Of a stretch of 64,000 nucleotides of DNA, positions 1-64,000 are shown piece after piece; the first letter of the stretch is position 1; each line of letters begins with the position of its first letter. Both the position numbers and the translations under genes were made by a program. Under the pieces are notes generated by a model. That model saw only the letters and a program-made list of their open reading frames with translations, was not told the DNA's origin and did no database searches. Source of the stretch: Woeseiaceae bacterium (lineage in GTDB: Bacteria > Pseudomonadota > Gammaproteobacteria > Steroidobacterales > Woeseiaceae); contig JASJBG010000007.1 in NCBI GenBank assembly GCA_030066625.1, positions 1-64,000 of the forward strand, given 5' to 3'.

Positions 1-241
1 GGTGTGGTTCAACGACGTCCAGGACGGCGGGCCGTACGTCGCCCGCAACCTGCTGCCGCTGTTGGTCGTCGTCGTTCTTGCCTGGATTGCCCTGGTGCCG
101 AGCGGCAGGCGCCAGCCGCGCCCGGCCCAGCGTCCGCCGCCCCGCACCAGGGCAATCCAGGCAAGAACGACGACGACCAACAGCGGCAGCAGGTTGCGGG
201 CGACGTACGGCCCGCCGTCCTGGACGTCGTTGAACCACACC
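1..241. repeat. Perfect 98-bp inverted repeat, 45-bp spacer, at window edge
   Basis: Bases 1-98 are the exact reverse complement of 144-241; I checked this base by base. The 45-bp spacer (99-143) also pairs partly with itself. The left arm reaches base 1, so the repeat may extend further left. The arms lie in the coding sequence of the minus-strand membrane protein, so the same peptide is readable on both strands. A fold-back at a contig end would look exactly like this; a real long palindrome is less likely. Confidence 0.9.
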
Positions 242-309
242 GCGGCGGCGATGGTAATGAACACGAGCGGCGACAGCCGCACGAGGGTCAGCTTCGAGAA
301 CGCGAGCAT
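1..309 (-). CDS. Small membrane protein, 5' part only, interrupted by the inverted repeat
   Basis: The ATG (309-307) overlaps the mltD stop by one base (TGATG), so it is probably translationally coupled to mltD. The first ~30 residues form a hydrophobic segment (LSPLVFITIAAAVWF), followed by a second (NLLPLLVVVVLAWIALV), which suggests an inner-membrane protein with two or more helices. From about base 143 leftward the frame enters the fold-back repeat, so the sequence after roughly residue 55 is unreliable. The true 3' end is not in the window. I do not recognise a family. Confidence 0.5.
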   Translation of the reverse strand, partial: MLAFSKLTLVRLSPLVFITIAAAVWFNDVQDGGPYVARNLLPLLVVVVLAWIALVRGGGRWAGRGWRLPLGTRAIQARTTTTNSGSRLRATYGPPSWTSLNHT

Positions 310-2291
310 CAGGACCGTTCGACATCCACGAGCACCGGGAAACGAATCGTTGTTCCGGGACGGATCTTCTCCGGATCGAGTTCCGGGTTGTACTGGCGGA
401 ACAGCCAGATCGGCACGCCATACTGTCGAAGCGACAGGATCCATATCGATTCGCCGCGCTCGACGACGTGCTCCGTGACGCCGGTGATGACGTGCTCGCG
501 GAAGTACTGGTCCTGCTGGTTACGGTGATAGGCAATTCGCCGGCTCTCGAAGGTCGGCACGTCGATGTCGTCGATGACCAGCTTGATACGCTGGCCGACG
601 GCGACCGGCGTGCGGAACGCGAAGCCGTTGACGTCGCGCAAACGCTGCGTGCGTATGCCCAGCCAGTCCGCGAAGTGGCCGAGCGTTTCCAGCGGTTGCA
701 CCTCGATAGTCAGGTCATCCGCAACGCTGTAGTCGCTCGGGTCTGACAATAGCGCCGTCTGCAGGGGCGCCTCCTCGACCGTCGTGACCTCGCTGGCCAG
801 CGCAGCGGGCGTGACTTCCTCCACGCTGGGCTCCTCGGCATCGATCGCGGGCAGGCTTGCAACGGCGACAGGCTCCTCGGCCGGCGCCGGTTCGTCGGCG
901 ACCGGCTCCGGTTCGGGCTCGGGCTGTGGCGGCGGTGTCGGTGTCGCTGCCGCGACCTGCACGGGAGGGGCGGGCGCCGGCCCGGCGGCAGGCAAGCGCA
1001 GCCGCTGGCCGGCGCGAATGCGGTGGCGGCTACCGAGATTGTTGAGCGCCACAAGCGTTGAAACGGATGTGTCGTAGCGCTGCGCGATCTGCGACAGCGT
1101 GTCGCCGCGAACGATAGTGTGATAGAGGTCCGGAAGCTGCTTCGACGCCCAGCGATCCGACGGCACGCCAGCGAGCAGGTCGTCGATCGAGCCGTTGACC
1201 ATCGACGCCGGGACCCGCACGCCGGCACCCTTCGGCCAGTGCTTGTTGCCGGTCCAGATCGTTTCCTGCGCCGCCGGGTTGTAGCGTCTGAGCGCGGACT
1301 CGGACACGCCGAGCGCCGCGCTCAGGTCGGTCGCCGGCAGGTAGGCGTCGAGTTCGGCGACGACGTACTGCGTCGGTGCCTCGCGGCGCACGCCCGGGAA
1401 GTAGCGCTCCGGGTTCGTATCGATCTCTTTTGCGGCGAGGAACGCGACGTAGAAGTTGCGCGATGCGAAACCGAAGGTGCGGCCCCGGTAGTTACGCAGG
1501 ATGTCGACGTATGCCGTGTCGCCGTGCTGACGCATCGCACGCCGCACCCCGGCGAGGCCGTGGTTGTAGGCCGTAATCGCCATCGGCCAGTTGCCGGTAA
1601 TCGAGTAGTTGTAAGCGAGCAGCTTGCCGGCGCTCTGGGTTGCCGTGAACGGATCGTTGCGCTCGTCGAGTACGTGGTCGACGCGCATGAAGCGGCGACC
1701 GGTGCTGCGTGTGAATTGCCAGATGCCGGACGCACCGACGTGCGAACGCGCGTTCGGGTTGTACGAAGACTCTACGTGCGGCAATGCCGCGAGTTCGATG
1801 GGTACACCGAGTGCCGTGAATTCGGTCTCGATGAAATCGCGCCAGCGACCCGACCGCTCGAGGCCCTGCCGGAAACGATCCGACAGGCCCTGCTGGTAGC
1901 GGATTCGGCCCACTGCCGCTGCCAGCGTTTCGTTGCTCACGTCCTCGGGCCAGAGCGCGAGGATGCGCGCCTCCTCGGCCGTCAGGTTGCTGCGCTTGCC
2001 GCCTGCGAGGCTACGTAGCACGGCCTGCAGCTGCTTGCGCTGAGCGCTGACGCGGCGTTGTCGCTCGCGGCGCGACAGCCGGGCGGGCATGTCTACCCGC
2101 TCGTAGACGACGCCCAGGTGGCGATTGTCGTGCAGCACGCCTTCGTCGCTCGAATAGCGGGAGAAGATCGCGAGCCAGAAATCGACGTCGGGTTTAAGCT
2201 CGGCGGGTTGCGGAAAACGCTCGTCCGCAGCGGCGCCGAACGCGCAAAAAAGGACCAGAACAACTAGCCAGAGGGACTTATGTCTTGTCAT
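309..2291 (-). CDS. mltD: Membrane-bound lytic murein transglycosylase D with LysM repeats
   Basis: Cleaves peptidoglycan glycan strands to 1,6-anhydro products in the periplasm. The 660-aa product has an N-terminal signal (LVVLVLFCAFGAAA), a central SLT domain with the catalytic Glu in PHVESSYNP (about residue 170), the GASGIWQF motif and the AYNHG signature. A LysM follows (YHTIVRGDTLSQIAQRY), then a Pro/Glu-rich linker, a degenerate LysM-like segment and a C-terminal LysM (ERGESIWIL). The family usually has one to four LysM modules, so the layout is normal. There is no clear lipobox cysteine, unlike E. coli MltD. It is the first gene of a minus-strand pair with the truncated membrane gene. 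Confidence 0.93.
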   Translation of the reverse strand: MTRHKSLWLVVLVLFCAFGAAADERFPQPAELKPDVDFWLAIFSRYSSDEGVLHDNRHLGVVYERVDMPARLSRRERQRRVSAQRKQLQAVLRSLAGGKRSNLTAEEARILALWPEDVSNETLAAAVGRIRYQQGLSDRFRQGLERSGRWRDFIETEFTALGVPIELAALPHVESSYNPNARSHVGASGIWQFTRSTGRRFMRVDHVLDERNDPFTATQSAGKLLAYNYSITGNWPMAITAYNHGLAGVRRAMRQHGDTAYVDILRNYRGRTFGFASRNFYVAFLAAKEIDTNPERYFPGVRREAPTQYVVAELDAYLPATDLSAALGVSESALRRYNPAAQETIWTGNKHWPKGAGVRVPASMVNGSIDDLLAGVPSDRWASKQLPDLYHTIVRGDTLSQIAQRYDTSVSTLVALNNLGSRHRIRAGQRLRLPAAGPAPAPPVQVAAATPTPPPQPEPEPEPVADEPAPAEEPVAVASLPAIDAEEPSVEEVTPAALASEVTTVEEAPLQTALLSDPSDYSVADDLTIEVQPLETLGHFADWLGIRTQRLRDVNGFAFRTPVAVGQRIKLVIDDIDVPTFESRRIAYHRNQQDQYFREHVITGVTEHVVERGESIWILSLRQYGVPIWLFRQYNPELDPEKIRPGTTIRFPVLVDVERS

Positions 2292-2385
2292 TTAAGTCAA
2301 TTCAAGTTTCAATCGTAAAGTCTTATTAGTTCACAGAAAAAAAACGACAAGAGTCGTAATCTAAACGATGCTACCCCGGTAATCC
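2292..2385. promoter_or_regulatory. AT-rich divergent intergenic region between mltD and the AstE-like gene
   Basis: This 94-bp stretch is much more AT-rich than its surroundings and contains an A8 tract (AGAAAAAAAACG). It separates two divergently transcribed genes, so it must hold the promoters for both. I cannot assign unambiguous -35/-10 hexamers. Confidence 0.5.
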
Positions 2386-3675
2386 ATGACGACAATGCGC
2401 CCAAGTTACGCCCTCGTTCCAGCGCTCGCGGCTCTCCTGAGTCTCGCGACTGCTGTCGCGTTCGCGGGCGAGGCCGCGCTGGAACCCGTGGATTCGGGCG
2501 CGGACCTGCGTGAGGATACGACCGAGGACGCGGATTCGCGTTCCGCGGAAGTGGCAGCGGCTGCCGAGCAGTTCGTCGAGCCGGCCGAGACGCCGAGCGT
2601 CGTACCGCTCGCGGATGCCGTGACCACGGCCGGCAACCTGCCGGCATCGCTCCGCATCCTCGGTGCCGAGGTTGCCCCGGGCACGTCCGAGCGGCTCAGC
2701 TGGGCCGCCACCGAGCTGTTCGAGGGCGTTCCGGTGTCCACCCCGGTGCTCGTCATGAACGGTGCCATGCCCGGGCCGACGCTGTGTCTGACCGCCGCCG
2801 TGCACGGCGACGAGCTCAATGGCATCGAGATGGTGCGTCGCGTCATGCACGACATCGATCCTGAAGATCTTTCCGGCGCGCTGATCGGCGTGCCGATCGT
2901 GAACGTCCAGGGTTTCCGTCGCGGCTCGCGCTACCTGCCCGACCGTCGCGACCTGAATCGCTACTTCCCCGGCAATCCGAACGGCAGCGCTGCCGCGCGA
3001 ATCGCCAATTCGTTCTTCGAGAACGTCGTGTCGCATTGCGATGCGCTCGTCGACCTGCACACGGGTTCCTTCGAGCGCGCCAACCTGCCGCAGATTCGCG
3101 CGGATCTGCGTAACCCGGACGTCGTTACGCTGACGCAGGGCTTCGGGTCCACCGTGATCCTGCACAGCACGCCGGGCGTCGGCACGCTCAGGCATGCGGC
3201 AACGCAGGCCGGCATTCCGGCGGTGACGCTCGAAGCCGGCGGCCCGCTGCAGCTCGAACTCGGCGAAGTGAAGCACGGCGTCAAGGGCATCGAGACACTG
3301 ATTACGTCCCTCGGCATGGTCAAGCGCATCCGGCTCTGGGGTGATCCGGAACCGGTCTACTACCGGTCGACCTGGGTCCGCGCGGACTCGGGCGGCATCC
3401 TGCTGTCGGACGTGAGCCTGGGCAGCACGGTCCGCAAGGGCGACCTGCTCGGCACGATCACCGACCCGATGAGCAATGCGCGGGTCGAACTGCGCTCGCC
3501 GTACGCAGGGCGCATCATCGGCATGGCGCGCAACCAGGTCGTCATGCCCGGCTTTGCGGCCTTCCATGTCGGCATCCAGACCGACCAGTCACCCGCCGAG
3601 ATGGACGCGGCCGTCGCCCGCGATGACGAAACGAGCGCGAACGACGGCGCCTACATCGACGGCATCTCCGAATAG
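2386..3675 (+). CDS. Secreted succinylglutamate desuccinylase/aspartoacylase-family zinc hydrolase
   Basis: Belongs to the AstE/AspA branch of M14-like zinc carboxypeptidases, which remove acyl groups from N-acyl amino acids; the substrate here is unknown. The 429-aa product starts with a signal peptide (ALAALLSLATAVAFAG), so it probably acts in the periplasm. After a low-complexity acidic region of about 70 residues comes the catalytic domain: HGDE (H140, E143) and DLHTG (H225) are the expected zinc ligands. The C-terminal third has the beta-rich biotinyl-like fold common in this family (GGILLSDVSLGSTVRKGDLL). A second ATG three codons downstream is an alternative start. Export is unusual compared with the cytosolic AstE. 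Confidence 0.85.
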   Translation: MTTMRPSYALVPALAALLSLATAVAFAGEAALEPVDSGADLREDTTEDADSRSAEVAAAAEQFVEPAETPSVVPLADAVTTAGNLPASLRILGAEVAPGTSERLSWAATELFEGVPVSTPVLVMNGAMPGPTLCLTAAVHGDELNGIEMVRRVMHDIDPEDLSGALIGVPIVNVQGFRRGSRYLPDRRDLNRYFPGNPNGSAAARIANSFFENVVSHCDALVDLHTGSFERANLPQIRADLRNPDVVTLTQGFGSTVILHSTPGVGTLRHAATQAGIPAVTLEAGGPLQLELGEVKHGVKGIETLITSLGMVKRIRLWGDPEPVYYRSTWVRADSGGILLSDVSLGSTVRKGDLLGTITDPMSNARVELRSPYAGRIIGMARNQVVMPGFAAFHVGIQTDQSPAEMDAAVARDDETSANDGAYIDGISE

Positions 3676-3721
3676 CCGGCGACTTTACACCTCGACACGC
3701 TCTCCCTAAGCTCCGGTCACT

Positions 3722-4657
3722 ATGGCCAGTGACCGTAGATCGCTTGCAAGCTTCTGGCAGCCGCAGTACTGGCCGACCTGGATCGGTATCGGCATTCTCC
3801 GGCTCATCTGCCTGCTGCCGCAGCGGCTGTCGCTCGGCATTGGCCGCGTGCTCGGCCGGCTGGTGCATGCAACCGGCCGCCGGCGTACGATCGTCCGGCG
3901 CAATATCGAGCTGTGCTTCCCGGAGCTGTCGGCCGAAGAGCGCGACGCGCTCGGGAAACGCCACTACGAGTCGCTGGGCATGGCCATCATCGAGATGGGC
4001 CTCGGCCGCTGGGCCTCCGATCGCTTCCACGTGCGCATCGGCAAGCTGGAAGGTCTCGAGCACCTGAACGCGGCGCTTGATGCCGGCAAGGGCGTGATCC
4101 TTCTGAGCGCGCACTTCACGACCCTGGAGATCATGGGCCGGGTACTCGCGATGAACGCCCCGCCCTACGATGCCGTGTACCGCAAGAATCGCAGCGAGTT
4201 CATTACCGAGCTGCAGCGCACCGGTCGCGAGGTCTCCGCCGATGCCACGATCGAGAAACGCGACATCAAGCGCATGGTGAGAAGCCTGCGGAACGGGCGC
4301 GCGGTCTGGTACGCCCCGGACCAGAGCTACGATCGCAAGGGTTCGGCCGTCGTCGAGTTCTTCGGCCAGCCGACGATGCATACGACCGCGACCTCGACGC
4401 TGGCGCGACTCGGCAAGGCCGTTACCCTGCCGTTTTTTCCGGAACGCCTGGCGGACAACACCTACGTGTTCCGCATCCTGCCGCCGCTCGATGACTTCCC
4501 GAGCGACGACGAGATTGCCGATACCAAGAAGTACGTGGACGTGCTGGAACAGCAGATTCGCCGCTGCCCGGAGCAGTACTTCTGGGTGCACAAGAAGTTC
4601 AAGAACCTGCCCGAGGGCTACCCGGATCCTTACGCGGACCTCGACGCGCTGAAGTAA
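3722..4657 (+). CDS. lpxL: Lipid A biosynthesis lauroyl/myristoyl acyltransferase (LpxL/HtrB family)
   Basis: Adds a secondary acyl chain to Kdo2-lipid A at the inner membrane. The 311-aa length matches LpxL/LpxM (about 305-325). An N-terminal hydrophobic segment (ILRLICLLPQRLSLGIG) anchors the protein. The catalytic HX4(D/E) motif is HFTTLE, followed by the substrate-binding patch DQSYDRKGSAVVEFFG. Its 3' end overlaps the convergent kdkA by 28 bp. It sits next to Kdo kinase and heptosyltransferase genes, consistent with lipid A/core assembly. I cannot tell LpxL from LpxM by sequence alone. Confidence 0.9.
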   Translation: MASDRRSLASFWQPQYWPTWIGIGILRLICLLPQRLSLGIGRVLGRLVHATGRRRTIVRRNIELCFPELSAEERDALGKRHYESLGMAIIEMGLGRWASDRFHVRIGKLEGLEHLNAALDAGKGVILLSAHFTTLEIMGRVLAMNAPPYDAVYRKNRSEFITELQRTGREVSADATIEKRDIKRMVRSLRNGRAVWYAPDQSYDRKGSAVVEFFGQPTMHTTATSTLARLGKAVTLPFFPERLADNTYVFRILPPLDDFPSDDEIADTKKYVDVLEQQIRRCPEQYFWVHKKFKNLPEGYPDPYADLDALK

Positions 4658-5361
4658 CCTTCGAGCAGCGCCTCCCATTCAGCCGTCCCGAACCTCACGG
4701 CGGGGTCAAGGGAAGCGATCTTGTTCAGGCTGCGGTGCAGACGCTCCAGCGTCTGCTGCTTCCAGGGCCCGGGCTGCCGCAGCCGACCCTTGTCGAAGTC
4801 GAGCATCCACAGACGGTCGTTGTCATCGATCTGCAGGTTGTAGGCGTTCATGTCGGCGTGATACACGCCGGCCTCGTGAAACGTCTGGATGGCGGCGCCT
4901 ATCGACGACCAGAACTCCGGCGGCCGCGATGTACCCGCGATCACTTCGGAAAGCGGCCTCACGTTCGGCAGCCGTAGCGTGATGATATCGCAGCGATAGA
5001 ACGGACCGCTGCGAACATAGCGGGCGGCCGCCGGCCGCGGGACCGGCAGCTTGAAGTCGGCCATCTTGGCGAGCATGCGCCATTCGGCAAAGCAGCGCGT
5101 CGAGTCTTCGCCGGTCCAGAAGTAGTGGTCGCGAACGAGCTTGCCGATCATGCCGCCGCGCATGTAGTGACGCAGTACGAACTGCCGCGGCACGTTGCCG
5201 ACAAAGTAGGTGCTGCCGCGTCCGCCCGAGCCGAGCTTGCCCGCGATCAGCTCCGAATGTGTCCAGCCTTCTGGCGTGAACAGGTCCTCGGAAATCTGGT
5301 TGATGATCAGCTGATCGTATAGGATGGCGCCGGTCTTGGTTCTCTCGACGGTTTCGGTCAA
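4630..5361 (-). CDS. kdkA: 3-deoxy-D-manno-octulosonic acid (Kdo) kinase
   Basis: Phosphorylates Kdo in the LPS inner core using ATP, at the cytoplasmic face. The ORF track extends this frame to 522 aa, but recognisable homology begins only around LIINQIS. I chose a TTG at 5361, with AAAGGGA just upstream, giving 243 aa, close to the 236-242 aa of known KdkA. Motifs match the family: GRGSTYF, LRHYMRGG, the kinase loop HADMNAYN and the metal-binding LDFDKGR. It overlaps lpxL at the 3' end and starts only 21 bp from the divergent heptosyltransferase gene. Confidence 0.88.
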   Translation of the reverse strand: MTETVERTKTGAILYDQLIINQISEDLFTPEGWTHSELIAGKLGSGGRGSTYFVGNVPRQFVLRHYMRGGMIGKLVRDHYFWTGEDSTRCFAEWRMLAKMADFKLPVPRPAAARYVRSGPFYRCDIITLRLPNVRPLSEVIAGTSRPPEFWSSIGAAIQTFHEAGVYHADMNAYNLQIDDNDRLWMLDFDKGRLRQPGPWKQQTLERLHRSLNKIASLDPAVRFGTAEWEALLEGYFSASRSA

Positions 5362-5382
5362 CGCGTCCGTCCCTTTATCGAC

Positions 5383-6441
5383 TTGTCTGAGTGGTCCCGG
5401 AATTCTGCGCCCGGCAGCCTGTGTGTCGTCCGACTCTCGGCGATCGGTGACACCTGCCACGCACTGGCCGTCGTTCGCAACTTGCAGGACAACTGGCCGC
5501 AGACGGAAATCACCTGGATCATCGGCAAGACCGAAGCCCTGCTGCTCGGCGATATCGACGGCGTGGAGTTTATCATCTTCGATAAAGCCAAAGGTCGCGC
5601 CGCTTACGCGGATGTGAAGAAGGCCGTCCTGGGCCGGCAGTTCGACGCTGCGCTTTGCATGCACGCGTCGATGCGCGCAAATCGCCTTTGCCGGCTGATC
5701 CCGTCGCCGCTTCGACTCGGATTTGATCGGCAGCGTGCACGCGACTTCCAGTGGCTGTTTACCAATCGTCGCATTCCGCACGTCTCCCGCGAGCATGCGC
5801 TGGAGGCGATGATGGGATTCGCACGCAAGATTGGCGCCGAGCCGACACCGATGCGCTGGGACATCCCCGTCACCGACGCGGACCGCGAGTTCGCCGCGAG
5901 CCACTGCCGCTACCCGACCGTCGTCATCAGTCCGTGCACGAGTCAGCGCAGCCGCAACTTTCGCAACTGGCGCATCGAGCGTTTTATCGAAGTCGCGCGG
6001 CACGCGCGCGAGCAGCACAATGCCCGGATCCTGCTGACGGGCGGCGGCACGGATGTCGAACGCGAGTATGGCGAGACCATCTCCACCGAGGTGGGCGCCG
6101 GTATTCGCAACCTCATCGGCCAGACGACGTTGAAGCAGTCGTTTGCCCTGTTCGGTGCCGCTGATCTCGTCATATCGCCCGACTCCGGACCGGCGCACAT
6201 GGCAACGGCGGCAGGCACGCCCGTGATCGGCCTGTACGCGACGTCGAACCCGGGCAGGACAGGGCCCTTCGTTTCGCGGCAGCTCACGGTGAATCGCTAT
6301 CCCGACGCACTAAAGAAGTTCATGGGCAAGACGGAAGACGCCGTTCGCTGGGGGCAGCGCGTGCGGCATCCGGACGCGATGGATCTCATCGAGGTTGACG
6401 ACGTCACGGCAAAGATCGACCTGGCCCTCGGCGATCATTGA
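5383..6441 (+). CDS. Glycosyltransferase family 9, LPS heptosyltransferase-like
   Basis: GT9 enzymes transfer heptose from ADP-heptose onto the LPS inner core. The 352-aa product has the GT-B N-terminal start (VVRLSAIGDTCHALAVVR) and the C-terminal nucleotide-sugar site (SPDSGPAHMATAAGTPVIG), both typical of WaaC/WaaF/WaaQ. With waaF nearby this is probably heptosyltransferase I (WaaC-like) or a third heptosyltransferase; I leave the symbol empty. The start appears to be TTG at 5383 with no convincing Shine-Dalgarno. It is divergent from kdkA. Confidence 0.85.
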   Translation: MSEWSRNSAPGSLCVVRLSAIGDTCHALAVVRNLQDNWPQTEITWIIGKTEALLLGDIDGVEFIIFDKAKGRAAYADVKKAVLGRQFDAALCMHASMRANRLCRLIPSPLRLGFDRQRARDFQWLFTNRRIPHVSREHALEAMMGFARKIGAEPTPMRWDIPVTDADREFAASHCRYPTVVISPCTSQRSRNFRNWRIERFIEVARHAREQHNARILLTGGGTDVEREYGETISTEVGAGIRNLIGQTTLKQSFALFGAADLVISPDSGPAHMATAAGTPVIGLYATSNPGRTGPFVSRQLTVNRYPDALKKFMGKTEDAVRWGQRVRHPDAMDLIEVDDVTAKIDLALGDH

Positions 6442-6463
6442 CCATTGGCTATGAGCGCCGGCG

Positions 6464-7486
6464 TTAGCTTTCCGCTCGTCGCGCGCTCCTGACGGAACGG
6501 ACGGCCTCGAGCACCGTCAATGGCTCGATCTCCTTCAGGCAGCGCAAGTGCCCGAGCGGGCAGTTGCGTTCGAAGCACGGGCTGCAGTCGAGTTCGAGCC
6601 ACTGCACGGTCTTCGAATCGGTGAGGGGCGGCGTGAAGCGCGGCGACGATGAACCGTAGATGCCGTGCACGTGCGTACCGACCGCGGCCGCGACGTGCAT
6701 CAGGCCGGAGTCATTGCTCACCGCCTGCTCGGCGTAGCCGAGCAGGTCGATTACGTCCTCCAGAGAGGTCTTGCCGCAGATGTTGATCGCATTGCTCGCA
6801 GCCGCGATCTCGTCCCCCGAAGGACGGTCCTTCTCCGAACCCATGATCCAGACGGCATAGCCGTCGTCGGCGAGCAGCCCTGCCAGTTCGGCGAAGTGAT
6901 CGAGTGGCCAGCACTTCGCCGGCCCGTATTCCGCGCCCGGCATGAACGCGACGACCGGGCGATCGCCGGCAAGATCGAGTTTCTGCATCGCGGCGCGCTG
7001 GTTTTCGGCGGATACTCTGAGCTCGGGAAACGGGATCTCGGGCAACGACTCGTTGCTGTCGGTGCCGAGCGCCACGAAGCGCTTGACGGTCTGGTCGAGC
7101 ACGTCCCGATCGAAAGGCCGCATGTCGTTGATGAGCCAATAGCGCGACTCGCCGCGGAAACCAGTACGGGTATCGATGTCGGCAAACCACGGAACGAGCG
7201 CCGCCTTGAGCGAGCGCGGCAGCACGATGGCGCGATCGTAGAAACCCCGCAGCTCGTGACCGATGCGGCGGCGCCTGCCGATGCCGAGCTCGCCGTGGCC
7301 GGTCTCCGCCGCAATGCCTGCGCGGATCTCGGGCATGCGCGCAACGACAGGCAGTGACCAGGCCGGTGCAAGTACGTCGACCGGCCGTTCCGGCGCGTGC
7401 AACTTGAGGTGCTTGAACAGGGCCTGCGCCATGACCATGTCGCCCACCCAGGACGGCCCGACGACGAGTGTCGCGGCGGCGCTCAT
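6464..7486 (-). CDS. waaF: ADP-heptose:LPS heptosyltransferase II
   Basis: Adds the second heptose to the LPS inner core. The 340-aa length fits WaaF (about 345). The N-terminus LVVGPSWVGDMVMAQALFK is the WaaF form of the GT9 motif. Further matches are FIDs-region analogues such as the GFRGESRYWLINDMR patch, and the C-terminal AVSNDSGLMHVAAAVGT nucleotide-sugar site. The start lies 3 bp after the hldD stop, so it is in the hldD operon, which also makes the donor sugar. Confidence 0.93.
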   Translation of the reverse strand: MSAAATLVVGPSWVGDMVMAQALFKHLKLHAPERPVDVLAPAWSLPVVARMPEIRAGIAAETGHGELGIGRRRRIGHELRGFYDRAIVLPRSLKAALVPWFADIDTRTGFRGESRYWLINDMRPFDRDVLDQTVKRFVALGTDSNESLPEIPFPELRVSAENQRAAMQKLDLAGDRPVVAFMPGAEYGPAKCWPLDHFAELAGLLADDGYAVWIMGSEKDRPSGDEIAAASNAINICGKTSLEDVIDLLGYAEQAVSNDSGLMHVAAAVGTHVHGIYGSSSPRFTPPLTDSKTVQWLELDCSPCFERNCPLGHLRCLKEIEPLTVLEAVRSVRSARRAES

Positions 7487-7489
7487 CGA

Positions 7490-8431
7490 TCAGCCGTTGA
7501 TGACGTCCAGGTATTCGCGCACGCCGTCCTCGACCGGACGGAAACGTACATCGCAACCCGCGCCGCGCAGCGCGGTCAGGTCGGCCTGCGTATAGCTCTG
7601 GTACGCGCCCTCGAGGTGCTCCGGGAACGGGATGTAGCGGATCTCGCCGCTACCGTGCCAGGCGATCACGGCGTTCGCGACGTCGTTGAACGTCTGCGCC
7701 CGACCCGTGCCGGCATTGAACACGCCCGATACCTTCGGATTGTCGAGGAACCACAGGTTCACGGCACAGATGTCGTCGACGTAGACGAAATCACGCAGCT
7801 GATCGCCATCCCCGTAGCCGGACGTTCCCTCGAACAGGCGGACCTCGCCATCATCGCGGACCTGGTTGTTGAAATGGAACGCGACGCTGGCCATTGAGCC
7901 TTTGTGCTGTTCGCGCGGCCCATAAACATTGAAGTAGCGCAGGCCGACAACCTGGCTGTCGGCGTCGAGCGCCACCCGGCGCACGTAGCGGTCGAACTGC
8001 AGCTTCGAGTAGCCGTACACGTTCAGCGGCTTCTCATTCTCGGGCGCTTCGCTGAAATCGGTCGACGCGCCGTACACGGCTGCCGACGATGCGTAGATAT
8101 ACGGCACACGATGGTCGAGGCAGTGATGCAGCAGCACCTGCGAGTAGCCGTAGTTGTTTTCCATCATGTAGCGACCGTCCCACTCGGTCGTCGTCGAGCA
8201 GGCGCCGTTATGGAAGATGGCCTTGAGCCCGGCGACGAAACCCGGGTCCTCCATGCGCGTCAGGAACTCGTCCTTGTCGAGGTAGTCCGCGATCGCGAGG
8301 TCCGAGAAGTTGACGAACTTGTGGCCGTCACTCAGGTCGTCGACGATCACTACATCGTCGTAACCGCGCGCGATCAGGTCGCGGGCGAGATTGCTGCCGA
8401 CAAACCCGGCGCCACCGGTAACGATGTGCAC
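7490..8431 (-). CDS. hldD: ADP-L-glycero-D-manno-heptose 6-epimerase
   Basis: Epimerises ADP-D,D-heptose to ADP-L,D-heptose, the donor used by the adjacent heptosyltransferases. An extended SDR with 313 aa (E. coli 310). The N-terminal NAD(P) motif is [10 protein letters not shown], followed by the HldD signature [13 protein letters not shown] and the catalytic YxxxK in [19 protein letters not shown] is also typical. It lies in a tight operon with waaF (3 bp downstream) and the zf-CHCC gene (6 bp upstream). Confidence 0.96.
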
Positions 8432-8437
8432 CTGGGC

Positions 8438-8653
8438 TTACTCGTCGTCGGAAAGGTAGTACTGCGCGCCGCAGTACGGGCACTTGGCCTCGCCCGTCTC
8501 CTCGATGGGGAGGTAGACCTTGGGGTGCGAGTTCCACAGGTACATACCCGGCATCGGGCATGACAGCGGCAGATCGCGCGAGCGTACCTGGTAGCGATGC
8601 TGCGCATTGGCCGGTATCAGATTCTGGTCGATGGTTCCTGCTCTGGCTGCCAC
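8438..8653 (-). CDS. zf-CHCC zinc-finger protein
   Basis: This 71-aa protein carries the C-x-H-x-C-x2-C pattern of the zf-CHCC family, related to the zinc-binding tail of respiratory complex I subunit NDUFS6. The ligands are visible as LSCPMPG, NSHPK and KCPYCGAQYY. Bacterial members are commonly found next to glnE/ilvE and LPS heptosyltransferase genes, as here, but their role is unknown. It is the second gene of the glnE-zf-CHCC-hldD-waaF run. Confidence 0.85.
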   Translation of the reverse strand: MAARAGTIDQNLIPANAQHRYQVRSRDLPLSCPMPGMYLWNSHPKVYLPIEETGEAKCPYCGAQYYLSDDE

Positions 8654-8710
8654 GCCAAACCCCTGAAGATGACTGGAAGCGCGGATTATACGCGGGGGCC
8701 CGAAGCCCGG

Positions 8711-11578
8711 CTACGCTTCGAGGTACTGACGCCACAGCTCCCTGACGCGCCGCCGCTCCGGCAGGAACTCGGCTCCGTCCACGACATCCACCTCGTCCTC
8801 GAGCGCGATGTGGTGCTGGCGGACGCGGTAAGCGCGATAAATGTCCTGCAGCTCGCTCGCCGCCTCGGCACCGACAATACCGCTTGCCGCGAGCACGTCC
8901 AGCTGGCGGATATTGTCGGAGTACTCGATGACGGCCGGGTGCGCGTCCGCGTTCGCAAGGACTAGGTACTGCACGAGAAACTCGATGTCGCCGACGCCGC
9001 CTTCACCGTGCTTGAGGTCGAATTGACCCGCCGCGCCGCGATCGAGTTCGGCGCGCATCTTCGCCCGCATCGACAGGACGTCGTCGCGAAGCGACTCGCG
9101 GCGCACACGGCCCTTGAGGGTCTCGGTGCGGACGCGCTCGAACTCGGTGCCGATGGCGTCACTGCCGGCAACGGGGCGCGCCCGCAAGAGCGCCTGGTGT
9201 TCCCAGGTCCAGGCGTGTTCTTCCTGGTAGCGCTCGAAGGCCTCGACGCTCGTAACGAGCAGCCCCTTGCGGCCACTCGGGCGAAGCCGCGTGTCGATTT
9301 CGTAGAGCTGGCCGGTTCGGGTGCGCGTGCCGAGGATATGTACCAGCCTGCGGACGAGCCGCTGAAAGAACACCGCGTTGTCGAGCGGCCGGTCGCCGTC
9401 CGTGACCTGCTTGTCGCCCACCGAATCGTGCAGGAAGACGATGTCGAGGTCGGAGCCGTAGGACAGCTCGAGCCCGCCGAGCTTGCCGTAGCCGATGATG
9501 CCGAAGCCGGCCTTCAGGCGCTCCCCGTCGAGCACGTAGGTTGGCTCGCCGTGGCGGACCGCGAGATCGTCCCAGGCAAGGCGGAGCGTGATATCGAGAA
9601 CCGCCTCGGCAAGAAAGGTCAGGCTGTCGCTGACCTTCATGATCGGCAGTTCGCCGGCGAAGTCCGCGACGGCGATACGGAACATCGTCGCGCGCTGGAA
9701 CTGGGCGAGCTGCTCGGTCTGGCTCTCGATGTCGTCGTCAGCTGTTCGTCGATCGTCAAATTCGGCCAGGATGTCGGCCTTTGCCAGCGGCCCCGTGACC
9801 AGCCGCGGATCCAGAAGCTCGTCGAGCAGCACGGGAAAACGCGCGATCTCGGTGGCGATATAGTCGGAACGCTCGCAGAGGTGCAGCAGTCGCGACGCGG
9901 CCAACTGGTTCTCGTTCAGGAGCGCGATGTAGGCACTGCGGCGAAGAATCTGCTCGATGATCGACAGGGCGCGTTCGACGGCGACCGCGGCACCGGGCCG
10001 CGCCTCGACCAGCCGCAGCATCCTCGGAACGAAGGTCTGCAGCCGGGCCGTCGACGTCGCATCAGCCTTCTGCGCCGCCGGGAGGTGCTGGGAACCCGTC
10101 AGTGCGGTCGCGACGTCGGCGGCATCGGCCACGCCGCGCTTTGCGAGCAGGGCCTGCCACTCACTCGTGGCGGCACCGGCTTCCCACAGCGATTCGTAGT
10201 CGTCGTCGGCGCGACCCGCAGCCGGCTCGCCCCGGAAGGCGATGGCATCGAAGTGCTTCGTGACGACCGCCCTGTGCCGGTCGAGCTCCTCGAGCAGCGC
10301 GTCCCAGCCGGAGACCCCCATCGCGACGCAGAGGCGCGCACGATCGACATCGTCGGCGGGCAGCTCGTGCGTCTGCTTGTCACGAATTGCCTGGATGAAG
10401 TTCTCGATCCGGCGCAGGTATCGGTAGGCGTCGAGAAGCTCGAGCGCCCCATCCGCACCGACGCCGCGATCGTCGCCGAGGAGCGGCAGTGCGCGGAGCA
10501 GCGACGGCGTCTTCAGTTCCGACCTGTCTCCGCCTCGCACGAGCTGCAGCGATTGCACCAGGAACTCGATCTCGCGAATGCCGCCGGGCCCGAGCTTCAC
10601 GTCGTTGGCGCGGTCACGGCGCTCGACCTCCGCCGCGATCATCGAATGCATGTCGCGCAGCGATTCGAAGACGCCGTAGTCGAGGTATCGACGGTACACG
10701 AACGGACGAATCAGCTCACCGATCAGCTCCTGCTCTATCTCATTGCCAGGCCGCGGTCCGACCAGCCGTGCCTTGACGTAGGCATAGCGCTCCCAGTCGC
10801 GGCCGTGCTGCAGCAGGTAGGACTCGAGCGCCGCGAAACTGACGACCGGCGGACCGCTGTCCCCAAACGGCCGCAGGCGGGTGTCGGTGCGGAACACGAA
10901 GCCGTCGGCGGTCGCTTCGTCGAGCAGGCTGACCACCTGGCGTGAGAGTCGATCGAAGTACGGCTGCGCGGGCAGGACCTTGCGACCGTCGCTCTCGCCG
11001 TCGCGCGGGTAGGCGAATATCACATCGATGTCCGACGAGAAGTTGAGCTCGCCACCGCCGAGCTTGCCCATGCCGATAACCACGAGCGGCACGGGCTCCC
11101 CGTCGGCATCGCGCAGCCAGCCAAAGCGCTCGAGCATCTGCGCCTGCGCATAGTCTGCAGCCGCGCGCAGCAGCTCATCGGCGATGACGGACAGCGCCTT
11201 GATCGATGCATCGACGCTCGCACTACGCTCGGACTCTCGCGCCAGCACGCCGAGCAGCTCCAGGTTGCGGCGCTGCCTCAGCGCGGTCTTCACCTCCGCT
11301 ATAGGCGCGTCGCTGGTCGCCTGCGCATCCGCGAAGCGGGCCAGGGCGTCCGCATCGAACGGCTGGAACAGCCGCTCCGGGTCGTCGCTGACCCGCTGCC
11401 ATTCACGCAGCAGCGTCGTTGCAGCGAATTCGCTGATGGCGACGAGCCGCTTGATCCTGTCATCGGCGGCGGATACCGCCTCTTCCCCATGGCGCTCCGC
11501 CAGGCGCTCTTCCCAGCTGGCGACGACGGCCGTCAGGGCGGCCGGCAGCCCGGCGTCGTTGGCAATCGCGTCGATCAT
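8711..11578 (-). CDS. glnE: Bifunctional glutamine synthetase adenylyltransferase/adenylyl-removing enzyme
   Basis: Controls glutamine synthetase by adding or removing AMP in response to PII/glutamine. The ORF track gives 1001 aa, but family similarity starts at MIDAIANDAG, so I place the ATG at 11578 (955 aa; E. coli 946). Two nucleotidyltransferase domains are visible: the N-terminal de-adenylylation half with GMGKLGGGELNFSSDIDVIF, and the C-terminal adenylylation half with GYGKLGGLELSYGSDLDIVF. Both keep the paired Asp metal ligands. It is divergent from the flavodoxin gene with about 50 bp between starts. Confidence 0.97.
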   Translation of the reverse strand: MIDAIANDAGLPAALTAVVASWEERLAERHGEEAVSAADDRIKRLVAISEFAATTLLREWQRVSDDPERLFQPFDADALARFADAQATSDAPIAEVKTALRQRRNLELLGVLARESERSASVDASIKALSVIADELLRAAADYAQAQMLERFGWLRDADGEPVPLVVIGMGKLGGGELNFSSDIDVIFAYPRDGESDGRKVLPAQPYFDRLSRQVVSLLDEATADGFVFRTDTRLRPFGDSGPPVVSFAALESYLLQHGRDWERYAYVKARLVGPRPGNEIEQELIGELIRPFVYRRYLDYGVFESLRDMHSMIAAEVERRDRANDVKLGPGGIREIEFLVQSLQLVRGGDRSELKTPSLLRALPLLGDDRGVGADGALELLDAYRYLRRIENFIQAIRDKQTHELPADDVDRARLCVAMGVSGWDALLEELDRHRAVVTKHFDAIAFRGEPAAGRADDDYESLWEAGAATSEWQALLAKRGVADAADVATALTGSQHLPAAQKADATSTARLQTFVPRMLRLVEARPGAAVAVERALSIIEQILRRSAYIALLNENQLAASRLLHLCERSDYIATEIARFPVLLDELLDPRLVTGPLAKADILAEFDDRRTADDDIESQTEQLAQFQRATMFRIAVADFAGELPIMKVSDSLTFLAEAVLDITLRLAWDDLAVRHGEPTYVLDGERLKAGFGIIGYGKLGGLELSYGSDLDIVFLHDSVGDKQVTDGDRPLDNAVFFQRLVRRLVHILGTRTRTGQLYEIDTRLRPSGRKGLLVTSVEAFERYQEEHAWTWEHQALLRARPVAGSDAIGTEFERVRTETLKGRVRRESLRDDVLSMRAKMRAELDRGAAGQFDLKHGEGGVGDIEFLVQYLVLANADAHPAVIEYSDNIRQLDVLAASGIVGAEAASELQDIYRAYRVRQHHIALEDEVDVVDGAEFLPERRRVRELWRQYLEA

Positions 11579-11629
11579 CACTGGCAGTCTAGCGAAAAAT
11601 AAGCGGCTGTCGCGGTTACACTGGCAGCG

Positions 11630-12094
11630 ATGACCGCGAAGCTCCTCATCGTCTATCACTCGCAATCCGGCTCGACGGAACGCATGGCCGAAGCCGTCAT
11701 TGCCGGTGCGAAGCACCCGGACGTTACCGACGTCGAGGTTCGGGTACAGGAAGCGCTCGCGGCGTCGCCTGAGGACCTGCTCTGGTGCGACGGCTTTATC
11801 CTCGGCACGCCCGAGAACTTCGGCTACATGTCGGGGGCGATGAAGTACTTTCTCGACCGGGTCTTCTACCCGGTTGAAGGCAAGGTCGACGGCAAACCGT
11901 TCGCGATCTTCGTGCGTGCGGGCAACGACGGTACCGGCGCGATATCCAGTATCCGCCGCATTCTCGCAGGGCTGTCCGTGCGAGAAGTGCAGGAACCCGT
12001 GCTGATCGCCGGCGAGTTCGACGAGTCACGTTTGACGGATTGCGAGGAACTGGGCCTGACGATGGCGGCCGGCCTCGAGGCGGGCGTCTTCTAG
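11630..12094 (+). CDS. Flavodoxin-like / NAD(P)H-dependent FMN oxidoreductase family protein
   Basis: A 154-aa flavodoxin-fold protein that should bind FMN. The phosphate loop is YHSQSGSTERMA, and the second FMN-contact region is GTPENFGYMSGAMKYFLDR. The family moves electrons or reduces quinones and other small substrates; the partner here is unknown. Its TAG stop shares the palindrome CTAG with the stop of the convergent GGDEF-EAL gene (4-bp overlap). Confidence 0.8.
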   Translation: MTAKLLIVYHSQSGSTERMAEAVIAGAKHPDVTDVEVRVQEALAASPEDLLWCDGFILGTPENFGYMSGAMKYFLDRVFYPVEGKVDGKPFAIFVRAGNDGTGAISSIRRILAGLSVREVQEPVLIAGEFDESRLTDCEELGLTMAAGLEAGVF

Positions 12095-14304
12095 GCAGAC
12101 TCTTCGAGCGCTTCGAGGTGCGCGAGCACGTCGCTCAGCGGCTCCGGTTTGCCGACCTCATGGCCCTGTGCGAAGTCGACGCCGAGCTCCCGGACGAGCT
12201 TGCGGGTTTCCTCGCATTCGACGTACTCGGCGACGGTGTCCAGGCCCATGACGCGGGCGACCTGCGTGATCGCAACGACCATCGACTCGGAAATCTGGTT
12301 CCTCGTGATGTCCCGAATGAAACTGCCGTCGATCTTGAGCGTGTCGACCTTGAAGTTCTTGAGGTAGGCGAACGAGCTCAGCCCGGCGCCGAAGTCGTCC
12401 AGCGCGATCGTGCAGCCGCGCGCATGCAGCTCGTTGATAAAGAACTGCGCCTTCGCAAAGTTCGACACGGCCGCCGACTCCGTCACCTCGAAACCGATCG
12501 CCTCGATCGGCACGCCGGACTCGCTGACTTCTTCCTCGATGAACCCGAGTATGTCGTCGTCACCGAGCGACTGCCCGGACAGGTTTATCGAGAACAGTGC
12601 ATTGCGTGACCGAATCAGGTCGGCCACTTTTCCAAGCCGCGCCATCGTCGCGCTTGCAACCCAGCGATCGATCTGCGGCATGATCTGGTAGCGTTCCGCG
12701 GCCGAGAACAGCGCGCTCGACGGCAGCGTCGCGCCGTCGCGGTCCTTCATGCGCAGCAGGATCTCGTAGCGCGGCCGATCGACCTTGTCACCGATTGCGA
12801 GGATCGGCTGCGCGAGCAGCTCGAAGCCGTCCGAATCAATCGCGCGCTGGATATCGGCGATGAGCTCCATGTCGTCGTGACGCTGGATGATGCTCTCGTT
12901 CGTGAGATTGAATACCTCGATACGATCGCGACCGTGATCCTTGGCCGACTCGCAGGCCATCCTCGCCGACGTCAGCGCCTTGGCCTCGTCGCCGGATGCC
13001 CGTGAGAACGCCGCGATGCCGATGCTGATCGTGACCTGCAGCGACTTGTCGCCCTCGAGATAACGCAGCGCCTCGCCGCGCTTACGTATCGACTGGGCGA
13101 TTTCCATCGCGTCGCTGTCGCTTGCATGCGTCAGCAGCAGGCAGAAGTCATCGCCCGTCAGCCGCGAGGCAACCGCACTTTTCGGCAGGTCTGCATCGAG
13201 GAGGCGCGCAAAGCGCATGATCACTTCGTCACCTGCGCGGCGGCCGAATGTGTCGTTGACCAGCTGCAGGTTGTCGAGATCCAGGTAGATGATCTGGTGG
13301 GTGTCTTCCTTCGCGTCGAGGTTCTTCCACGACTCGTGCAGCTGGGCCTCGAACCCGGCCCGGTTCATGAGGCCCGTCATCGCATCGAAGGACTGCTCGA
13401 TGACGTATTCGGCCTTGCGCGCGATGTGCGCCATGAAGCGCCGGTGGCTGTTCGTAAACGGCCTGTTGTTGACCCGGCCGAGCTGTGCAAGCACACCCTG
13501 CACGTTGCCCGCCTGGTCCGCGATCGGGCAGACCAGCGTCTGGTAGCTCGCGTCCGTGCCGCCCTCGTCGGCCGGCATCTCGAATACGACGGGCGAACGC
13601 TTGCCCTCGACGCGAGGTATCAGCTGCTCGATCAGGTAGCGGTCGAGCACCTTGCGGTTGACGTTCTTCCAGCTCGTGTGCGTGGCGCTGACGCGAATCC
13701 GTTTCGCGGGGATCAGCAACACGCTGTAGGCAATGTTCAGAAAGCGCCCGCTCTGGCCGACGAGCTGTGCGAGCCCGGCATGACTGCGCGAAACGCCGTG
13801 GATCTTCTCGTCGACTTCGTAGAGCAGTGTCAGCTCTTTCTCGATCCGGTCGATTTCCGAGGCCTGCTCGCTGAGCTTCAGGTTGAGCGTCAGCGTCTCG
13901 GCGATGACGGCAATGGCCGGTGCGAGCACGCCGTACAGGGTGCTCGGGTTGAACCAGGATGACTTGCCAGCATTGCGCGAAAACACGATGACGAGCAGAC
14001 CGAGATCGGTACCGCTGTCGGCACGCACGGGCAGGACCAGCAGGGTCCGCCCCGACTTCAGCGTGCGGCGGACGAACTCCGCGTTCTCGCCGCTCTCGGC
14101 AAACACTTCCGCCGACAGTTCGGAAACGAACTCGTCGGTCTCATAATCGTCCGCTCCGTCACTCGACCAGAGGCAGTCACGGTTGAGGTCATAAAAGCAG
14201 AAGCACTGGGCTCTCGGCACCAGTGAGTGCAGCAGGTCCTTGGCTTTACCGATATTTCTTCTTGTTGTCAGGTTGTGCAGGTCTGCGGACACATCGGATC
14301 CCAC
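12091..14304 (-). CDS. GAF-like/GGDEF/EAL cyclic-di-GMP signalling protein
   Basis: The 737-aa product has an N-terminal sensor region with two stretches resembling GAF domains (roughly 20-130 and 160-310), then GGDEF (~320-470) and EAL (~490-730). The GGDEF signature is degenerate, RLTGDDF instead of RxGGDEF (about residue 380), which argues against strong cyclase activity. The EAL domain keeps most catalytic residues: YEILLRM, the Asn in INLSGQ, FEVTES, ALDDFGAG, LKIDGSF and AEYVE. It is therefore probably a phosphodiesterase, with the GGDEF part regulatory. There is no TM segment, so cytosolic. The start is GTG, inside a 12-bp palindrome. Confidence 0.88.
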   Translation of the reverse strand: MGSDVSADLHNLTTRRNIGKAKDLLHSLVPRAQCFCFYDLNRDCLWSSDGADDYETDEFVSELSAEVFAESGENAEFVRRTLKSGRTLLVLPVRADSGTDLGLLVIVFSRNAGKSSWFNPSTLYGVLAPAIAVIAETLTLNLKLSEQASEIDRIEKELTLLYEVDEKIHGVSRSHAGLAQLVGQSGRFLNIAYSVLLIPAKRIRVSATHTSWKNVNRKVLDRYLIEQLIPRVEGKRSPVVFEMPADEGGTDASYQTLVCPIADQAGNVQGVLAQLGRVNNRPFTNSHRRFMAHIARKAEYVIEQSFDAMTGLMNRAGFEAQLHESWKNLDAKEDTHQIIYLDLDNLQLVNDTFGRRAGDEVIMRFARLLDADLPKSAVASRLTGDDFCLLLTHASDSDAMEIAQSIRKRGEALRYLEGDKSLQVTISIGIAAFSRASGDEAKALTSARMACESAKDHGRDRIEVFNLTNESIIQRHDDMELIADIQRAIDSDGFELLAQPILAIGDKVDRPRYEILLRMKDRDGATLPSSALFSAAERYQIMPQIDRWVASATMARLGKVADLIRSRNALFSINLSGQSLGDDDILGFIEEEVSESGVPIEAIGFEVTESAAVSNFAKAQFFINELHARGCTIALDDFGAGLSSFAYLKNFKVDTLKIDGSFIRDITRNQISESMVVAITQVARVMGLDTVAEYVECEETRKLVRELGVDFAQGHEVGKPEPLSDVLAHLEALEESA

Positions 14305-14355
14305 GCTCGAGCGTCGATCTCACAGCTTGCCGCAAGCGGCGTCCTGACGCTGTGA
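14303..14355. promoter_or_regulatory. Palindrome and nested stem-loop between cysK and the GGDEF-EAL gene
   Basis: ACGCTCGAGCGT (14303-14314) is a perfect 12-bp palindrome overlapping the GTG start of the GGDEF-EAL gene. Next to it, TCACAGC (14320-14326) pairs with GCTGTGA (14349-14355) and encloses a second stem GCCGC/GCGGC (14329-14340). It lies in the 5' leader of the GGDEF-EAL gene and downstream of cysK, so it could act as a leader structure, operator or weak terminator. No T-tract follows on either strand. Confidence 0.4.
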
Positions 14356-14415
14356 TCAATGTCTCAGGCGTGACCGTAAATCAGTCACTTAGCGTGCACA
14401 GATGGTCCTGTAAGG

Positions 14416-15375
14416 TCAGATGGTCACCGTCGTGAGCCAGTCGTCGTCGGAGCCCTCGTTGACGCCTTCGAACAGCGGCGTCGACAGGTAGCGCTCGCCG
14501 GTATCCGGCAGCATGGCCAGGATCACGGCGCCGTCCTCCGCCTTGTCGGCAACGTCGAGCGCCGTGGCGAGGGTCGCGCCGGCCGAGATACCCGTAAAGA
14601 TGCCCTCCTTCGCCGCCAGTTCGCGCGACACTTCGATGGCGCGGTCGTCACTGACGGTCAGGAGCTCGTCGAAGATCTCGCGGTCGAGCACGTCCGGAAT
14701 GAAGTCCGGCGTCCAGCCCTGGATCTTGTGTGGGTTCCAGTCGGCCCCCGACAGCAGCGAGGCGTGCTCGGGCTCGGTTGCGACGATCTTCAAGTCCGGC
14801 CGCGCCGCCTTGAGCGTCTTGCCGGCGCCCGACATCGTGCCACCCGTGCCGTAGCCGGTCACCCAGTAGTCGAGGCGCCGCCCGGCGAAGTCCTTGAGAA
14901 TCTCCGGACCGGTCGTCGAAGCGTGATACTCGGGGTTGGCCGGGTTCTCGAACTGCCGGGCGAGGAACCAGCCGTGTTCCTTTGCGAGCTCTTCGGCCTT
15001 CCTGACCATGCCCGAACCGCGCTCGGCGGCCGGCGTCAGAATTACCTTGGCGCCGAGCCCGCGCATGATCTTGCGGCGTTCGATCGAAAACGTCTCGGCC
15101 ATCGTTGCGACGAACTGGTAGCCCTTCGCGGCGCAGACCATCGCCAGCGCAATGCCGGTGTTACCCGACGTGGCCTCGACGACGGTGTCACCCGGCTTCA
15201 GGAGGCCCTTCTTCTCCGCGTCGTTGATGATCGCGTAGGCGAGGCGGTCCTTGACCGACGCCAGCGGGTTGAACGACTCGACCTTGACGTACAGGTCGAC
15301 GTTGTCCGGCCCCATGCGGTTCAAGCGCACGACGGGCGTATTGCCGATGGTCTCGAGGATGTTGTCGTAGATCAT
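14416..15375 (-). CDS. cysK: Cysteine synthase A (O-acetylserine sulfhydrylase)
   Basis: Makes cysteine from O-acetylserine and sulfide using PLP. I chose the ATG at 15375 because AAAAGGA lies just upstream and MIYDNILETIGNTP is the canonical N-terminus, giving 319 aa (E. coli 323). The PLP lysine is K42 (in LASVKDRLA), the phosphate-contact loop is TSGNTG, and the PLP phosphate glycine loop is GTGGT. It is divergent from cysB across a 366-bp region, which fits control by CysB. The C-terminus is slightly acidic and extended. Confidence 0.95.
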   Translation of the reverse strand: MIYDNILETIGNTPVVRLNRMGPDNVDLYVKVESFNPLASVKDRLAYAIINDAEKKGLLKPGDTVVEATSGNTGIALAMVCAAKGYQFVATMAETFSIERRKIMRGLGAKVILTPAAERGSGMVRKAEELAKEHGWFLARQFENPANPEYHASTTGPEILKDFAGRRLDYWVTGYGTGGTMSGAGKTLKAARPDLKIVATEPEHASLLSGADWNPHKIQGWTPDFIPDVLDREIFDELLTVSDDRAIEVSRELAAKEGIFTGISAGATLATALDVADKAEDGAVILAMLPDTGERYLSTPLFEGVNEGSDDDWLTTVTI

Positions 15376-15741
15376 GTTGTTGTCCTTTTCTACCCGGCCC
15401 GGGTGCATTGGCTGCCGTCGCGCCCGCCCGAACCGTCAACGGGCCAGTGATTCTACCTAAGCCCGGGGCGCGGGAATGCCGGGAATCTGTCCTGACGCCC
15501 CGTCTGGGCGGCGGCGAGTGACTATAGCCAGCGTCCCGGACGGCCAAAAAGACGGAGTCTGCCTGGCCTTATTCCCTTGTGTTATATGTAGATCCGCGCA
15601 TTCGCGATTTATGCGCATAAATGTTCCGCAATCCATTGTTTCGCGTGAAATTAATACTAATGAGTTATTTGTCGCGTTTTCTGAAACGATCCCGCGCGGC
15701 CGTTGTCATATCTCATAAGCGCGCGGGGGCATGCTTTTCCA
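15376..15741. promoter_or_regulatory. cysK-cysB intergenic region with 16-bp palindrome
   Basis: This 366-bp gap holds no gene I can support. Bases ~15570-15720 are strongly AT-rich and contain ATTTATGCGCATAAAT (15607-15622), a perfect 16-bp palindrome. Closer to cysB, CCCGCGCG (15691-15698) can pair with CGCGCGGG (15720-15727). Divergent cysK and cysB promoters, CysB sites and autoregulation are expected here. CysB sites are usually poorly conserved, so the palindrome may belong to another regulator. Confidence 0.55.
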
Positions 15742-16749
15742 ATGAAACTACAACAACTCAAGTATCTGCTTGCGATTGTCGATAATGGGCTCAACATCAC
15801 GGCGGCTGCGGAACGCCTGTACACGTCGCAGCCCGGGGTGAGCAAACAGCTAAAGCTCCTGGAGGAGGAGCTGGGTCTGCAGCTGTTTACTCGCAAGGGC
15901 AAGAGCCTGGGCGGGATCACGGCGGCTGGCCGCCAGGTCATCGATCGTGCGCGGCTGATCATGCAGGAGGTCGAGAATATTCGCAGTCTCGCCTCGGACT
16001 ACTACCACGAGGAAGAGGGCACGCTGTCGATCGCGACCACGCACACGCAGGCTCGCTACGTGCTGCCCGAGGTCATTCGCGCATTCCGGCAGCGGTTTCC
16101 CAAGGTCAATCTCAACCTGCACCAGGGCACGTCGGAACAGATCGCCGACATGGTTGCGGCCAACGAGATCGACTTCGCGATAGCGACCGGCTCGCGTGAC
16201 CTGTTCACGGACCTGCTGCTCGTGCCGAGCTACCACTGGGATCGAAAGATCATCGTGCCGCTCGATCACGAGCTGACGCAGCTGGACGGCAAGGCCGACC
16301 TGCACGAACTCGCCAAGTATCCGCTCGTGACCTACGTGTTCAGCTTCGGCGGCCAATCATCGCTCAAGAAAGCGTTCGCGGACGAGGGGCTCGATCCCGA
16401 CGTCGTCTTCACGGCGCGCGATGCGGACGTGATCAAGACCTACGTTCGCATGGGCCTCGGCGTCGGCATCGTCGCGAGCATGGCGGAAGACTGCGAAGAC
16501 ACGGACCTGACGGCGATCGAGGCCGAGGGCCTGTTCCCTCGCTCGACCACCTGGATCGGTTTCCGCAAGGACGCAGTGCTGCGCCGTTACATGCTCGACT
16601 TCGTGCAGCTGTTTGCGCCGCACATCACGTCGGACCAGCTCGAGCGCACGCGGCATGCGCGCTCGCAGGACGATATCGACGGCATCTTCGACGACGCGCA
16701 GCTGCCCGTACGCGGCGGCTGCTCCGACGACATCACCGAAGCCGCGTAG
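15742..16749 (+). CDS. cysB: CysB-like LysR-family transcriptional regulator of sulfur assimilation
   Basis: LysR-type activator of cysteine biosynthesis genes that responds to N-acetylserine. The ORF track adds 13 residues, but MKLQQLKYLLAIVDNGLNIT is the standard CysB N-terminus, so the start is 15742 (335 aa; E. coli 324). The winged HTH (AAAERLYTSQPGVSKQLKLL) is followed by the substrate-binding-like effector domain with ATTHTQARYVLP. Divergent from cysK, a likely target. It stops directly against the convergent SH3-protein gene. Confidence 0.93.
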   Translation: MKLQQLKYLLAIVDNGLNITAAAERLYTSQPGVSKQLKLLEEELGLQLFTRKGKSLGGITAAGRQVIDRARLIMQEVENIRSLASDYYHEEEGTLSIATTHTQARYVLPEVIRAFRQRFPKVNLNLHQGTSEQIADMVAANEIDFAIATGSRDLFTDLLLVPSYHWDRKIIVPLDHELTQLDGKADLHELAKYPLVTYVFSFGGQSSLKKAFADEGLDPDVVFTARDADVIKTYVRMGLGVGIVASMAEDCEDTDLTAIEAEGLFPRSTTWIGFRKDAVLRRYMLDFVQLFAPHITSDQLERTRHARSQDDIDGIFDDAQLPVRGGCSDDITEAA

Positions 16750-17340
16750 CTAAACGACGCGAATGCCGCCGTGCCGTTTGCGGTTCTGGCGGTCCACCCA
16801 CCACAAGCCGAGCAGGAAGCCAGCCACCAGGCAGACCACGGTCGCGCCGCCAACCCAGGTGTACGGCAGGCTGTGGCTGTAGTTGGCCTGGCGCGCCATC
16901 ATGCGCGCGTTTTCCGCCTCCAGCTCTGCAATTCGCGCGGTCGCGGTGTCCACGTCGACCCGGAGATTGGCGGCGTTGCCCCTCAGTTCCTCGATCAGCG
17001 CGGCGGGCTCGGCGAACGACTCGCGCATGTCCTCGATTTCGGCCTCGAGGCGCGCCTGCTCGGCCAGCGATTCGTTGACGATGAGTTTTGCCGGCGGCTC
17101 GAAGACCACGTAGTTGAGCTTGACGTAGCCCGTCACGCCGTCCGGCATCTGGACCTGCGCGTAGTAACGCGTTCGGGACAGGATTTCGAAGGAATCGCCG
17201 CTTTCGAGGTAGCGGAACGGCGTATCGCTCGTATCCTCGGCGTTGTGCAGGCCGAGCCTCAGGCGGTCGGTTACGTAGCCGGTCTCGGCGAGCGCGCTCG
17301 TCGACAGCAGTAAAACCAGGATTGCAATTGTGCTGCGCAT
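16750..17340 (-). CDS. TIGR04211-type SH3 domain membrane protein (YgiM-like)
   Basis: A 196-aa protein with a signal peptide (IAILVLLLSTSALAE), a bacterial SH3 domain (about 22-85, YVTDRLRLGLHN start), a coiled-coil stretch rich in Glu/Ala/Leu (95-150) and one C-terminal TM helix (VVCLVAGFLLGLWWV) with a basic tail. This order matches the YgiM family. It should sit in the inner membrane with the SH3 domain in the periplasm. It follows dacB by 38 bp, in line with a peptidoglycan or envelope role, which is otherwise unproven. Confidence 0.85.
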   Translation of the reverse strand: MRSTIAILVLLLSTSALAETGYVTDRLRLGLHNAEDTSDTPFRYLESGDSFEILSRTRYYAQVQMPDGVTGYVKLNYVVFEPPAKLIVNESLAEQARLEAEIEDMRESFAEPAALIEELRGNAANLRVDVDTATARIAELEAENARMMARQANYSHSLPYTWVGGATVVCLVAGFLLGLWWVDRQNRKRHGGIRVV

Positions 17341-17378
17341 GGTGAACTCCCAAATTCGGTGGCGAGTGTACTACAGCG

Positions 17379-18809
17379 CTACTGCTCGTTGAGCCAGCGC
17401 AACAGCGCGTACTGCACCTCTTCGCCCGGACCCCGGTGGACGTCTTCGTGATTCTGCAAGACGACTACGGCGAAGCGACGGCCCGAGCGGGCCTGCATGT
17501 AGCCCGCGATCGCGGCGACGTGGTCGAGCGAGCCCGTTTTCAAGTGCGCGCGTCCCGTCAGCGCGGGATCATCGAAGCGCTTGCGCAGCGTACCGTCATG
17601 GCCGGACAGCGCGAGCGAGGACGAGAACTCGGGCATGTACGGCTGCCGCCAGGCGTACTGCAGGATGCGATTGAAGTCTTCCGCGTTGATTCGTGAATCG
17701 CGCGACAGTCCGGCACCGTTGTCGAGCCAGAGGCTCTCGGCACCAGGGGCGCGATTCGAGACCCAGTCGCGGATCACGTCGCGACCCCCCTGCTCGGTGC
17801 CGGGCGGGCCCAGCGTCTCGGCTGACAGCGTGTACAGCAGGTGGCGGGCCATGACGTTGTTGCTGTGCTTGTTGACGCGGCGAATGATCTCGGAGAGCGA
17901 CAGTGAGCTGAACGACAGTATCGGTTCGATCTCTTCCGGCGCGACGCTGTTCTTGTAGTCGCCTTCGAGCACGCCACCCGACTCCTTCCAGAGCGCCGCG
18001 AACAGCCCATACGCGAACGCGTTGTGATCGAGCGCCGTGCGATCCATTGCGTAGCGCTCACAGCGATTCGGAAAGCGCCCTTCAAGGATCATCGCGGAGT
18101 ACTGCGCGTTCGGTGTGATCGAGATGCCGCGCTGGTAACCCCGGCAGCTGCGTTCGGCGAGCGAGAGGCGGTTTTCGACTTGCAGGTTTTCGAGCGGCGG
18201 GTCGAGGATCACGCGCACGCCGTTGACCGAAGGGTCGGGTTCGAACCAGTAGCGCACGACCTTGAAGTTCATCATTAACGCATTCGGTCCGACGTTGTAG
18301 GCGCGCAGCGGCTGGCGGTCGAAGTCGCCAGGATCGTGTGGCCCCACGTCGAAGAAGCTGTCGTCCAGAACGAGATCGCCCGCGATGTGACGGATACCGA
18401 CCTGGTTGATGTCGCGCTGCAGGCGCCACACTCGCTCGGTGACCAGGAACGGATCGCCGTAGCCCTTGATGAGCAGGTCGCCATCGAGTCGGCCGCCCTC
18501 TATCTCACCGAGCGCATAGATGTCGGTCTTCCAGCGATAGCTCGGGCCGAGCACATCGAGCGCGACGAGGGTCGTGACAGCTTTCATTGTCGACGCCGGA
18601 TTGCGCGGAACGTCGGCATTCCAGGCGAGCACGGTATCGCCGGTCTCCAGGTCGCTGACGTGAATGCTCAGGGACTCGTGCGGGAGGTCGCGCAGATTCA
18701 TAGCGCTCTGCACGCCGACGGGCAGCTGCGGGTCGGCGGCGTTCGCCGGCAGGGCAAGTACGACCATGCCCAGGTACGCGAGAAGGGTCCGGAACATCAT
18801 GGTCGTCAT
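17379..18809 (-). CDS. dacB: D-alanyl-D-alanine carboxypeptidase/endopeptidase PBP4
   Basis: Peptidase family S13: trims D-Ala and cuts peptide cross-links in peptidoglycan. 476 aa, essentially the length of E. coli PBP4 (477). After the signal peptide (GMVVLALPANAAD) come the penicillin-binding motifs: SxxK as ASTMKAV (about residue 72), SxN as KHSNNVMA and KTG as LKTGSLDH. The long insert between SxxK and SxN is typical of S13. It follows the VTT-membrane gene by 9 bp and belongs to the sigma-54-activator operon. Confidence 0.95.
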   Translation of the reverse strand: MTTMMFRTLLAYLGMVVLALPANAADPQLPVGVQSAMNLRDLPHESLSIHVSDLETGDTVLAWNADVPRNPASTMKAVTTLVALDVLGPSYRWKTDIYALGEIEGGRLDGDLLIKGYGDPFLVTERVWRLQRDINQVGIRHIAGDLVLDDSFFDVGPHDPGDFDRQPLRAYNVGPNALMMNFKVVRYWFEPDPSVNGVRVILDPPLENLQVENRLSLAERSCRGYQRGISITPNAQYSAMILEGRFPNRCERYAMDRTALDHNAFAYGLFAALWKESGGVLEGDYKNSVAPEEIEPILSFSSLSLSEIIRRVNKHSNNVMARHLLYTLSAETLGPPGTEQGGRDVIRDWVSNRAPGAESLWLDNGAGLSRDSRINAEDFNRILQYAWRQPYMPEFSSSLALSGHDGTLRKRFDDPALTGRAHLKTGSLDHVAAIAGYMQARSGRRFAVVVLQNHEDVHRGPGEEVQYALLRWLNEQ

Positions 18810-18818
18810 TGTGCTGAT

Positions 18819-19544
18819 TTACTCTCCCTGCTCAAGGGTTTTCAGTGCCCGCCTCGATTCGAGCTTTTCATCGAGTACGCGAATCACGGTTCGCCGGATG
18901 ATCGCGACGACGATCGTAATGACAGCGACACCGATGCCCGCGATCCACCAGGTGCCGATGCCGGGGTCAACCTCGCCCGCCAGGACCTGGCCGATGTCCC
19001 GCGCCAGCGTACCCAGGTACACGTACATCGACACGATCGGCAGCATACCGACCGCTGTGGCTAGCGAGTAGGTTCGAACGTCGACGCGGGTCAGTCCATA
19101 GGCGTAGTTCAGCACGTTGAACGGAATGACAAGCGCCATGCGCGTCAGCGCGACTATGGCAAAGGCCTGCTCGCCGAGCGCATCGTCGAGTGCCCGCATG
19201 CGCTCGTTGCCCGAGATTCGGCGCTCGATCCACGATCGTGCGAGCGTCCGACCAGCGAGCATGGCGGCGGTGGCGCCAACGCTTATGCCGATCATCGCGT
19301 AAACGATGCCGGGCCCGAGGCCGAACAACAGCCCGGCCAGCGTCATGGGCACCCAGCCCGGGGTCATCGCGAGGGCGGCAACAATGGTCAGCGCGATGAA
19401 CAGCGCCGCGCCCGTCAGCGGGTTTTCACGCGCCCAGTTTTCCGAACTCTGCAACCACTCGGCTATCGGCAAGGCCTGCACGGCGTACAGCAGCGCCACG
19501 ATGAGTGCGAGAACGAGCAGACGTATTCCGTTGCGGGCCAGCAT
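18819..19544 (-). CDS. TVP38/TMEM64 (VTT domain) integral membrane protein
   Basis: A 241-aa DedA-superfamily protein with about five or six hydrophobic helices. The conserved VTT region includes MTPGWVPMTLAGLLFGLGPG and the later ALTRMALVIPFNVLNYAYGL motif. Related proteins are lipid scramblases or flippases; its substrate here is unknown. The ATG overlaps the TGA of the upstream sigma-54 activator gene (ATGA), so the two are probably translationally coupled. Confidence 0.88.
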   Translation of the reverse strand: MLARNGIRLLVLALIVALLYAVQALPIAEWLQSSENWARENPLTGAALFIALTIVAALAMTPGWVPMTLAGLLFGLGPGIVYAMIGISVGATAAMLAGRTLARSWIERRISGNERMRALDDALGEQAFAIVALTRMALVIPFNVLNYAYGLTRVDVRTYSLATAVGMLPIVSMYVYLGTLARDIGQVLAGEVDPGIGTWWIAGIGVAVITIVVAIIRRTVIRVLDEKLESRRALKTLEQGE

Positions 19545-21361
19545 CAGCGGCGCCCCGGCTTTTCAATGCCCCAGCTGCGGATGCGGTCCGCGAGCGTCGT
19601 CGGGCGTACGCCGAGCAGTTCGGCCGCACCGCCTGCCCCGGACACACGCCAGCCAGACTGCTTCAGGGCACTCAACGTGTTGCGGATCTGCAGATCGCGC
19701 ATCTCGGTCTCCGTCAGGATGTCGTGTCCATCGCCCGGCGGGGTAGCTACCTCGGACTGCGCCGGCGTGGCCGCGGAAGGCGCAAGCTCCGGCATGGACA
19801 GGTCGAGTCGCAGCCGGTTGCCCGGCGACAGGATGACGGCGCGCTCGATGACGTTCTTGAGTTCGCGAACGTTGCCGGGCCAGTCGTACCGCCTGAGCTG
19901 GTCCGCCTGTGCCTGCGTCAGCGACAGCTGCTCGCGACCGAAGTCCCGACAGGTCTGCGCGAGGAAATGCTGCGCCAGCTGCACGATATCGTCGCCGCGT
20001 TCACGCAGCGGCGGCACGTCGACCGGGAAGACCGACAGCCGGTAGAAGAGGTCTTCGCGGAACTCACCATCGACGATGAGCTTTTCGAGATCACGATTGG
20101 TCGCGGCGATGACGCGCACGTCGACGGAGCGCGTAACGTCGTCGCCGACGCGCTCGAACTCGCTTTCCTGCAGGACACGCAGAAGCTTGCCCTGCAGTTC
20201 CAGCGGAATCTCACCGACTTCGTCGAGGAAGATGGTACCGCCGTCGGCGAGCTGGAAGCGGCCAACCCGGTCGCGATGGGCGCCCGTAAACGCGCCTTTG
20301 ACATGGCCGAAGAATTCGCTTTCGAACAGTTCTTTCGGTATCGAGGCACAGTTGACCTTGACCAGCGGTCCCTCGCGGCGCGGGCTCTTGGTGTGGATCG
20401 CTCTCGCGACGAGCTCCTTGCCGACGCCGGACTCGCCCTGCAAAAGCACGCTTGCCGGCGTATCGGCGACCGCCTCGACGCGCTTCAGCATCCGCTGCAA
20501 CGCCGGGCTCGTGCCGACAATGCGGCCGAAGTTCAGCGCGACGTTGACCTCTTCGCGCAGGTAGTCGCGTTCACGCTCCAGCTCTTCCCTCAAGCGCGCG
20601 TTTTCCGCCAACGTCTGCCGCAGCCTGCGCTCTGCGCGCAGCCGCTCTGTAACGTCCTTGGAAGCAACGAGCATTCGATCAACATTGCCGTCGGCGTCGC
20701 GGTGCGAAATCGCAGAGGTGACGAGATCGAGCACCTCGCCGCTGCGGGTCACCATCTGCCGCTCGAAGTTGTTGAAGTCGCCGTCGCGTATCAGCGCTTT
20801 CAATCGGGAACCGGCATAGCGCTCGCGGTCGGTCTCGCTGAAAAAGTCGGTGATTGGCCGGCCGACAACTTCCTTGCGCGTGTAGCCGAGCTTCTGCAGC
20901 CAGTGATCCGTCACCGTAATGATCAGGCCGTCACCGTCGACCGTGTGCAACATTGCCGGGGTCGACCGGTACAGCTGCCGATACTTGAAGTTGGCACGCG
21001 CCTGGTCCGTTATCTCGCTGTGCATCGCGATCGTGCGCATGTAGGCGCCGGCCGTGTCGTACTCGACGATCGCGTTGGTGTTGCAATCGACCACCTCGCC
21101 CGTGCTCGTGACGAAACTGATCGGTTTGTTTTCCAGATTGCCGGTGCGCCTGAGCGCCGGCCGGTACTCCTCGGCGATCTGCCGCGCACTCGCCGGAGTC
21201 ACGAAGTCCTCGGGCGGCCGGCCGACCATCTCGCTGCGCTCATAGCCGAGACGCGCAACGAACGCGTCGTTGACATCGAGATAGACGCCGTCCTCCGAGA
21301 TCGACGTCGCCATCGTCGGTGCCTTGCGAAACAGCCATTGGTAGTCGTTCTGGTCCAGCAT
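19544..21361 (-). CDS. Sigma-54-dependent PAS-PAS-AAA+-Fis transcriptional activator
   Basis: A bacterial enhancer-binding protein without a receiver domain. I prefer the ATG at 21361 (605 aa) to the ORF-track GTG at 21397, because it leaves both palindromes upstream. Two PAS domains (about 5-115 and 125-240) are followed by a coiled coil and a AAA+ domain with Walker A GESGVGKE, the sigma-54 loop GAFTGA, and the Walker B-like GGTIFLDEVGEIP. A Fis-type HTH closes the protein (AAELLGVRPTTLADRI). The PAS pair suggests it senses a small ligand or redox state directly. It heads an operon with VTT-protein, dacB and the SH3 gene, and is divergent from a perfect sigma-54 promoter. Confidence 0.93.
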   Translation of the reverse strand: MLDQNDYQWLFRKAPTMATSISEDGVYLDVNDAFVARLGYERSEMVGRPPEDFVTPASARQIAEEYRPALRRTGNLENKPISFVTSTGEVVDCNTNAIVEYDTAGAYMRTIAMHSEITDQARANFKYRQLYRSTPAMLHTVDGDGLIITVTDHWLQKLGYTRKEVVGRPITDFFSETDRERYAGSRLKALIRDGDFNNFERQMVTRSGEVLDLVTSAISHRDADGNVDRMLVASKDVTERLRAERRLRQTLAENARLREELERERDYLREEVNVALNFGRIVGTSPALQRMLKRVEAVADTPASVLLQGESGVGKELVARAIHTKSPRREGPLVKVNCASIPKELFESEFFGHVKGAFTGAHRDRVGRFQLADGGTIFLDEVGEIPLELQGKLLRVLQESEFERVGDDVTRSVDVRVIAATNRDLEKLIVDGEFREDLFYRLSVFPVDVPPLRERGDDIVQLAQHFLAQTCRDFGREQLSLTQAQADQLRRYDWPGNVRELKNVIERAVILSPGNRLRLDLSMPELAPSAATPAQSEVATPPGDGHDILTETEMRDLQIRNTLSALKQSGWRVSGAGGAAELLGVRPTTLADRIRSWGIEKPGRR

Positions 21362-21372
21362 GCGGAGCAATA

Positions 21373-21424
21373 TACGGAATTCCGTAAAAACAGTCACGGC
21401 TTTTCGTAACTAACGGAATTCCGT
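21373..21424. promoter_or_regulatory. Paired palindromic upstream activating sites
   Basis: TACGGAATTCCGTA (21373-21386) is a perfect 14-bp palindrome, and ACGGAATTCCGT recurs at 21413-21424, with centres 39 bp apart. A partial half-site (TTTTCGTAA) lies between them. Relative to the predicted sigma-54 start at ~21499 their centres are about -120 and -81, the usual distance for enhancer-binding protein sites. The adjacent divergent activator is the obvious candidate to bind, and could also regulate itself from here. Confidence 0.75.
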
Positions 21425-21471
21425 AACCTACATCAACACCATAAGGCATTGATTCTAAACGAAAACACAAG

Positions 21472-21488
21472 TTGGCACGGCGGTTGCA
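21472..21488 (+). promoter_or_regulatory. Sigma-54 (RpoN) promoter
   Basis: TTGGCAC-GGCGG-TTGCA matches the sigma-54 consensus (TGGCAC-N5-TTGCA) exactly, with the GG and GC elements correctly spaced. Transcription should start near 21499 and run rightward into the 33-aa ORF and structured RNA. It is accompanied by two upstream palindromes and a divergent sigma-54 activator gene. Confidence 0.88.
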
Positions 21489-21495
21489 ACGGTGA

Positions 21496-21524
21496 CAGTG
21501 CCGGGGTAATCCGGCAGTGTTTTT
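21496..21524 (+). promoter_or_regulatory. Hairpin plus U5 at the predicted transcript 5' end
   Basis: TGCCGG (21499-21504) pairs with CCGGCA (21511-21516), loop GGTAAT, followed by GTG and five T's. It begins almost exactly at the predicted start site. It could be a 5'-protecting stem, a promoter-proximal attenuator or an Hfq-type U-tract. A second short stem AGGCC/GGCCT follows at 21527-21545, just before the ribosome-binding site. Confidence 0.45.
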
Positions 21525-21564
21525 CAAGGCCGCTTGGGCAGGCCTCTTCAGAAGGATTTGAGAG

Positions 21565-21666
21565 ATGTACAACCGTAACCCCAATGTTCAGAACGGTCTC
21601 GCGCTCGCAGGCGCACTGATCGTCCTGTTCACCCTGATGTTCGCCAGCTCGGCTGTGCTTGCATGA
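21565..21666 (+). CDS. 33-aa hydrophobic peptide under sigma-54 control
   Basis: Too short for the ORF track. ATG at 21565 with AAGGA about 10 bases upstream; TGA at 21664. The product has a polar N-terminus (MYNRNPNVQNG) and one hydrophobic helix (LALAGALIVLFTLMFASSAV) ending in LA, so it is either a single-span membrane peptide or a cleaved signal-like peptide. It is the first ORF after the sigma-54 promoter. I do not recognise a family. Coding status is supported by start, ribosome-binding site and TM-like composition, not by conservation, which I cannot test. Confidence 0.65.
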   Translation: MYNRNPNVQNGLALAGALIVLFTLMFASSAVLA

Positions 21667-21955
21667 GGAACGTGTCCGGGCGCAGCTTGAAAATGTTGCG
21701 CCCGGCCTGATTTCTGGCTCGAGAGGCTTAGGACCTCTCATGAGACCCCCAGCGGTGTGGGTCGACCCGGGTTTCTCTCCCCCCGATCGCCCGGGAAGAA
21801 CCGCACCGCAATGCCGGATGGGAATCCGGCGAAAACGGACCGGGATGGTCCGGCGGCAGCTCCCCTGCCGTATCCCTGGGCGCCGGAGACCGCTCCGTGT
21901 CGGACGGCCCGCTGACTCGATCATCGAATTCAGCTCTCCGGCGCCTTCTTTTTTA
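21667..21955 (+). ncRNA. Candidate structured RNA downstream of the 33-aa ORF
   Basis: About 285 bases without an ORF but full of perfect stems: CCGGGCGCA/TGCGCCCGG (21676-21705), GAGAGG/CCTCTC (21721-21739), GCGGTG/CACCGC (21752-21809) enclosing CCCGGG/CCCGGG, GCCGGAT-GGGA-ATCCGGC (21813-21830, GNRA loop), CGGACC/GGTCCG (21836-21852) and CGGCAG/CTGCCG (21854-21870), then a terminator. Three hairpin loops contain GGA, the core of CsrA/RsmA binding sites. It could be an sRNA released from, or co-transcribed with, the peptide mRNA. It matches no RNA family I can name. Confidence 0.5.
21879..21953 (+). terminator. Intrinsic terminator of the sigma-54 transcript
   Basis: GGCGCCGGAGA (21879-21889) pairs perfectly with TCTCCGGCGCC (21935-21945), and is followed by TTCTTTTTT. 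The stem is 11 bp, but the 45-nt loop is longer than usual and contains its own small stem. It ends right at the stop codon of the convergent PGPGW gene. Confidence 0.65.
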
Positions 21956-22228
21956 GTCCGGCTCCGTTGCCCGCTCGCGATGCGCCTCCGCCCGTTTTGC
22001 GCGGCCGGTCGAGTTGTTGTTGCTGATCCCTTCGCGCACCCTGCGCAACCAGTAACGCGCCCACGTGAACTCGATGCTCAGTATGGCGAGCCCGAGCGGG
22101 ATCATGACCAGCGCGGGTCCCGGCGTTACGATCATGATGACGCCCAGCAGCAGTACCGTCAGGCCGACGACCGCAACGACGATGCGGCGCGCCGCCTTGT
22201 ACGTAATGTGAATCACGCGTCGGATCAC
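21953..22228 (-). CDS. PGPGW-family small transmembrane protein
   Basis: A 91-aa protein with a basic N-terminus and two hydrophobic stretches, VVAVVGLTVLLLGVIMIVTP and ALVMIPLGLAILSI, joined by the TPGPA motif that defines the PGPGW family. The C-terminus is charged and cytosolic. Function unknown. It starts 9 bp after the dienelactone-hydrolase-like lipoprotein stop, so the two likely form an operon. Confidence 0.75.
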   Translation of the reverse strand: MIRRVIHITYKAARRIVVAVVGLTVLLLGVIMIVTPGPALVMIPLGLAILSIEFTWARYWLRRVREGISNNNSTGRAKRAEAHRERATEPD

Positions 22229-22237
22229 GAGGCGCGC

Positions 22238-23131
22238 TCAGGATGCGTCGGCGGCGAGCTTGGCAGCGAGGAAATCGACGGTGCGTTGCCAGGCGTCCCT
22301 TGCGGCCTCCGCATCGAAGGTCGCCCAGGTGCTGTCGGCAAAGCGGGCGCCGACCCCGGGATAGACCTGCACCACGTAGTCCTTGCGCAGCCTGCGCATG
22401 GCCGCCTCGAACTCGGTCACCGAGTCGACGGTAACTTCGCGATCGCGCGCGCCGAACAGACCGAGTACGGGCGTCGAGATTTTCGCGAGCTCTTCCTCAT
22501 CGGAAATGACCTGGCCGTAGTAAATGATCGCCGCATCGAGTTCGTCCGGAAACATCATCGTCGCGTTGAGCGACCATGCCCCGCCGAGCCCCCAGCCGAG
22601 CGAGGCCTTGCCTGGCGCGCCGGCGATGCCGACGAACTCGAGCGCCTGGCTGATGTTCGCTGCCGCCAGGTCGGGATTCTCGAGCAGCTCGACGGCTTTT
22701 CGGTTGGCGCGACTGCGGGTATCCGCATCGAAGGTCGCACCGTTGAAAAGATCCACGGCGAGGACCATGTAGCCTTCCGCTGCGAGCCGATCGGACAGTG
22801 CTCGCACCTCGTCGGTGAGACCCCACAAATCGTGCACGACGATGACTGCCGGCAGCGGCTCGATCATGTCTGATGGAAACGCGAAATGGCCGTAGACGAG
22901 CTGGTCATCGATCTCGGCATACGGCAAACGCTCGGAGTCAACCGGACGCGTGGGCGCGGGGCCGAGGCTGTCCTCCGCTACCGGGCGCGTCGACGTGGCG
23001 GCATCAGTCGCTGCCGGGTTGCCGGCCTGCTCCTCGTCCGCCGCCTCGTCGCGGCCGCAAGCCGCCGCGAGTAGCAACACAGCGATGAGCCCGGCGGCCC
23101 GTCGCAGCCGGCAGTGGGCGTTTGCGAACAT
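22238..23131 (-). CDS. Dienelactone-hydrolase-fold lipoprotein lacking catalytic residues
   Basis: ATG at 23131 with AAGGA upstream gives 297 aa and a clean lipoprotein signal (LIAVLLLAAACG). The fold is DLH: VIVVHDLWGLTDEV, then the nucleophile elbow. The elbow reads GWGLGG, so the Cys expected in GxCxGG is Gly (residue 181). The His region reads YPGVGARF where GHxF is usual, so the His is Ala (residue 262). Only the Asp in GARDREV appears intact. It is probably a binding protein or pseudoenzyme anchored in the envelope. Compare the intact DLH at 36611-37516. Confidence 0.8.
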   Translation of the reverse strand: MFANAHCRLRRAAGLIAVLLLAAACGRDEAADEEQAGNPAATDAATSTRPVAEDSLGPAPTRPVDSERLPYAEIDDQLVYGHFAFPSDMIEPLPAVIVVHDLWGLTDEVRALSDRLAAEGYMVLAVDLFNGATFDADTRSRANRKAVELLENPDLAAANISQALEFVGIAGAPGKASLGWGLGGAWSLNATMMFPDELDAAIIYYGQVISDEEELAKISTPVLGLFGARDREVTVDSVTEFEAAMRRLRKDYVVQVYPGVGARFADSTWATFDAEAARDAWQRTVDFLAAKLAADAS

Positions 23132-23195
23132 ACTGCGGTCCTTGAGGTTTTCGCCAAGTGTAATCGAAAATCCCGGTGTGTCGATACGAGGCCGC

Positions 23196-23354
23196 CTAGT
23201 CCCAGTCGTCCTCGTCATCCCATTCCTTGAGCTTGCTCTTGTCGACTTCCTCCCACTGTTCTTCGCTCTTCCGCACGTAGAACACGACCTTGGCAAGCAC
23301 GTAAATGACTACGACCGCAATGAGGATCAGGATCGGCGTCAGGCCCTGTGGCAC
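23196..23354 (-). CDS. Small single-span membrane protein with acidic tail
   Basis: The ORF-track frame is 90 aa, but a GTG at 23354 starts a compact 52-aa product: one TM helix (PILILIAVVVIYVLAKVVFYV), then a charged tail ending DDEDDWD rich in Glu, Asp and Trp. Start choice is uncertain; a TTG nine codons upstream is an alternative. No family recognised. It is divergent from the ABC ATPase gene. Confidence 0.55.
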   Translation of the reverse strand: MPQGLTPILILIAVVVIYVLAKVVFYVRKSEEQWEEVDKSKLKEWDDEDDWD

Positions 23355-23455
23355 CGTTTCACACTTGTTCAACCATCGAATCGCGACTATAGCATTGCCA
23401 ATTTGCCGCGGGTTTGGGCGACAATACGCCGCCCCGGAAGTCACGAAATCTGAGC

Positions 23456-24253
23456 ATGTCCGAAGCACCGCTGGTCGAGATATCGAACGCGACGATATGG
23501 CGCGGTTCGACCCGCGTCTTCGAGAACCTCGACCTGACGATCGAGCAGCACGAACGCGTCGCGATACTTGGCCCCAACGGTTCGGGGAAAACCACCTTGC
23601 TCAAAGCGATAAGTCGGGAACTCTATCCGGCGACACGGCCCGACACGGTATTTCGCATTCTTGGCCGCGATCGCTGGAACGTCTGGGAGCTGAGGCGACA
23701 AATCGGCATCGTCTCGGACGACCTGCAGCGTCGTTACACGCCGCGAACGACCGCCCTCGAGGTCGTCGTGTCAGGCTTTCACTCGAGCATCGGCATACAC
23801 GGCGTACTTTCGGCCCGCGTGGATGACGCGCAGCTTCGGGCGGCGACGCAAATCCTCGCCGATCTCGGCATCGAGGACCTCGCCCGCACACCGCTCATGC
23901 ACATGTCGACCGGTCAGCAGCGCCGCTGCCTGCTGGGCCGCGCGCTCGTGCACGAGCCGAAGACGCTGATTCTCGACGAACCGACCGCGGGACTCGACCT
24001 CGCGGCGAGCTTCGACTACCTGAATCGGCTCCGCCGCCTTGCGGCCGTCGGCCGCAACGTGCTGATCGTGACCCATCACCTTAACGAGCTCCCGCCCGAG
24101 GTAGAGCGCGTCATCCTGCTCGCCGGCGGCCGGGTGGTCGCGGACGGGGCCAAGCGCGAGGTCCTGGACGCGGACGTCCTGAGCGGCGTCTACGGGACTC
24201 CGGTCAAGGTGACGGAGGTTGACGGCTACTTCCTGGCCTCACCAGGGCGGTAA
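23456..24253 (+). CDS. Stand-alone ABC transporter ATP-binding protein
   Basis: 265 aa from the ATG at 23456. Walker A is GPNGSGKTT, Walker B LILDEPTAGLD, and the H-loop THHLNE. The signature motif is MSTGQQRR, weaker than LSGGQ. Overall it resembles the ModF/YlmA type of cytosolic ATPases. No permease or binding protein is encoded next to it, so it either serves a distant permease or has a non-transport role. Confidence 0.85.
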   Translation: MSEAPLVEISNATIWRGSTRVFENLDLTIEQHERVAILGPNGSGKTTLLKAISRELYPATRPDTVFRILGRDRWNVWELRRQIGIVSDDLQRRYTPRTTALEVVVSGFHSSIGIHGVLSARVDDAQLRAATQILADLGIEDLARTPLMHMSTGQQRRCLLGRALVHEPKTLILDEPTAGLDLAASFDYLNRLRRLAAVGRNVLIVTHHLNELPPEVERVILLAGGRVVADGAKREVLDADVLSGVYGTPVKVTEVDGYFLASPGR

Positions 24254-24332
24254 AATCGCGCCGCGCGTGTGAATATGGAAAAACGTGACCTGCTACGATA
24301 TCCAGAGGCGCCACCCGCAGTACCCTGATCAC

Positions 24333-25031
24333 ATGCAAGCTCTTGTCCGCACGCTCATTTCCAGCCTGCCGCTCGTCGCGGTACCGGCCGTTGCGGCTGT
24401 CGAGACCGGGATTACGAGCGTCGGTCCCGCCGTGTTCCTGTTTACCGTCGCGATCGCGCTCCTGATGACGCTCGTGCTGCGCTCGATCATCAGTCACGCC
24501 ATGCGTTATGCGGTGATCCGCATGGGACGCGTGCGCATTCGCCGGGCGCTCGCCAAGCGCGGCAAGCACGTCATGAGCGACTTCATGCTGCCCGGTGCGT
24601 ACGGCGGACTCGCGCACATCGATTACGCCGTGATGACCGCAGGTGGCATCCTGTGCATTCGCGCCGTGCATTCATCGGGCGTGGTGTTCGGTGGCGACGA
24701 AGAGGCCCAGTGGACGCATGTGGACGGACCCACGAGACGCCGGTTCCTGAACCCGCTTATCCAGAACGAAGGCCGCAGGCGCGCCATCGAGGCAGCCGTA
24801 CCGGACGTGCCCGTCGCGAATCTCGTGATCTTTACGGGCAGGGTCGACTTCAGCTCGCCCCCGCCGGCAAACGTCATCCGGCTGGCACAGTTCGACAGCT
24901 TCGTCGCGAAGTTCGTGTTCGGCCCGAGCAAGGTCGACGACTGGGATGCCGTCTGGATGTCGCTCAAGGCGGCCGCCCTCACCGACGACGCGACGCGGCG
25001 CGATTTCGCCGCACAGGTCGGTTTCTCCTGA
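24333..25031 (+). CDS. Membrane-anchored NERD-domain protein
   Basis: NERD (nuclease-related domain) proteins are predicted nucleases with a restriction-endonuclease-like core. From the ATG at 24333 the product is 232 aa: two N-terminal hydrophobic segments (to about residue 55) and a NERD core with LPGAYGGLAHIDYAVMT, GGILCIRAVHSSG and the W-containing HVDGPTRRRFLNPLIQNEGR. The usual GIfviEtK motif is ILCIRAV, so the E-x-K catalytic pair is not preserved and nuclease activity is doubtful. A GTG start at 24285 is the alternative. A 17-codon ORF lies just upstream (24275-24328). Confidence 0.72.
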   Translation: MQALVRTLISSLPLVAVPAVAAVETGITSVGPAVFLFTVAIALLMTLVLRSIISHAMRYAVIRMGRVRIRRALAKRGKHVMSDFMLPGAYGGLAHIDYAVMTAGGILCIRAVHSSGVVFGGDEEAQWTHVDGPTRRRFLNPLIQNEGRRRAIEAAVPDVPVANLVIFTGRVDFSSPPPANVIRLAQFDSFVAKFVFGPSKVDDWDAVWMSLKAAALTDDATRRDFAAQVGFS

Positions 25032-25117
25032 CAACGCCAGCGCCGGCGTAAACCGCTCGACTGCCTTATACTCGTGGCCCAGGGGTTGCCTGGACTGGCC
25101 GCGGGGGAGGCCGATCG

Positions 25118-26338
25118 ATGCCGGAAATTACTGCTCACGTCACGTCGCCGATCGGCGTGCTCGCCATTCTCGCCACGGTTGCGGCGTTCTTTTTCTTCCT
25201 GCAGCAGCAGACCAAAGCAAAGCTGTTCGACTACGTACCGCCGCTCTTGTTCATCTACGCAACACCGGTGCTGTTGAACAACGTTCCAATCGCCGGCGCA
25301 CCGATTATCCCGAGCAGTTCGCCCATCTATTCGGGACTGTCGACTTACGTGCTGCCGGCGTTCATCGTGCTGATGCTGATCAAGGTCAACCTGCCCGCCG
25401 TGGTCAAGGTGATGGGCAAAGGTGTGCTCGTGATGCTCATGGGCACGGCCGGGGTCATGGTCGGCTGTGTCGTGGCCTACCTCATCGTTCACCCGTCGTT
25501 GTCGCCGGACGCCTGGAAGGGCTACGGAGCACTCGCCGGCAGCTGGATCGGCGGCACGGCCAATATGGCCGCAACGGCCGAGATGCTGGGCACGCCGGAG
25601 GAACAATTCGGTCTCGCCGTCATCGCGGACAACGTAATCTATCTCGTCTGGCTGCCAATCCTGCTGGCCTCGAGAGACTTTGCCGAGCGTTTCAACCGCT
25701 GGGCGCGCGTGCCGGCCGACCGGATAGCAGCCATGGATGCCGCTGCCGACATGCACGTTGATGAGGACCACCCCCCGACGATGCCGCAGTACCTCTACCT
25801 GATCGCCATCGTGTTCGGCGTCAGCTGGATAGGGCGTTCGCTGGCGCCCGGCATCGCGGATGGTATTGCCTCGACGCTGCCCGCACTCGAGCCGGTGTTC
25901 TCGGAATCGACCGTCCGCATCCTGCTGATCACGACGATCGCGCTGATACTTTCAGCGACACCAGTATCGACGTTGCCGAATTCGACCGCCATGGGTACGG
26001 CGCTCGTCTACGTCTTCGTCGCCGGAATGGGCGCGCGCGCGTCGGTCGCGGGTCTTGCCGAGGCTCCGATGTTCGTTCTCGGCGCCTTTATCTGGATCGC
26101 TATCCACGGCCTTTTCTGCCTCGCCGGCGCCTGGCTGTTCCGCGTTGATGTTCACAGCGTGGCCATCGCATCCGCGGCCAATATCGGCGCTGCCGCATCC
26201 GCGCCCATCGTTGCGGCACATCACCGCCCGAACCTGGTACCGGTCTCGATCCTGATGGCGCTGCTCGGCTACGCACTCGGCAACTACCTCGCGCCGCTCG
26301 CCGGACACCTGGCGGGGATCGTAGCGGGACAGCACTGA
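25118..26338 (+). CDS. DUF819 family integral membrane protein (YjcL-like)
   Basis: A 406-aa polytopic protein with about ten hydrophobic helices. Family hallmarks include the GSWIGGTANMAATAEMLG loop and the late helix pair AIASAANIGAAASAPIVAA, which resemble each other as inverted halves of a transporter fold. DUF819 proteins are presumed transporters; substrate unknown. It ends 10 bp before the MBL-fold gene, so the two are likely co-transcribed. Confidence 0.85.
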   Translation: MPEITAHVTSPIGVLAILATVAAFFFFLQQQTKAKLFDYVPPLLFIYATPVLLNNVPIAGAPIIPSSSPIYSGLSTYVLPAFIVLMLIKVNLPAVVKVMGKGVLVMLMGTAGVMVGCVVAYLIVHPSLSPDAWKGYGALAGSWIGGTANMAATAEMLGTPEEQFGLAVIADNVIYLVWLPILLASRDFAERFNRWARVPADRIAAMDAAADMHVDEDHPPTMPQYLYLIAIVFGVSWIGRSLAPGIADGIASTLPALEPVFSESTVRILLITTIALILSATPVSTLPNSTAMGTALVYVFVAGMGARASVAGLAEAPMFVLGAFIWIAIHGLFCLAGAWLFRVDVHSVAIASAANIGAAASAPIVAAHHRPNLVPVSILMALLGYALGNYLAPLAGHLAGIVAGQH

Positions 26339-26348
26339 CCCGGGCGTC

Positions 26349-27410
26349 ATGGACCGCGCTCTGTTCGATCGCATCTATCGCCAGGCGAAGCGCATCGTCG
26401 CCGGGCTGGTCGCAACCGCGGCCGTCCTGCTGCTGATCCTGACGATCATCTGGCGCGACCGGGCGCCCGTCGATACGGTCGAACTCGATCCGGCGCCAGA
26501 TGCCGAATCCGAACTCAGCGTAACCTGGTTCGGTGTTGGCACGCTGCTCATCGACGATGGCACGACCCAGATTTTGATCGACGGCTTCATCTCGCGGCCG
26601 ACGCTGATGGACGTATTGCTGGGCCGCCCCGTCGAAAACGACGCGGCAACGATCAACTACTTCCTGAACGAGTACCGGGTTCGACGCCTTGCCGCGATCA
26701 TCCCCGTGCACTCGCACTTCGACCACGCCATGGACGTCGGCGCTATCGCCAACCGCAGCAGCGCGTCGATCCTGGGCTCCGAATCCACCGCAAACATCGC
26801 CCGCGGTGTTCGCGTGCCCGAGGACCAGATCGTCGTTGTCGAGAACAACGCCGACTACACCTTCGGTAACTTCACGGTGCGCTTTATAGAGTCGGTTCAT
26901 GCTCCGGTCGGCTGGCGCGGCAGCGTACCCTTCCCGGGCACAATCGACGAGCCGTTGAAGATGCCCGCGCCGGTCAAGGCGTGGCGCGAGGGCGGCAGCT
27001 ACTCTGTGGTGATCTCGCACCCGCGAAACACGCTGCTGGTACAGGGCAGCGCCGGTATACGCGTTGGCGCCCTCGATGATGTCGAGGTCGATACCGTGCT
27101 GCTCGGCGTCGGCTTGCTCGGGGGACTGGGCGACGACTACCTTCGCGACTACTGGAATGCGACCGTGACCGCGACGGGCGCGTCGACGGTCATCCCCATA
27201 CACTTCGACGACTACACGAAGCCGTTCGGAACCATCGCGTTCCCACCGTCGATTCTCGACAACGTGCCCGAACTGGCCGCGCGGCTCCGCGAACTACGCG
27301 ATACCTACGATACTGAGACCCGCATCGTGCTACCGGGATTCGCCGAGCCGATTCCACTCGTACGTCCTCTCGCAGGCGACGAAGCGGCCGACGCCGACAC
27401 TACGACCTGA
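26349..27410 (+). CDS. Membrane-anchored metallo-beta-lactamase-fold hydrolase
   Basis: 353 aa with one N-terminal TM helix (LVATAAVLLLILTIIW) and a periplasm- or cytosol-facing MBL domain. The metal motif is HSHFDHAMD (HxHxDH), with later ligands probably in ESVHAP and PIHFDDY. The sequence resembles UlaG/RomA-like MBL hydrolases rather than true beta-lactamases. Substrate unknown. Its 3' end overlaps the convergent GIY-YIG gene by 11 bp. Confidence 0.85.
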   Translation: MDRALFDRIYRQAKRIVAGLVATAAVLLLILTIIWRDRAPVDTVELDPAPDAESELSVTWFGVGTLLIDDGTTQILIDGFISRPTLMDVLLGRPVENDAATINYFLNEYRVRRLAAIIPVHSHFDHAMDVGAIANRSSASILGSESTANIARGVRVPEDQIVVVENNADYTFGNFTVRFIESVHAPVGWRGSVPFPGTIDEPLKMPAPVKAWREGGSYSVVISHPRNTLLVQGSAGIRVGALDDVEVDTVLLGVGLLGGLGDDYLRDYWNATVTATGASTVIPIHFDDYTKPFGTIAFPPSILDNVPELAARLRELRDTYDTETRIVLPGFAEPIPLVRPLAGDEAADADTTT

Positions 27411-27690
27411 GCTGGTTCAGTTCGAGACGGCCCGCGATGAGCGCCTGCTTCTCGGCCCGCTTCAGCTTCTTGACCCGGTATTCGAGCGCCTGCGCCTCGC
27501 CGCGACTGCCCGCGTTGCCGGAAAAAACGAGCTCGAAGGGGGCGCGGCCGCGAAGGTATTTCGCGCCTCGCTTGCCGGTGGCGTGTTCCGAGAGTCGCGC
27601 GTCGACGTCACAGGCGATGCCCGTGTAATAGCTGCCGTCGGCGCAGCGCAGGATGTACAGGCTGTATGGACGCCCTTCCCGTTCGGACAC
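27400..27690 (-). CDS. GIY-YIG nuclease-superfamily protein (YhbQ-like)
   Basis: A 96-aa single-domain protein. The GIY-YIG core is YSLYILRCADGSYYTG, followed by the conserved Arg in DARLSEH and a Glu in EAQALEYRVKKLKR. Small YhbQ-type proteins are thought to act on DNA structures. The start lies 7 bp after the upstream gene's stop, so they form a pair. Confidence 0.9.
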   Translation of the reverse strand: MSEREGRPYSLYILRCADGSYYTGIACDVDARLSEHATGKRGAKYLRGRAPFELVFSGNAGSRGEAQALEYRVKKLKRAEKQALIAGRLELNQLRS

Positions 27691-27697
27691 GAATTGT

Positions 27698-28069
27698 CTA
27701 GGCGTTGCCGCCCGTCAGCGCATCGCCAAGAACGCGGAAGGCACCGGCCTCTATGCTCGAGAGATTGTTCTCGGTTTCGTCGAAGGTCAGCACCAGCTCG
27801 GTCGCATTGTCGAGTTCGCTTGCCGGTTTGTGCAGGATGAGCGTCAGCGTGTTGCCGAGCAAGCGGGCTTCTTTGAGCAGGTTATGACCGCCGAACTGAG
27901 TTTCGTTGATCTCGATGTACAAGGACTCGTCAAAATCATCCTCGACCGCGCGCATCAGCAGCAGGTAGTCCTTGATGTCGCCCTCATCGGAGGTCTTGGC
28001 AAAGAACAGCATCGTCGCGTTGTCGCGAACGTCAAAAGCGACCGTATCGTAGTAACGGCTGTGTGACAT
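27698..28069 (-). CDS. Conserved small protein, possibly Imm10-like
   Basis: 123 aa, acidic, no signal or TM. The stretch DYLLLMRAVEDDFDE followed by LYIEINETQFGGHN resembles the core of immunity-protein 10 (Imm10) domains, where a YLxLQR strand precedes a Y-I-E-x-N-x-Q strand. This is pattern memory, not a search. No toxin gene is adjacent. It lies directly upstream of the GIY-YIG gene on the same strand. Otherwise a hypothetical protein. Confidence 0.5.
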   Translation of the reverse strand: MSHSRYYDTVAFDVRDNATMLFFAKTSDEGDIKDYLLLMRAVEDDFDESLYIEINETQFGGHNLLKEARLLGNTLTLILHKPASELDNATELVLTFDETENNLSSIEAGAFRVLGDALTGGNA

Positions 28070-28126
28070 CGATGGCTCCGGGAGGGCTTCGCTACAGTCT
28101 ACGCCACTCGGGCTCGGAAAGGCGAG

Positions 28127-29062
28127 CTAGCGCAATGTTTCGAGCAGACGGTCCGATATGCGCTTGTCCTTTTCCTGCCATATGTCCGCCAGCCACTGGT
28201 GCACCTCGCGGCGAAAATCGCGATCGTTCTCGTAGTCGCCCTCGACGAGGCGGCGATCGATCGGCCGGCTGACGACCTCGACCGACACATTCACCTTGTC
28301 GCCGCAGCAGAGCCCCCAGAACTCGGGCACGCCGTCCGGATACACGATCGTCACATCGAGGACCGCGTCGAACAGTTCGCCCATTGACGACAGCGCAATA
28401 GCGATGCCACCCGCCCTCGGCTTCAGCAGGTGCCGGTAGGGCGACTGGCGTGCTTCGCGCTTCTCCTCGCTGAAGCGGGTCCCCTCGATGAAGTTGATTA
28501 CCGATGTGGGCGTGTTCCTGAACTTCTCGCAAGCCTGGCGGGTTGCCTCGAGGTCCTTGCCTTTCTTCTCCGGATGCTTGGCGAGATAAGAAGGCGAGTA
28601 GCGCTTCATGAACGGCATGTCCAGTGCCCACCATGCGATGCCCAGCAGCGGGAACCAGACGAGCTCCTGCTTGATGAAGAATTTGAGGAATGGAATGCGG
28701 CGATTAAAAACGGTTTGCAGTACCAGAATATCGACCCAGGTCTGGTGATTCGAGAGGACGAGGTACCAGCCGTCGCGGCGTAATGACTCGGTACCCGATG
28801 CGGACCAGTCGAGCGAGCCGGCCCCAGCCAGGATCAGGCGATTCATGCCGATCCAGTTCTCGCCAATCGACATGAGGACCTGCGTAATCGCGCGGCGAAA
28901 GCCAGCTATCGGAATAGCGAGTTTCACAAGCGCGAGCGCAAACAGCGGCGTGAACCAGAGAATGGTGTTCAGGGTCAGCAAGCTGAAGATGAAGACTCCG
29001 CGAAGATTGCGGATGAAGGCACTCACGCGATCGCGTCCGGAAGGCAGATTCCAAGGTTGCAT
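28127..29062 (-). CDS. YihG-like lysophospholipid acyltransferase
   Basis: PlsC-superfamily enzyme that probably acylates 1-acyl-glycerol-3-phosphate or a lysophospholipid at the inner membrane. I take the ATG at 29062 (311 aa; YihG is 310), where AAGGG lies upstream. An N-terminal helix (GVFIFSLLTLNTILWFTPLF) precedes the catalytic HX4D motif NHQTWVD and the substrate motif FIEGTRF. The long C-terminal region is typical of YihG rather than PlsC. It is divergent from the cupin gene. Confidence 0.88.
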   Translation of the reverse strand: MQPWNLPSGRDRVSAFIRNLRGVFIFSLLTLNTILWFTPLFALALVKLAIPIAGFRRAITQVLMSIGENWIGMNRLILAGAGSLDWSASGTESLRRDGWYLVLSNHQTWVDILVLQTVFNRRIPFLKFFIKQELVWFPLLGIAWWALDMPFMKRYSPSYLAKHPEKKGKDLEATRQACEKFRNTPTSVINFIEGTRFSEEKREARQSPYRHLLKPRAGGIAIALSSMGELFDAVLDVTIVYPDGVPEFWGLCCGDKVNVSVEVVSRPIDRRLVEGDYENDRDFRREVHQWLADIWQEKDKRISDRLLETLR

Positions 29063-29132
29063 TCTAGCCTGAACGCCCTTGTGAACGGCGGCCATTTGCC
29101 CGCCTGCCGGCGTTCGAGTAACGTCTTCCGCA

Positions 29133-29465
29133 ATGATCGAGCGCATGACAGTCGCGCGCGCGCTCGCCGCGCTGCAAAAATCCGACGAGGAACACTACGG
29201 CGTGCTGCTCGAGCACGGTTCGCTCGAGATCGGTTTCTACACGCCGAAAGACATCGACCGGCAGGAGCCCCACGACCAGGACGAGGTCTACATCATCCAG
29301 GCCGGCACCGGCACGTTCGTGCTGGATGATGTCGAACGTGAGTTCGAGGCGGGCGAGGCCCTGTTCGTGCCCGCCGGCAAGGAGCACCGTTTCAAGGACT
29401 TCAGCGACGACTTTGCGGCCTGGGTAGTGTTCTTCGGCCCGCACGGCGGCGAGGCCGGTCGATGA
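29133..29465 (+). CDS. Cupin-domain protein
   Basis: A 110-aa single cupin. Motif 1 is PHDQDEVYIIQAGTG (metal ligands H, D/E) and motif 2 PAGKEHRFKDF. Such small cupins often bind a metal and act as dioxygenases, isomerases or ligand sensors; substrate unknown. Its stop overlaps the YbaK gene start (ATGA), so the two are coupled. Confidence 0.85.
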   Translation: MIERMTVARALAALQKSDEEHYGVLLEHGSLEIGFYTPKDIDRQEPHDQDEVYIIQAGTGTFVLDDVEREFEAGEALFVPAGKEHRFKDFSDDFAAWVVFFGPHGGEAGR

Positions 29466-29953
29466 CAGCTGCGTCGTCCGACTTATCGAAAAGCGCCGAG
29501 CGCTTTCGCTCGCGCCTTTCGGAACTCGGTCACGAGGTCGAGGTCCTGAGCCTCGCCGAATCCACGCGAACCGCGAAAGAAGCTGCTGACACGATCGGCT
29601 GCACCGTCGCGCAGATCGCGAAGTCCATCGTCTTTCGCGATGCGCGTACGGACGAGCCGATACTCGTCGTTGCCTCGGGTACGAACCGGGTTTCGCCCGC
29701 CAAGGTACGGGCGCTGGCCGATACCGAACTGGAGCAGGCGAGCGGCAGCTACGTCAAGAAGCGACTCGGGTTCGCGATCGGCGGCGTTCCGCCGGCCGGT
29801 CATGACTCGCCGCCACGCATCTTCCTCGACGAAGACCTGCGCCGTTTCGACGAGGTCTGGGCCGCCGCGGGAACGCCCTTCGCCGTCTTTCGGCTGTCAC
29901 CGGAGTCGCTGCCGGCACTAACCGGCGCGACGTGGTGCGATGTGGCGGAGTAG
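29462..29953 (+). CDS. YbaK/EbsC-type aminoacyl-tRNA deacylase
   Basis: 163 aa. The family hydrolyses mischarged tRNAs, such as Cys-tRNA(Pro) in the case of YbaK. Visible motifs are the catalytic-Lys region QIAKSIVFR, the VVASGTNRVSPAK strand and KKRLGFAIGGVPPAGH near the C-terminal half. It sits between a cupin and a DUF6265 gene with 4-bp and 14-bp overlaps. Confidence 0.88.
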   Translation: MTAASSDLSKSAERFRSRLSELGHEVEVLSLAESTRTAKEAADTIGCTVAQIAKSIVFRDARTDEPILVVASGTNRVSPAKVRALADTELEQASGSYVKKRLGFAIGGVPPAGHDSPPRIFLDEDLRRFDEVWAAAGTPFAVFRLSPESLPALTGATWCDVAE

Positions 29954-30431
29954 CGTTTCGACGCTGGCCTCTGCGATCGTACTGCTGGCGATCGCGCCCG
30001 CGAACACGGCTGCGGCCGACGACATCTCCATCGACCAGCTGGCATGGCTGGCCGGCTGCTGGGCCATGGACGGTCGCGACCCGGGCTCCGTCGAGCACTG
30101 GCTTGCCCCCGCCGGCGGCGCGATGCTCGGCATCAGCCGGGTCGTGCGCGACGGCCGCATGGTCAGCTTCGAATTCATGCGCATCGAGGAAACCGCCGAC
30201 GGTGTGCTTCGCTTCATCGCCGCGCCGGTGGGCCAGGCGCCAACGGCGTTCTGGCTCGAGCAGATCGAACAGAGCTCGGCAACGTTCGCGAATCCCGACC
30301 ACGATTTTCCACAGCGGATCCACTACGAACGAGCCGGCGACCGCCTGCTTGGCCGTGCTTCGGCGAGCACCGACACGGGCGAGGTAAAGCTGGACTTCCC
30401 GATGACGCGAATCGCCTGCGATGCGGATTAG
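29940..30431 (+). CDS. DUF6265-family exported protein
   Basis: 163 aa with a signal peptide (SAIVLLAIAPANTAAAD). The mature part has LAWLAGCWAM and ISRVVRDGRMVSFEF, typical of the DUF6265 lipocalin-like family. The conserved FANPDHDFPQRIHY box is also present. Function unknown; the fold suggests binding of a small hydrophobic ligand. It overlaps both neighbours (14 and 11 bp), so it is part of one transcript. Confidence 0.8.
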   Translation: MWRSSVSTLASAIVLLAIAPANTAAADDISIDQLAWLAGCWAMDGRDPGSVEHWLAPAGGAMLGISRVVRDGRMVSFEFMRIEETADGVLRFIAAPVGQAPTAFWLEQIEQSSATFANPDHDFPQRIHYERAGDRLLGRASASTDTGEVKLDFPMTRIACDAD

Positions 30432-31188
30432 GCGCGAGGTCGCAATCGGTGCGGCGGCGCTGCTGGTATTCGTCCTGTTGTTCGCGCTGACCGAACGCAT
30501 CCCGCAGGATCCCGCCTACCACGCATTCGCCGACACGCGCACGATCCTGTCGACGCCGAACTTCTGGAACGTGTTCTCGAACCTGCCGTTCCTCGTCGTG
30601 GGACTGTGGGGCCTGTCGATCGTGATGCCGCGCAGCAACGAGCTGCTCGGTGGCCAGCGCGCGTCGATGCTGGTGCTGTTCTCGGGCGTCATCCTGACGG
30701 CGTTCGGCTCGAGCTACTACCACCTGGCGCCCGACAACGCGACCCTGTTCTGGGACCGGCTTGCTATGACGATTGCCTTCGCGGGCCTGTTCACGACCAT
30801 GCTGGGGCTCTACGTAACGCCGGTGGCTTCACGGAAACTGCTGCTTCCCTTCGTCCTGCTCGGCGGGGGTTCCGTCCTCTACTGGCGGGTGTCGGAGGCA
30901 GCCGGTGCGGGCGACCTGCGTGCCTACGCCATCGTGCAGTTCCTGCCGATGCTCGCAATGCTTGGATTGCTTTCGCTGCGCGGCGACCGCTCGCCTTTGA
31001 CGCCGTGGCTCTGGGCCACGTTCGCGCTCTATGTCGCGTCAAAGATCTTCGAGCACGCCGACGCGCCGCTTTACGCGGCAATCGGTCTGAGCGGTCATGC
31101 CCTCAAGCACGTCGCGGCCGCGCTGGGCGTTGCCGCGTTCGCGCTCGGTCTATCAAGAACGCTCGGCAAGCTCACCGCGGAGCGCTGA
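30421..31188 (+). CDS. Ceramidase/CREST-like seven-helix membrane protein
   Basis: 255 aa with about seven TM helices. The motif order matches the CREST superfamily (alkaline ceramidases, PAQR receptors): SNLPFL early, GSSYYHLAPDNATLFWDR (Ser, His, Asp zinc-site residues) in the middle, and GHALKHVAA (two His) near the end. If active it would be a metal-dependent amidase on a lipid; substrate unknown. It overlaps the convergent methyltransferase gene by 17 bp. Confidence 0.75.
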   Translation: MRIRREVAIGAAALLVFVLLFALTERIPQDPAYHAFADTRTILSTPNFWNVFSNLPFLVVGLWGLSIVMPRSNELLGGQRASMLVLFSGVILTAFGSSYYHLAPDNATLFWDRLAMTIAFAGLFTTMLGLYVTPVASRKLLLPFVLLGGGSVLYWRVSEAAGAGDLRAYAIVQFLPMLAMLGLLSLRGDRSPLTPWLWATFALYVASKIFEHADAPLYAAIGLSGHALKHVAAALGVAAFALGLSRTLGKLTAER

Positions 31189-31810
31189 GCACTCCCGACC
31201 AGACCGCTTCGTGAAACGCCGCGAGGCCGGCCTCGTGGAACTTGGGCGGGCAGTTGGCGAGGTCGTCGACGCGGGCCCGGCACTCGAGCCCGGGCAGCAG
31301 GCCGCGAACGGCATCGGCGTCGAGGCAGAACGGCGGTCCGGGTGCCACCGACTGGTCGTATTCGACGGCAATGAGTAGGAAGTAAGCCTCCGGCGTCAGC
31401 AGGCTTCGTATATGCGCCACGTAGTCGGCGTGTCGCTCCGGGTCGATGGCAACAAGTGCGCCACGGTCGTAGCAGGCATCGAAACCCTGCTCACGGAACT
31501 CGAAGAAATCACCGCAGGCGATCGTGACGCGACGTTCGCGCGCGACGTAGCGCGGCAGCGCGCCGGGCTCCACCACGTAGTCGAGACCGTTGTCGTGGAA
31601 GAAGTCGCGCGCGGCGAGCGGCGACACCTCGACGCCGACGACCTCGTTGCCCTCCGCTTCCAGCCACAGCAGGTCCGGCGTCTTGCCGCAGAGCGGCACG
31701 AGTACGCGTTTGTTTGAGCCCGACCAGTGTGCCTTGAGGTTCTGATTGCCGGCCGGCTCATGCCAGCCGATGCGGCCCACCTCCCAGCGTTCCAGCCACC
31801 CTTCGTTCAT
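31172..31810 (-). CDS. tpm: Thiopurine S-methyltransferase family protein
   Basis: SAM-dependent methyltransferase. The ATG at 31810 gives 212 aa (TPMT about 218) and the standard N-terminus [14 protein letters not shown]. The SAM-binding region is [20 protein letters not shown] with the following GVEVSP, and [17 protein letters not shown] is also typical. Bacterial TPMT homologues methylate selenium and tellurium compounds or thiols. It is divergent from folD with about 100 bp between. Confidence 0.9.
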
Positions 31811-31910
31811 CGTGATCTCGTCGCCCCGTGTCAGTAGCAGCCGCAGTTTACGCAATCAGGGCACGGCGTTACCATGCAGCGCTTTTACGCCGAGGTCCGC
31901 GAGGAGAGTT

Positions 31911-32804
31911 ATGGGGAGCGCAACCCGAATCGACGGCAAAGCCATGGCGGCACGCCTGCACGAATCCATCTCGGCCGAGACGAGCCGACTCGCCGAACAG
32001 CACGGCATCACGCCGGGACTGACCGTGGTCATCGTCGGCGAAGATCCGGCGAGCCAGGTCTACGTGCGCAACAAGAAGCGCACCGCTGAGGCCTGTGGAT
32101 TTCGGTCCGTACAGCACACGCTGCCGGCCGATGTCTCGCAGGACGACCTGCTGGCGCTGATCGACGACCTGAACGGTGACGACAGCGTGCACGGCATCCT
32201 CGTTCAGCTGCCGCTGCCGGACCACCTCGACGAGCAGGCCATCACCCAGGCCATTGCGCCGTCAAAGGACGTGGACGGCTTTCACTACGTCAATATCGGC
32301 AAGCTGACCGCCGGCGACACGGGCGACGCCTTCGTTCCCTGCACGCCGGCCGGCTGCATGCTGATGGTCGAGGAGCACCTCGGCGCCGACCTCTCCGGAA
32401 AGAACGCCGTGGTTATCGGCCGCTCCAACATCGTCGGCAAACCGATGGCGAGCCTGCTGCTTGCGGCAAACGCAACGGTCACTATCTGCCACAGCCGGAC
32501 GGCCGACCTTCCCGGCGTCTGCCGTAACGCGGACATCCTCGTCGCCGCTGTCGGCCGGGCGAACATGGTCGAGGGCGACTGGATCAAGCCCGGCGCGGTC
32601 GTCATCGACGTGGGCATCAACCGGATCCCGGTCGAGGTCGACGGCGAGACGAAATCGAAGCTGACCGGTGACGTCGACTACGCCGGCGCCGAGCCCGTTG
32701 CCAGCGCGATAACGCCGGTACCGGGCGGCGTAGGCCCGATGACAATCGCGATGCTGATGTCGAACACGCTGCGGGCGGCGAAGCTCTCGGCGGGGATCGA
32801 CTAG
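31911..32804 (+). CDS. folD: Methylenetetrahydrofolate dehydrogenase/cyclohydrolase
   Basis: Interconverts 5,10-methylene-, methenyl- and 10-formyl-THF. The ORF track starts too early; the ATG at 31911 with GAGGAGAG upstream gives 297 aa (E. coli 288). Key features are the catalytic Tyr/Lys in [32 protein letters not shown], the NADP site [11 protein letters not shown] and the signature [10 protein letters not shown]. Its TAG stop shares CTAG with the convergent CoA-transferase gene. Confidence 0.97.
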
Positions 32805-33970
32805 CTCCGCCTGGACGGCCGCGCGATCGCGCCCTGGCGCTCCAGCGCGGCTATCTCGTCGGCATCGAAGCCGGCCTCCCGGAGCACCTCGTACGTGTGC
32901 TGACCCGGCTCGGGCGGCGCCGCGACCGGCGCTGCCGGCGTCTCGCTGAACCGCGGTGCCGGCGCCGGCTGCAATACACCATCGACATCGACCCAGGTCT
33001 TCCGCGCGCGGTTGTGCGCGTGCCCGGAAGCCTCGTCGAAGTCCAGCACGGGCGCGACACAGGCATCCGAGCCTTCGAACACGACACACCAGTCATCGCG
33101 CGTGCGGGTCAGGAACAGCTCGGCCAATGCCGCCCGCTGCGCGGGCCAGCGGGCGGGGTCGTATTGCTGCGCGAAGGCCGGATCGTCGGCCAGGCCGAGA
33201 CGCTCCAGCAGCGTCGCGTAAAACGGCGGCTCCAGCGCGCCGACGCTCAGGTACTTGCCGTCCGCGCACTCGTACACGTTGTACCAGTGGCTGCCGCCGT
33301 CGAGCAGGTTGGCACCGCGCGCACCGGACCAGCGACCTGCAGCGCGCAGGCCGGCAAGCAGGGTCGTCATTGCCGCGACGCCGTCAGAAATGGCCGCGTC
33401 GACGACCTGGCCCTGTCCGGTCGCTCGCGCATTCAGCAGCGCGGCGAGCATGCCGACGGCAAGGAACAGCGTGCCGCCGCCGATATCGCCGACCAGCGTC
33501 GGCGGTGCGGATGGTGGCAGACCCGCAGGCCCGCTCGCGTGGAGTGCCCCGGCAATCGCGATGTAGTTGATGTCGTGGCCTGCGGCCGCGCTGAGCGGCC
33601 CGTCCTGCCCCCATCCGGAGAGCCGCCCGTACACCAGCGCGGGGTTGGCCTCGTGGCAGGACTCGGGTCCGAGCCCGACACGTTCCATGACGCCCGGACG
33701 ATAGCTCTCGATCAGCGCGTCGGCCGATCCGACCAGGCGGCGAACGGCGTCGACACCGCCCGACTGCTTCAGGTCGACCGCGATTGTGCGCTTGCCGCGA
33801 TTGTGAATCGCAAAGCGCGCGTTATCGGGCAAGGCGTCCACGCGGCCATCGGCAGTGGCGCGATCGACGACAATCACGTCGGCGCCCATATCCGCAAACA
33901 GCATGCCGCACACCGGTGCCGGCCCGATCCCCGCCATCTCGATGACGGTGACACCCTCGAGTGGACCCAC
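32801..33970 (-). CDS. CaiB/BaiF family III protein, alpha-methylacyl-CoA racemase-like
   Basis: 389 aa. The order of motifs fits [25 protein letters not shown], the catalytic His-Asp pair in [13 protein letters not shown], and the second Asp in [13 protein letters not shown], with the Glu of VGALEPPFY near residue 240. It would racemise 2-methyl-branched acyl-CoAs for beta-oxidation, or transfer CoA. No other branched-lipid degradation gene is adjacent. It is divergent from mtnA. Confidence 0.85.
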
Positions 33971-34045
33971 GAATGACTCCTCTGAAAGGGTGACAGGCTA
34001 GCCGTCCCGCGCGAGAATTCCAACGAAGGCTGACGGAGAAGCACC

Positions 34046-35143
34046 GTGACCGACTCACACGACGATTTCCGCACCATCTGGCTGTCGCCCGACGATGACG
34101 GCGTGGTCCGGATCATCGACCAGCGCAAGCTGCCGCACGTATACGCCGAACACGACCTGCACCGCTGGAGCGAGGGCGTCGAGGCCATTGCGGACATGTA
34201 CGTCCGCGGGGCCCCGCTGATCGGCGCAACGGCCGCCTGGAGCCTCTACCTGGCCGCACGGCACGGCGCCTACCCCCGGCAGGAAGTCGAAATGGCCGCC
34301 GAGTCACTGCTCGAATCCCGGCCGACGGCCGTCAACCTGCGCTGGGCGGTCGAGCGAGTCCTGGCGGTTGCCGGATCGGTCGACGATGCCAGCCTCGCAC
34401 CAAGACTCCGTGACGAAGCGGAGGCGATCTGCAACGAGGACGTCGAGATCAGCCTCGGGATCGGCAGGAGCGGCCTCGAACTTATCCGGGCGATCGCTGC
34501 GGAGAAAGAAGGGCCCGTCAACGTGCTGACACACTGCAACGCGGGCGCGCTCGCGACGATCAACTGGGGCACCGCGACGGCACCCGTTTATCTCGCTCAT
34601 GCCGAGGGCATCGATGTTCACGTCTGGGTGGACGAGACGCGTCCACGAAACCAGGGCTCGCAGCTCACGGCCTGGGAACTCGGTCAGCGCGGCGTTCCAC
34701 ATACCCTGATCGTGGACAACGCCGGCGGCCACCTGATGCAGCACGGCCGCGTGGACATCGTTATCACCGGCACCGACCGAACGACGCGGACGGGTGACGT
34801 CGCCAACAAGATCGGCACCTACCTGAAGGCGCTGGCCGCTCACGACAACGGCGTACCGTTTTACGTCGCGCTGCCGTCAACGACCATCGACTGGCAGTGT
34901 CGTGACGGCCTCGCGGGCATTCCGATCGAGGAGCGTGATCCGCGCGAGGTGTCGCAAATTTACGGCGAACTCGACGGAGGCACCGTCGTCGTCAACACGA
35001 CGGCGCCGGGCACGCCGATCTCGAACTACGCGTTCGACGTCACGCCTGCGCGGCTCGTGACCGGCCTGATCACCGAGCGCGGCGTGTGCAGCGCCAGCGA
35101 GGAAGGTCTCCTTGGCCTGTTCCCGGAGCGGGCCGCTGCATGA
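34046..35143 (+). CDS. mtnA: S-methyl-5-thioribose-1-phosphate isomerase
   Basis: Converts MTR-1-P (or 5-deoxyribose-1-P) to the ribulose form. GTG start at 34046, 365 aa (typical 345-370). Family markers: MYVRGAPLIGATAAW, the catalytic Cys in THCNAGALAT, and the Asp in ITGTDRTTRTGDVANKIG. The rest of the classical salvage genes (mtnBCD) are not next to it; a class II aldolase overlaps its stop by 4 bp instead. It is divergent from the AMACR-like gene. Confidence 0.95.
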   Translation: MTDSHDDFRTIWLSPDDDGVVRIIDQRKLPHVYAEHDLHRWSEGVEAIADMYVRGAPLIGATAAWSLYLAARHGAYPRQEVEMAAESLLESRPTAVNLRWAVERVLAVAGSVDDASLAPRLRDEAEAICNEDVEISLGIGRSGLELIRAIAAEKEGPVNVLTHCNAGALATINWGTATAPVYLAHAEGIDVHVWVDETRPRNQGSQLTAWELGQRGVPHTLIVDNAGGHLMQHGRVDIVITGTDRTTRTGDVANKIGTYLKALAAHDNGVPFYVALPSTTIDWQCRDGLAGIPIEERDPREVSQIYGELDGGTVVVNTTAPGTPISNYAFDVTPARLVTGLITERGVCSASEEGLLGLFPERAAA

Positions 35144-35793
35144 GCGAATCACCGACAGGCATCGACGAGGGCTACGTCAAATACGATAGCCGCTGGACGC
35201 CGGGACCGGCGCCTGCGCAGGATGTCGTCGACGAACTCAACCGCTGGCGAGCCCCGCTGCATGCGGCCGGTCTGATCGGTCACTACGTCGAACACGACGT
35301 GGGCTTCGGCAACCTGAGCTTGCGTGTCGATGACGGCTTCGTCATCAGCGGCACGCAGACGGGGCATATCGCCAACACAACGGCCGACCATTACGTGCTT
35401 GTTACTCGTGTCGACATCGACGCCAACCGCGTCGACTGCACGGGCCCCGTGCAGGCATCGTCCGAAGCGCTCACGCATGCGGCACTGTATGCGCTCAGCG
35501 ATGACGTCGGTGCCGTCGTGCACGTTCACAGCCCCGAACTATGGGCTGCTCTGAAAAACGTGCTGCCGACCGCGGTCGAGGACGTGCCCTACGGCACGCC
35601 GGACATGGCCAGGGAATTCATCCGCCTCTGGCGGAACTCGGATTTTGCTGCAAGCGGCGTCGCGGTCATGGCCGGGCACGACGAGGGGCTCGTCAGCGTC
35701 GGCAGAACGCTCGCCGAAGCTGCCGAAAGAATGCTCACGGTCAGAGCGGAGTTTCGGGACGCAGCTCGAAACGAAACGTCCGGCAGGTCTTGA
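35140..35793 (+). CDS. Class II aldolase/adducin-family protein, likely partner of MtnA
   Basis: ATG at 35140 overlaps the mtnA stop (ATGA); 217 aa. Zinc ligands are visible in VVHVHSPE, and the family pattern GNLSLRV with SGTQTG and SSEALTHAALY supports an aldolase rather than the dehydratase MtnB, though I cannot exclude the latter. In bacteria with a DHAP shunt, MtnA plus a class II aldolase split 5-methylthioribulose- or 5-deoxyribulose-1-P into DHAP and an aldehyde. The 3' end overlaps the convergent TonB_C gene by 53 bp. Confidence 0.78.
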   Translation: MSESPTGIDEGYVKYDSRWTPGPAPAQDVVDELNRWRAPLHAAGLIGHYVEHDVGFGNLSLRVDDGFVISGTQTGHIANTTADHYVLVTRVDIDANRVDCTGPVQASSEALTHAALYALSDDVGAVVHVHSPELWAALKNVLPTAVEDVPYGTPDMAREFIRLWRNSDFAASGVAVMAGHDEGLVSVGRTLAEAAERMLTVRAEFRDAARNETSGRS

Positions 35794-36109
35794 TGCCCGA
35801 ACGCTTCTCCCCCGGTTCGAGCGGCACATAGCTCGAAGCCCGCACGGCGAGTTTCGCCGGCTTCTCGAAAATGCGGTGAGTACTGTGGCGCACGGCGATG
35901 CGGTAGGGCCGGCCACCGCGATCGACCTCGTAGCAGACCTGAACCTCGCCCTCGATGCGATCGCGGCGCGCTTTCTCCGGGTAGACCGGCACGACCGTAT
36001 GCAGTGGCGTGCGATCGCCCGAGTCATCCGTGTAGCGCATGACGTGCTGCGTGTCGTCAGCGCTCGCGGTAACCGCGATGAGGAGAAGCGCGAGGTTAAA
36101 CGCCCTCAT
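35741..36109 (-). CDS. Secreted TonB C-terminal-domain protein
   Basis: 122 aa: signal peptide (NLALLLIAVTASADD), then a single TonB_C-like domain with PVYPEKARRDRIEGEVQV, the usual start of this fold. The N-terminal TM anchor and Pro-rich spacer of a true TonB are absent, so it is a periplasmic TonB_C module rather than an energy transducer. It overlaps the upstream TPR gene by 14 bp and is the last gene of the CBS-DLH-TPR-TonB_C operon. Confidence 0.8.
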   Translation of the reverse strand: MRAFNLALLLIAVTASADDTQHVMRYTDDSGDRTPLHTVVPVYPEKARRDRIEGEVQVCYEVDRGGRPYRIAVRHSTHRIFEKPAKLAVRASSYVPLEPGEKRSGIKTCRTFRFELRPETPL

Positions 36110-36608
36110 CGTCGTCTTCGTCGGCGTTCGGGTCGCGGCGATCGTCGATCGTGATCGTCGGCGTCACGGGGTCCGTAATGTCGAGCAGCCTTGCCCGCAC
36201 CCGCTTGAGCTTCGTGGCGTTCGGCGCAATCTCCTGGCCGCGGTCGAGATCGACCTCGGCCTCGGCATACTGTCCGAGTTCGATCTTCGCGAGGGCGCGG
36301 TTCGATAGCGCGCGCCAGTTGCGGGGAGTCTCCTCGAGCGCCTGGTCGCAGTAGCCGATCGCGGTCTCGAACTCCTCGATGAGCGCATAGCCGGCGCAGA
36401 GGTTGGCGTAAGCGGCACCGCGCTCGCGCGATCCCTGCGCCACGGCAAGCGCCTGCTCCGTGAGTCGAATGCCCTCTTCCGCGTCGCCGGCCAGCAGCGC
36501 TTCAGCACCGCGCGCGAGTGCGGGATTCTTCGGGCCGATGACAGTTTTCGTATCGGCATCACCGCCGGCTGCCGCAAACAGGAACACTGCGACGACGAGA
36601 GCTTGCAT
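36096..36608 (-). CDS. Exported tetratricopeptide-repeat protein
   Basis: 170 aa with a short signal sequence (ALVVAVFLFAAAGGD). About three TPR units are visible (ALARGAEALLAGDAEEGIRL, RGAAYANLCAGYALIEEFET, WRALSNRALAKIELGQYAEA). The acidic tail ends in a run of Asp/Glu. It probably binds a periplasmic partner, possibly the TonB_C protein encoded with it. The start lies 2 bp after the DLH gene. Confidence 0.8.
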   Translation of the reverse strand: MQALVVAVFLFAAAGGDADTKTVIGPKNPALARGAEALLAGDAEEGIRLTEQALAVAQGSRERGAAYANLCAGYALIEEFETAIGYCDQALEETPRNWRALSNRALAKIELGQYAEAEVDLDRGQEIAPNATKLKRVRARLLDITDPVTPTITIDDRRDPNADEDDDEGV

Positions 36609-36610
36609 GA

Positions 36611-37516
36611 TCAGACCAGGTGTTTCTCGAAGAAAGCGATGGTCTCGCCCCAGGCACGCTCGGCCTGTTTTTCGTCGTATCGAGGCGTCGTGTCGTTATG
36701 AAAGCCGTGGTTTGCGCCAGCGTACTCGATCTGTCGATAGTCCTTGCCAGCCGCTTTGAGTCCCTTCTCGAACTCGGGCCAGCTGGCGTTGACACGTTCA
36801 TCGAGCTCGCCGTGAATAACCAGTAACGGTGCCTCGATTTTCCGAGCGTCTTCCGCCGTCGGATGACGCCCGTAAAACGCCACGGCGGCCGCCAGCGTCG
36901 GCACGTTGACGGCCAGGTACATCGACATGCCGCCACCGAAGCAGAAGCCGACGGAGCCGACCTTGCCGTCGCAGTCGGGATGCTGCTGCAGGTAGTCCAC
37001 GGCCGCGACAAAATCGGCACGCATCTCGTCACCGTCGCGCTGCCGCTGCATCGTGCGCCCGTCGTCATCGTTGCCCGGATAACCGCCGAGCGGAAACAGC
37101 GCGTCCGGTGCGAAGCCGATGAATCCGGCAACGGCGAGTCGCCGGGTCACATCCTCGATGTACGGGTTCAGGCCTCGGTTCTCGTGGATCACGACGACGC
37201 CCGGCAGCTTGTGCTCGACCACGGCGGGCCGTGCGAAGTAGCCCTGCATGACCCCGGCACCGTCGGGCGACGCGTACTTCTTGTAGTCGGTCGTTATCGA
37301 CTTGTCGTCGGGATCGACCTGCTGCGCGAGCGCATAGTCCGGGCTCAGTGAGGCAAGGATGGCTGCCGCCGACATTCCGGCCGTCGCAAAGGCCGCCGCC
37401 CTGTCGATGAACTGCCGGCGCGTAATGGCGCCGTGCACATAGCCGTCGAAGAGCTTCAGTATGCGCGGGTCATAGTCAGCTGCCTTTCTCACCTCGTGGT
37501 GCTCCTTCTCCGTCAT
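36611..37516 (-). CDS. Dienelactone hydrolase family protein with Tat-like signal
   Basis: ATG at 37516 overlaps the CBS gene stop (ATGA); 301 aa. The N-terminus carries a twin-arginine motif, TRRQFIDRAAAF, then a hydrophobic stretch, which suggests export in a folded state. The DLH triad is present: Cys in GFCFGGGM, Asp in GELDERV and His in GANHGFHND. It likely cleaves an ester or lactone in the periplasm; the natural substrate is unknown. It is a useful contrast to the catalytically degraded DLH at 22238-23131. Confidence 0.9.
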   Translation of the reverse strand: MTEKEHHEVRKAADYDPRILKLFDGYVHGAITRRQFIDRAAAFATAGMSAAAILASLSPDYALAQQVDPDDKSITTDYKKYASPDGAGVMQGYFARPAVVEHKLPGVVVIHENRGLNPYIEDVTRRLAVAGFIGFAPDALFPLGGYPGNDDDGRTMQRQRDGDEMRADFVAAVDYLQQHPDCDGKVGSVGFCFGGGMSMYLAVNVPTLAAAVAFYGRHPTAEDARKIEAPLLVIHGELDERVNASWPEFEKGLKAAGKDYRQIEYAGANHGFHNDTTPRYDEKQAERAWGETIAFFEKHLV

Positions 37517-37941
37517 CCGGATATGTAGTGTTCGAGTTGCTCGATCTCTTCTTTCTGGTCGGCGATGATCGCCTGCACGATATCGCCGATGGAAATCATC
37601 GCGACGACCTTGCCGCCCTCGACCACCGGCAGGTGCCGGCATTTCCTGTCTGTCATGAGCTGCATACACTCATCGACGGTGGTCTCGGGTGCTGTGGTCA
37701 ATACGTCGACGGTCATGATCTCGGCAACCGGTGTCGAGTCCGATGCCCGCCCCTTTAGTATGACTTTGCGCGCGTAATCGCGTTCCGTAACGATGCCCGC
37801 GAGCGTATCGCCCTGCATCACGACCAGCGAGCCGATCTCGCGATCGCCCATGAGCTTGATGGCGTCGAACACGGATGCGTCCGGCGAAATGGAAATGACT
37901 TCTCTGCCCTTCGCGTCGAGCAGATGCTGAACGAGTTTCAT
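37513..37941 (-). CDS. Paired-CBS-domain protein
   Basis: 142 aa from the ATG at 37941. Two CBS motifs in tandem: FDAIKLMGDREIGSLVV...GIVTERD, and DECMQLMTDRKCRHLPVV...MISIGDIV. Such stand-alone pairs bind adenosine nucleotides as a regulatory module. The target is unknown. First gene of the CBS-DLH-TPR-TonB_C operon. Confidence 0.92.
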   Translation of the reverse strand: MKLVQHLLDAKGREVISISPDASVFDAIKLMGDREIGSLVVMQGDTLAGIVTERDYARKVILKGRASDSTPVAEIMTVDVLTTAPETTVDECMQLMTDRKCRHLPVVEGGKVVAMISIGDIVQAIIADQKEEIEQLEHYISG

Positions 37942-38014
37942 GGCGCCCCCTTCTGCCGTCTGCCAGGTCGGCGACGGCATACCCTCAAGCGTTCATTGTA
38001 GCCCGCGGGGACGC

Positions 38015-38039
38015 AACCCGCCACTTGAGGTGGCGGGTT
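38015..38039 (-). terminator. Stem-loop downstream of the DUF4097 gene
   Basis: AACCCGCCAC (38015-38024) and GTGGCGGGTT (38030-38039) form a perfect 10-bp stem with loop TTGAG. It sits 40 bp past the stop of the DUF4097 gene and 73 bp upstream of the CBS start, the right place to insulate the two operons. The U-tract is very short on either strand, so it may be a barrier structure rather than an efficient intrinsic terminator. Confidence 0.5.
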
Positions 38040-38078
38040 TAGATATTAAAAACAATAACTTACTGGATTCGAGCGGCC

Positions 38079-38789
38079 TCAGGTGTCCTGTTCGACCGTG
38101 CCACGCACGTTCGACACGTTCAGGCTGCCCGATCCGTCGTCCTCGATGATCAGGTCCTGGTCGACGTCAGACACGGTGATCGAGCCGGAACCATCGTCGA
38201 TCGTCACGCTGCCGGCGACGCCGTGCACCTTGATGCTGCCGGAGCCGTCGATGATCGACGCATCACCGCTAACGTTGACGACATCGATCGAACCGGAGCC
38301 GTCGTCGATCCTGAGCGGCCCGACATTCTTGATCTTGATCGATCCGGAGCCGTCGTCCACCCGAACGTCGGCGCTCACATCCTCGATCGTAAGGGAACCT
38401 GAACCATCGTCTACGCGCAGCGCGAGGCCAGCCGGCATCGTGACATCGAGTTCGACAGAGATATCAGCACCCATGCCCCAGCCGTCGCGGACATCGGAAA
38501 GGAGTTCGAGGCGATCGCCGACCCGCTCGAGCGTGAGGATGACGTCTTCCTCGGCGATCTTCTGCGCCTTGTCCTCGTTGCGCGTGTCGACCTTGATGGT
38601 CGCCGTTACCTGCACCGACGTCGCACCGCTGGCGCCGCGCACCGTGAGGCTGCCGGGACCCGCATCAATATTCAGCTCGGATGCGCCAGCTGTATCGACC
38701 GACAGCTCGCGGACCTCCGAGTAACTGTTCCAGGCCGCGTTCGCGAGGCTCGCGGCAAACATGGCGATAACGATGAAGCTCATACGCAT
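38079..38789 (-). CDS. Exported DUF4097-like beta-repeat protein
   Basis: 236 aa with a signal peptide (FIVIAMFAASLANAA). After an N-terminal beta domain, residues from about 122 to the end are six near-identical ~18-residue repeats built on [VI][ID]DGSGS[IL]. Regularly spaced Asp-Gly-Ser turns and alternating hydrophobics fit a right-handed beta-helix, like GIN/DUF2807 and DUF4097 proteins. Probably periplasmic or surface located. It is the last gene of the tamA-tamB operon region, 87 bp after the amidohydrolase. Confidence 0.85.
   Translation of the reverse strand: MRMSFIVIAMFAASLANAAWNSYSEVRELSVDTAGASELNIDAGPGSLTVRGASGATSVQVTATIKVDTRNEDKAQKIAEEDVILTLERVGDRLELLSDVRDGWGMGADISVELDVTMPAGLALRVDDGSGSLTIEDVSADVRVDDGSGSIKIKNVGPLRIDDGSGSIDVVNVSGDASIIDGSGSIKVHGVAGSVTIDDGSGSITVSDVDQDLIIEDDGSGSLNVSNVRGTVEQDT
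38100..38425 (-). repeat. Six in-frame ~54-bp tandem repeats encoding DGSGS units
   Basis: Within the DUF4097-like gene the pattern GAYGACGGCTCCGGYTCGAT (reverse strand) recurs about every 54 bp, six times. Units differ at synonymous and flanking positions, so they are old or kept apart by selection rather than freshly amplified. One unit has IIDGSGS and one has EDDGSGS, showing tolerated variation at the first turn. Confidence 0.85.
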
Positions 38790-38876
38790 TGTTCTTCCCC
38801 TTTAGGAGGCCTTTTCTGTGGCCGTCGTCATGAGTACATCGTTTAGACGCCGCTCGCGGCGGTTTGGTTGCACGGC

Positions 38877-40205
38877 CTAGCGAATTGCGCTGAGCAGGTC
38901 CTCCGCGAGGGCCCAGCGGCCCCGTACGAACACGCCGTGAACCCGGCGGCTGTTGTCGATCGCCGCCAGCGGATCGTCATCGAGCAGCACGAGATCCGCG
39001 ATCCGGCCGACCTCGACGCTTCCTGCGTCGATACCGAGGAACTCGGCAGGCGCCACTGTTCCCGTTCGCAGCGCCTCGTAGGGCGTGAGGCCCGCGGCAA
39101 CCATGAACTCGAGCTCGTTGTGCAGGGAAAACCCCGGCACATTGAAGATCTGCGGTGCATCGGAGCCCAGCAGCAACACGCCTCCGGCCTCGTGCAGCGC
39201 GCTGATCAGTCGGCGGCGGATGTCGATGGCGCGTGCCGCAACGGCCGGATCGAAGCCACGCTCGCTCAGGGTCTGTTCCTTGGCATTGACCCACTGCGAG
39301 ACCGTTCCTTCCGGCATGTAGCGCATCTCGGGCTGGCTGCCGTATTCGACGGCCGGCGTGGCATTGACGAGCTGCTCGAACAGCGACTCGGTCGGCACAT
39401 TGGCGACGCCTGCGGCGACCGTCGCGGCGACAACGTCGTCGAGCTTCGCGTCGATGACCTGGTCCGCCAGCATGACGCCGAAGAAGCCGCCGTAACCGCC
39501 CGAGGTATCGACGTTGGCGGGCAGCATCGCGGCCATGTAGCCGTCGAGGTGGTCGATCGTCGCGATGCCCTTGGCGAGCGCACCCTCGAGACCGACAGAG
39601 ACGGGGACGTGGCCCGCAAACGGGATGCCCAGCTCGTTGGCCGTATCGGCGATCGCGTTGAACTCGTCGCTCGACAGCCCTGGGTGAATCTTCAGGAAAT
39701 CGTAGCCGGCTTCGTGCTGTTCCCGGGCCATGCGGCGTCCCGCCTCGGCACTCTCGACGGAGTTACCGTTGAGCGACGGCCCCGAGGTAATGAGGCGTGG
39801 CCCGAGGACCGCGCCAGCCTCGATATCCGCGCGCAGCGTGAGGTGCGCCGGCCGCCCGAGCATGCCGCGCACGCTCGTGACGCCGTTCGCCAGGAACAGG
39901 TTGAACAGACGCTCGATCTCTGCGTCCTCGGTACCGGTTACGTGGCCGTGCATCTCGAACAAGCCGGGCATCAGGTAGCGATCCGTTCCGTCGATGACCT
40001 CGACGCCCTCCGCCACAGCTACGGCGTCCACGTCGCCGATTGCGGCGATGGTCTCACCCTCGATCAGCACGGTCTGGCCGCGCAGCACGGTCTCGGAGGT
40101 CATCGGGACCACGTTGACGTTGACGATAGCGAGGCTCTCGGCGTTCGCCTGCGCGAACAGCAGGACGAGGACCAGGGAAATCAGGCTTCTTTTCGGCATG
40201 GGCAT
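38877..40205 (-). CDS. Exported amidohydrolase (imidazolonepropionase-like)
   Basis: Metal-dependent hydrolase of the amidohydrolase superfamily. A start at 40205 overlaps the dehydratase stop (ATGA) and gives 442 aa; the ORF-track start is 16 codons upstream, and an ATG at 40199 is also possible. Signal peptide SLVLVLLFAQANAES. Metal motifs: HxH as EMHGHVTG, Lys in FLKIHPG, His in FAGHVPVS and IDHLDGY, and Asp in LLGSDAPQ. Probably a periplasmic dipeptidase-like or lactam-cleaving enzyme; substrate unknown. Confidence 0.85.
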   Translation of the reverse strand: MPMPKRSLISLVLVLLFAQANAESLAIVNVNVVPMTSETVLRGQTVLIEGETIAAIGDVDAVAVAEGVEVIDGTDRYLMPGLFEMHGHVTGTEDAEIERLFNLFLANGVTSVRGMLGRPAHLTLRADIEAGAVLGPRLITSGPSLNGNSVESAEAGRRMAREQHEAGYDFLKIHPGLSSDEFNAIADTANELGIPFAGHVPVSVGLEGALAKGIATIDHLDGYMAAMLPANVDTSGGYGGFFGVMLADQVIDAKLDDVVAATVAAGVANVPTESLFEQLVNATPAVEYGSQPEMRYMPEGTVSQWVNAKEQTLSERGFDPAVAARAIDIRRRLISALHEAGGVLLLGSDAPQIFNVPGFSLHNELEFMVAAGLTPYEALRTGTVAPAEFLGIDAGSVEVGRIADLVLLDDDPLAAIDNSRRVHGVFVRGRWALAEDLLSAIR

Positions 40206-41206
40206 CAGCAAATAACGGTTTTCAGCATCTCGCGGCTTATATTTCCGCCACACACCAGTATGACCACATTCTTGCCCGCGAATTCGCCGGCAAGCCGTTC
40301 GAAGGCGGCGATGGCAACGCCGGCGGCGCCCTCGATGAGCTGGTGTTCCGCATCCATGTAGGTCCGCATCGACGCGGCGATCCCGGCCTCGTCAACGACG
40401 ACGAAACGGTTGGTCACGGCGCGACACAGGTCGAAGGTGATCGCTCCCGCCTCGATGCCACCGGCCGTGCCATCCGAAAGCGTAGGCTCGCTCGGCATGT
40501 CGACGATCTCACCTGCCTCGATCGAACGCGCCATTACGGGAGAGTTGGCCGGCTGGCAGCCCACGATCTCGATATCAGCTCGGTGCTCCTTGAGCACGCT
40601 GCCCACGCCGCCAATCAGGCCGCCCCCGCCGACCGCGACGAACACCGCATCGACGTCGGGGAGCTGCCCGGCAATTTCCACACCGCAGGTGCCCTGACCG
40701 GCGACGACCTCTTGGTCGTTGTACGGTGACAGGTAAGCCATGCCGTTTTCCTCCGCGTAGCCGCGCGCGTGCAGCTCGGTATCCAGACCGTCCGTGCCGA
40801 AGAAGCGCACGTCGCCGCCGTAGGCACGAATGGCATCGACTTTCGTGGCCGTCGTCTGCTCGGGCACGAAGATCATCCCGGGGACGCCGAGCTTCTGCAT
40901 CGCGTAAGCGACCGCGGCACCGTGGTTGCCGCTCGACGCGGCAACGCCACCGACAGCCCGCTGTTCCGGCGTCAGCGTCATGAGGCGGTTCGCGGCACCG
41001 CGCAGCTTGAACGAACTCGTGTGCTGAAGGTTCTCGAGCTTGAAATACACGTTCGCGCCCGTGCGTGCGCTGTAGCTCGGCGAGTAATCGAGCGGCGTCT
41101 CCCGCACGAGGCTCGCGATCCGCTCGGCCGCATCGTGCGCCGCCGCCGCTACCTGCGTGGAATCTATAGCGATGTCGTGCTCCTTCCGATCGGTATCGAC
41201 GCTCAT
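40205..41206 (-). CDS. Threonine/serine dehydratase-like PLP enzyme
   Basis: Fold-type II PLP enzyme of 333 aa. The PLP lysine is in SSFKLRGAANR, the Asn/Gly loop is ASSGNHGAA, and the glycine phosphate loop is VGGGGLIGG. Lacks the C-terminal regulatory ACT domain of biosynthetic IlvA, so it resembles catabolic TdcB, serine racemase or 3-hydroxyaspartate ammonia-lyase. It starts 7 bp after the tamB stop and overlaps the amidohydrolase. Confidence 0.87.
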   Translation of the reverse strand: MSVDTDRKEHDIAIDSTQVAAAAHDAAERIASLVRETPLDYSPSYSARTGANVYFKLENLQHTSSFKLRGAANRLMTLTPEQRAVGGVAASSGNHGAAVAYAMQKLGVPGMIFVPEQTTATKVDAIRAYGGDVRFFGTDGLDTELHARGYAEENGMAYLSPYNDQEVVAGQGTCGVEIAGQLPDVDAVFVAVGGGGLIGGVGSVLKEHRADIEIVGCQPANSPVMARSIEAGEIVDMPSEPTLSDGTAGGIEAGAITFDLCRAVTNRFVVVDEAGIAASMRTYMDAEHQLIEGAAGVAIAAFERLAGEFAGKNVVILVCGGNISREMLKTVIC

Positions 41207-41213
41207 TATCGCA

Positions 41214-44200
41214 TCAGCGCTCGAGTCGGTAGATGACGTCGAGGCCCGATTCGCGCTGCCCGGAGGTCGCGCGTACCCCGAAGCCGCGTTTCAGGTCATA
41301 GCGGGCGCTGATGATGTTGTCGCGGTCGAAGATACCAATGCCGTAGCTCACGAACAGGCGAGGAGCGATATAGGTGCCGAAATCCACGGCGCCAACGCCC
41401 TGCTCGAGGTCGAAATCACTACCCGTAACGAGCAGGGTCAGCGCACGTTCTTCGGTCGTCAGCGGATTCGTATAAGCCTCGATTGTCGGCCGAGTCAGTC
41501 TTCCATCGACGAGGACGCCGGCGGCCTTGACCTGCGAGTTGCCGAAGATCTCGCGTTCGGCGCGAACCCGCACGTACGGATCGTTGGCGGGAACGTTCGG
41601 GAAGCGAATGCCACCCTCGGTGATTCTCAGGAGCTGGCCGAAAGCCTCGATCGAGCCTTCAAGATCGTAACGGCCATCGGCAAGCGGCATCGGGTCGCCG
41701 GACCAGCTGAAACGTGTGAGGCCCTGGATCGATGCGGTCGCGGGTCCGACCTCGACCGTGACATCCGGACCGAGAGCGACGTCGAGCCTGCCGTATACCG
41801 ACAGCGGCGACTCGGTTCGCTCGACTTCCTCGCGCATCGGCAGTTCGCCCGCGACAATAACGACGTCGTCGCTGACCGTCGCGCGGCTGGCCGGCAGCGT
41901 CGACGGCGTTATCCGGGCGGTCGGAATCGCGATGTCGCCATCGATCGACAGCTCGTTATTGACGTAACCCAGGTCGATGTTGACGTCGGCAATCGCTCGC
42001 ACGTCATCCACATCGATCAGGCTCAGCCTCTCTCCCTCGACCGTCAACCGCAGGCCCTCGGCCGCGGAGCCTTCGAGGCCGGTCTTCTTGTAAACACGCC
42101 CCACGCCGTCGCCGTTCCGGAACGTGCCTTCAACCTCCAGGGCGCGCTCGCCGCGAAGGCGCGCGACCATTTGGACGTCCGTCAACACGAGGCCGATAGG
42201 CTCGTAGTCCAAGCTGGCATCTTCGAGCGTGATGTCCCCGTTCAGGTATGGCTCGAGCACAGTGCCGCTGATCTCGGTCCGGCCGGACAGGCGGCCGGAC
42301 GCGGCGTCGATCAGCGGCGTAAGGGCCGCTACCGCGCCAATGTCGTGCATGAAGATGTTGATGCTGCCCTCGATCTCACTGTTCACGGGATCGGCGAGGT
42401 CGAGCACGCTGAACGCGCCGTCGACGACGCCGGTCGCCGGCATCGGTATCTGCAGTTTGCCGGCGAGCAATCGACCGTCGCGAACGTCGAATGCGATTGT
42501 CGATGTCGCCGTCTCGAAGCGCATGTCGGGCCGGTCTTCGCTTGTGATGAAGCCGGGCCCGATCTCGATACTGGCGCTGCCCGTCGGACGCACGCCAACC
42601 GCCGTATGCCATTCCAGGTGACCGCTTGCGCGCTGGCCGAAATCGAAGCCGGTCGGCCCGAGCGCATTGACCATGGCCACCGGCATGTCGGAAAGCTCGG
42701 CCGAAACGTCAATGCGCTGGTCGTCGTGCCAGGCAAATTCTCCACACAGCTTCGCGCCGCCGGCCTCCGACAGGCACAGGCGTTCAATGGCGATGCGTTC
42801 CGGGGCCAGCGAGATGTCCGCCGGGCTTGGCAGGCTGACCGGCGGATGCCCCGAGAACACGAACAGCAGCTGCTCGAGCTGACCTTGCCACTGGGCCGGT
42901 TCGCTAAAGCTGTCGAGCGTGCCGCGGACCGCGGCCAGCAGCCGAACGCCTTCGTAACCCACGTCCACGGCCAGCGTCTGTTCCGTCTCCGCGACGGTAG
43001 CCTCGACGCTCGGTGACAGGACCCGCTGCCCGAACAGGGTGACCTCCTGCGCACTTATCTTCAGGTGCGTCAGCGAGTCGTCCCTCGGCGCCAGGTCGGA
43101 CACTTCGAATCCGTCAATCTGCACGTCGCCGACCTGCACGAGTTCGGCGTCCGCGGCCAGGTTCAGCCAGGGCAATCCGTCTCGAATGCCGAAGCTCCCT
43201 TCCGCATCAACGCCGCCGGTCGCATCCGGCAGGTAGTCGCCCAGATCATCAACGCGGGCCGTGAACACGATACCGGCTGCGGTCGCCGGATCTCCGTCCA
43301 GCAGCAGCCGATTATCGCCATGCTCGATCCTGAGCCCGTCCGCGCGCAGGACACCGGGCGCGTAGTCAATCGAGCCCTCTGCCTCGAATCCGTAACCCAC
43401 GAGCTCGCCGCCGATGTCTCGCAGTGTCGCGCGTACCCGGATCGGCGCAGCAGCGCCCGCCGCATCGACGTGACCGCTAAGGACTCCGTCAAACTGCGGC
43501 GCCAGGCTTTCGGTACGAATGTCCGCAAAATCGAGCGATGCGTTCCAGGCACGCTCGCCGACCCACGAGAAGTCCGCCGTTCCTGCAACGCTGCCGCCGA
43601 AGACGCGTCCCTCGCGGAGCACGACTTCAGCGCGTTCCCGGTCACCGCGGCCGTCGACATCGAAGCGTCCGCCCGGCAGGTCGCGCGAGTCGAGCTCGAA
43701 GTCACCGTCGACCTGCCACGCGTCGACATCGCCGGCGAGGCGGATCTTTCCTTCCGACGACGAGACCAGCGGATCGTCGCCGACCGGCGGCCACTGCAGC
43801 GACCGCCACTCGAGATCACCGCGGATTGCATTGGCGTCGAGGTCCACCGAACCGCCCCCCGACACGCGCGAGCCGGTGCCGACGATGGCAAGCTCGGTGT
43901 CGCGCAGCTCGAGCTGCCCCGGCGCGAGTTCGAATGCGGTTCGACCCCGGATTGGGCGATCGGCGGGCCAGTCATCGAGAATTCGCGTCAACGCAAGCCG
44001 GGCGACATCGAATTCGCCGCTGGCGATCATCGTTTCGCCCCAGCCCAGCTGGCCGCTGCCGGTCACCTCGACGTCGTCGCTCGTCGCCGCGACAGTATCG
44101 ACGACGAGCGATGCCGGGCTGCCGAGTCCGTCGAGCGAGACGGCGAGCGGCGCGTGTCCGCTCACGGCAATCGTCGCCTCGAGGCTGATGGCGAACTCGT

Positions 44201-44861
44201 CAACGGTTCCGTTGATTTCGACCTCGGCCTCTCCGGCGTCGTCTCCGGCCTGCGCGTCGAGCTGTGCGGCGAGTTCAATATCAAAGGGTGCGTTCAACGA
44301 CAGCTCTGTCTCGCCACGCAGTTCCAGATCAGCCGCAGTCAGCCGGATGTCCGCACCAATGTCTTCGTGCCAGGCCCCGGACAGCAGCAGCTGCTCGATT
44401 TCCGGAAACGCCTGCTCGCCAACGTCGATCGAAATTGCTTCTGCCTCGAGTGCCCGAATCGTAAGCCGAAACGGCAGCGCCAACGATTCGAGCACGGCAG
44501 GGATATTGACCGCATCATCGGCACCGCTCTCTTCAGCGGACGTTACGGCGACGTCCACGCTCACGAGCCGGACCGCATCGAGCTCGACGCTGAATGGCAG
44601 CAGACTCACGTTAGCGGCCAGCGCGAGGTCGCGGATCGAAACTGCTACCGAATCTGTCGTGACCTTCAGGTCGCGAAACTCGAGTCCCGAGGACACGTCG
44701 CCACCTATGAGCTCGGCGGTCACGAGCCCATCGAGCGCGGTTTCCGCATGGCCCCAGGCAAATCTTGCGCCTGACTCCGTATTCAGCAGCCAGTAACGTA
44801 ACGAGAACGCCGCCACGATGAGGACGACGATAGCTGCCAGCAAAACTCTACGCGCGATCAC
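41214..44861 (-). CDS. tamB: Translocation and assembly module inner-membrane protein TamB
   Basis: Long periplasm-spanning AsmA-like protein that works with TamA in outer-membrane protein and lipid traffic. The GTG at 44861 overlaps the tamA stop (GTGA) and gives 1215 aa (E. coli 1259); the ORF track starts 12 codons earlier. One N-terminal TM helix (VLLAAIVVLIVAAFSLRYWLL) is followed by a long beta-rich repetitive body. The conserved TamB/DUF490 C-terminus is present (KRGFGVRATSGQRESGLDV). Confidence 0.94.
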   Translation of the reverse strand: MIARRVLLAAIVVLIVAAFSLRYWLLNTESGARFAWGHAETALDGLVTAELIGGDVSSGLEFRDLKVTTDSVAVSIRDLALAANVSLLPFSVELDAVRLVSVDVAVTSAEESGADDAVNIPAVLESLALPFRLTIRALEAEAISIDVGEQAFPEIEQLLLSGAWHEDIGADIRLTAADLELRGETELSLNAPFDIELAAQLDAQAGDDAGEAEVEINGTVDEFAISLEATIAVSGHAPLAVSLDGLGSPASLVVDTVAATSDDVEVTGSGQLGWGETMIASGEFDVARLALTRILDDWPADRPIRGRTAFELAPGQLELRDTELAIVGTGSRVSGGGSVDLDANAIRGDLEWRSLQWPPVGDDPLVSSSEGKIRLAGDVDAWQVDGDFELDSRDLPGGRFDVDGRGDRERAEVVLREGRVFGGSVAGTADFSWVGERAWNASLDFADIRTESLAPQFDGVLSGHVDAAGAAAPIRVRATLRDIGGELVGYGFEAEGSIDYAPGVLRADGLRIEHGDNRLLLDGDPATAAGIVFTARVDDLGDYLPDATGGVDAEGSFGIRDGLPWLNLAADAELVQVGDVQIDGFEVSDLAPRDDSLTHLKISAQEVTLFGQRVLSPSVEATVAETEQTLAVDVGYEGVRLLAAVRGTLDSFSEPAQWQGQLEQLLFVFSGHPPVSLPSPADISLAPERIAIERLCLSEAGGAKLCGEFAWHDDQRIDVSAELSDMPVAMVNALGPTGFDFGQRASGHLEWHTAVGVRPTGSASIEIGPGFITSEDRPDMRFETATSTIAFDVRDGRLLAGKLQIPMPATGVVDGAFSVLDLADPVNSEIEGSINIFMHDIGAVAALTPLIDAASGRLSGRTEISGTVLEPYLNGDITLEDASLDYEPIGLVLTDVQMVARLRGERALEVEGTFRNGDGVGRVYKKTGLEGSAAEGLRLTVEGERLSLIDVDDVRAIADVNIDLGYVNNELSIDGDIAIPTARITPSTLPASRATVSDDVVIVAGELPMREEVERTESPLSVYGRLDVALGPDVTVEVGPATASIQGLTRFSWSGDPMPLADGRYDLEGSIEAFGQLLRITEGGIRFPNVPANDPYVRVRAEREIFGNSQVKAAGVLVDGRLTRPTIEAYTNPLTTEERALTLLVTGSDFDLEQGVGAVDFGTYIAPRLFVSYGIGIFDRDNIISARYDLKRGFGVRATSGQRESGLDVIYRLER

Positions 44862-46756
44862 AGTAGCGGCGTCCCGATCGTGAAGTGTATGCGCCACGGC
44901 TTGCCGTCGAAGTCGCGGGCCTGCGCGACATCGATACGGATAGGTCCTGCTATCGAATACCAGCGGATCCCGACGCCGACACCAAGCTTGAGATCCGTAT
45001 CGTTCCAGTCATTGAATGCGTTGCCGATATCGGCGAATACGGCACCCGACCAGTTTTCGAGAAACCGGTACTCGACTTCAGCGCTTGCCGTCAGGATGTG
45101 GTTGGAGCCGACGTTGTTGTTGCTGAGCTGCTCGAAGCCGTAGCCGCGGACGCTCTGGCTGCCGCCGGCCTTGAAACGATAAAAATTGGGCAAGCGGGTC
45201 ACCGACAGGCTTAGCGGACCGCCGGTGGCGTCCACGGTTACGTTGTCGACCTCGGCATCGGTATAGCCGGCCTCGGCGCGAAGCAGCAACTTGGTTCGCT
45301 CGCCGTACACGTAGCTGCGGCGCGTCGACACGTAAAACTGCGCGAAGTCGAAATCTGCACCGAATGCGCTGTCGCCGATGAACGCCCACGCGCGATCGCG
45401 ATGGCCGCGGGTACGGAATCTTGTGCCGATGACCGAAACGACGTCGACGTCCACGCCAAACGACAGCGCGTTGTCCCTGCCGTTCAGCAAGCGATCGAAC
45501 GCCGGATCATCTGCAGTCATTTGCGGTGAAACGGCGGGATCCACGAGGGCGAATCGCCGCTCGCTGTCCAGGTACTGCACGAACGGCGTCGCGAACATCT
45601 GCTTCTCGCCGCCGCCGATGTTGTAAACCTTGAGGCGGCCAAAGCGGAAGTGGCGTTCGGTAAGATCGCCGTTCGCGAGGCGCAGGAAATCCTCGTCAGA
45701 ATCGTCGCGCTTGAATTCGAGATCCTGGTTCTCGAACTTGAGCGTGACTTCGGGCACCCAGTACTCGCGGCGGCGATTACGCCGCGGCAGGCGATAGGTA
45801 CCGACGAGCCGGAACTCGTCATCGAGCTCCTGCCAGCCAATCCCTAAGTCGAGGCGATCGCCGCGGTGAGACATGGGATGGCGGCTGAAGTTCGCCTGCA
45901 GCCGAAAGCCCGTGTCCGTGCCGTATCCGATCGCGCCCTGGTAGCGGTTTCGGGTAAGGGTTTCGAGGCCGACGGCCAGGTCGACTCGCGGCGGGTCGAC
46001 GTCGCTGACAGCAAATTCGCGCACATCTACATCCGTGAAATAACCGGTCTTCCAGAGATCGGTGCGGAAGTCGTCCATCAGACGGGTGGAATACGGATCG
46101 CCACGGTCGAAACGAGCGACGTTCTCGACGACGCCGGGAGCCAGGACATGCTCGCCGAAGTCGATGTCCCCCATCACGTAGCGCTCGCCGGTTTGCAGGC
46201 GAAGCCTGACGGACGCGGTGTTGTTGTCGAGGTCCAACTCGAGCACGTGCACGTCGAACGCCGCGCTCAGGTATCCGAAAGTGCGCGCAATCTCGATAGC
46301 GCCCTGCTTGCGGTTTTCCCACTCTACCTGGTCGAGCCGCTGGCCCGGGCGCAGCGGCCAGTCCCTCTGCCAGGTCATGAGTTCGCCGAGGCCTGCGCCT
46401 GGCCCCTCGATGGACAGTTCGAGGTCACTGATGACCATCGGTGGTCCCGGGTCGACCGTGAGCTCGAGGATCGCTTCGCCGGGCGAATGGCGTATGTAGC
46501 GACCGGTGATCTCTGGCTCATAGAAACCGTAGGGACGGAGCGCGAGGCTGGCCTCGCGGATAGAGTCTTCCAGAACCTTGTCGAGATCGCGGGTCGACAG
46601 GCGCGACCGGCGGCCGAACTGCACGACATCGACATAGCTCAGGATGTTGCCCTCGAGCGGCTCGCCAACGCCGCGAACGACGAACTCGACGTCGGCGGGC
46701 GCGGCGCTCCAGGACAGGAGCGCGACGATGCCGATAAGAGTGCGCCGCAGAGTCAA
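44858..46756 (-). CDS. tamA: Outer-membrane Omp85-family protein TamA
   Basis: BamA-like barrel with periplasmic POTRA domains that partners TamB. I chose the TTG at 46756 because it begins a proper signal peptide (LRRTLIGIVALLSWSAAPA) after an AAGG; the ORF track's ATG at 46834 would add a non-signal extension. 632 aa versus 577 in E. coli. Three POTRA domains (about 25-260) precede the barrel, with the conserved GGSQSVRGYGFE (VRGY) motif and a C-terminal strand ending in the aromatic-poor IHFTIGTPLL. It is divergent from the aminotransferase with 44 bp between starts. Confidence 0.93.
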   Translation of the reverse strand: MTLRRTLIGIVALLSWSAAPADVEFVVRGVGEPLEGNILSYVDVVQFGRRSRLSTRDLDKVLEDSIREASLALRPYGFYEPEITGRYIRHSPGEAILELTVDPGPPMVISDLELSIEGPGAGLGELMTWQRDWPLRPGQRLDQVEWENRKQGAIEIARTFGYLSAAFDVHVLELDLDNNTASVRLRLQTGERYVMGDIDFGEHVLAPGVVENVARFDRGDPYSTRLMDDFRTDLWKTGYFTDVDVREFAVSDVDPPRVDLAVGLETLTRNRYQGAIGYGTDTGFRLQANFSRHPMSHRGDRLDLGIGWQELDDEFRLVGTYRLPRRNRRREYWVPEVTLKFENQDLEFKRDDSDEDFLRLANGDLTERHFRFGRLKVYNIGGGEKQMFATPFVQYLDSERRFALVDPAVSPQMTADDPAFDRLLNGRDNALSFGVDVDVVSVIGTRFRTRGHRDRAWAFIGDSAFGADFDFAQFYVSTRRSYVYGERTKLLLRAEAGYTDAEVDNVTVDATGGPLSLSVTRLPNFYRFKAGGSQSVRGYGFEQLSNNNVGSNHILTASAEVEYRFLENWSGAVFADIGNAFNDWNDTDLKLGVGVGIRWYSIAGPIRIDVAQARDFDGKPWRIHFTIGTPLL

Positions 46757-46800
46757 GTTATTGCTAACCTTGGGTTTCAAACTATTGGACCAGGCGAAGT

Positions 46801-48129
46801 ATGTCCCGTTCGCTATCGGAAATGTACGGATCATCAAGCCCGTCGGCCAGCGATCCCGCCGTGCGCACCCTGATCGAGCGCCGCAATCAGCTACTTGGGC
46901 CCTATTACCGTCTTTTCTATGACGAACCGGTGCACGTCGTTCGTGGCGAAGATGTCTGGTTGTTCGACGACACGGGCGAGCGCTACCTCGATGCGTACAA
47001 CAACGTCGCCTGTGTGGGTCATTGCCATCCGCGCGTCGTGGATATCCTCGCAAAGCAGGCGGCGACGCTGAATACGCACACCCGCTACCTGCATACGCAT
47101 ATTCTCGACTACGCCGAATCGCTGTTGTCGACGCTGCCGAACGAGATCGGCAGGCTCACGCTCACCTGCACCGGCACCGAGGCCAACGATCTGGCGCTCC
47201 GGATCGCCAACAACCGGGTCGGCGGCAGAGCCGGCATCGTCGTCACCGACTGGGCCTACCACGGCGGCAGCGTCGCGGTCGCGGAAATCACGCCGTGTCT
47301 CGGTATCGGCGTGGGTGAACACGTCCGCACGGTGCCGGCACCGGACAGCTACCGGTGCGACCCCGAGCGACTCGCCGCCGAGCTCGAGGAACAGGTCACG
47401 ACAGCCTTCGCCGATCTGCGCGCGGCAGGCTATGCGCCGGGCGCTTTCGTGTTTGACAGCATTTTCTCGAGCGACGGCGTCTTCGCACACCCGGCCGGCG
47501 TTTTGGTACCGGCCTGCGATGCCGCCAGGCGGCTCGGCGCACTGGTCGTCGCCGACGAGGTTCAGGCGGGCTTCGCGCGCACCGGCGACGCCTTCTGGGG
47601 CTTCGAACGCCACGGCATCGTGCCGGACATCGTCACGATGGGGAAACCGATGGGCAATGGTCATCCGATTGCGGGCCTCGCCGCACGCCCGGAGGTCTTG
47701 GACGCCTTCGCCGACCGAAGCCGCCACTTCAATACCTTCGGCGGCAACCCGGTATCGTGCGCCGTTGGCCAGGCCGTGCTCGACATCATCGTCGAGGAGG
47801 GACTTCAGGAGAACGCGCGGGCCACGGGCGACTATTTGCGCGCGGGCTTGAGCGAGCTGGCCGGGCGTCACGCGCTGATTGGCGATGTTCGCGGCGCCGG
47901 GTTGTTTACTGGCTGCGAGCTCGTGACGGATCGCGAGCCGAAGACCGCCGCGACCGATGCAACGGGCGATGTCGTCAATGCGCTGCGAGCACGCAATGTA
48001 CTCGTGTCACGTGCCGGCCGTGACGGCAACACGCTGAAGATCCGCCCGCCGCTGACCTTCCGACGGAAGCATGCCGATCTCCTCGTTGAGCGGCTCGACG
48101 ACGCGCTGACCGAGGTCGCCAGTGCTTAA
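46801..48129 (+). CDS. Class III (fold-type I) aminotransferase
   Basis: 442 aa. Markers: the glycine-rich cofactor site TCTGTEANDLA, the Asp in VVADEVQAGFARTG and the PLP lysine in VTMGKPMGNGHP. The sequence resembles AGXT2 or ethanolamine-phosphate phospho-lyase (ETNPPL) rather than the biosynthetic ornithine/acetylornithine types. No kinase domain is fused. It overlaps mltF by 8 bp. Confidence 0.85.
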   Translation: MSRSLSEMYGSSSPSASDPAVRTLIERRNQLLGPYYRLFYDEPVHVVRGEDVWLFDDTGERYLDAYNNVACVGHCHPRVVDILAKQAATLNTHTRYLHTHILDYAESLLSTLPNEIGRLTLTCTGTEANDLALRIANNRVGGRAGIVVTDWAYHGGSVAVAEITPCLGIGVGEHVRTVPAPDSYRCDPERLAAELEEQVTTAFADLRAAGYAPGAFVFDSIFSSDGVFAHPAGVLVPACDAARRLGALVVADEVQAGFARTGDAFWGFERHGIVPDIVTMGKPMGNGHPIAGLAARPEVLDAFADRSRHFNTFGGNPVSCAVGQAVLDIIVEEGLQENARATGDYLRAGLSELAGRHALIGDVRGAGLFTGCELVTDREPKTAATDATGDVVNALRARNVLVSRAGRDGNTLKIRPPLTFRRKHADLLVERLDDALTEVASA

Positions 48130-49681
48130 CCGGCTGTTGCTGCTTCTCGCCGCCGCCGCAATCTCCGCGAGCTGCGGCGGCAAGGAAGCCGGGGACGAAC
48201 AATCCGTACCGGCCGAAACACGGACCGCGACCGAAGAGCCCGCAGCCGCCGCCGTTGTCGACGACGTGCTGGCCAGTCCGGCCATTGGCGACCTGCTGCC
48301 GCAGCCGATGGAGGTCATCTGGCGCACCTGGCTCGGGGACTTCGACGGCATGGTCGAGCGGCGCGTTGTCCGCGTGGTCGTTCCCTACGGCGGCTACCAG
48401 TTCTACTACGACAGCGGCATGCCGCGCGGCGCCGTCTACGAACTCGTGCGCCGCTTCGAGGAGAAGATCAACAAGGACCTCGAGCGTCGGAACGTGCGAG
48501 TTTATGCAGCCGTTATCCCGCTTAGCCGCGAGCAGTTGATTCCGGCGCTGCTGGAAGGCCACGCGGACCTGATCGCCGGTGACCTGACGGTGACCGACGA
48601 ACGCCGGCAGCTGCTCGACTTCAGTCGCCCGCTCTTGCGGGAGGTTCGCGAGATTCTCGTCACGAGCGCCAGCGTCAGCGGCCTCGAGACTCTCGATGAC
48701 CTCGCCGGCAGGGACGTCTACGTGCGCCGCTCGAGCAGCTACTTCGAGCATCTGTCGCGACTCGCGGACGAATTCCCGGAGCGTGGCCTGGAAAAGCCTG
48801 CCATACGCACGCTCGACGAACTGCTCGAAGCCGAAGACGTCCTCGAACTCATGAGCGCGGGCGTCTTCGATATAACGGTGCTTGACGAGTACAAGGCTGA
48901 ATTCTGGGCCGGTGTATTCCCGGAGCTGGTCATGCGCGACGATATCGTCATCAACGAAGGCGGCACGATTGCCTGGGCCATGCGCAAGGACAGTCCGGCG
49001 CTCGCGGCCGTCGTCGAGTCCTTCCTGCGCCAGTACGGGCGCGGGACGCTGGTCGGCAACGATACCTACAATCGCTATCTCGCGGATGCGGACCGGGTGC
49101 GCTGTGCCAACCGCAGCGGCAACATCCGCGAACTCGATGAGCTGGTCGGGTATTTCCGGCAGTCCGGCGAGCAGTTCGGCTTCGACTGGCTCATGCTGGC
49201 GGCGCAGGGCCTGCAGGAATCCGGCCTCAGGCAGAACCGCCAGAGTCCGGCCGGCGCCGTCGGCATCATGCAGATCAAGCCGTCGACGGCGGCCGACCGA
49301 AATGTCGGTATCCCGGACATCTCCACGGCCGAGAACAACATCCATGCCGGCGCGAAATACCTGCGGTTCATCGCCGATCGCTACTACGCGGACGAAGGCA
49401 TCGACAAGCTCAATCAGTGGATATTCAGCCTCGCTGCGTACAACGCCGGCCCGGCGCGGATCAACCGGTTCCGCAGCGAGGCCCGCAAACAAGGCTACGA
49501 TCCCAACGTCTGGTTCGACAACGTCGAGATCGTCGCCGCACGCCGCATCGGCCGGGAAACCGTCACCTACGTCGCCAACATCTTCAAGTACTACGTCAGT
49601 TACAAGCTGATCTACGAGCGCGGCAAGGTCTTTGAAGAGCGCTTCGGCGACCTGCTCGCCGTCTGTGCGCCCGTCGACTGA
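48122..49681 (+). CDS. mltF: Membrane-bound lytic murein transglycosylase F
   Basis: Two-domain lipoprotein: an ABC-type substrate-binding regulatory domain (about 60-300) and a C-terminal SLT domain. 519 aa, close to E. coli MltF (518). GTG start at 48122, with a lipoprotein signal ending ISASCGG. The SLT part has the catalytic Glu in AAQGLQESGL, then GAVGIMQIKPST and SLAAYNAGPARI. It abuts the convergent PLD gene directly. Confidence 0.93.
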   Translation: MLNRLLLLLAAAAISASCGGKEAGDEQSVPAETRTATEEPAAAAVVDDVLASPAIGDLLPQPMEVIWRTWLGDFDGMVERRVVRVVVPYGGYQFYYDSGMPRGAVYELVRRFEEKINKDLERRNVRVYAAVIPLSREQLIPALLEGHADLIAGDLTVTDERRQLLDFSRPLLREVREILVTSASVSGLETLDDLAGRDVYVRRSSSYFEHLSRLADEFPERGLEKPAIRTLDELLEAEDVLELMSAGVFDITVLDEYKAEFWAGVFPELVMRDDIVINEGGTIAWAMRKDSPALAAVVESFLRQYGRGTLVGNDTYNRYLADADRVRCANRSGNIRELDELVGYFRQSGEQFGFDWLMLAAQGLQESGLRQNRQSPAGAVGIMQIKPSTAADRNVGIPDISTAENNIHAGAKYLRFIADRYYADEGIDKLNQWIFSLAAYNAGPARINRFRSEARKQGYDPNVWFDNVEIVAARRIGRETVTYVANIFKYYVSYKLIYERGKVFEERFGDLLAVCAPVD

Positions 49682-51199
49682 CTACATCTGGCTCTCGATC
49701 GGCAGCAGGCTCATAAGCCGCGTACTGATCCGGCGCCACAGCGTCGTGTGCGGCTCGCGTTTTGCCGGCCGCTCACCGTCATAACCGTCGTACAGCCAGC
49801 GAATCCCGCCGGTCCGGGCGAGCACCAGCCTGTAGGTATTCCGGCCCAGCGACGCGTCGATGCTCTCCGCCATGCCCGATGCGAGCGCCGCGGACTCAAC
49901 CGCCATTCCCATCTCGGTATTGATGTACAGCGAGCGCGGATCGAGGTTGAAGGAGCCGACGAAGGCGAGCTTCCGATCGACGATGGCAAGTTTCGAATGC
50001 AGCGTGAACTTCTCCGGCGACGGCTGCGCCGGGTCGGCGCGTTCGAATCCGGGCCGGAGCTCGTACAGCTCTATACCCTGGCGCAGCAGAGGCTTACGGT
50101 AGCGCGCGTAGACCGCGTGCACACTCGGGTGATTCGTCGACGCGAGCGAGTTGGTAATGACGACGACGCGCACGCCCTTCCTGACCAGCGCGCTGAACAA
50201 ATCGACGCCCTGTGCCAGCGGTACGAAGTACGGCGAAACGACGATGAGCTCGGATTCGGCGGCGGACGCCTTGCGTCGCAGGTATTCGCTGGTCTCGCCG
50301 ACCTTGCGGCGGACGAGGCCTCGCACCTTGTCAGGATGATCGAGAACCAGCTCGGCCCGCGCCGCGAAAAACTCAAGGGTGCCGTTCTTCAGTCGAGTCG
50401 TCAGCTCGTCGCCGAGCTGTTCGAGCACGGGACTGCCGGCGTGCTCCTCGATGTACGATTTGCCGGCTTGCACGATCTCCGTGATCGACGGCATCGCCTG
50501 CGGTTCGCCGAGTTCTTCGATCGGCGTCGCTTCCAGCGTATTCCAGTACTCGTCGAAGCCATCCGCGACGTCATGCACAACGTCGCCAATTGCCATAAGA
50601 TCATCGTCGAGGAACTCGCTTTCGGCGCTCGTCTGGTAGTACTCGTCGGCAAGATTTCGGCCACCGACAATCGTAATTGCGTTGTCGACCGTGAAGGACT
50701 TGTTGTGCATGCGCCGGTTCAGGAGGTTGAAGTTGGCGATGAAGCTGACGAAGCGGGACCGGTGCCGCGGAAACGGGTTGAACACCCGCACGTCGATGTT
50801 GACGTGGTGGCTGAGCGCAAGCAAACCGGGGTCCACGGGCTGGGTCAGCGCATCGTCCATGAGCAGGCGCACCCTGACGCCGCGACTTGCGGCCTCGATG
50901 AGCGCGAGCGCGATCAGGTTGCCGCTGAGGTCATCCTTGACGAGGTAGCTCTGGATGTCGATGCTCACCTCGGCCATATCGATTAGGCCGAGGCGAATAT
51001 CCAGCGCCTCCGAACCGAGGTCCAGCCGGTAGACACCGCACTCACAGCCGTTGTTCGCGCGCCAGGCGGCCGCAAGCCGCGCGAGCGTGGTGCCGTCCGT
51101 GCGTTCCGCCTTGAACGAAGGCTTGCGCTCAGGCAGCTTGAAAAAACGTCGATACCGATGCGGGACCCGCGCCCCGACCAGTGTGCTGAAAATCCCCAC
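49682..51199 (-). CDS. Phospholipase D/cardiolipin synthase-like protein (ClsC type)
   Basis: 505 aa with two HKD motifs: HNKSFTVDNAITIVGGRN and HSKLAIVDRKLAFVGSFN, each followed by the family's Asn/Gly. The layout resembles ClsC, which makes cardiolipin from phosphatidylethanolamine and phosphatidylglycerol. There is no clear signal peptide or TM, also as in ClsC. A partner YmdB is not adjacent. An intrinsic terminator for the upstream-lying DUF4136 gene stands just before its start. Confidence 0.87.
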   Translation of the reverse strand: MGIFSTLVGARVPHRYRRFFKLPERKPSFKAERTDGTTLARLAAAWRANNGCECGVYRLDLGSEALDIRLGLIDMAEVSIDIQSYLVKDDLSGNLIALALIEAASRGVRVRLLMDDALTQPVDPGLLALSHHVNIDVRVFNPFPRHRSRFVSFIANFNLLNRRMHNKSFTVDNAITIVGGRNLADEYYQTSAESEFLDDDLMAIGDVVHDVADGFDEYWNTLEATPIEELGEPQAMPSITEIVQAGKSYIEEHAGSPVLEQLGDELTTRLKNGTLEFFAARAELVLDHPDKVRGLVRRKVGETSEYLRRKASAAESELIVVSPYFVPLAQGVDLFSALVRKGVRVVVITNSLASTNHPSVHAVYARYRKPLLRQGIELYELRPGFERADPAQPSPEKFTLHSKLAIVDRKLAFVGSFNLDPRSLYINTEMGMAVESAALASGMAESIDASLGRNTYRLVLARTGGIRWLYDGYDGERPAKREPHTTLWRRISTRLMSLLPIESQM

Positions 51200-51223
51200 G
51201 CGCCGAGTGTCTCACAGCCCCAA

Positions 51224-51250
51224 CAAAAAGCCCGGCGCTGTGGCCGGGCC
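51224..51250 (-). terminator. Intrinsic terminator of the DUF4136 lipoprotein operon
   Basis: On the minus strand GCCCGGC (51249-51243) and GCCGGGC (51236-51230) form a stem, followed by TTTTTG. It lies 24 bp past the DUF4136 stop and just before the PLD gene's start on the same strand, so it separates the two units. Confidence 0.85.
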
Positions 51251-51273
51251 TTCGGAGACACGATGTTGGTGTG

Positions 51274-51825
51274 TCACCGTCCGAGCGGAAACGCAGCGTC
51301 GAATATCACCTTGACGGCCCTGTCGATCGAGGCCTCGAGGTTCTGGATCGCCTCGTCGGTTACGCGACCGGTGACGCCGCCTTCCCAGACGAGCTGCCGG
51401 CGCTCGACATCGATCAGGTCGATGTGCAGCGTGCCTTCCGTGTACTGGTCGACCTGGGTCGTGTAGCCGCCGTAGCCTCCCCAGGTGTCGTAGAACGGAT
51501 CGCGATAACCGTAGTAGGCGCTCGCCGTCGGCACGCTGCGCGAACGGAGTTTCTCGCGCGTGTTGATGTAGAAGTTCACGCGCACATCCGGCTTGTCCGC
51601 CGAGTATTCGAGACCTCTGCGGTCCATCTGCTGCGCGACGGCCACCTTCAGGAAGTTGGTGACCAGCGATTCGTACTGCTGGTTGTCCGTCGACAGCTCC
51701 GGCATGAACCCCCAGGTCCGGTACTGGCTGAAATCCGTACCGGGATCCTTGTGGGAGAACGTGTTCGGCGTGGACGCGCACCCCGCCAGGGCGACAGCGG
51801 CAACCAGCAGCAGACCACGGACCAT
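51274..51825 (-). CDS. DUF4136 lipoprotein
   Basis: ATG at 51825 gives 183 aa with a lipobox (LVAAVALAGCAS). DUF4136 marks: DFSQYRTWGFMPE near the start, YINTREKL in the middle, and the C-terminal VDQYTEGTLHIDLIDVERRQLVWEG. These are outer-membrane or periplasmic lipoproteins of unknown function. It follows the neighbouring lipoprotein by 7 bp. Confidence 0.85.
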   Translation of the reverse strand: MVRGLLLVAAVALAGCASTPNTFSHKDPGTDFSQYRTWGFMPELSTDNQQYESLVTNFLKVAVAQQMDRRGLEYSADKPDVRVNFYINTREKLRSRSVPTASAYYGYRDPFYDTWGGYGGYTTQVDQYTEGTLHIDLIDVERRQLVWEGGVTGRVTDEAIQNLEASIDRAVKVIFDAAFPLGR

Positions 51826-51832
51826 CCGGGGT

Positions 51833-52513
51833 CTAGCCTTCGTGGACCGAATCGAGGCCGTCACGCAGACGCGTCGCCCAGCGACGTGCCCAGCGACGCA
51901 CCTCGGCCCAGGTCGTCACCTGAGTTGACCGGGTCATTGTCGTCCCACCTGCCGTATCTGCTCGGCGGCGGTCGACGGCCCGGTAAATCGCTGCGCCGCT
52001 CAGCGAGTCGCGCAGCTCAATGATGAGCGTCGCCTCACCTACCGAAGACAGGAATACCTCGCCGCGGCCAACCATCTGCGGCGGCACGCGCGATACGATG
52101 TCGTGCAGTGCAGCCACGGCAATCAGCGTCTCAGGGCCACGCTGGTCCATCTCGACGATTTCGAACGACTGGAGGTTCGCCAGTTCCTCGCGGAATACGG
52201 CACCGACTTCGTCTATCAGACGCTGGCGGTTCTCGGGACTAATCCAAAACTCGGTCTCGTTTCCGCGGCGTATTGACGAGCTCCGCGGACCCTCGGGCAC
52301 TGTCCGAAACTGAAAGTCCGCCGGACCGAGAATCATCTTGTTGTACGCTGACAGATCGATATTCGGGTCGATCCAGGCATTCGAAAACCTGGAGTGATCA
52401 ATCCTTACGAGGCCGTCGTACGTCATCTCGGCATCGGGGCCGGTCTGCATCGTCGGCTGCGGCGTACAGGCGGCAACGGCGAGCGCAGCCGCCACGAAAA
52501 GAATCTTCTTCAT
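51833..52513 (-). CDS. Lipoprotein of unknown function (DUF3313-like)
   Basis: 226 aa with a lipoprotein signal (FVAAALAVAACTP). The mature part has AYNKMILGPADFQF and a later LIIELRDSLSGAAIYRAVDRR, which recalls DUF3313 proteins, but I am not certain. It pairs with the DUF4136 lipoprotein, and both are probably transported together by Lol. Confidence 0.7.
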   Translation of the reverse strand: MKKILFVAAALAVAACTPQPTMQTGPDAEMTYDGLVRIDHSRFSNAWIDPNIDLSAYNKMILGPADFQFRTVPEGPRSSSIRRGNETEFWISPENRQRLIDEVGAVFREELANLQSFEIVEMDQRGPETLIAVAALHDIVSRVPPQMVGRGEVFLSSVGEATLIIELRDSLSGAAIYRAVDRRRADTAGGTTMTRSTQVTTWAEVRRWARRWATRLRDGLDSVHEG

Positions 52514-52740
52514 TTTTGTTCCCTCGGAGCATCGCCCGCGGCGACGTTCCTGCTTACGTTAAACGGGTTTGGGTGAGCAATGATCCGCCGGCCATTCGGG
52601 CATGTCAACGCAGGCCCGAACTCGACCGAAAACGGCGCGCCGGACAGGATCGCTGCGGGCGTTTTGACAATATATTTTTTTCTGGGTTCGCCGCGTTGAC
52701 AGCCCCCCGGCGCAGTGCAACGATGCGGGAACGTTGGATA
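52514..52740. promoter_or_regulatory. Divergent intergenic region upstream of the riboswitch
   Basis: Separates the lipoprotein operon from the riboswitch-FAD oxidase unit. It holds an AT-rich block, TTGACAATATATTTTTTT (52664-52681), whose TTGACA has no good -10 partner at normal spacing on the plus strand; the same block offers TATATT for the minus strand. A second TTGACA (52696-52701) also lacks a strong -10. I see no gene here. Confidence 0.45.
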
Positions 52741-52832
52741 ACGGCACACCTGTCCGAAAGGCAGGGTCGCAAAGCCACCGGTCTAAGGAATCGCTCAGGG
52801 AACGGGCGTCTAGGACAGCGGGGCCACCGGAG
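52741..52832 (+). promoter_or_regulatory. Cyclic-di-GMP-I (GEMM) riboswitch
   Basis: The sequence carries the GEMM-I hallmarks in order: P1b stem CCTGTCC-GAAA-GGCAGG (52749-52765), GTCGCAAAGCC (52766-52776), the tetraloop-receptor arm ACCGGTCTAAGG, then the second stem-loop and AGGACAGCGGGGCCACC (52812-52828). This matches the Vibrio Vc2 aptamer pattern GACGCAAAGCC...CCTAA...AGGTAGCGGGG. The aptamer ends in CCGG, directly joined to the GGAG (52829-52832) ribosome-binding site 6 bases before the ATG. Control is therefore probably translational; I see no terminator. Confidence 0.93.
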
Positions 52833-52838
52833 ACGAGA

Positions 52839-54197
52839 ATGAGTGCAGCCCGCCTGAAGAACACCGGACGTTACAGGGCACGGCCACCGGCCGAACCTGC
52901 CGAGATTTCCGCAAACAGCATCAAGACAGTGCTGCGGACGCTCGACCGTGATGCGCATATCGCGACGCCGATCCGGCCCCAGGGCGCGGCGACCGCCTCC
53001 ACCGACTGCAACGTTAGCTCGTCTGGCACGGCCATCCAGCTGTCCGGGCTCGACCGTATTCTCAACATCGATGCCTACAATCACACCGTGACCGCGCAGG
53101 CGGGTGTCCGGCTGTATGCGCTGGCGGAGGCACTCGCGGAGCACGGCCTGGAGCTCATCGGCAATCACGAGATGACCGGCCGCACGCTCGGCGGCGCCAT
53201 TGCGGCACCGTGCCTCGGTGCCGGCATCGGCCGCGAGGCGGGCTCGCTGGGCAGTCACGTGATCAATCTCAAGATCGTAACGGGCGCCGGCAAGCCGATG
53301 ACCGTCACCAGCGAGCAGAAGAACCTGCTCTGCGCGATGCGCGCAAGCTACGGCCTACTCGGCGTGATCGTCGAAGCAACGCTCAGGGTCCAGCCGATCA
53401 GTACCTTTACGGCGACCCACCGGCGGCTCTCGATCGAGGAGTTTTCGAAGGTCGTGGATCGGCTCTCGAACGGCGATGTCGGCTTCCGCTTCTGCCTGAT
53501 GCCCTACCGCGATCGCGTCTACCTGGACCTCAGGCGTTACGGCCCGGACAGCGGCAGTTCCTACAGCGCGCCCTGGAAGATCAAGGACTGGGGCGAGAGC
53601 ACCGTGCTGCCGCACGTCTGCAAATCACTCAACCGGCTGCTGCCGATCCAGTCCGTGCGCTATCGGCTGATCGACAGCGTCACCGAGGCGACCCAGGGCA
53701 TCGTCAACAGCCGTTTCGTGCGCGCCGGCAGCAACGCCACAGCTGCTACGGGCGGCCGCACGGCCAGCAGCACCCGCCGGGTGTTGTATTCGACCTGGTG
53801 TTTCCCGGCGAGTGACTTTTCGTTCGTCCTCAAGGCCTACGAACAATTCTGCACCGAGATGTACGAGCGTACCGGCTATCGTTGTGACGTGCCCGCGATC
53901 GGCTATCGCGTCGTCAAGGATGCATCCGCGGTGCTGTCGCCGTCCTTCGACGAGCCGATGATCGCGCTGCAGACCGCGTCCACGCAGCAGAAGGGCTGGG
54001 ACGACTTCGTCATCGATCTGGCCGACTTCGCCGAGCATTGGGCGGGCGTGCCGATCTTCAGCCAGACGCGCTCGGTCCGCGCCGAGTACGCCGGCCAGGT
54101 CTATGCGGACCGGCTCGACTTCTTCCGCCGCATCCGTCGACAGCTCGACCCCGAGGACCGGCTGCTGACGCCGTTCATGGCGCAGTACTTCCAGTAA
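52839..54197 (+). CDS. FAD-binding oxidase (D-arabinono-1,4-lactone oxidase-like), c-di-GMP controlled
   Basis: ATG at 52839 behind the riboswitch's GGAG; the ORF track starts 35 codons too early, inside the aptamer. 452 aa. A PCMH-type FAD domain (about 25-200) holds RPQGAATASTDCN and TGRTLGGAIAAPCLGAGIGR; the C-terminal ALO-type domain ends RIRRQLDPEDRLLTPFM. The His that carries covalent FAD in many relatives is not evident at the PP-loop, so FAD may be non-covalent. Substrate unknown. Confidence 0.87.
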   Translation: MSAARLKNTGRYRARPPAEPAEISANSIKTVLRTLDRDAHIATPIRPQGAATASTDCNVSSSGTAIQLSGLDRILNIDAYNHTVTAQAGVRLYALAEALAEHGLELIGNHEMTGRTLGGAIAAPCLGAGIGREAGSLGSHVINLKIVTGAGKPMTVTSEQKNLLCAMRASYGLLGVIVEATLRVQPISTFTATHRRLSIEEFSKVVDRLSNGDVGFRFCLMPYRDRVYLDLRRYGPDSGSSYSAPWKIKDWGESTVLPHVCKSLNRLLPIQSVRYRLIDSVTEATQGIVNSRFVRAGSNATAATGGRTASSTRRVLYSTWCFPASDFSFVLKAYEQFCTEMYERTGYRCDVPAIGYRVVKDASAVLSPSFDEPMIALQTASTQQKGWDDFVIDLADFAEHWAGVPIFSQTRSVRAEYAGQVYADRLDFFRRIRRQLDPEDRLLTPFMAQYFQ

Positions 54198-54350
54198 GCC
54201 CAGTTCCGACCACTTTCTTGCGCACGCACGGCCGGAATCGGCGCCGTACGCCGCGGCGTGCCCGAGTAGCGCGTCGCTGCGCGCCTGCAAACGATTGAAA
54301 TAAAGGGACTTCTCTCAGGATACAAGCCGTTACAACCAATCGCTGGTATT

Positions 54351-54389
54351 CATATATCAAACTAATATAATGCATCGCCCCGATATATG
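54351..54389 (+). promoter_or_regulatory. padR promoter with flanking inverted repeat
   Basis: TATAAT (54366-54371) is a perfect -10 about 24 bp before the padR ATG; the -35 is poor. It is flanked by CATATATC (54351-54358) and GATATATG (54382-54389), an exact inverted repeat with a 23-bp spacer. PadR proteins bind such AT-rich dyads over their own promoters, so autorepression is likely. Confidence 0.6.
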
Positions 54390-54394
54390 CGGTA

Positions 54395-54949
54395 ATGCGC
54401 GCGATGGATGTAAAGACTGTTTGCCTCGGGATGCTCTCCGACGGAGAGGCGTCCGGTTACGACTTGAAGAAGGAGTTCGAATCGACGTTCGGGCACTTCT
54501 TCGCGGCCGGCTTCGGCTCGATTTACCCGGCACTGGCGGCGCTGGCCGGCGACGGACTGGTGGATTGCCGGGAAGTCCCGCAGGAAGGCAAGCCCGACCG
54601 CAAGGTCTACAGGATCACCTCGGCCGGCATGGCCCGGCTTAAAGAATCGCTGAAAAAGCCCGACCCGAGCCACAAGCTGCGCTCGGAGTTCCTCGCAACG
54701 CTCTGGTTCGCTCACCTGATGGAGCCGGAAGACATCGAGACCGTTCTCAGCAACCGGATGGCTGACATCGACCGCTATATCGTCATGTTCAACGAATACG
54801 ACGCCGGCGGCATGAAAGACTGGACGCCCGGCGAGCGCTTCGTCTGCGGGTTCGGCAAGGCCGTGACGGAGACGATCAGGCAGTACATCGAAGACAACGC
54901 GCACATGCTCAAAGCCAGGCCGACGCAAAAGAAGACGGCGACGGGCTGA
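54395..54949 (+). CDS. PadR-family transcriptional regulator
   Basis: 184 aa: an N-terminal winged HTH with LGMLSDGEASGYDLKKEFE and GSIYPALAALAGDGLVD, then YRITSAGMARLKES and a C-terminal coiled-coil dimerisation helix (about 95-180). The second in-frame ATG (54404) is an alternative start. It lies 35 bp before an RND efflux adaptor, so it is probably the repressor of that efflux operon. The C-terminal domain is of the long (subfamily 1) type. Confidence 0.9.
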   Translation: MRAMDVKTVCLGMLSDGEASGYDLKKEFESTFGHFFAAGFGSIYPALAALAGDGLVDCREVPQEGKPDRKVYRITSAGMARLKESLKKPDPSHKLRSEFLATLWFAHLMEPEDIETVLSNRMADIDRYIVMFNEYDAGGMKDWTPGERFVCGFGKAVTETIRQYIEDNAHMLKARPTQKKTATG

Positions 54950-54984
54950 GGCCACAAAGAACTCACTGACAGGATTATCAAACG

Positions 54985-56109
54985 ATGGACTTGGGCTTTT
55001 TCGAGAAACACCGTTCGTGGCTGATGTCGGCGGGGATCGCCGCCGTTATCGGCTTGTGGCTGTTGTCCGGCCAGTTCGGGGGCGAGAGCGCTGCTGAGGA
55101 CGTGGCGCCGGCAGCCAGCACCGTCGAGCCGGAGCGTTCCAGCGTACGCGTGCGTACGCAATCGGCCGAGGAGGTGCAGCGTACGATCGTCGTCAATGGC
55201 CAGACCGCACCAGCGCGTATCGTCACGCTGGCGGCGGAGACGGACGGCCGCATCGAGGCCGTTGGCGCAGATCGTGGCAGCAACGTCGCACGCGGCGGCC
55301 TCGTGGTGCGGCTCGACGAGCGCGATCGCAGCGCCCGGCTCGCTCAGGCGCAGGCAACCGTCAAGCAGCGCGAGGTCGAGTTCGAGGCCCGCGAGAGCCT
55401 GAAATCATCGAGCTACGTGTCAGAGGCGCAGCTGCAAGAGGCGGTCGCATTACTCGAGGCGGCAAAAGCCGAACTCACACGCGCCGAACTGGACCTCTCC
55501 TACATGACGATTCGCGCCCCGTTCGACGGCGCGCTGCAGGACCGCATGGTCGAGGAAGGCGATTTCGTGAGTCGCGGCGACCCGGTCGCGACCTTCGTCG
55601 ACAATCGCACGATCGTCGTCTCTGCCGACCTGTCGGAATTTGACGCGGGCCAGGTCGAGGTTGGCGAGACGGCCGAGGCGCGGCTCGCGACCGGTGAGGC
55701 CGTGCATGGCCGCATTCGCTATGTCGCGCCGGTGGCGGATGCCGCGACGCGCACCTTCGCGGTGGAGCTCGAGGTCGACAACGCGAACGGCGACCTGCGT
55801 GCGGGTGGCACAGCCGAACTCAGGATCCCGGCCGAGACCGTGCTCGCGCACCGGATCTCGCCGTCGCTCCTGACGCTGGATGATGCCGGCAACGTCGGTA
55901 TCAAGATCATCAATGACGATGGCGAAGTCGAGTTCGTCGTCGCCGATATTGCGCTGTCGTCCGAGGACGGCGTCTGGGTCGCCGGGTTGCCGGCCACAAC
56001 GACGATCATCACGGTCGGCCAGGGCTTCGTTGCGAGCGGCTCGTTCGTTAACGCCGTGCCCGAGGGCGACTCCGACACGGCTGTGGCGATAAAGTCCGAC
56101 GGAGAGTAG
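54985..56109 (+). CDS. RND efflux periplasmic adaptor (HlyD/MFP family)
   Basis: 374 aa. One N-terminal membrane anchor (GIAAVIGLWLLSGQFGG) and no lipobox. The lipoyl domain halves flank a helical hairpin (about 130-190), with the second half LSYMTIRAPFDGAL and then the beta-barrel domain (EVGETAEARLATGEA). The proximal domain is short. It starts 35 bp after padR and ends 4 bp before the RND permease, its obvious partner. No outer-membrane TolC gene is in the window. Confidence 0.92.
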   Translation: MDLGFFEKHRSWLMSAGIAAVIGLWLLSGQFGGESAAEDVAPAASTVEPERSSVRVRTQSAEEVQRTIVVNGQTAPARIVTLAAETDGRIEAVGADRGSNVARGGLVVRLDERDRSARLAQAQATVKQREVEFEARESLKSSSYVSEAQLQEAVALLEAAKAELTRAELDLSYMTIRAPFDGALQDRMVEEGDFVSRGDPVATFVDNRTIVVSADLSEFDAGQVEVGETAEARLATGEAVHGRIRYVAPVADAATRTFAVELEVDNANGDLRAGGTAELRIPAETVLAHRISPSLLTLDDAGNVGIKIINDDGEVEFVVADIALSSEDGVWVAGLPATTTIITVGQGFVASGSFVNAVPEGDSDTAVAIKSDGE

Positions 56110-56113
56110 TCGT

Positions 56114-59100
56114 ATGCAGGTCATCGAAACGGCGATGTCGCGCTCGCGAACCGTCCTGCTGACGCTGGCGGTCGTGCTGGTCGGCGGCATTGTTGCCTAC
56201 ACGTCGATTCCGAAGGAAGCCGAGCCGGATATCGAGATTCCGAATATCTACGTTAGCGTGTCGTTCGATGGCATCTCGCCGGAAGATTCCGAGCGTCTAC
56301 TCGTACGTCCGCTGGAGCAGGAACTGCGGTCGATCGAGGGCATCAAGAAGATGACCGCTTCGGCCTACGAGGGCGGCGCGAACGTGCTGCTGGAGTTCGA
56401 TGCCGGCGTCAACACTGACAAGGCGCTCCAGGACGTTCGCGAGAAAGTCGACAAGGCCAAGGCGGAGATACCCAGCGAAGCGGACGAACCGACCGTCAAC
56501 GAGGTCAAGATGTCCCGCTTCGACCCGATGCTCGTGCTGAACCTGGCAGGCGATGTATCGGAGCGCACTTTGACGACGATCGCGCGCGACCTCAAGGAAA
56601 AGATTGAGGGCCTGAACGGCGTACTCGAGGTCAACCTCGTCGGCGTCCGCGAAGAGCTCATGGAAGTAGTGGTCAATCCGCTCGCGATGGAAAGCTACGG
56701 TCTGGACCAGGCTCAGATCATTAGCTTCCTCAGCCTGAATAACCGGCTCGTCGCCGCGGGCTCGCTGCAGTCGGCCGAAGGCCGATTTCCGGTCAAGGTG
56801 CCGGGCGTCGTCGAGACCGCCGAGGACGTGCTCAACATGCCGATCAAGGCGGTCGGCGATCGCATCGTTCATTTCAAGGACATCGCAGAGGTTCGCCGCA
56901 CCTACAAGGACGCGGAGTCATACGCGCGATTGAACGGTAAGCCGGCGCTCGCCATCGAGGTCGTGCAGCGATCGGGCGCCAACCTCATCGACACGATCGG
57001 CGAGGTCAAGGCACTCGTCGATGAAGAACGCGCTTACTGGCCGGCCGAGGTCGACATCGTTGCCTCCCGCGACAAGTCGAAGGACGTCAACGACATGCTA
57101 AGCGAGCTGCAGAACAGCGTGTTGATCGCCGTACTGCTGGTCTTCATCGTCATCATCGGCATTCTCGGCATTCGCTCGGCGCTTCTCGTCGGCGTTGCGA
57201 TACCAGGCAGCTTCCTGATGGGCATCCTCTTGATTGGCGCATTCGGCATCACGATCAACATGATGGTGCTGTTTGCCCTGATCATGGCGGTCGGCATGCT
57301 CGTCGACGGCGCGATCGTCGTTACCGAGATGGCAGACCGGCGCATGGCCGAGGGCGAATCACGCTACGACGCCTACTCCCGTGCCGCAATCCGCATGGCC
57401 TGGCCGATCATCGCCTCGACCTGTACGACCCTTGCGGCGTTCGTTCCGCTGGTGCTGTGGCCCGGCATGGCAGGCGAATTCATGAAATACCTGCCGATCA
57501 CGCTGATCGCTGTGCTGTCGGCCTCACTGTTCATGGCGCTAATCTTCGTGCCGACGCTGGGTTCCCTGTTCGGCAAGACAGGCGCGCAGAATGAGGAAGC
57601 GCGGCGCAATCTCGCTGCCGCAGAGACCGGCGACCTCGACACGGTGACCGGACTCACCGGGCGCTACATCCAGTTCCTGAAGGCCACGCTGACGCGCCCG
57701 TGGCGAAACGTCGGCGCAGTCGTCGCGTTGCTCATCTCGATCTATGTCGCGTTCGGACTATTCGGCAGCGGCGTCGAGCGATTCCCCGATGTGGAACAGC
57801 CATTTGGCATGGTGGATGTCCGGGCTCGCGGCGACCTGTCGACGGACGAAAAGGACGTACTGGTTCGCCAGGTCGAAGCCCGCGTTCTCGGTATGCCGGA
57901 AATCGAATTCGTCTATGCGAAAACCGGCGCTGGCGGCAGCCAGAGTGCCGAAGACCAGATCGGTTCACTGACTCTCAACTACATCGAGTGGGACCAGCGG
58001 CGGGGCCAGGACGAAATTCTCGCCGAGATTCGCGAACGGACCGCCGACCTCGCCGGCATTGCGATTGAAACGCGCAAGCCGGATGCCGGCCCGCCCGAAG
58101 GCAAGCCCATCAACATCGAATTCGCCTCCCGCAACTATGAACTGCTGGAGCCGACCGTCGAATACGTCCGCGCACGACTCGCCGAACATCCGGGCGTCAT
58201 GAACATCGAGGACAGCCTGCCGCTGCCGGGTATCGAGTGGCAGATTCGCGTCGACCGCGCCGAGGCTGCGCGATTCGGTGCCGACGTTGCCCTCGTGGGT
58301 GCGATGGTGCAGCTCGTCACGAACGGCATCAAGATCGGTGAATACCGACCCGACGACAGCGACGAGGAAATCGACATCCGCGTGCGTTACCCGATGGAAA
58401 GCCGGACGCTGGCGCAGATCGACGAGCTCCGGATCCCGACGGATAACGGACTCGTGCCGATTTCGACGTTTGTAACGCGCGAGCCCGCGCAAAAGGTCAG
58501 TACGATCAATCGTACAGACCGGCGGCGTACCGTAACCATCCAGGCGGATGTGCTGCCGGGCTTCCTGCCGACGGATGTCATCAATGAACTGCAGATACAG
58601 GCTGCTGACTTGGACATCGATCCGCGCGTCAGCTTTGCTTTCCGGGGCAGCTTCGAAGACCAGCAGGCGGACCAGGAATTCCTGAACCGCGCGTTCTTCA
58701 TGGCGCTCGCGATGATGGCCATCATTCTGGTCACGCAGTTCAACAGCCTGTACCAGGCCGGCCTGATTCTGACAGCCGTGATCTTCTCCACCGGTGGCGT
58801 GCTGCTCGGCCACCTGCTGATGGGCAAACCGTTCGGCATCATCATGTCCAGCGTCGGCGTCATTACGCTCGCCGGCATTGTCGTCAACAACAACATCGTC
58901 TTCATCGACACTTACAACGTGCTGCGCTCGCGGGGCAGCGCCGCGTACGACGCAATCGTACGAACCTGTGCGATTCGCCTGCGGCCGGTCCTGCTCACCA
59001 CCGTGACGACGATCATCGGCCTGATGCCGATGGTTCTGGGCGTCAACATCAATCTCATCGATCGCGAGATCTCGGTCGGTGCGCCCAGCTCGCAGTGGTG

Positions 59101-59266
59101 GACACAGCTCGCCTCTTCGGTCGCCGGCGGCCTCGCCTTCGCAACGGTGCTGACGCTGTTCCTGACGCCAAGCCTGCTCATGATCCAGGCACGAATCTCC
59201 GAGCAGCGCTCCACGCGAGACGTCGAAACGGGCGACGAGGCGACCGCCGAGCCGCTCGCCGGCTGA
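56114..59266 (+). CDS. RND-family efflux permease
   Basis: 1050 aa, the usual length. Starts with a typical first helix (SRTVLLTLAVVLVGGIVAYT) and has large periplasmic loops after TM1 and TM7. TM4 reads ALIMAVGMLVDGAIVVTEM: the charged pair usually seen here as LVDD is LVDG, so the relay retains one Asp. Later helices include GIIMSSVGVITLAGIVVNNNI. Sequence resembles MdtB/AcrB-like drug or lipid exporters of the non-HME class. Followed by an intrinsic terminator. Confidence 0.93.
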   Translation: MQVIETAMSRSRTVLLTLAVVLVGGIVAYTSIPKEAEPDIEIPNIYVSVSFDGISPEDSERLLVRPLEQELRSIEGIKKMTASAYEGGANVLLEFDAGVNTDKALQDVREKVDKAKAEIPSEADEPTVNEVKMSRFDPMLVLNLAGDVSERTLTTIARDLKEKIEGLNGVLEVNLVGVREELMEVVVNPLAMESYGLDQAQIISFLSLNNRLVAAGSLQSAEGRFPVKVPGVVETAEDVLNMPIKAVGDRIVHFKDIAEVRRTYKDAESYARLNGKPALAIEVVQRSGANLIDTIGEVKALVDEERAYWPAEVDIVASRDKSKDVNDMLSELQNSVLIAVLLVFIVIIGILGIRSALLVGVAIPGSFLMGILLIGAFGITINMMVLFALIMAVGMLVDGAIVVTEMADRRMAEGESRYDAYSRAAIRMAWPIIASTCTTLAAFVPLVLWPGMAGEFMKYLPITLIAVLSASLFMALIFVPTLGSLFGKTGAQNEEARRNLAAAETGDLDTVTGLTGRYIQFLKATLTRPWRNVGAVVALLISIYVAFGLFGSGVERFPDVEQPFGMVDVRARGDLSTDEKDVLVRQVEARVLGMPEIEFVYAKTGAGGSQSAEDQIGSLTLNYIEWDQRRGQDEILAEIRERTADLAGIAIETRKPDAGPPEGKPINIEFASRNYELLEPTVEYVRARLAEHPGVMNIEDSLPLPGIEWQIRVDRAEAARFGADVALVGAMVQLVTNGIKIGEYRPDDSDEEIDIRVRYPMESRTLAQIDELRIPTDNGLVPISTFVTREPAQKVSTINRTDRRRTVTIQADVLPGFLPTDVINELQIQAADLDIDPRVSFAFRGSFEDQQADQEFLNRAFFMALAMMAIILVTQFNSLYQAGLILTAVIFSTGGVLLGHLLMGKPFGIIMSSVGVITLAGIVVNNNIVFIDTYNVLRSRGSAAYDAIVRTCAIRLRPVLLTTVTTIIGLMPMVLGVNINLIDREISVGAPSSQWWTQLASSVAGGLAFATVLTLFLTPSLLMIQARISEQRSTRDVETGDEATAEPLAG

Positions 59267-59287
59267 CGAACTTCAACGCTGATCCGA

Positions 59288-59316
59288 CCGGGCTGCTGCC
59301 GCGCCGCCCGGTTTTT
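59288..59316 (+). terminator. Intrinsic terminator of the first RND operon
   Basis: CCGGGC (59288-59293) pairs with GCCCGG (59306-59311), followed directly by TTTTT (59312-59316). It stands 22 bp after the permease stop and separates the two efflux modules. Confidence 0.85.
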
Positions 59317-59441
59317 GCGCTTGTCGCTGCATCCAAATGCTGTCGCCCGGCATCTAATCCATGAAGAGCCACGAATAGCGCTCCATGAGGCGGAGCCGGC
59401 GTGAACCCCAGGTTTTTCACCCGGTCCAATGAACTCGCAGG

Positions 59442-59490
59442 TTGCGTTATACCGATATAGTGTTATACTTGACTACAACACTACTTAAGT
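59442..59490 (+). promoter_or_regulatory. Promoter and dyad operator of the second RND operon
   Basis: TTGCGT (59442-59447) and TATACT (59464-59469) are spaced by 16 bp as a sigma-70-type promoter. The direct repeat GTTATAC occurs at 59446-59452 and 59462-59468. TAGTGTT (59458-59464) and AACACTA (59477-59483) form a 7-bp dyad with a 12-bp spacer over the -10/+1 region, a typical repressor site. A palindrome ACTTAAGT follows at 59483-59490. The rest of 59317-59441 shows nothing I can assign. Confidence 0.6.
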
Positions 59491-59506
59491 GAATCGCCGA
59501 ACCGCC

Positions 59507-60580
59507 ATGAAAACGACCTCTATCTCATTGATTTTAATCGCCCTTTCGGCAACGCAGATCACCGCCTGCGGCGTTGGCGAGGCCAGCGCGGCACTCGAGG
59601 ACGAGGCGGAAGCGTCCACCCCGGTACCGGTCGAAGTCGCGTATCCGGCGCGCGAGGACATTTTCGCGACCTACCACGCAACGACGACGATCGGCTCCGA
59701 GGGCGATGCGCCGGTGCTGGCCCGGGTACCGGGCGAACTCGTCGAGCTCTTCGTCGAGGAAGGCGACTGGGTCGAAGAGGGCCAGGTCCTCGCCCGGCTG
59801 GACGGCGAGCGTCTGCGCTTGGAAATGCTTTCGGCGAAAGCCAATCTCGACATGGCGCGCGGCGAGTACCAGCGCTACGTCGACCTGAACCGTCGCGGCC
59901 TTGTCAGCCAAGCGATGTTCGACGGCCTGAAGTATGACCTCGAGGCGCTCGAAGCCAGCTACCAGCTCAAGAAGCTCAACTACGAATATTCGAATATCCG
60001 CGCGACGATCTCGGGTTTCGTCTCGGAACGCCTCGTCAAACTCGGCGAGAACCTGCCCGAAGGCCATGAAGCCTTCCGCATTACGGACACCAGCGAGCTG
60101 ATCGCTTACCTGAAAATCCCGCAGACCGAGCTCGAGAAGTTTGCAACCGGGCACACCGCAACGCTGAACGTCGATTCGATGCCCGGCAGCGTATTCGCTG
60201 CGGAGATCGTTCGCGTCAGCCCGACGATTGACGTGCGCAACGGCACGTTCCGGGCGACAGCATTCATCGACAACAGCCACGGGCAGCTTGCGCCCGGCAT
60301 GTTCGCGCGCTTCGAAATCGCTTACGAAGTTCACGAGGACGCAATGACCATCCCGACCGAGGCGCTCGTGCTCGAGGACGAACAGGCATCGGTGTACGTC
60401 GTTGCAGACGGCCAGGTCACGCGCCGCGACATCACCACCGGTATCGAATCGGACGGCCGCATCGAAATCATCGGCGGCCTCGGCGAAGACGAGCAGATCG
60501 TCATCGTCGGTCACTCGGCATTGCGTGACGGCAGCCGCGTCCTGGCCAGCACCGAGAGCTCGGACCGCTACACGGGCTGA
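59507..60580 (+). CDS. RND efflux adaptor lipoprotein (first of two)
   Basis: ATG at 59507 gives 357 aa; a GTG at 59489 is the alternative. Lipoprotein-type signal (ISLILIALSATQITACG), so anchored by lipid rather than a TM helix. Lipoyl and hairpin elements: PGELVELFVEEGDWVEEGQV, RLDGERLRLEML and the second half YSNIRATISGFVSERLV. The beta-barrel region carries ATGHTATLNVD. It is followed 76 bp later by a second adaptor with near-identical architecture. Confidence 0.9.
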   Translation: MKTTSISLILIALSATQITACGVGEASAALEDEAEASTPVPVEVAYPAREDIFATYHATTTIGSEGDAPVLARVPGELVELFVEEGDWVEEGQVLARLDGERLRLEMLSAKANLDMARGEYQRYVDLNRRGLVSQAMFDGLKYDLEALEASYQLKKLNYEYSNIRATISGFVSERLVKLGENLPEGHEAFRITDTSELIAYLKIPQTELEKFATGHTATLNVDSMPGSVFAAEIVRVSPTIDVRNGTFRATAFIDNSHGQLAPGMFARFEIAYEVHEDAMTIPTEALVLEDEQASVYVVADGQVTRRDITTGIESDGRIEIIGGLGEDEQIVIVGHSALRDGSRVLASTESSDRYTG

Positions 60581-60656
60581 CGCCCCACCGTCATGACCGC
60601 CGTCGATAAGCCGCGCCATTCAGCACAAGCGGCGGGACGGCATAAGGGAGGATTCA

Positions 60657-61790
60657 ATGACGCTATTTCGCATTAGCCCGGCAGCGTTCGCGCTTCTGTT
60701 CCTGCTTGCCGCCTGCGGTCAGCAGGAATCGAGCGCGAAGAAGGACGAGTCTGACGACGCGCCGCCGATTCCCGTCGAAACCAGCAAGCCCGCGCGCGGC
60801 GACATCTACGCCGTCTATGCGGGCACGGCCCCCATCGAAGCGTTCGCCGAAGCGGACGTCATTGCCAAGGTGGACGGCGAGGTCCGCGAAATTTTCTTCG
60901 AGGAAGGCCAGGACGTCAGCGCCGGCGACGTGCTCGCGCGGCTGGACGGCGAGCGTCTGCAGCTCGAACTGAACGAGTCGGAAGCACGCCTGCGCAAGCT
61001 GGAGCGCGACTACGAACGCAACGTCGACCTGAGCGAGAAGGACCTGGTCAGCGCGGGCGACTTCGAGAAAATCAAGTTCGAGATGGAGGCCCAGCGCGCG
61101 GCCCACAACCTGCGCAGTCTCGAGCTCGACTACACGCAGATCCGGGCGCCGATCGACGGCGTGATCTCGGAACGCTACATCAAGGTCGGCAACACGCTTT
61201 CCGAGGGCGACCCGGTCTTTCGGGTCACCAGCCTCGATCCGCTGGTGGCCTACCTGCACGTCCCTGAGCGGGAATACCGCAACCTCGGCGTCGGCCAGCC
61301 GGTCGGCATCGACATCGACGCGCTGAGCGGCCCGCCGGTCATCGCCGCGGTATCGCGCATCAGTCCGACCATCGACCCGGCAACCGGCACCTTCAAGATT
61401 ACGATCGAGATTCGCGACCCCGAACGCCGCATCAAACCGGGCATGTTCGGCCGCATCGGTGTCGTCTACGACCGCCACGCAAATGCGCTGCAGGTGCCGC
61501 GCAGCGCGCTCGTCGAGGAACTCGGGCGAACCAGCGTGTTCGTCGTCGAAGACGGCAAGGCTGTTCGCAAGTTCGTCGAAACGGGCTTCAGCGAAGGCGG
61601 CATGGTCGAGATCGTCACCGGTCTGGGCGATGCCGAGGACGTCGTGACGGTCGGCCAGATCGGCCTCAAGGACGACGCGGTCGTTACCGTAATCAACGCC
61701 GATACCGACGACGACGCAGAGACGGACGACGACGCACCAGTGAGTCTCGCCGAGCGCAACGGGGAGGAAGACGATGCGTCGATTGATTGA
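60657..61790 (+). CDS. RND efflux adaptor lipoprotein (second of two)
   Basis: 377 aa with a strong ribosome-binding site (GGGAGGATTC) and lipobox LLFLLAACGQ. Same domain order as the preceding adaptor, with RLDGERLQLELNESEARLRK and TQIRAPIDGVISERY. It ends in an unusual acidic tail (DADTDDDAETDDDAP) not present in the first adaptor. It overlaps the following permease by 17 bp. The two adaptors probably arose by duplication and may form mixed hexamers. Confidence 0.92.
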   Translation: MTLFRISPAAFALLFLLAACGQQESSAKKDESDDAPPIPVETSKPARGDIYAVYAGTAPIEAFAEADVIAKVDGEVREIFFEEGQDVSAGDVLARLDGERLQLELNESEARLRKLERDYERNVDLSEKDLVSAGDFEKIKFEMEAQRAAHNLRSLELDYTQIRAPIDGVISERYIKVGNTLSEGDPVFRVTSLDPLVAYLHVPEREYRNLGVGQPVGIDIDALSGPPVIAAVSRISPTIDPATGTFKITIEIRDPERRIKPGMFGRIGVVYDRHANALQVPRSALVEELGRTSVFVVEDGKAVRKFVETGFSEGGMVEIVTGLGDAEDVVTVGQIGLKDDAVVTVINADTDDDAETDDDAPVSLAERNGEEDDASID

Positions 61791-64000
61791 GATCGCCACC
61801 GAGCGACGCGTCACGATCGTGATGTTCACGGTCGCGATCGGCCTGTTCGGGATGGTGTCGCTATCGCGGCTCAACCTGAACCTGCTGCCCGACATCTCCT
61901 ACCCGACGCTGACGATTCGCACCGAGCTTACGGGTGCGGCACCCGTCGAGGTGGAGAACCTTCTGACCAAGCCCATCGAGGAAGCGGTCGGCGTCATACG
62001 TAACGTGCGACTCGTCCGCTCGGTATCGCGTTCGGGCCAGTCCGACGTGACGCTCGAATTCCTCTGGGGCACGGACATGGACGTTGCCGGCGTCGAGGTT
62101 CGCGAGAAGCTCGATATCCTCGAGCTGCCGCTGGAGGCATCGCGACCGCTGCTGCTGCGCTTCGACCCGTCATCGGAACCAATCATGCGCCTCGGCCTCC
62201 TCTACACGGAGGACGCCGCGGCGTCCGGTGCGGTTGCCGAAGCCGAGCTGAAGGCCCTGCGTCGGCTCGCCGAGGACCGCCTGAAGACGGACCTCGAGGC
62301 TGAGGAAGGCACGGCTGCCGTCAAGGTATCGGGCGGTCTCGAAGACGAGATCCAGATCCAGGCGGACCAGCAGAAGCTGTCGCAGCTCGGCATCAGCGTG
62401 CAGCAGATCGCCGAGCGCATCCGTGCCGAAAACGTCAACCTGTCCGGTGGTCGACTCGAGGAAGGCGACCAGCGCTTCCTGGTCAGGACGCTCAACGAAT
62501 TCCAGTCCGTCGACGAATTCCGTGACGCGATCGTGGCCTACGTGGCGGACCGACCTGTCTACCTGCGCGACGTCGCCACCGTCGAGCGCGGCTACAAGGA
62601 GCGCGAAGCCATCACGCGCGTCAGGGGGCGCGAGTCGGTGGAGCTCGCGATCTACAAGGAAGGCGACGCGAACACGGTGCAGGTCGCGAACCGCCTCGAG
62701 GCCCGCCTCGAGCGCGTACGCGCGGCGCTGCCCGATAACATCGAGATCACCAAGATCTACGACCAGTCACGATTCATCTCGTCCGCGGTGGACGACGTGA
62801 AGAATGCAGCCTTCCTGGGCGGCATTATCGCGATCATCGTGCTGTTCGGCTTCCTCAAGGACGCGCGCGCGACGACGATCGTCGGTATCGCGATACCGGT
62901 GTCCGTAATCGGCACTTTCCTGCTGATGTATGCGAACGGCGTGTCGCTCAACATCATGTCATTAGGCGGTATCGCGCTTGCGGTGGGCATGCTCGTCGAC
63001 AACTCCATCGTCGTGCTGGAAAACATCTACCGCAAGAAGGAACAGGGCCAGGGCATCCTGGACGCAGCCCGAAACGGCACGTCCGAGGTCGCGACCGCCG
63101 TTTTTGCCGCAACGCTGACGACAATCGCCGTGTTTTTCCCGATGGTCTTCATCTCCGGCGTCGCCGGGCAGTTGTTCCGCGACCAGGCGCTCACCGTCAC
63201 GTTCGCACTGGTGTTCTCGCTGATTGTCGCGCTGACCTTGATCCCGATGCTTGCCGCGCTCGGCACGGGCAGCCGCTACGAACGCGAAGAAGAAAGGGCT
63301 GTTCGCCCGAATACGTTCACGCAGATGGTCGGCGACAGCTTGCGCCTGTTCGGCTATATCGCAATGGCAATCCGGTGGGTCTTCGGCAAGATCATGCTGG
63401 TACCGACGTTCCTGTTCCAGCGGCTGTACCGCGGTGCGGCTGCCGTATATCCGCCGTTGCTCAGGTGGTCGCTGAATCATCGCGGCATCGTCGTAGCGTC
63501 GGCCGCGGCGATTTTCGTGGCAACCATGGCCCTCGTACCGCGCCTCGGCACCGAGCTGATCCCGCAGCTGTCGCAAGGCGAATTCAACGTGGATCTGCGG
63601 CTGCCCCCTGGCTCGCCGCTCAGCGAGACGGATCGTGCAATCCAGGCCGCGCAGCGCGTGACCCAGGACATTGACACGGTACAGCTCGATTTCTCAGTGG
63701 CCGGTACCGGTAACCGGCTCGACGCAAACCCCGTCGACGCCGGCGACAACACGGGCACGCTGAGTATCGCGCTCGAGGCCGGCGCCGGTCGTGACGAGGA
63801 AGACGCCGCAATGGCTGCGATGCGCGCCGAGCTGTCGCGCCTGCCCGGCGTCCAGTACGAATTTACCCGGCCGTCGCTGATGTCGTTCTCGAGCCCGCTT
63901 TCCATCGAGATCGCAGGCTACGATCTCGACGCCCTGACGCAGGTTGGCCGCTCTATAGAGCAGGCAATGGAGGCGTCGGATCGCTTCGCGGATATCAAGA
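61774..64000 (+). CDS. RND-family efflux permease, 3' end outside the window
   Basis: ATG at 61774 with GGGGAGGAAG upstream, overlapping the adaptor stop by 17 bp. The frame is open to the window edge (742 codons seen of about 1030 expected), which is why the ORF track lacks it. N-terminus RRLIEIATERRVTIVMF and TM4 ALAVGMLVDNSIVVLEN are typical; the second charged position is Asn. Two LLPDISYP-type periplasmic boxes follow. It resembles AcrB/MdtC-like or Swr-type exporters more than heavy-metal pumps. Confidence 0.92.
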   Translation, partial: MRRLIEIATERRVTIVMFTVAIGLFGMVSLSRLNLNLLPDISYPTLTIRTELTGAAPVEVENLLTKPIEEAVGVIRNVRLVRSVSRSGQSDVTLEFLWGTDMDVAGVEVREKLDILELPLEASRPLLLRFDPSSEPIMRLGLLYTEDAAASGAVAEAELKALRRLAEDRLKTDLEAEEGTAAVKVSGGLEDEIQIQADQQKLSQLGISVQQIAERIRAENVNLSGGRLEEGDQRFLVRTLNEFQSVDEFRDAIVAYVADRPVYLRDVATVERGYKEREAITRVRGRESVELAIYKEGDANTVQVANRLEARLERVRAALPDNIEITKIYDQSRFISSAVDDVKNAAFLGGIIAIIVLFGFLKDARATTIVGIAIPVSVIGTFLLMYANGVSLNIMSLGGIALAVGMLVDNSIVVLENIYRKKEQGQGILDAARNGTSEVATAVFAATLTTIAVFFPMVFISGVAGQLFRDQALTVTFALVFSLIVALTLIPMLAALGTGSRYEREEERAVRPNTFTQMVGDSLRLFGYIAMAIRWVFGKIMLVPTFLFQRLYRGAAAVYPPLLRWSLNHRGIVVASAAAIFVATMALVPRLGTELIPQLSQGEFNVDLRLPPGSPLSETDRAIQAAQRVTQDIDTVQLDFSVAGTGNRLDANPVDAGDNTGTLSIALEAGAGRDEEDAAMAAMRAELSRLPGVQYEFTRPSLMSFSSPLSIEIAGYDLDALTQVGRSIEQAMEASDRFADIK

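Follow-up and report, generated by a model that had tools for sequence, protein, structure and literature searches.

The analysis of a window of 64,000 nucleotides (the whole stretch of DNA studied) from a Woeseiaceae MAG led us to predict a single-target signalling switch, which would make a dual-function transcript with a C-rich-loop regulatory RNA as its core output; we give this reading a probability of roughly 0.6. The odds are also a little better than even that the arrangement represents an undescribed module of the whole order, in which a dedicated enhancer-binding protein with a three-site operator controls one transcript. Its versions would form a series from an mRNA with an RNA tail, through a dual-function RNA whose signal-peptide ORF shrinks, to a pure C-loop sRNA; the switch and the C-rich loops alone would stay constant. 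The order along the locus is activator, three palindromes, -24/-12 promoter, small ORF, and a stretch of about 290 nt with hairpins and a terminator:

19544..21361, minus strand: sigma-54 activator (bEBP) of 605 aa, PAS-PAS-AAA+(GAFTGA)-C-terminal HTH (Pfam and translation)
21374..21385, no strand: distal palindrome ACGGAATTCCGT, centre at -119.5, candidate activator site; ACG-N6-CGT in 34/34 genus, 17/18 family and 19/26 order loci
21396..21407, no strand: middle palindrome ACGGCTTTTCGT, imperfect, centre at -97.5, candidate activator site; 31/34 genus, 18/18 family and 17/26 order loci
21413..21424, no strand: proximal palindrome ACGGAATTCCGT, centre at -80.5, candidate activator site; 32/34 genus, 17/18 family and 16/26 order loci
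21473..21488, plus strand: sigma-54 promoter TGGCACGGCGGTTGCA, zero mismatches, predicted +1 at 21499
21565..21666, plus strand: 33-aa ORF MYNRNPNVQNGLALAGALIVLFTLMFASSAVLA, signal-peptide/TM remnant of a secreted protein family of ~90 aa (from the longer ORFs of relatives)
21676..21705, plus strand: hairpin specific to the lineage, where the C-terminus was formerly encoded (fold)
21752..21809, plus strand: C-rich hairpin 1 with UCUCUCCCCCCGA in its loop (fold); C-run and stem position conserved genus-wide
21813..21830, plus strand: hairpin 2, GGGA loop, RGGA in most congeners (fold, congener comparison)
21836..21852, plus strand: hairpin 3, covarying stem and GGGAU loop, for which many congeners have AGGA (fold, covariation)
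21854..21870, plus strand: C-rich hairpin 4, CGGCA-GCUCCCC-UGCCG; paired in 100% of cells, with a nearly invariant C-run
21879..21954, plus strand: branched intrinsic terminator GGCGCCGGAG...CUCCGGCGCC with U-run; P1 helix with 100% of cells paired

Two PAS domains, a Sigma54_activat domain (E 1e-71) and an AAA lid were detected by Pfam in the activator, and its AAA+ domain carries the GAFTGA motif by which sigma-54 enhancer-binding activators are recognised. The original prediction, a PAS-PAS-AAA+-Fis protein with GAFTGA, thus stood for PAS, AAA+ and GAFTGA; the C-terminal HTH is Fis-like by eye and absent from the Pfam output. The activator is placed divergently to the promoter, with the palindromes between them. 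Two palindromes, at about -120 and -81, had been claimed; both are present, but their number is three, the imperfect middle one having been overlooked. The perfect TGGCAC-N5-TTGCA promoter, the 33-aa ORF, the stem-loops (put at about 285 nt) and the intrinsic terminator were all found as described.

The spacing of the three ACG-N6-CGT palindromes is fixed and all three are conserved. The same -24/-12 element occurs in relatives, about as far from the activator as here, so that upstream candidate sites and promoter are conserved together in genus, family and order loci, as is a divergently placed activator orthologue. Both rpoN and hfq are encoded in the source genome. The search of relatives had been set beforehand as the test that could refute the prediction: the whole set, from the activator over palindromes, promoter and small ORF to the RNA, proved to be syntenic in 29/29 usable congeneric loci, far more than chance would give, and throughout the sampled family, with 14 further loci. 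Other families of the order again show the activator, the palindromes, the promoter and the small ORF. The paired palindrome pattern has essentially one occurrence per genome, which is this locus; together with the conservation beside activator orthologues, this supports the earlier proposal that the transcript is the main output of the activator. A covariance model of the RNA matches 83/107 family genomes in 9/12 genera, almost always in one copy. One hit in a different family of the order (G255) was discarded as probably a contaminant contig, because its activator nests inside the genus of the window and the score of its RNA resembles those of the genus. The orthologues furthest removed (f5; L147, L148) have the small ORF, and no clear C-loop RNA was seen within the 330 or 212 nt inspected.

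Judging by its longer relatives, the 33-aa ORF is the signal-peptide end left from a secreted protein of ~90 aa with the C-terminus LDLDIRLIGPTSVKIA, and not the ancestral product. At the position of the lineage-specific hairpin, the C-terminal motif can still be read in relatives (e.g. L006, L009, L023) as remnants with frameshifts or nonsense codons. The protein was shortened repeatedly within this genus, and the activator tree requires the ORF length class to have changed five times or more. The small ORF is found across the order, and in the genus its N-terminal part changes in the manner of a coding sequence (codon position differences 0.40/0.26/0.61, pN/pS 0.50). Since this constraint is still present, the peptide may not be dispensable in this genus. 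The same two observations speak for the small secreted protein as the only product of importance, with the 3' hairpins as a stabilising 3' UTR and terminator. We consider this unlikely, however: the RNA stayed while the ORF was repeatedly truncated, and one lineage (L137, L141, L143) has no ORF, yet keeps the promoter and the C-loop RNA. Moreover, a constant C-rich loop sequence on unrelated stems would be unexpected for a passive 3' UTR. Because the ORF was repeatedly shortened in the genus and is absent in this other lineage, the RNA appears to be the constant part of the transcript.

The RNA between 21496 and 21955 folds at -220.9 kcal/mol (z = -5.35), and 0/100 shuffles were as low. Both sides have changed at 14/35 pairs, where shuffles gave 3.4 and slid controls 1-8; this covarying RNA lies, like the constrained ORF, between promoter and terminator. 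C-rich hairpin 1 is formed by an outer stem (21752-21760/21801-21809) and an inner CCCGGG stem (21766-21771/21790-21795), and its UCCCC loop is conserved family-wide. In hairpin 3 an A-U/G-C exchange at one pair was seen in 10 sequences, with both sides changed at 3/6 pairs. The loop of hairpin 4 is CUCCC in the fold of the window and thus weaker than in most relatives. The terminator stem (21879-21888/21936-21945) is followed by a T-run; both sides changed at 3/10 pairs of P1, and helix P3 is 60.6% paired, its distal part poorly supported. A pairing of the loop-1 C-run with the pre-terminator linker, suggested by RNAalifold, was set aside because it competes with the terminator base and its one varying pair may reflect a single event. 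At the gathering threshold Rfam gave no match at the locus and none in 20 relatives, and at a relaxed threshold nothing credible (best sub-threshold E 2.5); the RNA is a covarying family without Rfam match. Against Pfam and NCBIfam the small protein gave scattered weak matches only, none consistent among 21 members, in line with the earlier statement that the product resembles no known peptide or RNA.

Exposed C-runs in hairpin loops, the mark of C-rich-loop sRNAs, are the constant of the order. CCCC-containing loops occur in 70/72 transcripts against about 15 expected (21/21 family and 21/23 order transcripts), and two loops of this type occur together in none of the 440 segments of 290 nt taken from the window. 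In other families the loops, mostly UCCCC, remain C-rich though their stems are unrelated. These loops probably repress other mRNAs in trans via G-rich ribosome-binding sites. A short constant loop motif on varying stems would also be expected if the loops acted only through binding an RNA-binding protein, and not on mRNAs. This seems rather improbable to us; we know of no bacterial C-loop-binding regulator of such kind. The C-loop RNAs studied so far act through pairing (PMC3771888, PMC2837412). Pairing might also take place in cis, with the transcript's own Shine-Dalgarno region, given that ORF and UCCCC motifs share one transcript and that the icaR mRNA of S. aureus provides a precedent (PMC3868564). 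We rejected this as very improbable, since the ORF ribosome-binding sites are of the AAGGA type, with GGGG in 3/29 leaders only, and the loops are kept in the ORF-less versions.

GGA loops are common in the genus as well (24/28 transcripts; 41 loops against 3.7 expected), which suggests a second or alternative protein-binding role. The RNA might in this case be mainly a CsrA/RsmA sponge, in which the GGA loops of hairpins 2 and 3 sequester CsrA, with or without C-loop pairing, as reported for McaS. Two CsrA-like proteins are encoded in the source genome, and some other families have loops near the CsrA SELEX consensus, e.g. GAACAUGGAUGUUC in L140 (consensus in PMC7652899). Such a role as the main one is doubtful, however, since each RNA offers two sites only and, unlike the C-rich loops, GGA loops are no order-wide constant (6/21 family, 10/23 order transcripts). 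The conserved ANGGA hairpin loops expected of CsrA-sequestering RNAs were not found: GGA is a genus-level trait, and the loops of the window read GGGA and GGGAU. GGA in hairpin loops, a feature shared with McaS/CsrB-type RNAs (PMC7652899), is common only in this genus.

For the preferred reading, a trans-acting C-loop RNA behind a dedicated switch, we suggest the following course. A cue sensed by the two PAS domains would switch on the AAA+ activator, which would sit on the three evenly placed palindromes and fire one sigma-54 promoter. The resulting transcript of about 455 nt would encode a small signal-peptide-bearing protein (~90 aa ancestrally, 33 aa here), and its 3' part would be a terminator-capped regulatory RNA. 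This RNA would expose UCCCC/CUCCCC loops atop stable stems, which could pair with G-rich ribosome-binding sites and repress mRNAs in trans, like sX13, RNAIII and VcdRP.

The stem-loops of the Xanthomonadaceae sRNA sX13 expose CCCC/CCCCC (UCCCCCU), used against G-rich motifs near translation starts, and the ORF-less versions (L137, L141, L143) are most alike to it; in the available part of the source, sX13 is constitutive, lies downstream of polA and is described without ORF or activator (PMC3771888). In the Woeseiaceae module, by contrast, the sigma-54 activator is divergent, the operator is triple and an ORF usually lies upstream; the likeness between the two is one by description. Membership in the sX13 family was rejected, the neighbours here being the activator, PGPGW and DLH genes and the host Woeseiaceae. 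RNAIII of Staphylococcus aureus is likewise a short-peptide mRNA that uses C-rich hairpin loops to repress mRNAs at their ribosome-binding sites, but it is a quorum sensing effector of a Gram-positive host without sigma-54 switch (PMC2837412). The dual-function VcdRP of Vibrio cholerae is similar by description: a ~300-nt transcript with a 29-aa ORF, then a base-pairing segment in which four cytosines are essential, and a terminator, though with a CRP-inhibited -35/-10 promoter and one C4 site (PMC8672173). The Woeseiaceae module differs from it in having a sigma-54 switch and a divergent activator of its own. GlmY, as far as is known, neither codes for a protein nor works through C-rich loops. 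It shares with the module, as do other sigma-54-activated sRNAs, an sRNA gene with a sigma-54 promoter and an enhancer-binding protein at upstream sites; its activator QseF, however, is a two-component response regulator that activates rpoE too (PMC6075780).

Woeseiales are widespread in marine sediments, with 1-22% of 16S sequences in surveys (PMC7082342). In a literature search, two papers named both Woeseia and small RNA, each term a single time, and no paper on regulatory RNA in Woeseiales was found; the main text of a Woeseiales metatranscriptome paper does not mention non-coding or hypothetical transcripts. The module described here provides Woeseiales with a candidate signalling pathway for which one sensor, one operator and one output can be named. 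Its RNA family is new to Rfam and its family of small secreted proteins new to Pfam and NCBIfam, and the module offers a natural series for tracing the way from an mRNA 3' end to a stand-alone sRNA. C-rich-loop regulation can thereby be put to the test in a group from which it had not been known.

The original prediction of a divergent module was confirmed in the window, where the activator, palindromes, promoter, 33-aa ORF, hairpins and terminator are all present, with the following main features.

19544-21361, minus strand: sigma-54 activator gene, product of 605 aa (PAS-PAS-AAA+ with GAFTGA)
21473-21488: promoter TGGCAC-N5-TTGCA
21565-21666: 33-aa ORF

About 290 nt of hairpins follow the ORF, with the terminator at the 3' end, and the fold of the RNA from 21496 to 21955 is much more stable than that of dinucleotide shuffles (z -5.35). 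The palindromes noted between activator and promoter are present; their number is three, not two, with start-to-start spacings of 22 and 17 bp. With a tolerance of 3 nt, the full set of three ACG-N6-CGT sites is in place in 29/34 loci of the genus, 16/18 of Woeseiaceae outside the genus and 10/26 from other families in the order; at least two are in place in 34/34, 18/18 and 19/26 loci, respectively. Among 31 congeneric genomes, most have a correctly spaced two-palindrome pattern at the module locus; elsewhere in these genomes it has only few, chance-like matches. Judging from position, symmetry and co-conservation, the palindromes would be the binding sites of the divergent activator, and since the distal one lies 12 bp from the activator start codon, autoregulation is likely. 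The window's genome, a MAG of about 89% completeness whose named relatives place it in Woeseiaceae, encodes rpoN, hfq and two csrA-like genes.

Further features were observed elsewhere in the window.

52733-52831, plus strand: c-di-GMP-I riboswitch aptamer (scoring 61.9 bits against a cut-off of 35), at the start of the oxidase frame listed below
52734-54197: FAD-binding/ALO-type oxidase frame
54395-56109, plus strand: PadR-like regulator, then HlyD/CusB-type membrane-fusion protein gene

The module DNA matches outright in 34 of 36 congeneric genomes. Thirty congeneric loci were fetched, one of which ends at a contig edge, and all 29 that could be compared carry an activator orthologue in divergent orientation (identity about 68-83% across the stretch available), the -24/-12 promoter and a small ORF with an N-terminus like ENGLALLGALIVLFGV...ALA, bearing out the expected conservation beside the activator. 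The same hairpin series is found in their 3' regions, partially reduced in three loci (L005, L016, L019), and in most of them a convergent PGPGW gene and then a DLH gene lie downstream. The terminator contains a branched insert (window 21879-21954 and relatives, consensus ACCGCUCCGUGUCGGAUCGGCCCGCUG), the sequence of which most congeners conserve strongly; loci L026-L030 lack the insert.

A covariance model of the RNA matches 83/107 family genomes, 38/45 high-quality ones and 9/12 genera, nearly always in single copy; across the order, it gave no matches outside Woeseiaceae except one probable contaminant. That match is a Woeseiaceae-type module in a bin of another family (G255, contig C115, locus L061), set aside as probable contamination because its activator nests within the window's genus. 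Over hairpins 3, 4 and the terminator, both sides have changed in 14/35 pairs; shuffles gave 3.4 such pairs and slid controls no more than 8. A first count, taken over hairpins 1-4, was weaker, in part owing to misalignment of hairpins 1 and 2 in the alignment used.

Within the genus, the small ORF comes in three length classes: 30-37, 45-52 and 93-108 aa. All 14 family loci outside the genus encode 84-99 aa with a signal peptide, most ending in LDLDIRLIGPTSVKIA or a near-variant, and the window's 33-aa form therefore stops where the mature protein should start. Other short forms (L006, L009, L023) retain legible remnants of the C-terminal motif in their 3' UTRs. On the activator tree, all family members outside the genus have a long-class ORF, and the well-supported branches require five or more length-class changes. 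The remaining N-terminal part is still evolving as coding sequence (differences at positions 1/2/3 of 0.40/0.26/0.61; pN/pS 0.50, with synonymous sites near saturation).

Several further families of the order also have activator orthologues (36-53% identity, PAS region); the genomes sampled from other orders of the class yielded none. The same promoter and palindromes adjoin most of the orthologues examined, usually with a small signal-peptide ORF; individual start sites are provisional, since ORFs in the wider loci were selected on three simple criteria, a start codon, a hydrophobic stretch and a purine-rich leader. Directly after the signal peptide, small proteins of L134, L144, L160, L130, L133 and further other-family loci carry a TonB-box-like EEIVVTAPR / DEIVVxG, suggestive of a connection with TonB or TonB-dependent receptors. 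Three genomes from one other genus (loci L137, L141, L143) lack any ORF preceded by an evident ribosome-binding site 3' of the promoter, and C-loop hairpins and a terminator make up their predicted transcript (about 160 nt).

Hairpins 3' of the promoter or ORF in other families have stems unrelated to those of Woeseiaceae, and their loops are C-rich; the other-family locus L130 has the loop UCCUCCCCC twice. CCCC lies in hairpin loops of 28/28 genus, 21/21 family and 21/23 order predicted transcripts (shuffle means 6.0, 4.2 and 5.2), counts that include related, non-independent sequences, the order set being diverse; as order loci were picked by activator similarity, these statistics describe activator-linked modules. 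Two CCCC-type loops were found in 0/440 segments of 290 nt from the window. The GGA loops, through which the RNA might act as a CsrA sponge, are mainly confined to the genus, making this explanation weaker. The C-rich loops could also regulate in cis, which is unlikely because the ribosome-binding sites of the module's own ORF are not G-rich. C-rich loops or a CCCC pairing site are the active part of known RNAs: in sX13, C-rich loops and G-rich target motifs are needed for activity and Hfq is not (PMC3771888); RNAIII acts through C-rich loops (PMC2837412), and VcdRP through a CCCC pairing site (PMC8672173). The latter two also encode a peptide or small protein (29 aa in VcdRP). By analogy with these active parts, the most likely role of the module RNA would thus be repression in trans, in which its C-rich loops would pair with G-rich ribosome-binding sites.

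Follow-up and report, generated by a model that had tools for sequence, protein, structure and literature searches.

The locus and its promoter

Within the window, by which we mean the whole 64,000-nt stretch of Woeseiaceae DNA analysed here, a sigma-54 promoter lies between a divergent regulatory gene and a short open reading frame that is followed by a structured RNA (Table 1). The promoter is a perfect consensus element, and a -24/-12 element stands in the corresponding position at each of the 66 same-genus loci that make up our ortholog set (one further locus, L071, was left out as its promoter call looked wrong). Counting C21487 of TGGCACGGCGGTTGC as -12 places +1 at 21499; purines are commonest one base later across the orthologs, so the predicted +1 is best given as 21498–21500. 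The sigma-54 start named in the original prediction is supported, and so is the hairpin lying flush with it.

Table 1. Features of the sigma-54 locus, in window coordinates.
Feature	Position	Strand	Basis
Enhancer-binding protein gene, PAS-PAS-AAA+(sigma-54)-HTH, ~605 aa	19544–21361	-	Pfam matches
Predicted operator dyad 1, TACGGAATTCCGTAA	21373–21387	.	equivalent site upstream of promoter in orthologs
Predicted operator dyad 2 (imperfect), ACGGCTTTTCGTAA	21396–21409	.	recurs in orthologs
Predicted operator dyad 3, AACGGAATTCCGTAA	21412–21426	.	motif search of assembly; recurs in orthologs
Sigma-54 promoter TGGCACGGCGGTTGC, -26 to -12	21473–21487	+	perfect consensus
5'-terminal hairpin TGCCGG-GGTAAT-CCGGCA, TGCCGGGGTAATCCGGCA	21499–21516	+	shuffles; paired changes in L002
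U5 tract TTTTT	21520–21524	+	sequence
Second leader stem AGGCCGC-UUGG-GC-A-GGCCU, loop region CGCUUGGGC	21527–21545	+	folding
Shine-Dalgarno AAGGA	21552–21556	+	sequence
Micro-ORF, 33 aa, MYNRNPNVQNGLALAGALIVLFTLMFASSAVLA, one hydrophobic helix	21565–21666	+	ORF conservation, codon-position bias
Stem P1, loop UUUCUCUCCCCCCGAUCG	21752–21809	+	covariation; C-run motif in 58/61 loci
Stem P2, GGGA-containing loop	21813–21830	+	all 6 pairs changed on both sides
Stem P3, variable loop	21837–21851	+	compensatory changes
Stem P4, C-rich loop GCUCCCC (CCCCCC in most)	21854–21870	+	at least 4 C in 61/66 loci
Branched intrinsic terminator and U tract	21879–21954	+	covarying helices 5–8; part of model R1

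The gene that faces the promoter encodes an enhancer-binding protein (Sigma54_activat, 1e-71; PAS_9, 2e-23), whose start, ATG 21361, is kept in the orthologs and which reached no NCBIfam equivalog cut-off. Three predicted operator dyads occupy the interval between this activator gene and the promoter, and hold a fixed place in the orthologs. Across the assembly, which is about 89% complete, the operator motif occurs only at its own locus when at most one mismatch is allowed, and at two further places, each with two mismatches, when the limit is relaxed to two. The locus therefore has the parts of a sigma-54-dependent unit, namely a -24/-12 element together with an enhancer-binding protein and predicted upstream sites for it, and the gene for sigma-54 is present in the genome. 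We infer that the divergent PAS-type activator activates this promoter.

The transcript and its conservation

The predicted transcript carries a micro-ORF whose counterpart, a hydrophobic ORF of 30–108 codons starting 33–81 nt from +1, is found at 65 of the 66 same-genus loci. Changes in the micro-ORF fall on codon positions 1, 2 and 3 at 32, 17 and 51%, and neither Pfam nor NCBIfam returned a match. The 3' half, from about 21752 to 21954, is a structured RNA of four stems and a branched terminator. In an alignment that was not fitted to the structure beforehand, and from which the structure itself was derived, paired cells amount to 95.2% as against 89.3 ± 0.4 in shuffled alignments (30 sequences), and both-side changes occur in 23 of 46 pairs as against 11.4 ± 1.6, a signal that is destroyed when the partners are slid. 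The C-rich loops of P1 and P4 are conserved and the loops of P2 and P3 vary, so that the hairpins with loops of C4 or longer that characterize C-rich-loop sRNAs are found here; the P4 count is to be read as a recovery rate, because CCCC is already part of the P4 anchor by which the loci were located. No Rfam family was reached by the transcript, hits over 21490–21975 being weak and far below the gathering cut-off. The only Rfam pass in the window is a c-di-GMP-I riboswitch at 52733–52831 (+), with a score of 61.9 bits where the gathering cut-off is 35. On the other side of the terminator, a gene for a PGPGW-family membrane protein (21953–22228, -) converges on it, its stop overlapping the U tract.

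With a model of the structured RNA (model R1), the RNA is recovered from 41 of the 196 genomes searched in the order, and almost all of these 41 are Woeseiaceae; matches beyond the family are weak with one exception, and three candidates from other families (L114–L116) had no promoter and were excluded from the counts. In the window's genome the RNA is single-copy, with one strong match to the model. The activator records likewise come mostly from Woeseiaceae metagenome bins, and at E ≤ 1e-30 the activator is present in only 3 of 369 genomes drawn from the class, which indicates that the system is narrow. Distant activator relatives, at 46–57% identity, occur in bins labelled Chromatiales, Rhodospirillales, Rheinheimera and others, labels that are themselves uncertain; there, a similar promoter and dyads precede RNAs with runs of C5–C9. 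At three loci (L191, L193 and L195) a sigma-54 promoter upstream of the activator is followed by an RNA that is compact, at about 165 nt, and contains CCCCCC runs, and in which no micro-ORF was detected. Judged from sequence, the module is conserved through the Woeseiaceae, and a small number of distant lineages share its architecture, in some cases lacking the ORF.

These three loci bear on the question of which part of the transcript matters. The near-universal presence of the ORF and its coding-type substitution pattern might be taken to mean that the micro-protein is the functional product, the structured RNA serving only to protect or terminate its mRNA; we regard this as unlikely, as at L191, L193 and L195 the promoter drives a C-rich-loop RNA with no detected micro-ORF, and as a 3' UTR with nothing but a protective role would have no need of the conserved C-rich loop sequences seen here. 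It is more doubtful again that the structured RNA is a CsrA sponge acting through GGA loops: GGA is frequent in the P2 and P3 loops and a csrA gene is present, but the GGA is not kept, the P3 loops including AUGA, ACGA, GUAA, GAAA and UUUU, so that conserved GGA loops are not what we observe.

The hairpin at the predicted transcription start

As originally predicted, TGCCGG/CCGGCA stands at the predicted +1 and is followed by TTTTT, and a second small stem precedes the ribosome-binding site. The first hairpin has a stability of -12.3 kcal/mol in 31 nt, which was equalled by 7 of 2000 dinucleotide shuffles, and a dyad of the form TGCCGG-N3-8-CCGGCA occurs once in the 64-kb window where 0.07 are expected. 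Shorter dyads, GCCGG-N3-8-CCGGC, number 15 on both strands of the window against 3.2 ± 1.8 expected. The nearest tested locus by activator distance, L002, begins with the hairpin GCCAG-UGA-CUGGC, again flush at the 5' end and here followed by U5 after a 6-nt spacer. Between the window and L002 the arms differ by paired changes (GCCGG/CCGGC to GCCAG/CTGGC) and the loop goes from 6 to 3 nt; the covariation of the hairpin consists of this single comparison, and the L002 hairpin taken alone is ordinary to weak, 121 of 2000 shuffles being equally stable. A flush hairpin with U5 is common to only these two same-genus genomes; L105, a member of the family with a single-contig genome, has no +1 hairpin. 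Together with L084 they form a clade of three (support 0.73), and L084 has the T5 without a strong hairpin; a T5 at +15 to +40 is present in L002, L052, L061 and L084.

Two extensions of this observation were considered and set aside. That +1 hairpins are a general trait of the genus was rejected, since they are not enriched over the orthologs, and P2 and the +1 hairpin have GCCGG/CCGGC arms in common, but strand exchange between them is by inspection not kept in L002. In another family, L112 has a separate 5'-flush hairpin (CAUGCCGG...CCGGCAUG / CATGCCGG...CCGGCATG, -14.4 kcal/mol), and as an independent parallel it is suggestive only.

The leader that contains these elements is, at the window's own locus, unremarkable as a whole (74 nt, z -1.5). 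Over the 66 orthologs, leaders are more structured than their shuffles: 40-nt segments starting from +1 to +11 have mean z scores of -1.1 to -1.2 (standard error about 0.17), and the signal is about zero for segments starting from about +20. The second stem thus sits in a part of the leader that is structured in many orthologs. A recurring loop motif, CGCTTGGG, lies upstream of the Shine-Dalgarno sequence both in this stem (21527–21545) and in the leaders of about ten orthologs. In the forms GCTTGGG, GTTTGGG or GCCTGGG it was counted 12 times in leaders (5.3 kb) as against once in 57.7 kb of upstream sequence, a count made after the motif had been seen and over orthologs that are related, and we treat its enrichment in leaders as a lead.

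What, then, does the +1 hairpin do? It could well be without any function, a near-neutral product of chance in a leader that is drifting, a reading to which we give considerable if lesser weight: 5'-terminal hairpins occur in 15 of the 66 orthologs as against 22 ± 3.6 when shuffled, and the sequence at the hairpin position is not conserved. Its strength in the window, rarely matched by the shuffles, argues the other way, as does the paired change that keeps the stem in L002 while the flanking leader has diverged. The original prediction had raised the possibility that most transcripts are aborted; that the hairpin and U5 form an attenuator, at which most RNAs would end some 26 nt into the transcript, fits a loose terminator consensus and is nonetheless disfavoured to the point of being highly improbable. 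The resemblance to a terminator is weak, because the tract has only five U and begins 3 nt past the stem, whereas an intrinsic terminator or attenuator would have the stem run directly into a U tract; in L002 the spacer is 6 nt, longer than an intrinsic terminator ought to allow; the module is conserved but for the hairpin, which nearly all orthologs lack; and the true terminator, which is strong and conserved, closes the transcript at 21954, 430 nt downstream. We give least credence to the idea that a repressor binds the dyad in the DNA and so occludes the start. A dimer could bind to a perfect 6-bp dyad at +1, and the L002 changes are symmetrical; against this, the window has the exact dyad once only, and its arms stand 6 bp apart in one genome and 3 bp apart in the other, a shift acceptable for an RNA hairpin but generally not for a dimer site.

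Stabilization of the 5' end, also among the roles first proposed, is plausible as a lineage-specific function, and we take it to be the likeliest one for the hairpin. Messenger RNAs of Escherichia coli are reportedly stabilized by 5'-terminal stem-loops (Emory et al. 1992; Bouvet and Belasco 1992; both cited in PMC3997798), and a hairpin flush with +1 would leave almost no unpaired 5' nucleotides and may thereby slow 5'-end-dependent decay (RppH, RNase E). As to possible binding of Hfq at this U5, the hfq gene is present in the genome, and the more usual Hfq site is a 3'-end hairpin with a U-rich tail. We conclude that the +1 hairpin is a real but minor feature, a lineage-specific addition to the module.

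A proposed working, and its relation to known systems

The transcript, and not its hairpin, is the interesting object, and it represents a new combination of known parts. On balance we favour the view that it is a conserved sigma-54 transcript, switched by the activator, that yields both a micro-protein and a trans-acting sRNA with C-rich loops, the +1 hairpin adding stability. The PAS domains would sense a signal, whereupon the activator, bound to the three dyads some 80–120 bp upstream, would open the sigma-54 promoter; 21499–21954 would then be made as one transcript of about 455 nt, predicted to encode a 33-aa, one-helix membrane peptide. The 3' half, as such or after processing, may act in trans as an sRNA whose C-rich loops would pair with G-rich sites near ribosome-binding sites, in the manner of sX13 and RepG. 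The promoter, operators, ORF, covarying RNA and their conservation are apparent at the level of sequence, whereas what the structured RNA does as an sRNA, how it does so, and the stabilizing role of the hairpin are inferred. Rather more speculatively, the operators found only at their own locus might define a regulon of one operon with a dual-function transcript (micro-protein and C-loop sRNA), in which the G-bearing leader loop CGCUUGGGC may pair with the transcript's own C-rich loops and so provide feedback.

Such a system is apparently undescribed: no earlier description was found in Rfam or in open full-text papers, and one may exist elsewhere. Woeseiaceae are common bacteria of marine sediments, and our literature search turned up no paper about small RNAs in them. 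An RNA that is single-copy, occurs across the family and has a dedicated sigma-54 activator would offer a first regulatory RNA for testing in these bacteria.

The individual parts have precedents. Among the closest in form is sX13 of Xanthomonas, which represses G-rich mRNAs through C-rich hairpin loops and, like the structured RNA described here, has several stable stems with C4–C5 apical loops (PMC3771888). It acts on G-rich motifs near translation starts (PMC3771888), as we propose by analogy for this RNA, but it is a free-standing sRNA, whereas the RNA here follows a sigma-54 promoter and a micro-ORF, and the likeness comes without evidence of homology. RepG of Helicobacter pylori, whose loop holds a UCCCCCU motif (described under the name HPnc5490; PMC3771888), regulates via a G-repeat in the leader of its target mRNA (PMC8295292); it belongs to an unrelated organism and gene context. 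For an sRNA drawn from a small-protein mRNA there is the CcaF1-CcsR1-4 transcript of Rhodobacter, whose 3' UTR is processed into sRNAs; CcaF1 is a DUF1127 RNA-binding protein (PMC8625941), whereas the peptide predicted here is hydrophobic, has a single helix and matches nothing in Pfam, and its ORF lies behind a sigma-54 promoter. GlnZ is similarly released from the 3' UTR of a sigma-54-dependent mRNA, that of glnA, but its parent gene is glutamine synthetase under NtrC, and the available part of the source describes no C-loop array (PMC9731577). The genes of the Qrr sRNAs, as proposed here, depend on sigma-54 together with an enhancer-binding protein for their activation, yet with another type of activator and in a quorum-sensing context (PMC10162802); the comparison made here covers their control. 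If the working proposed above is right, the C-rich-loop sRNAs known from Xanthomonas and Helicobacter would thereby be linked with control by sigma-54 and with a membrane micro-protein encoded on the same transcript.
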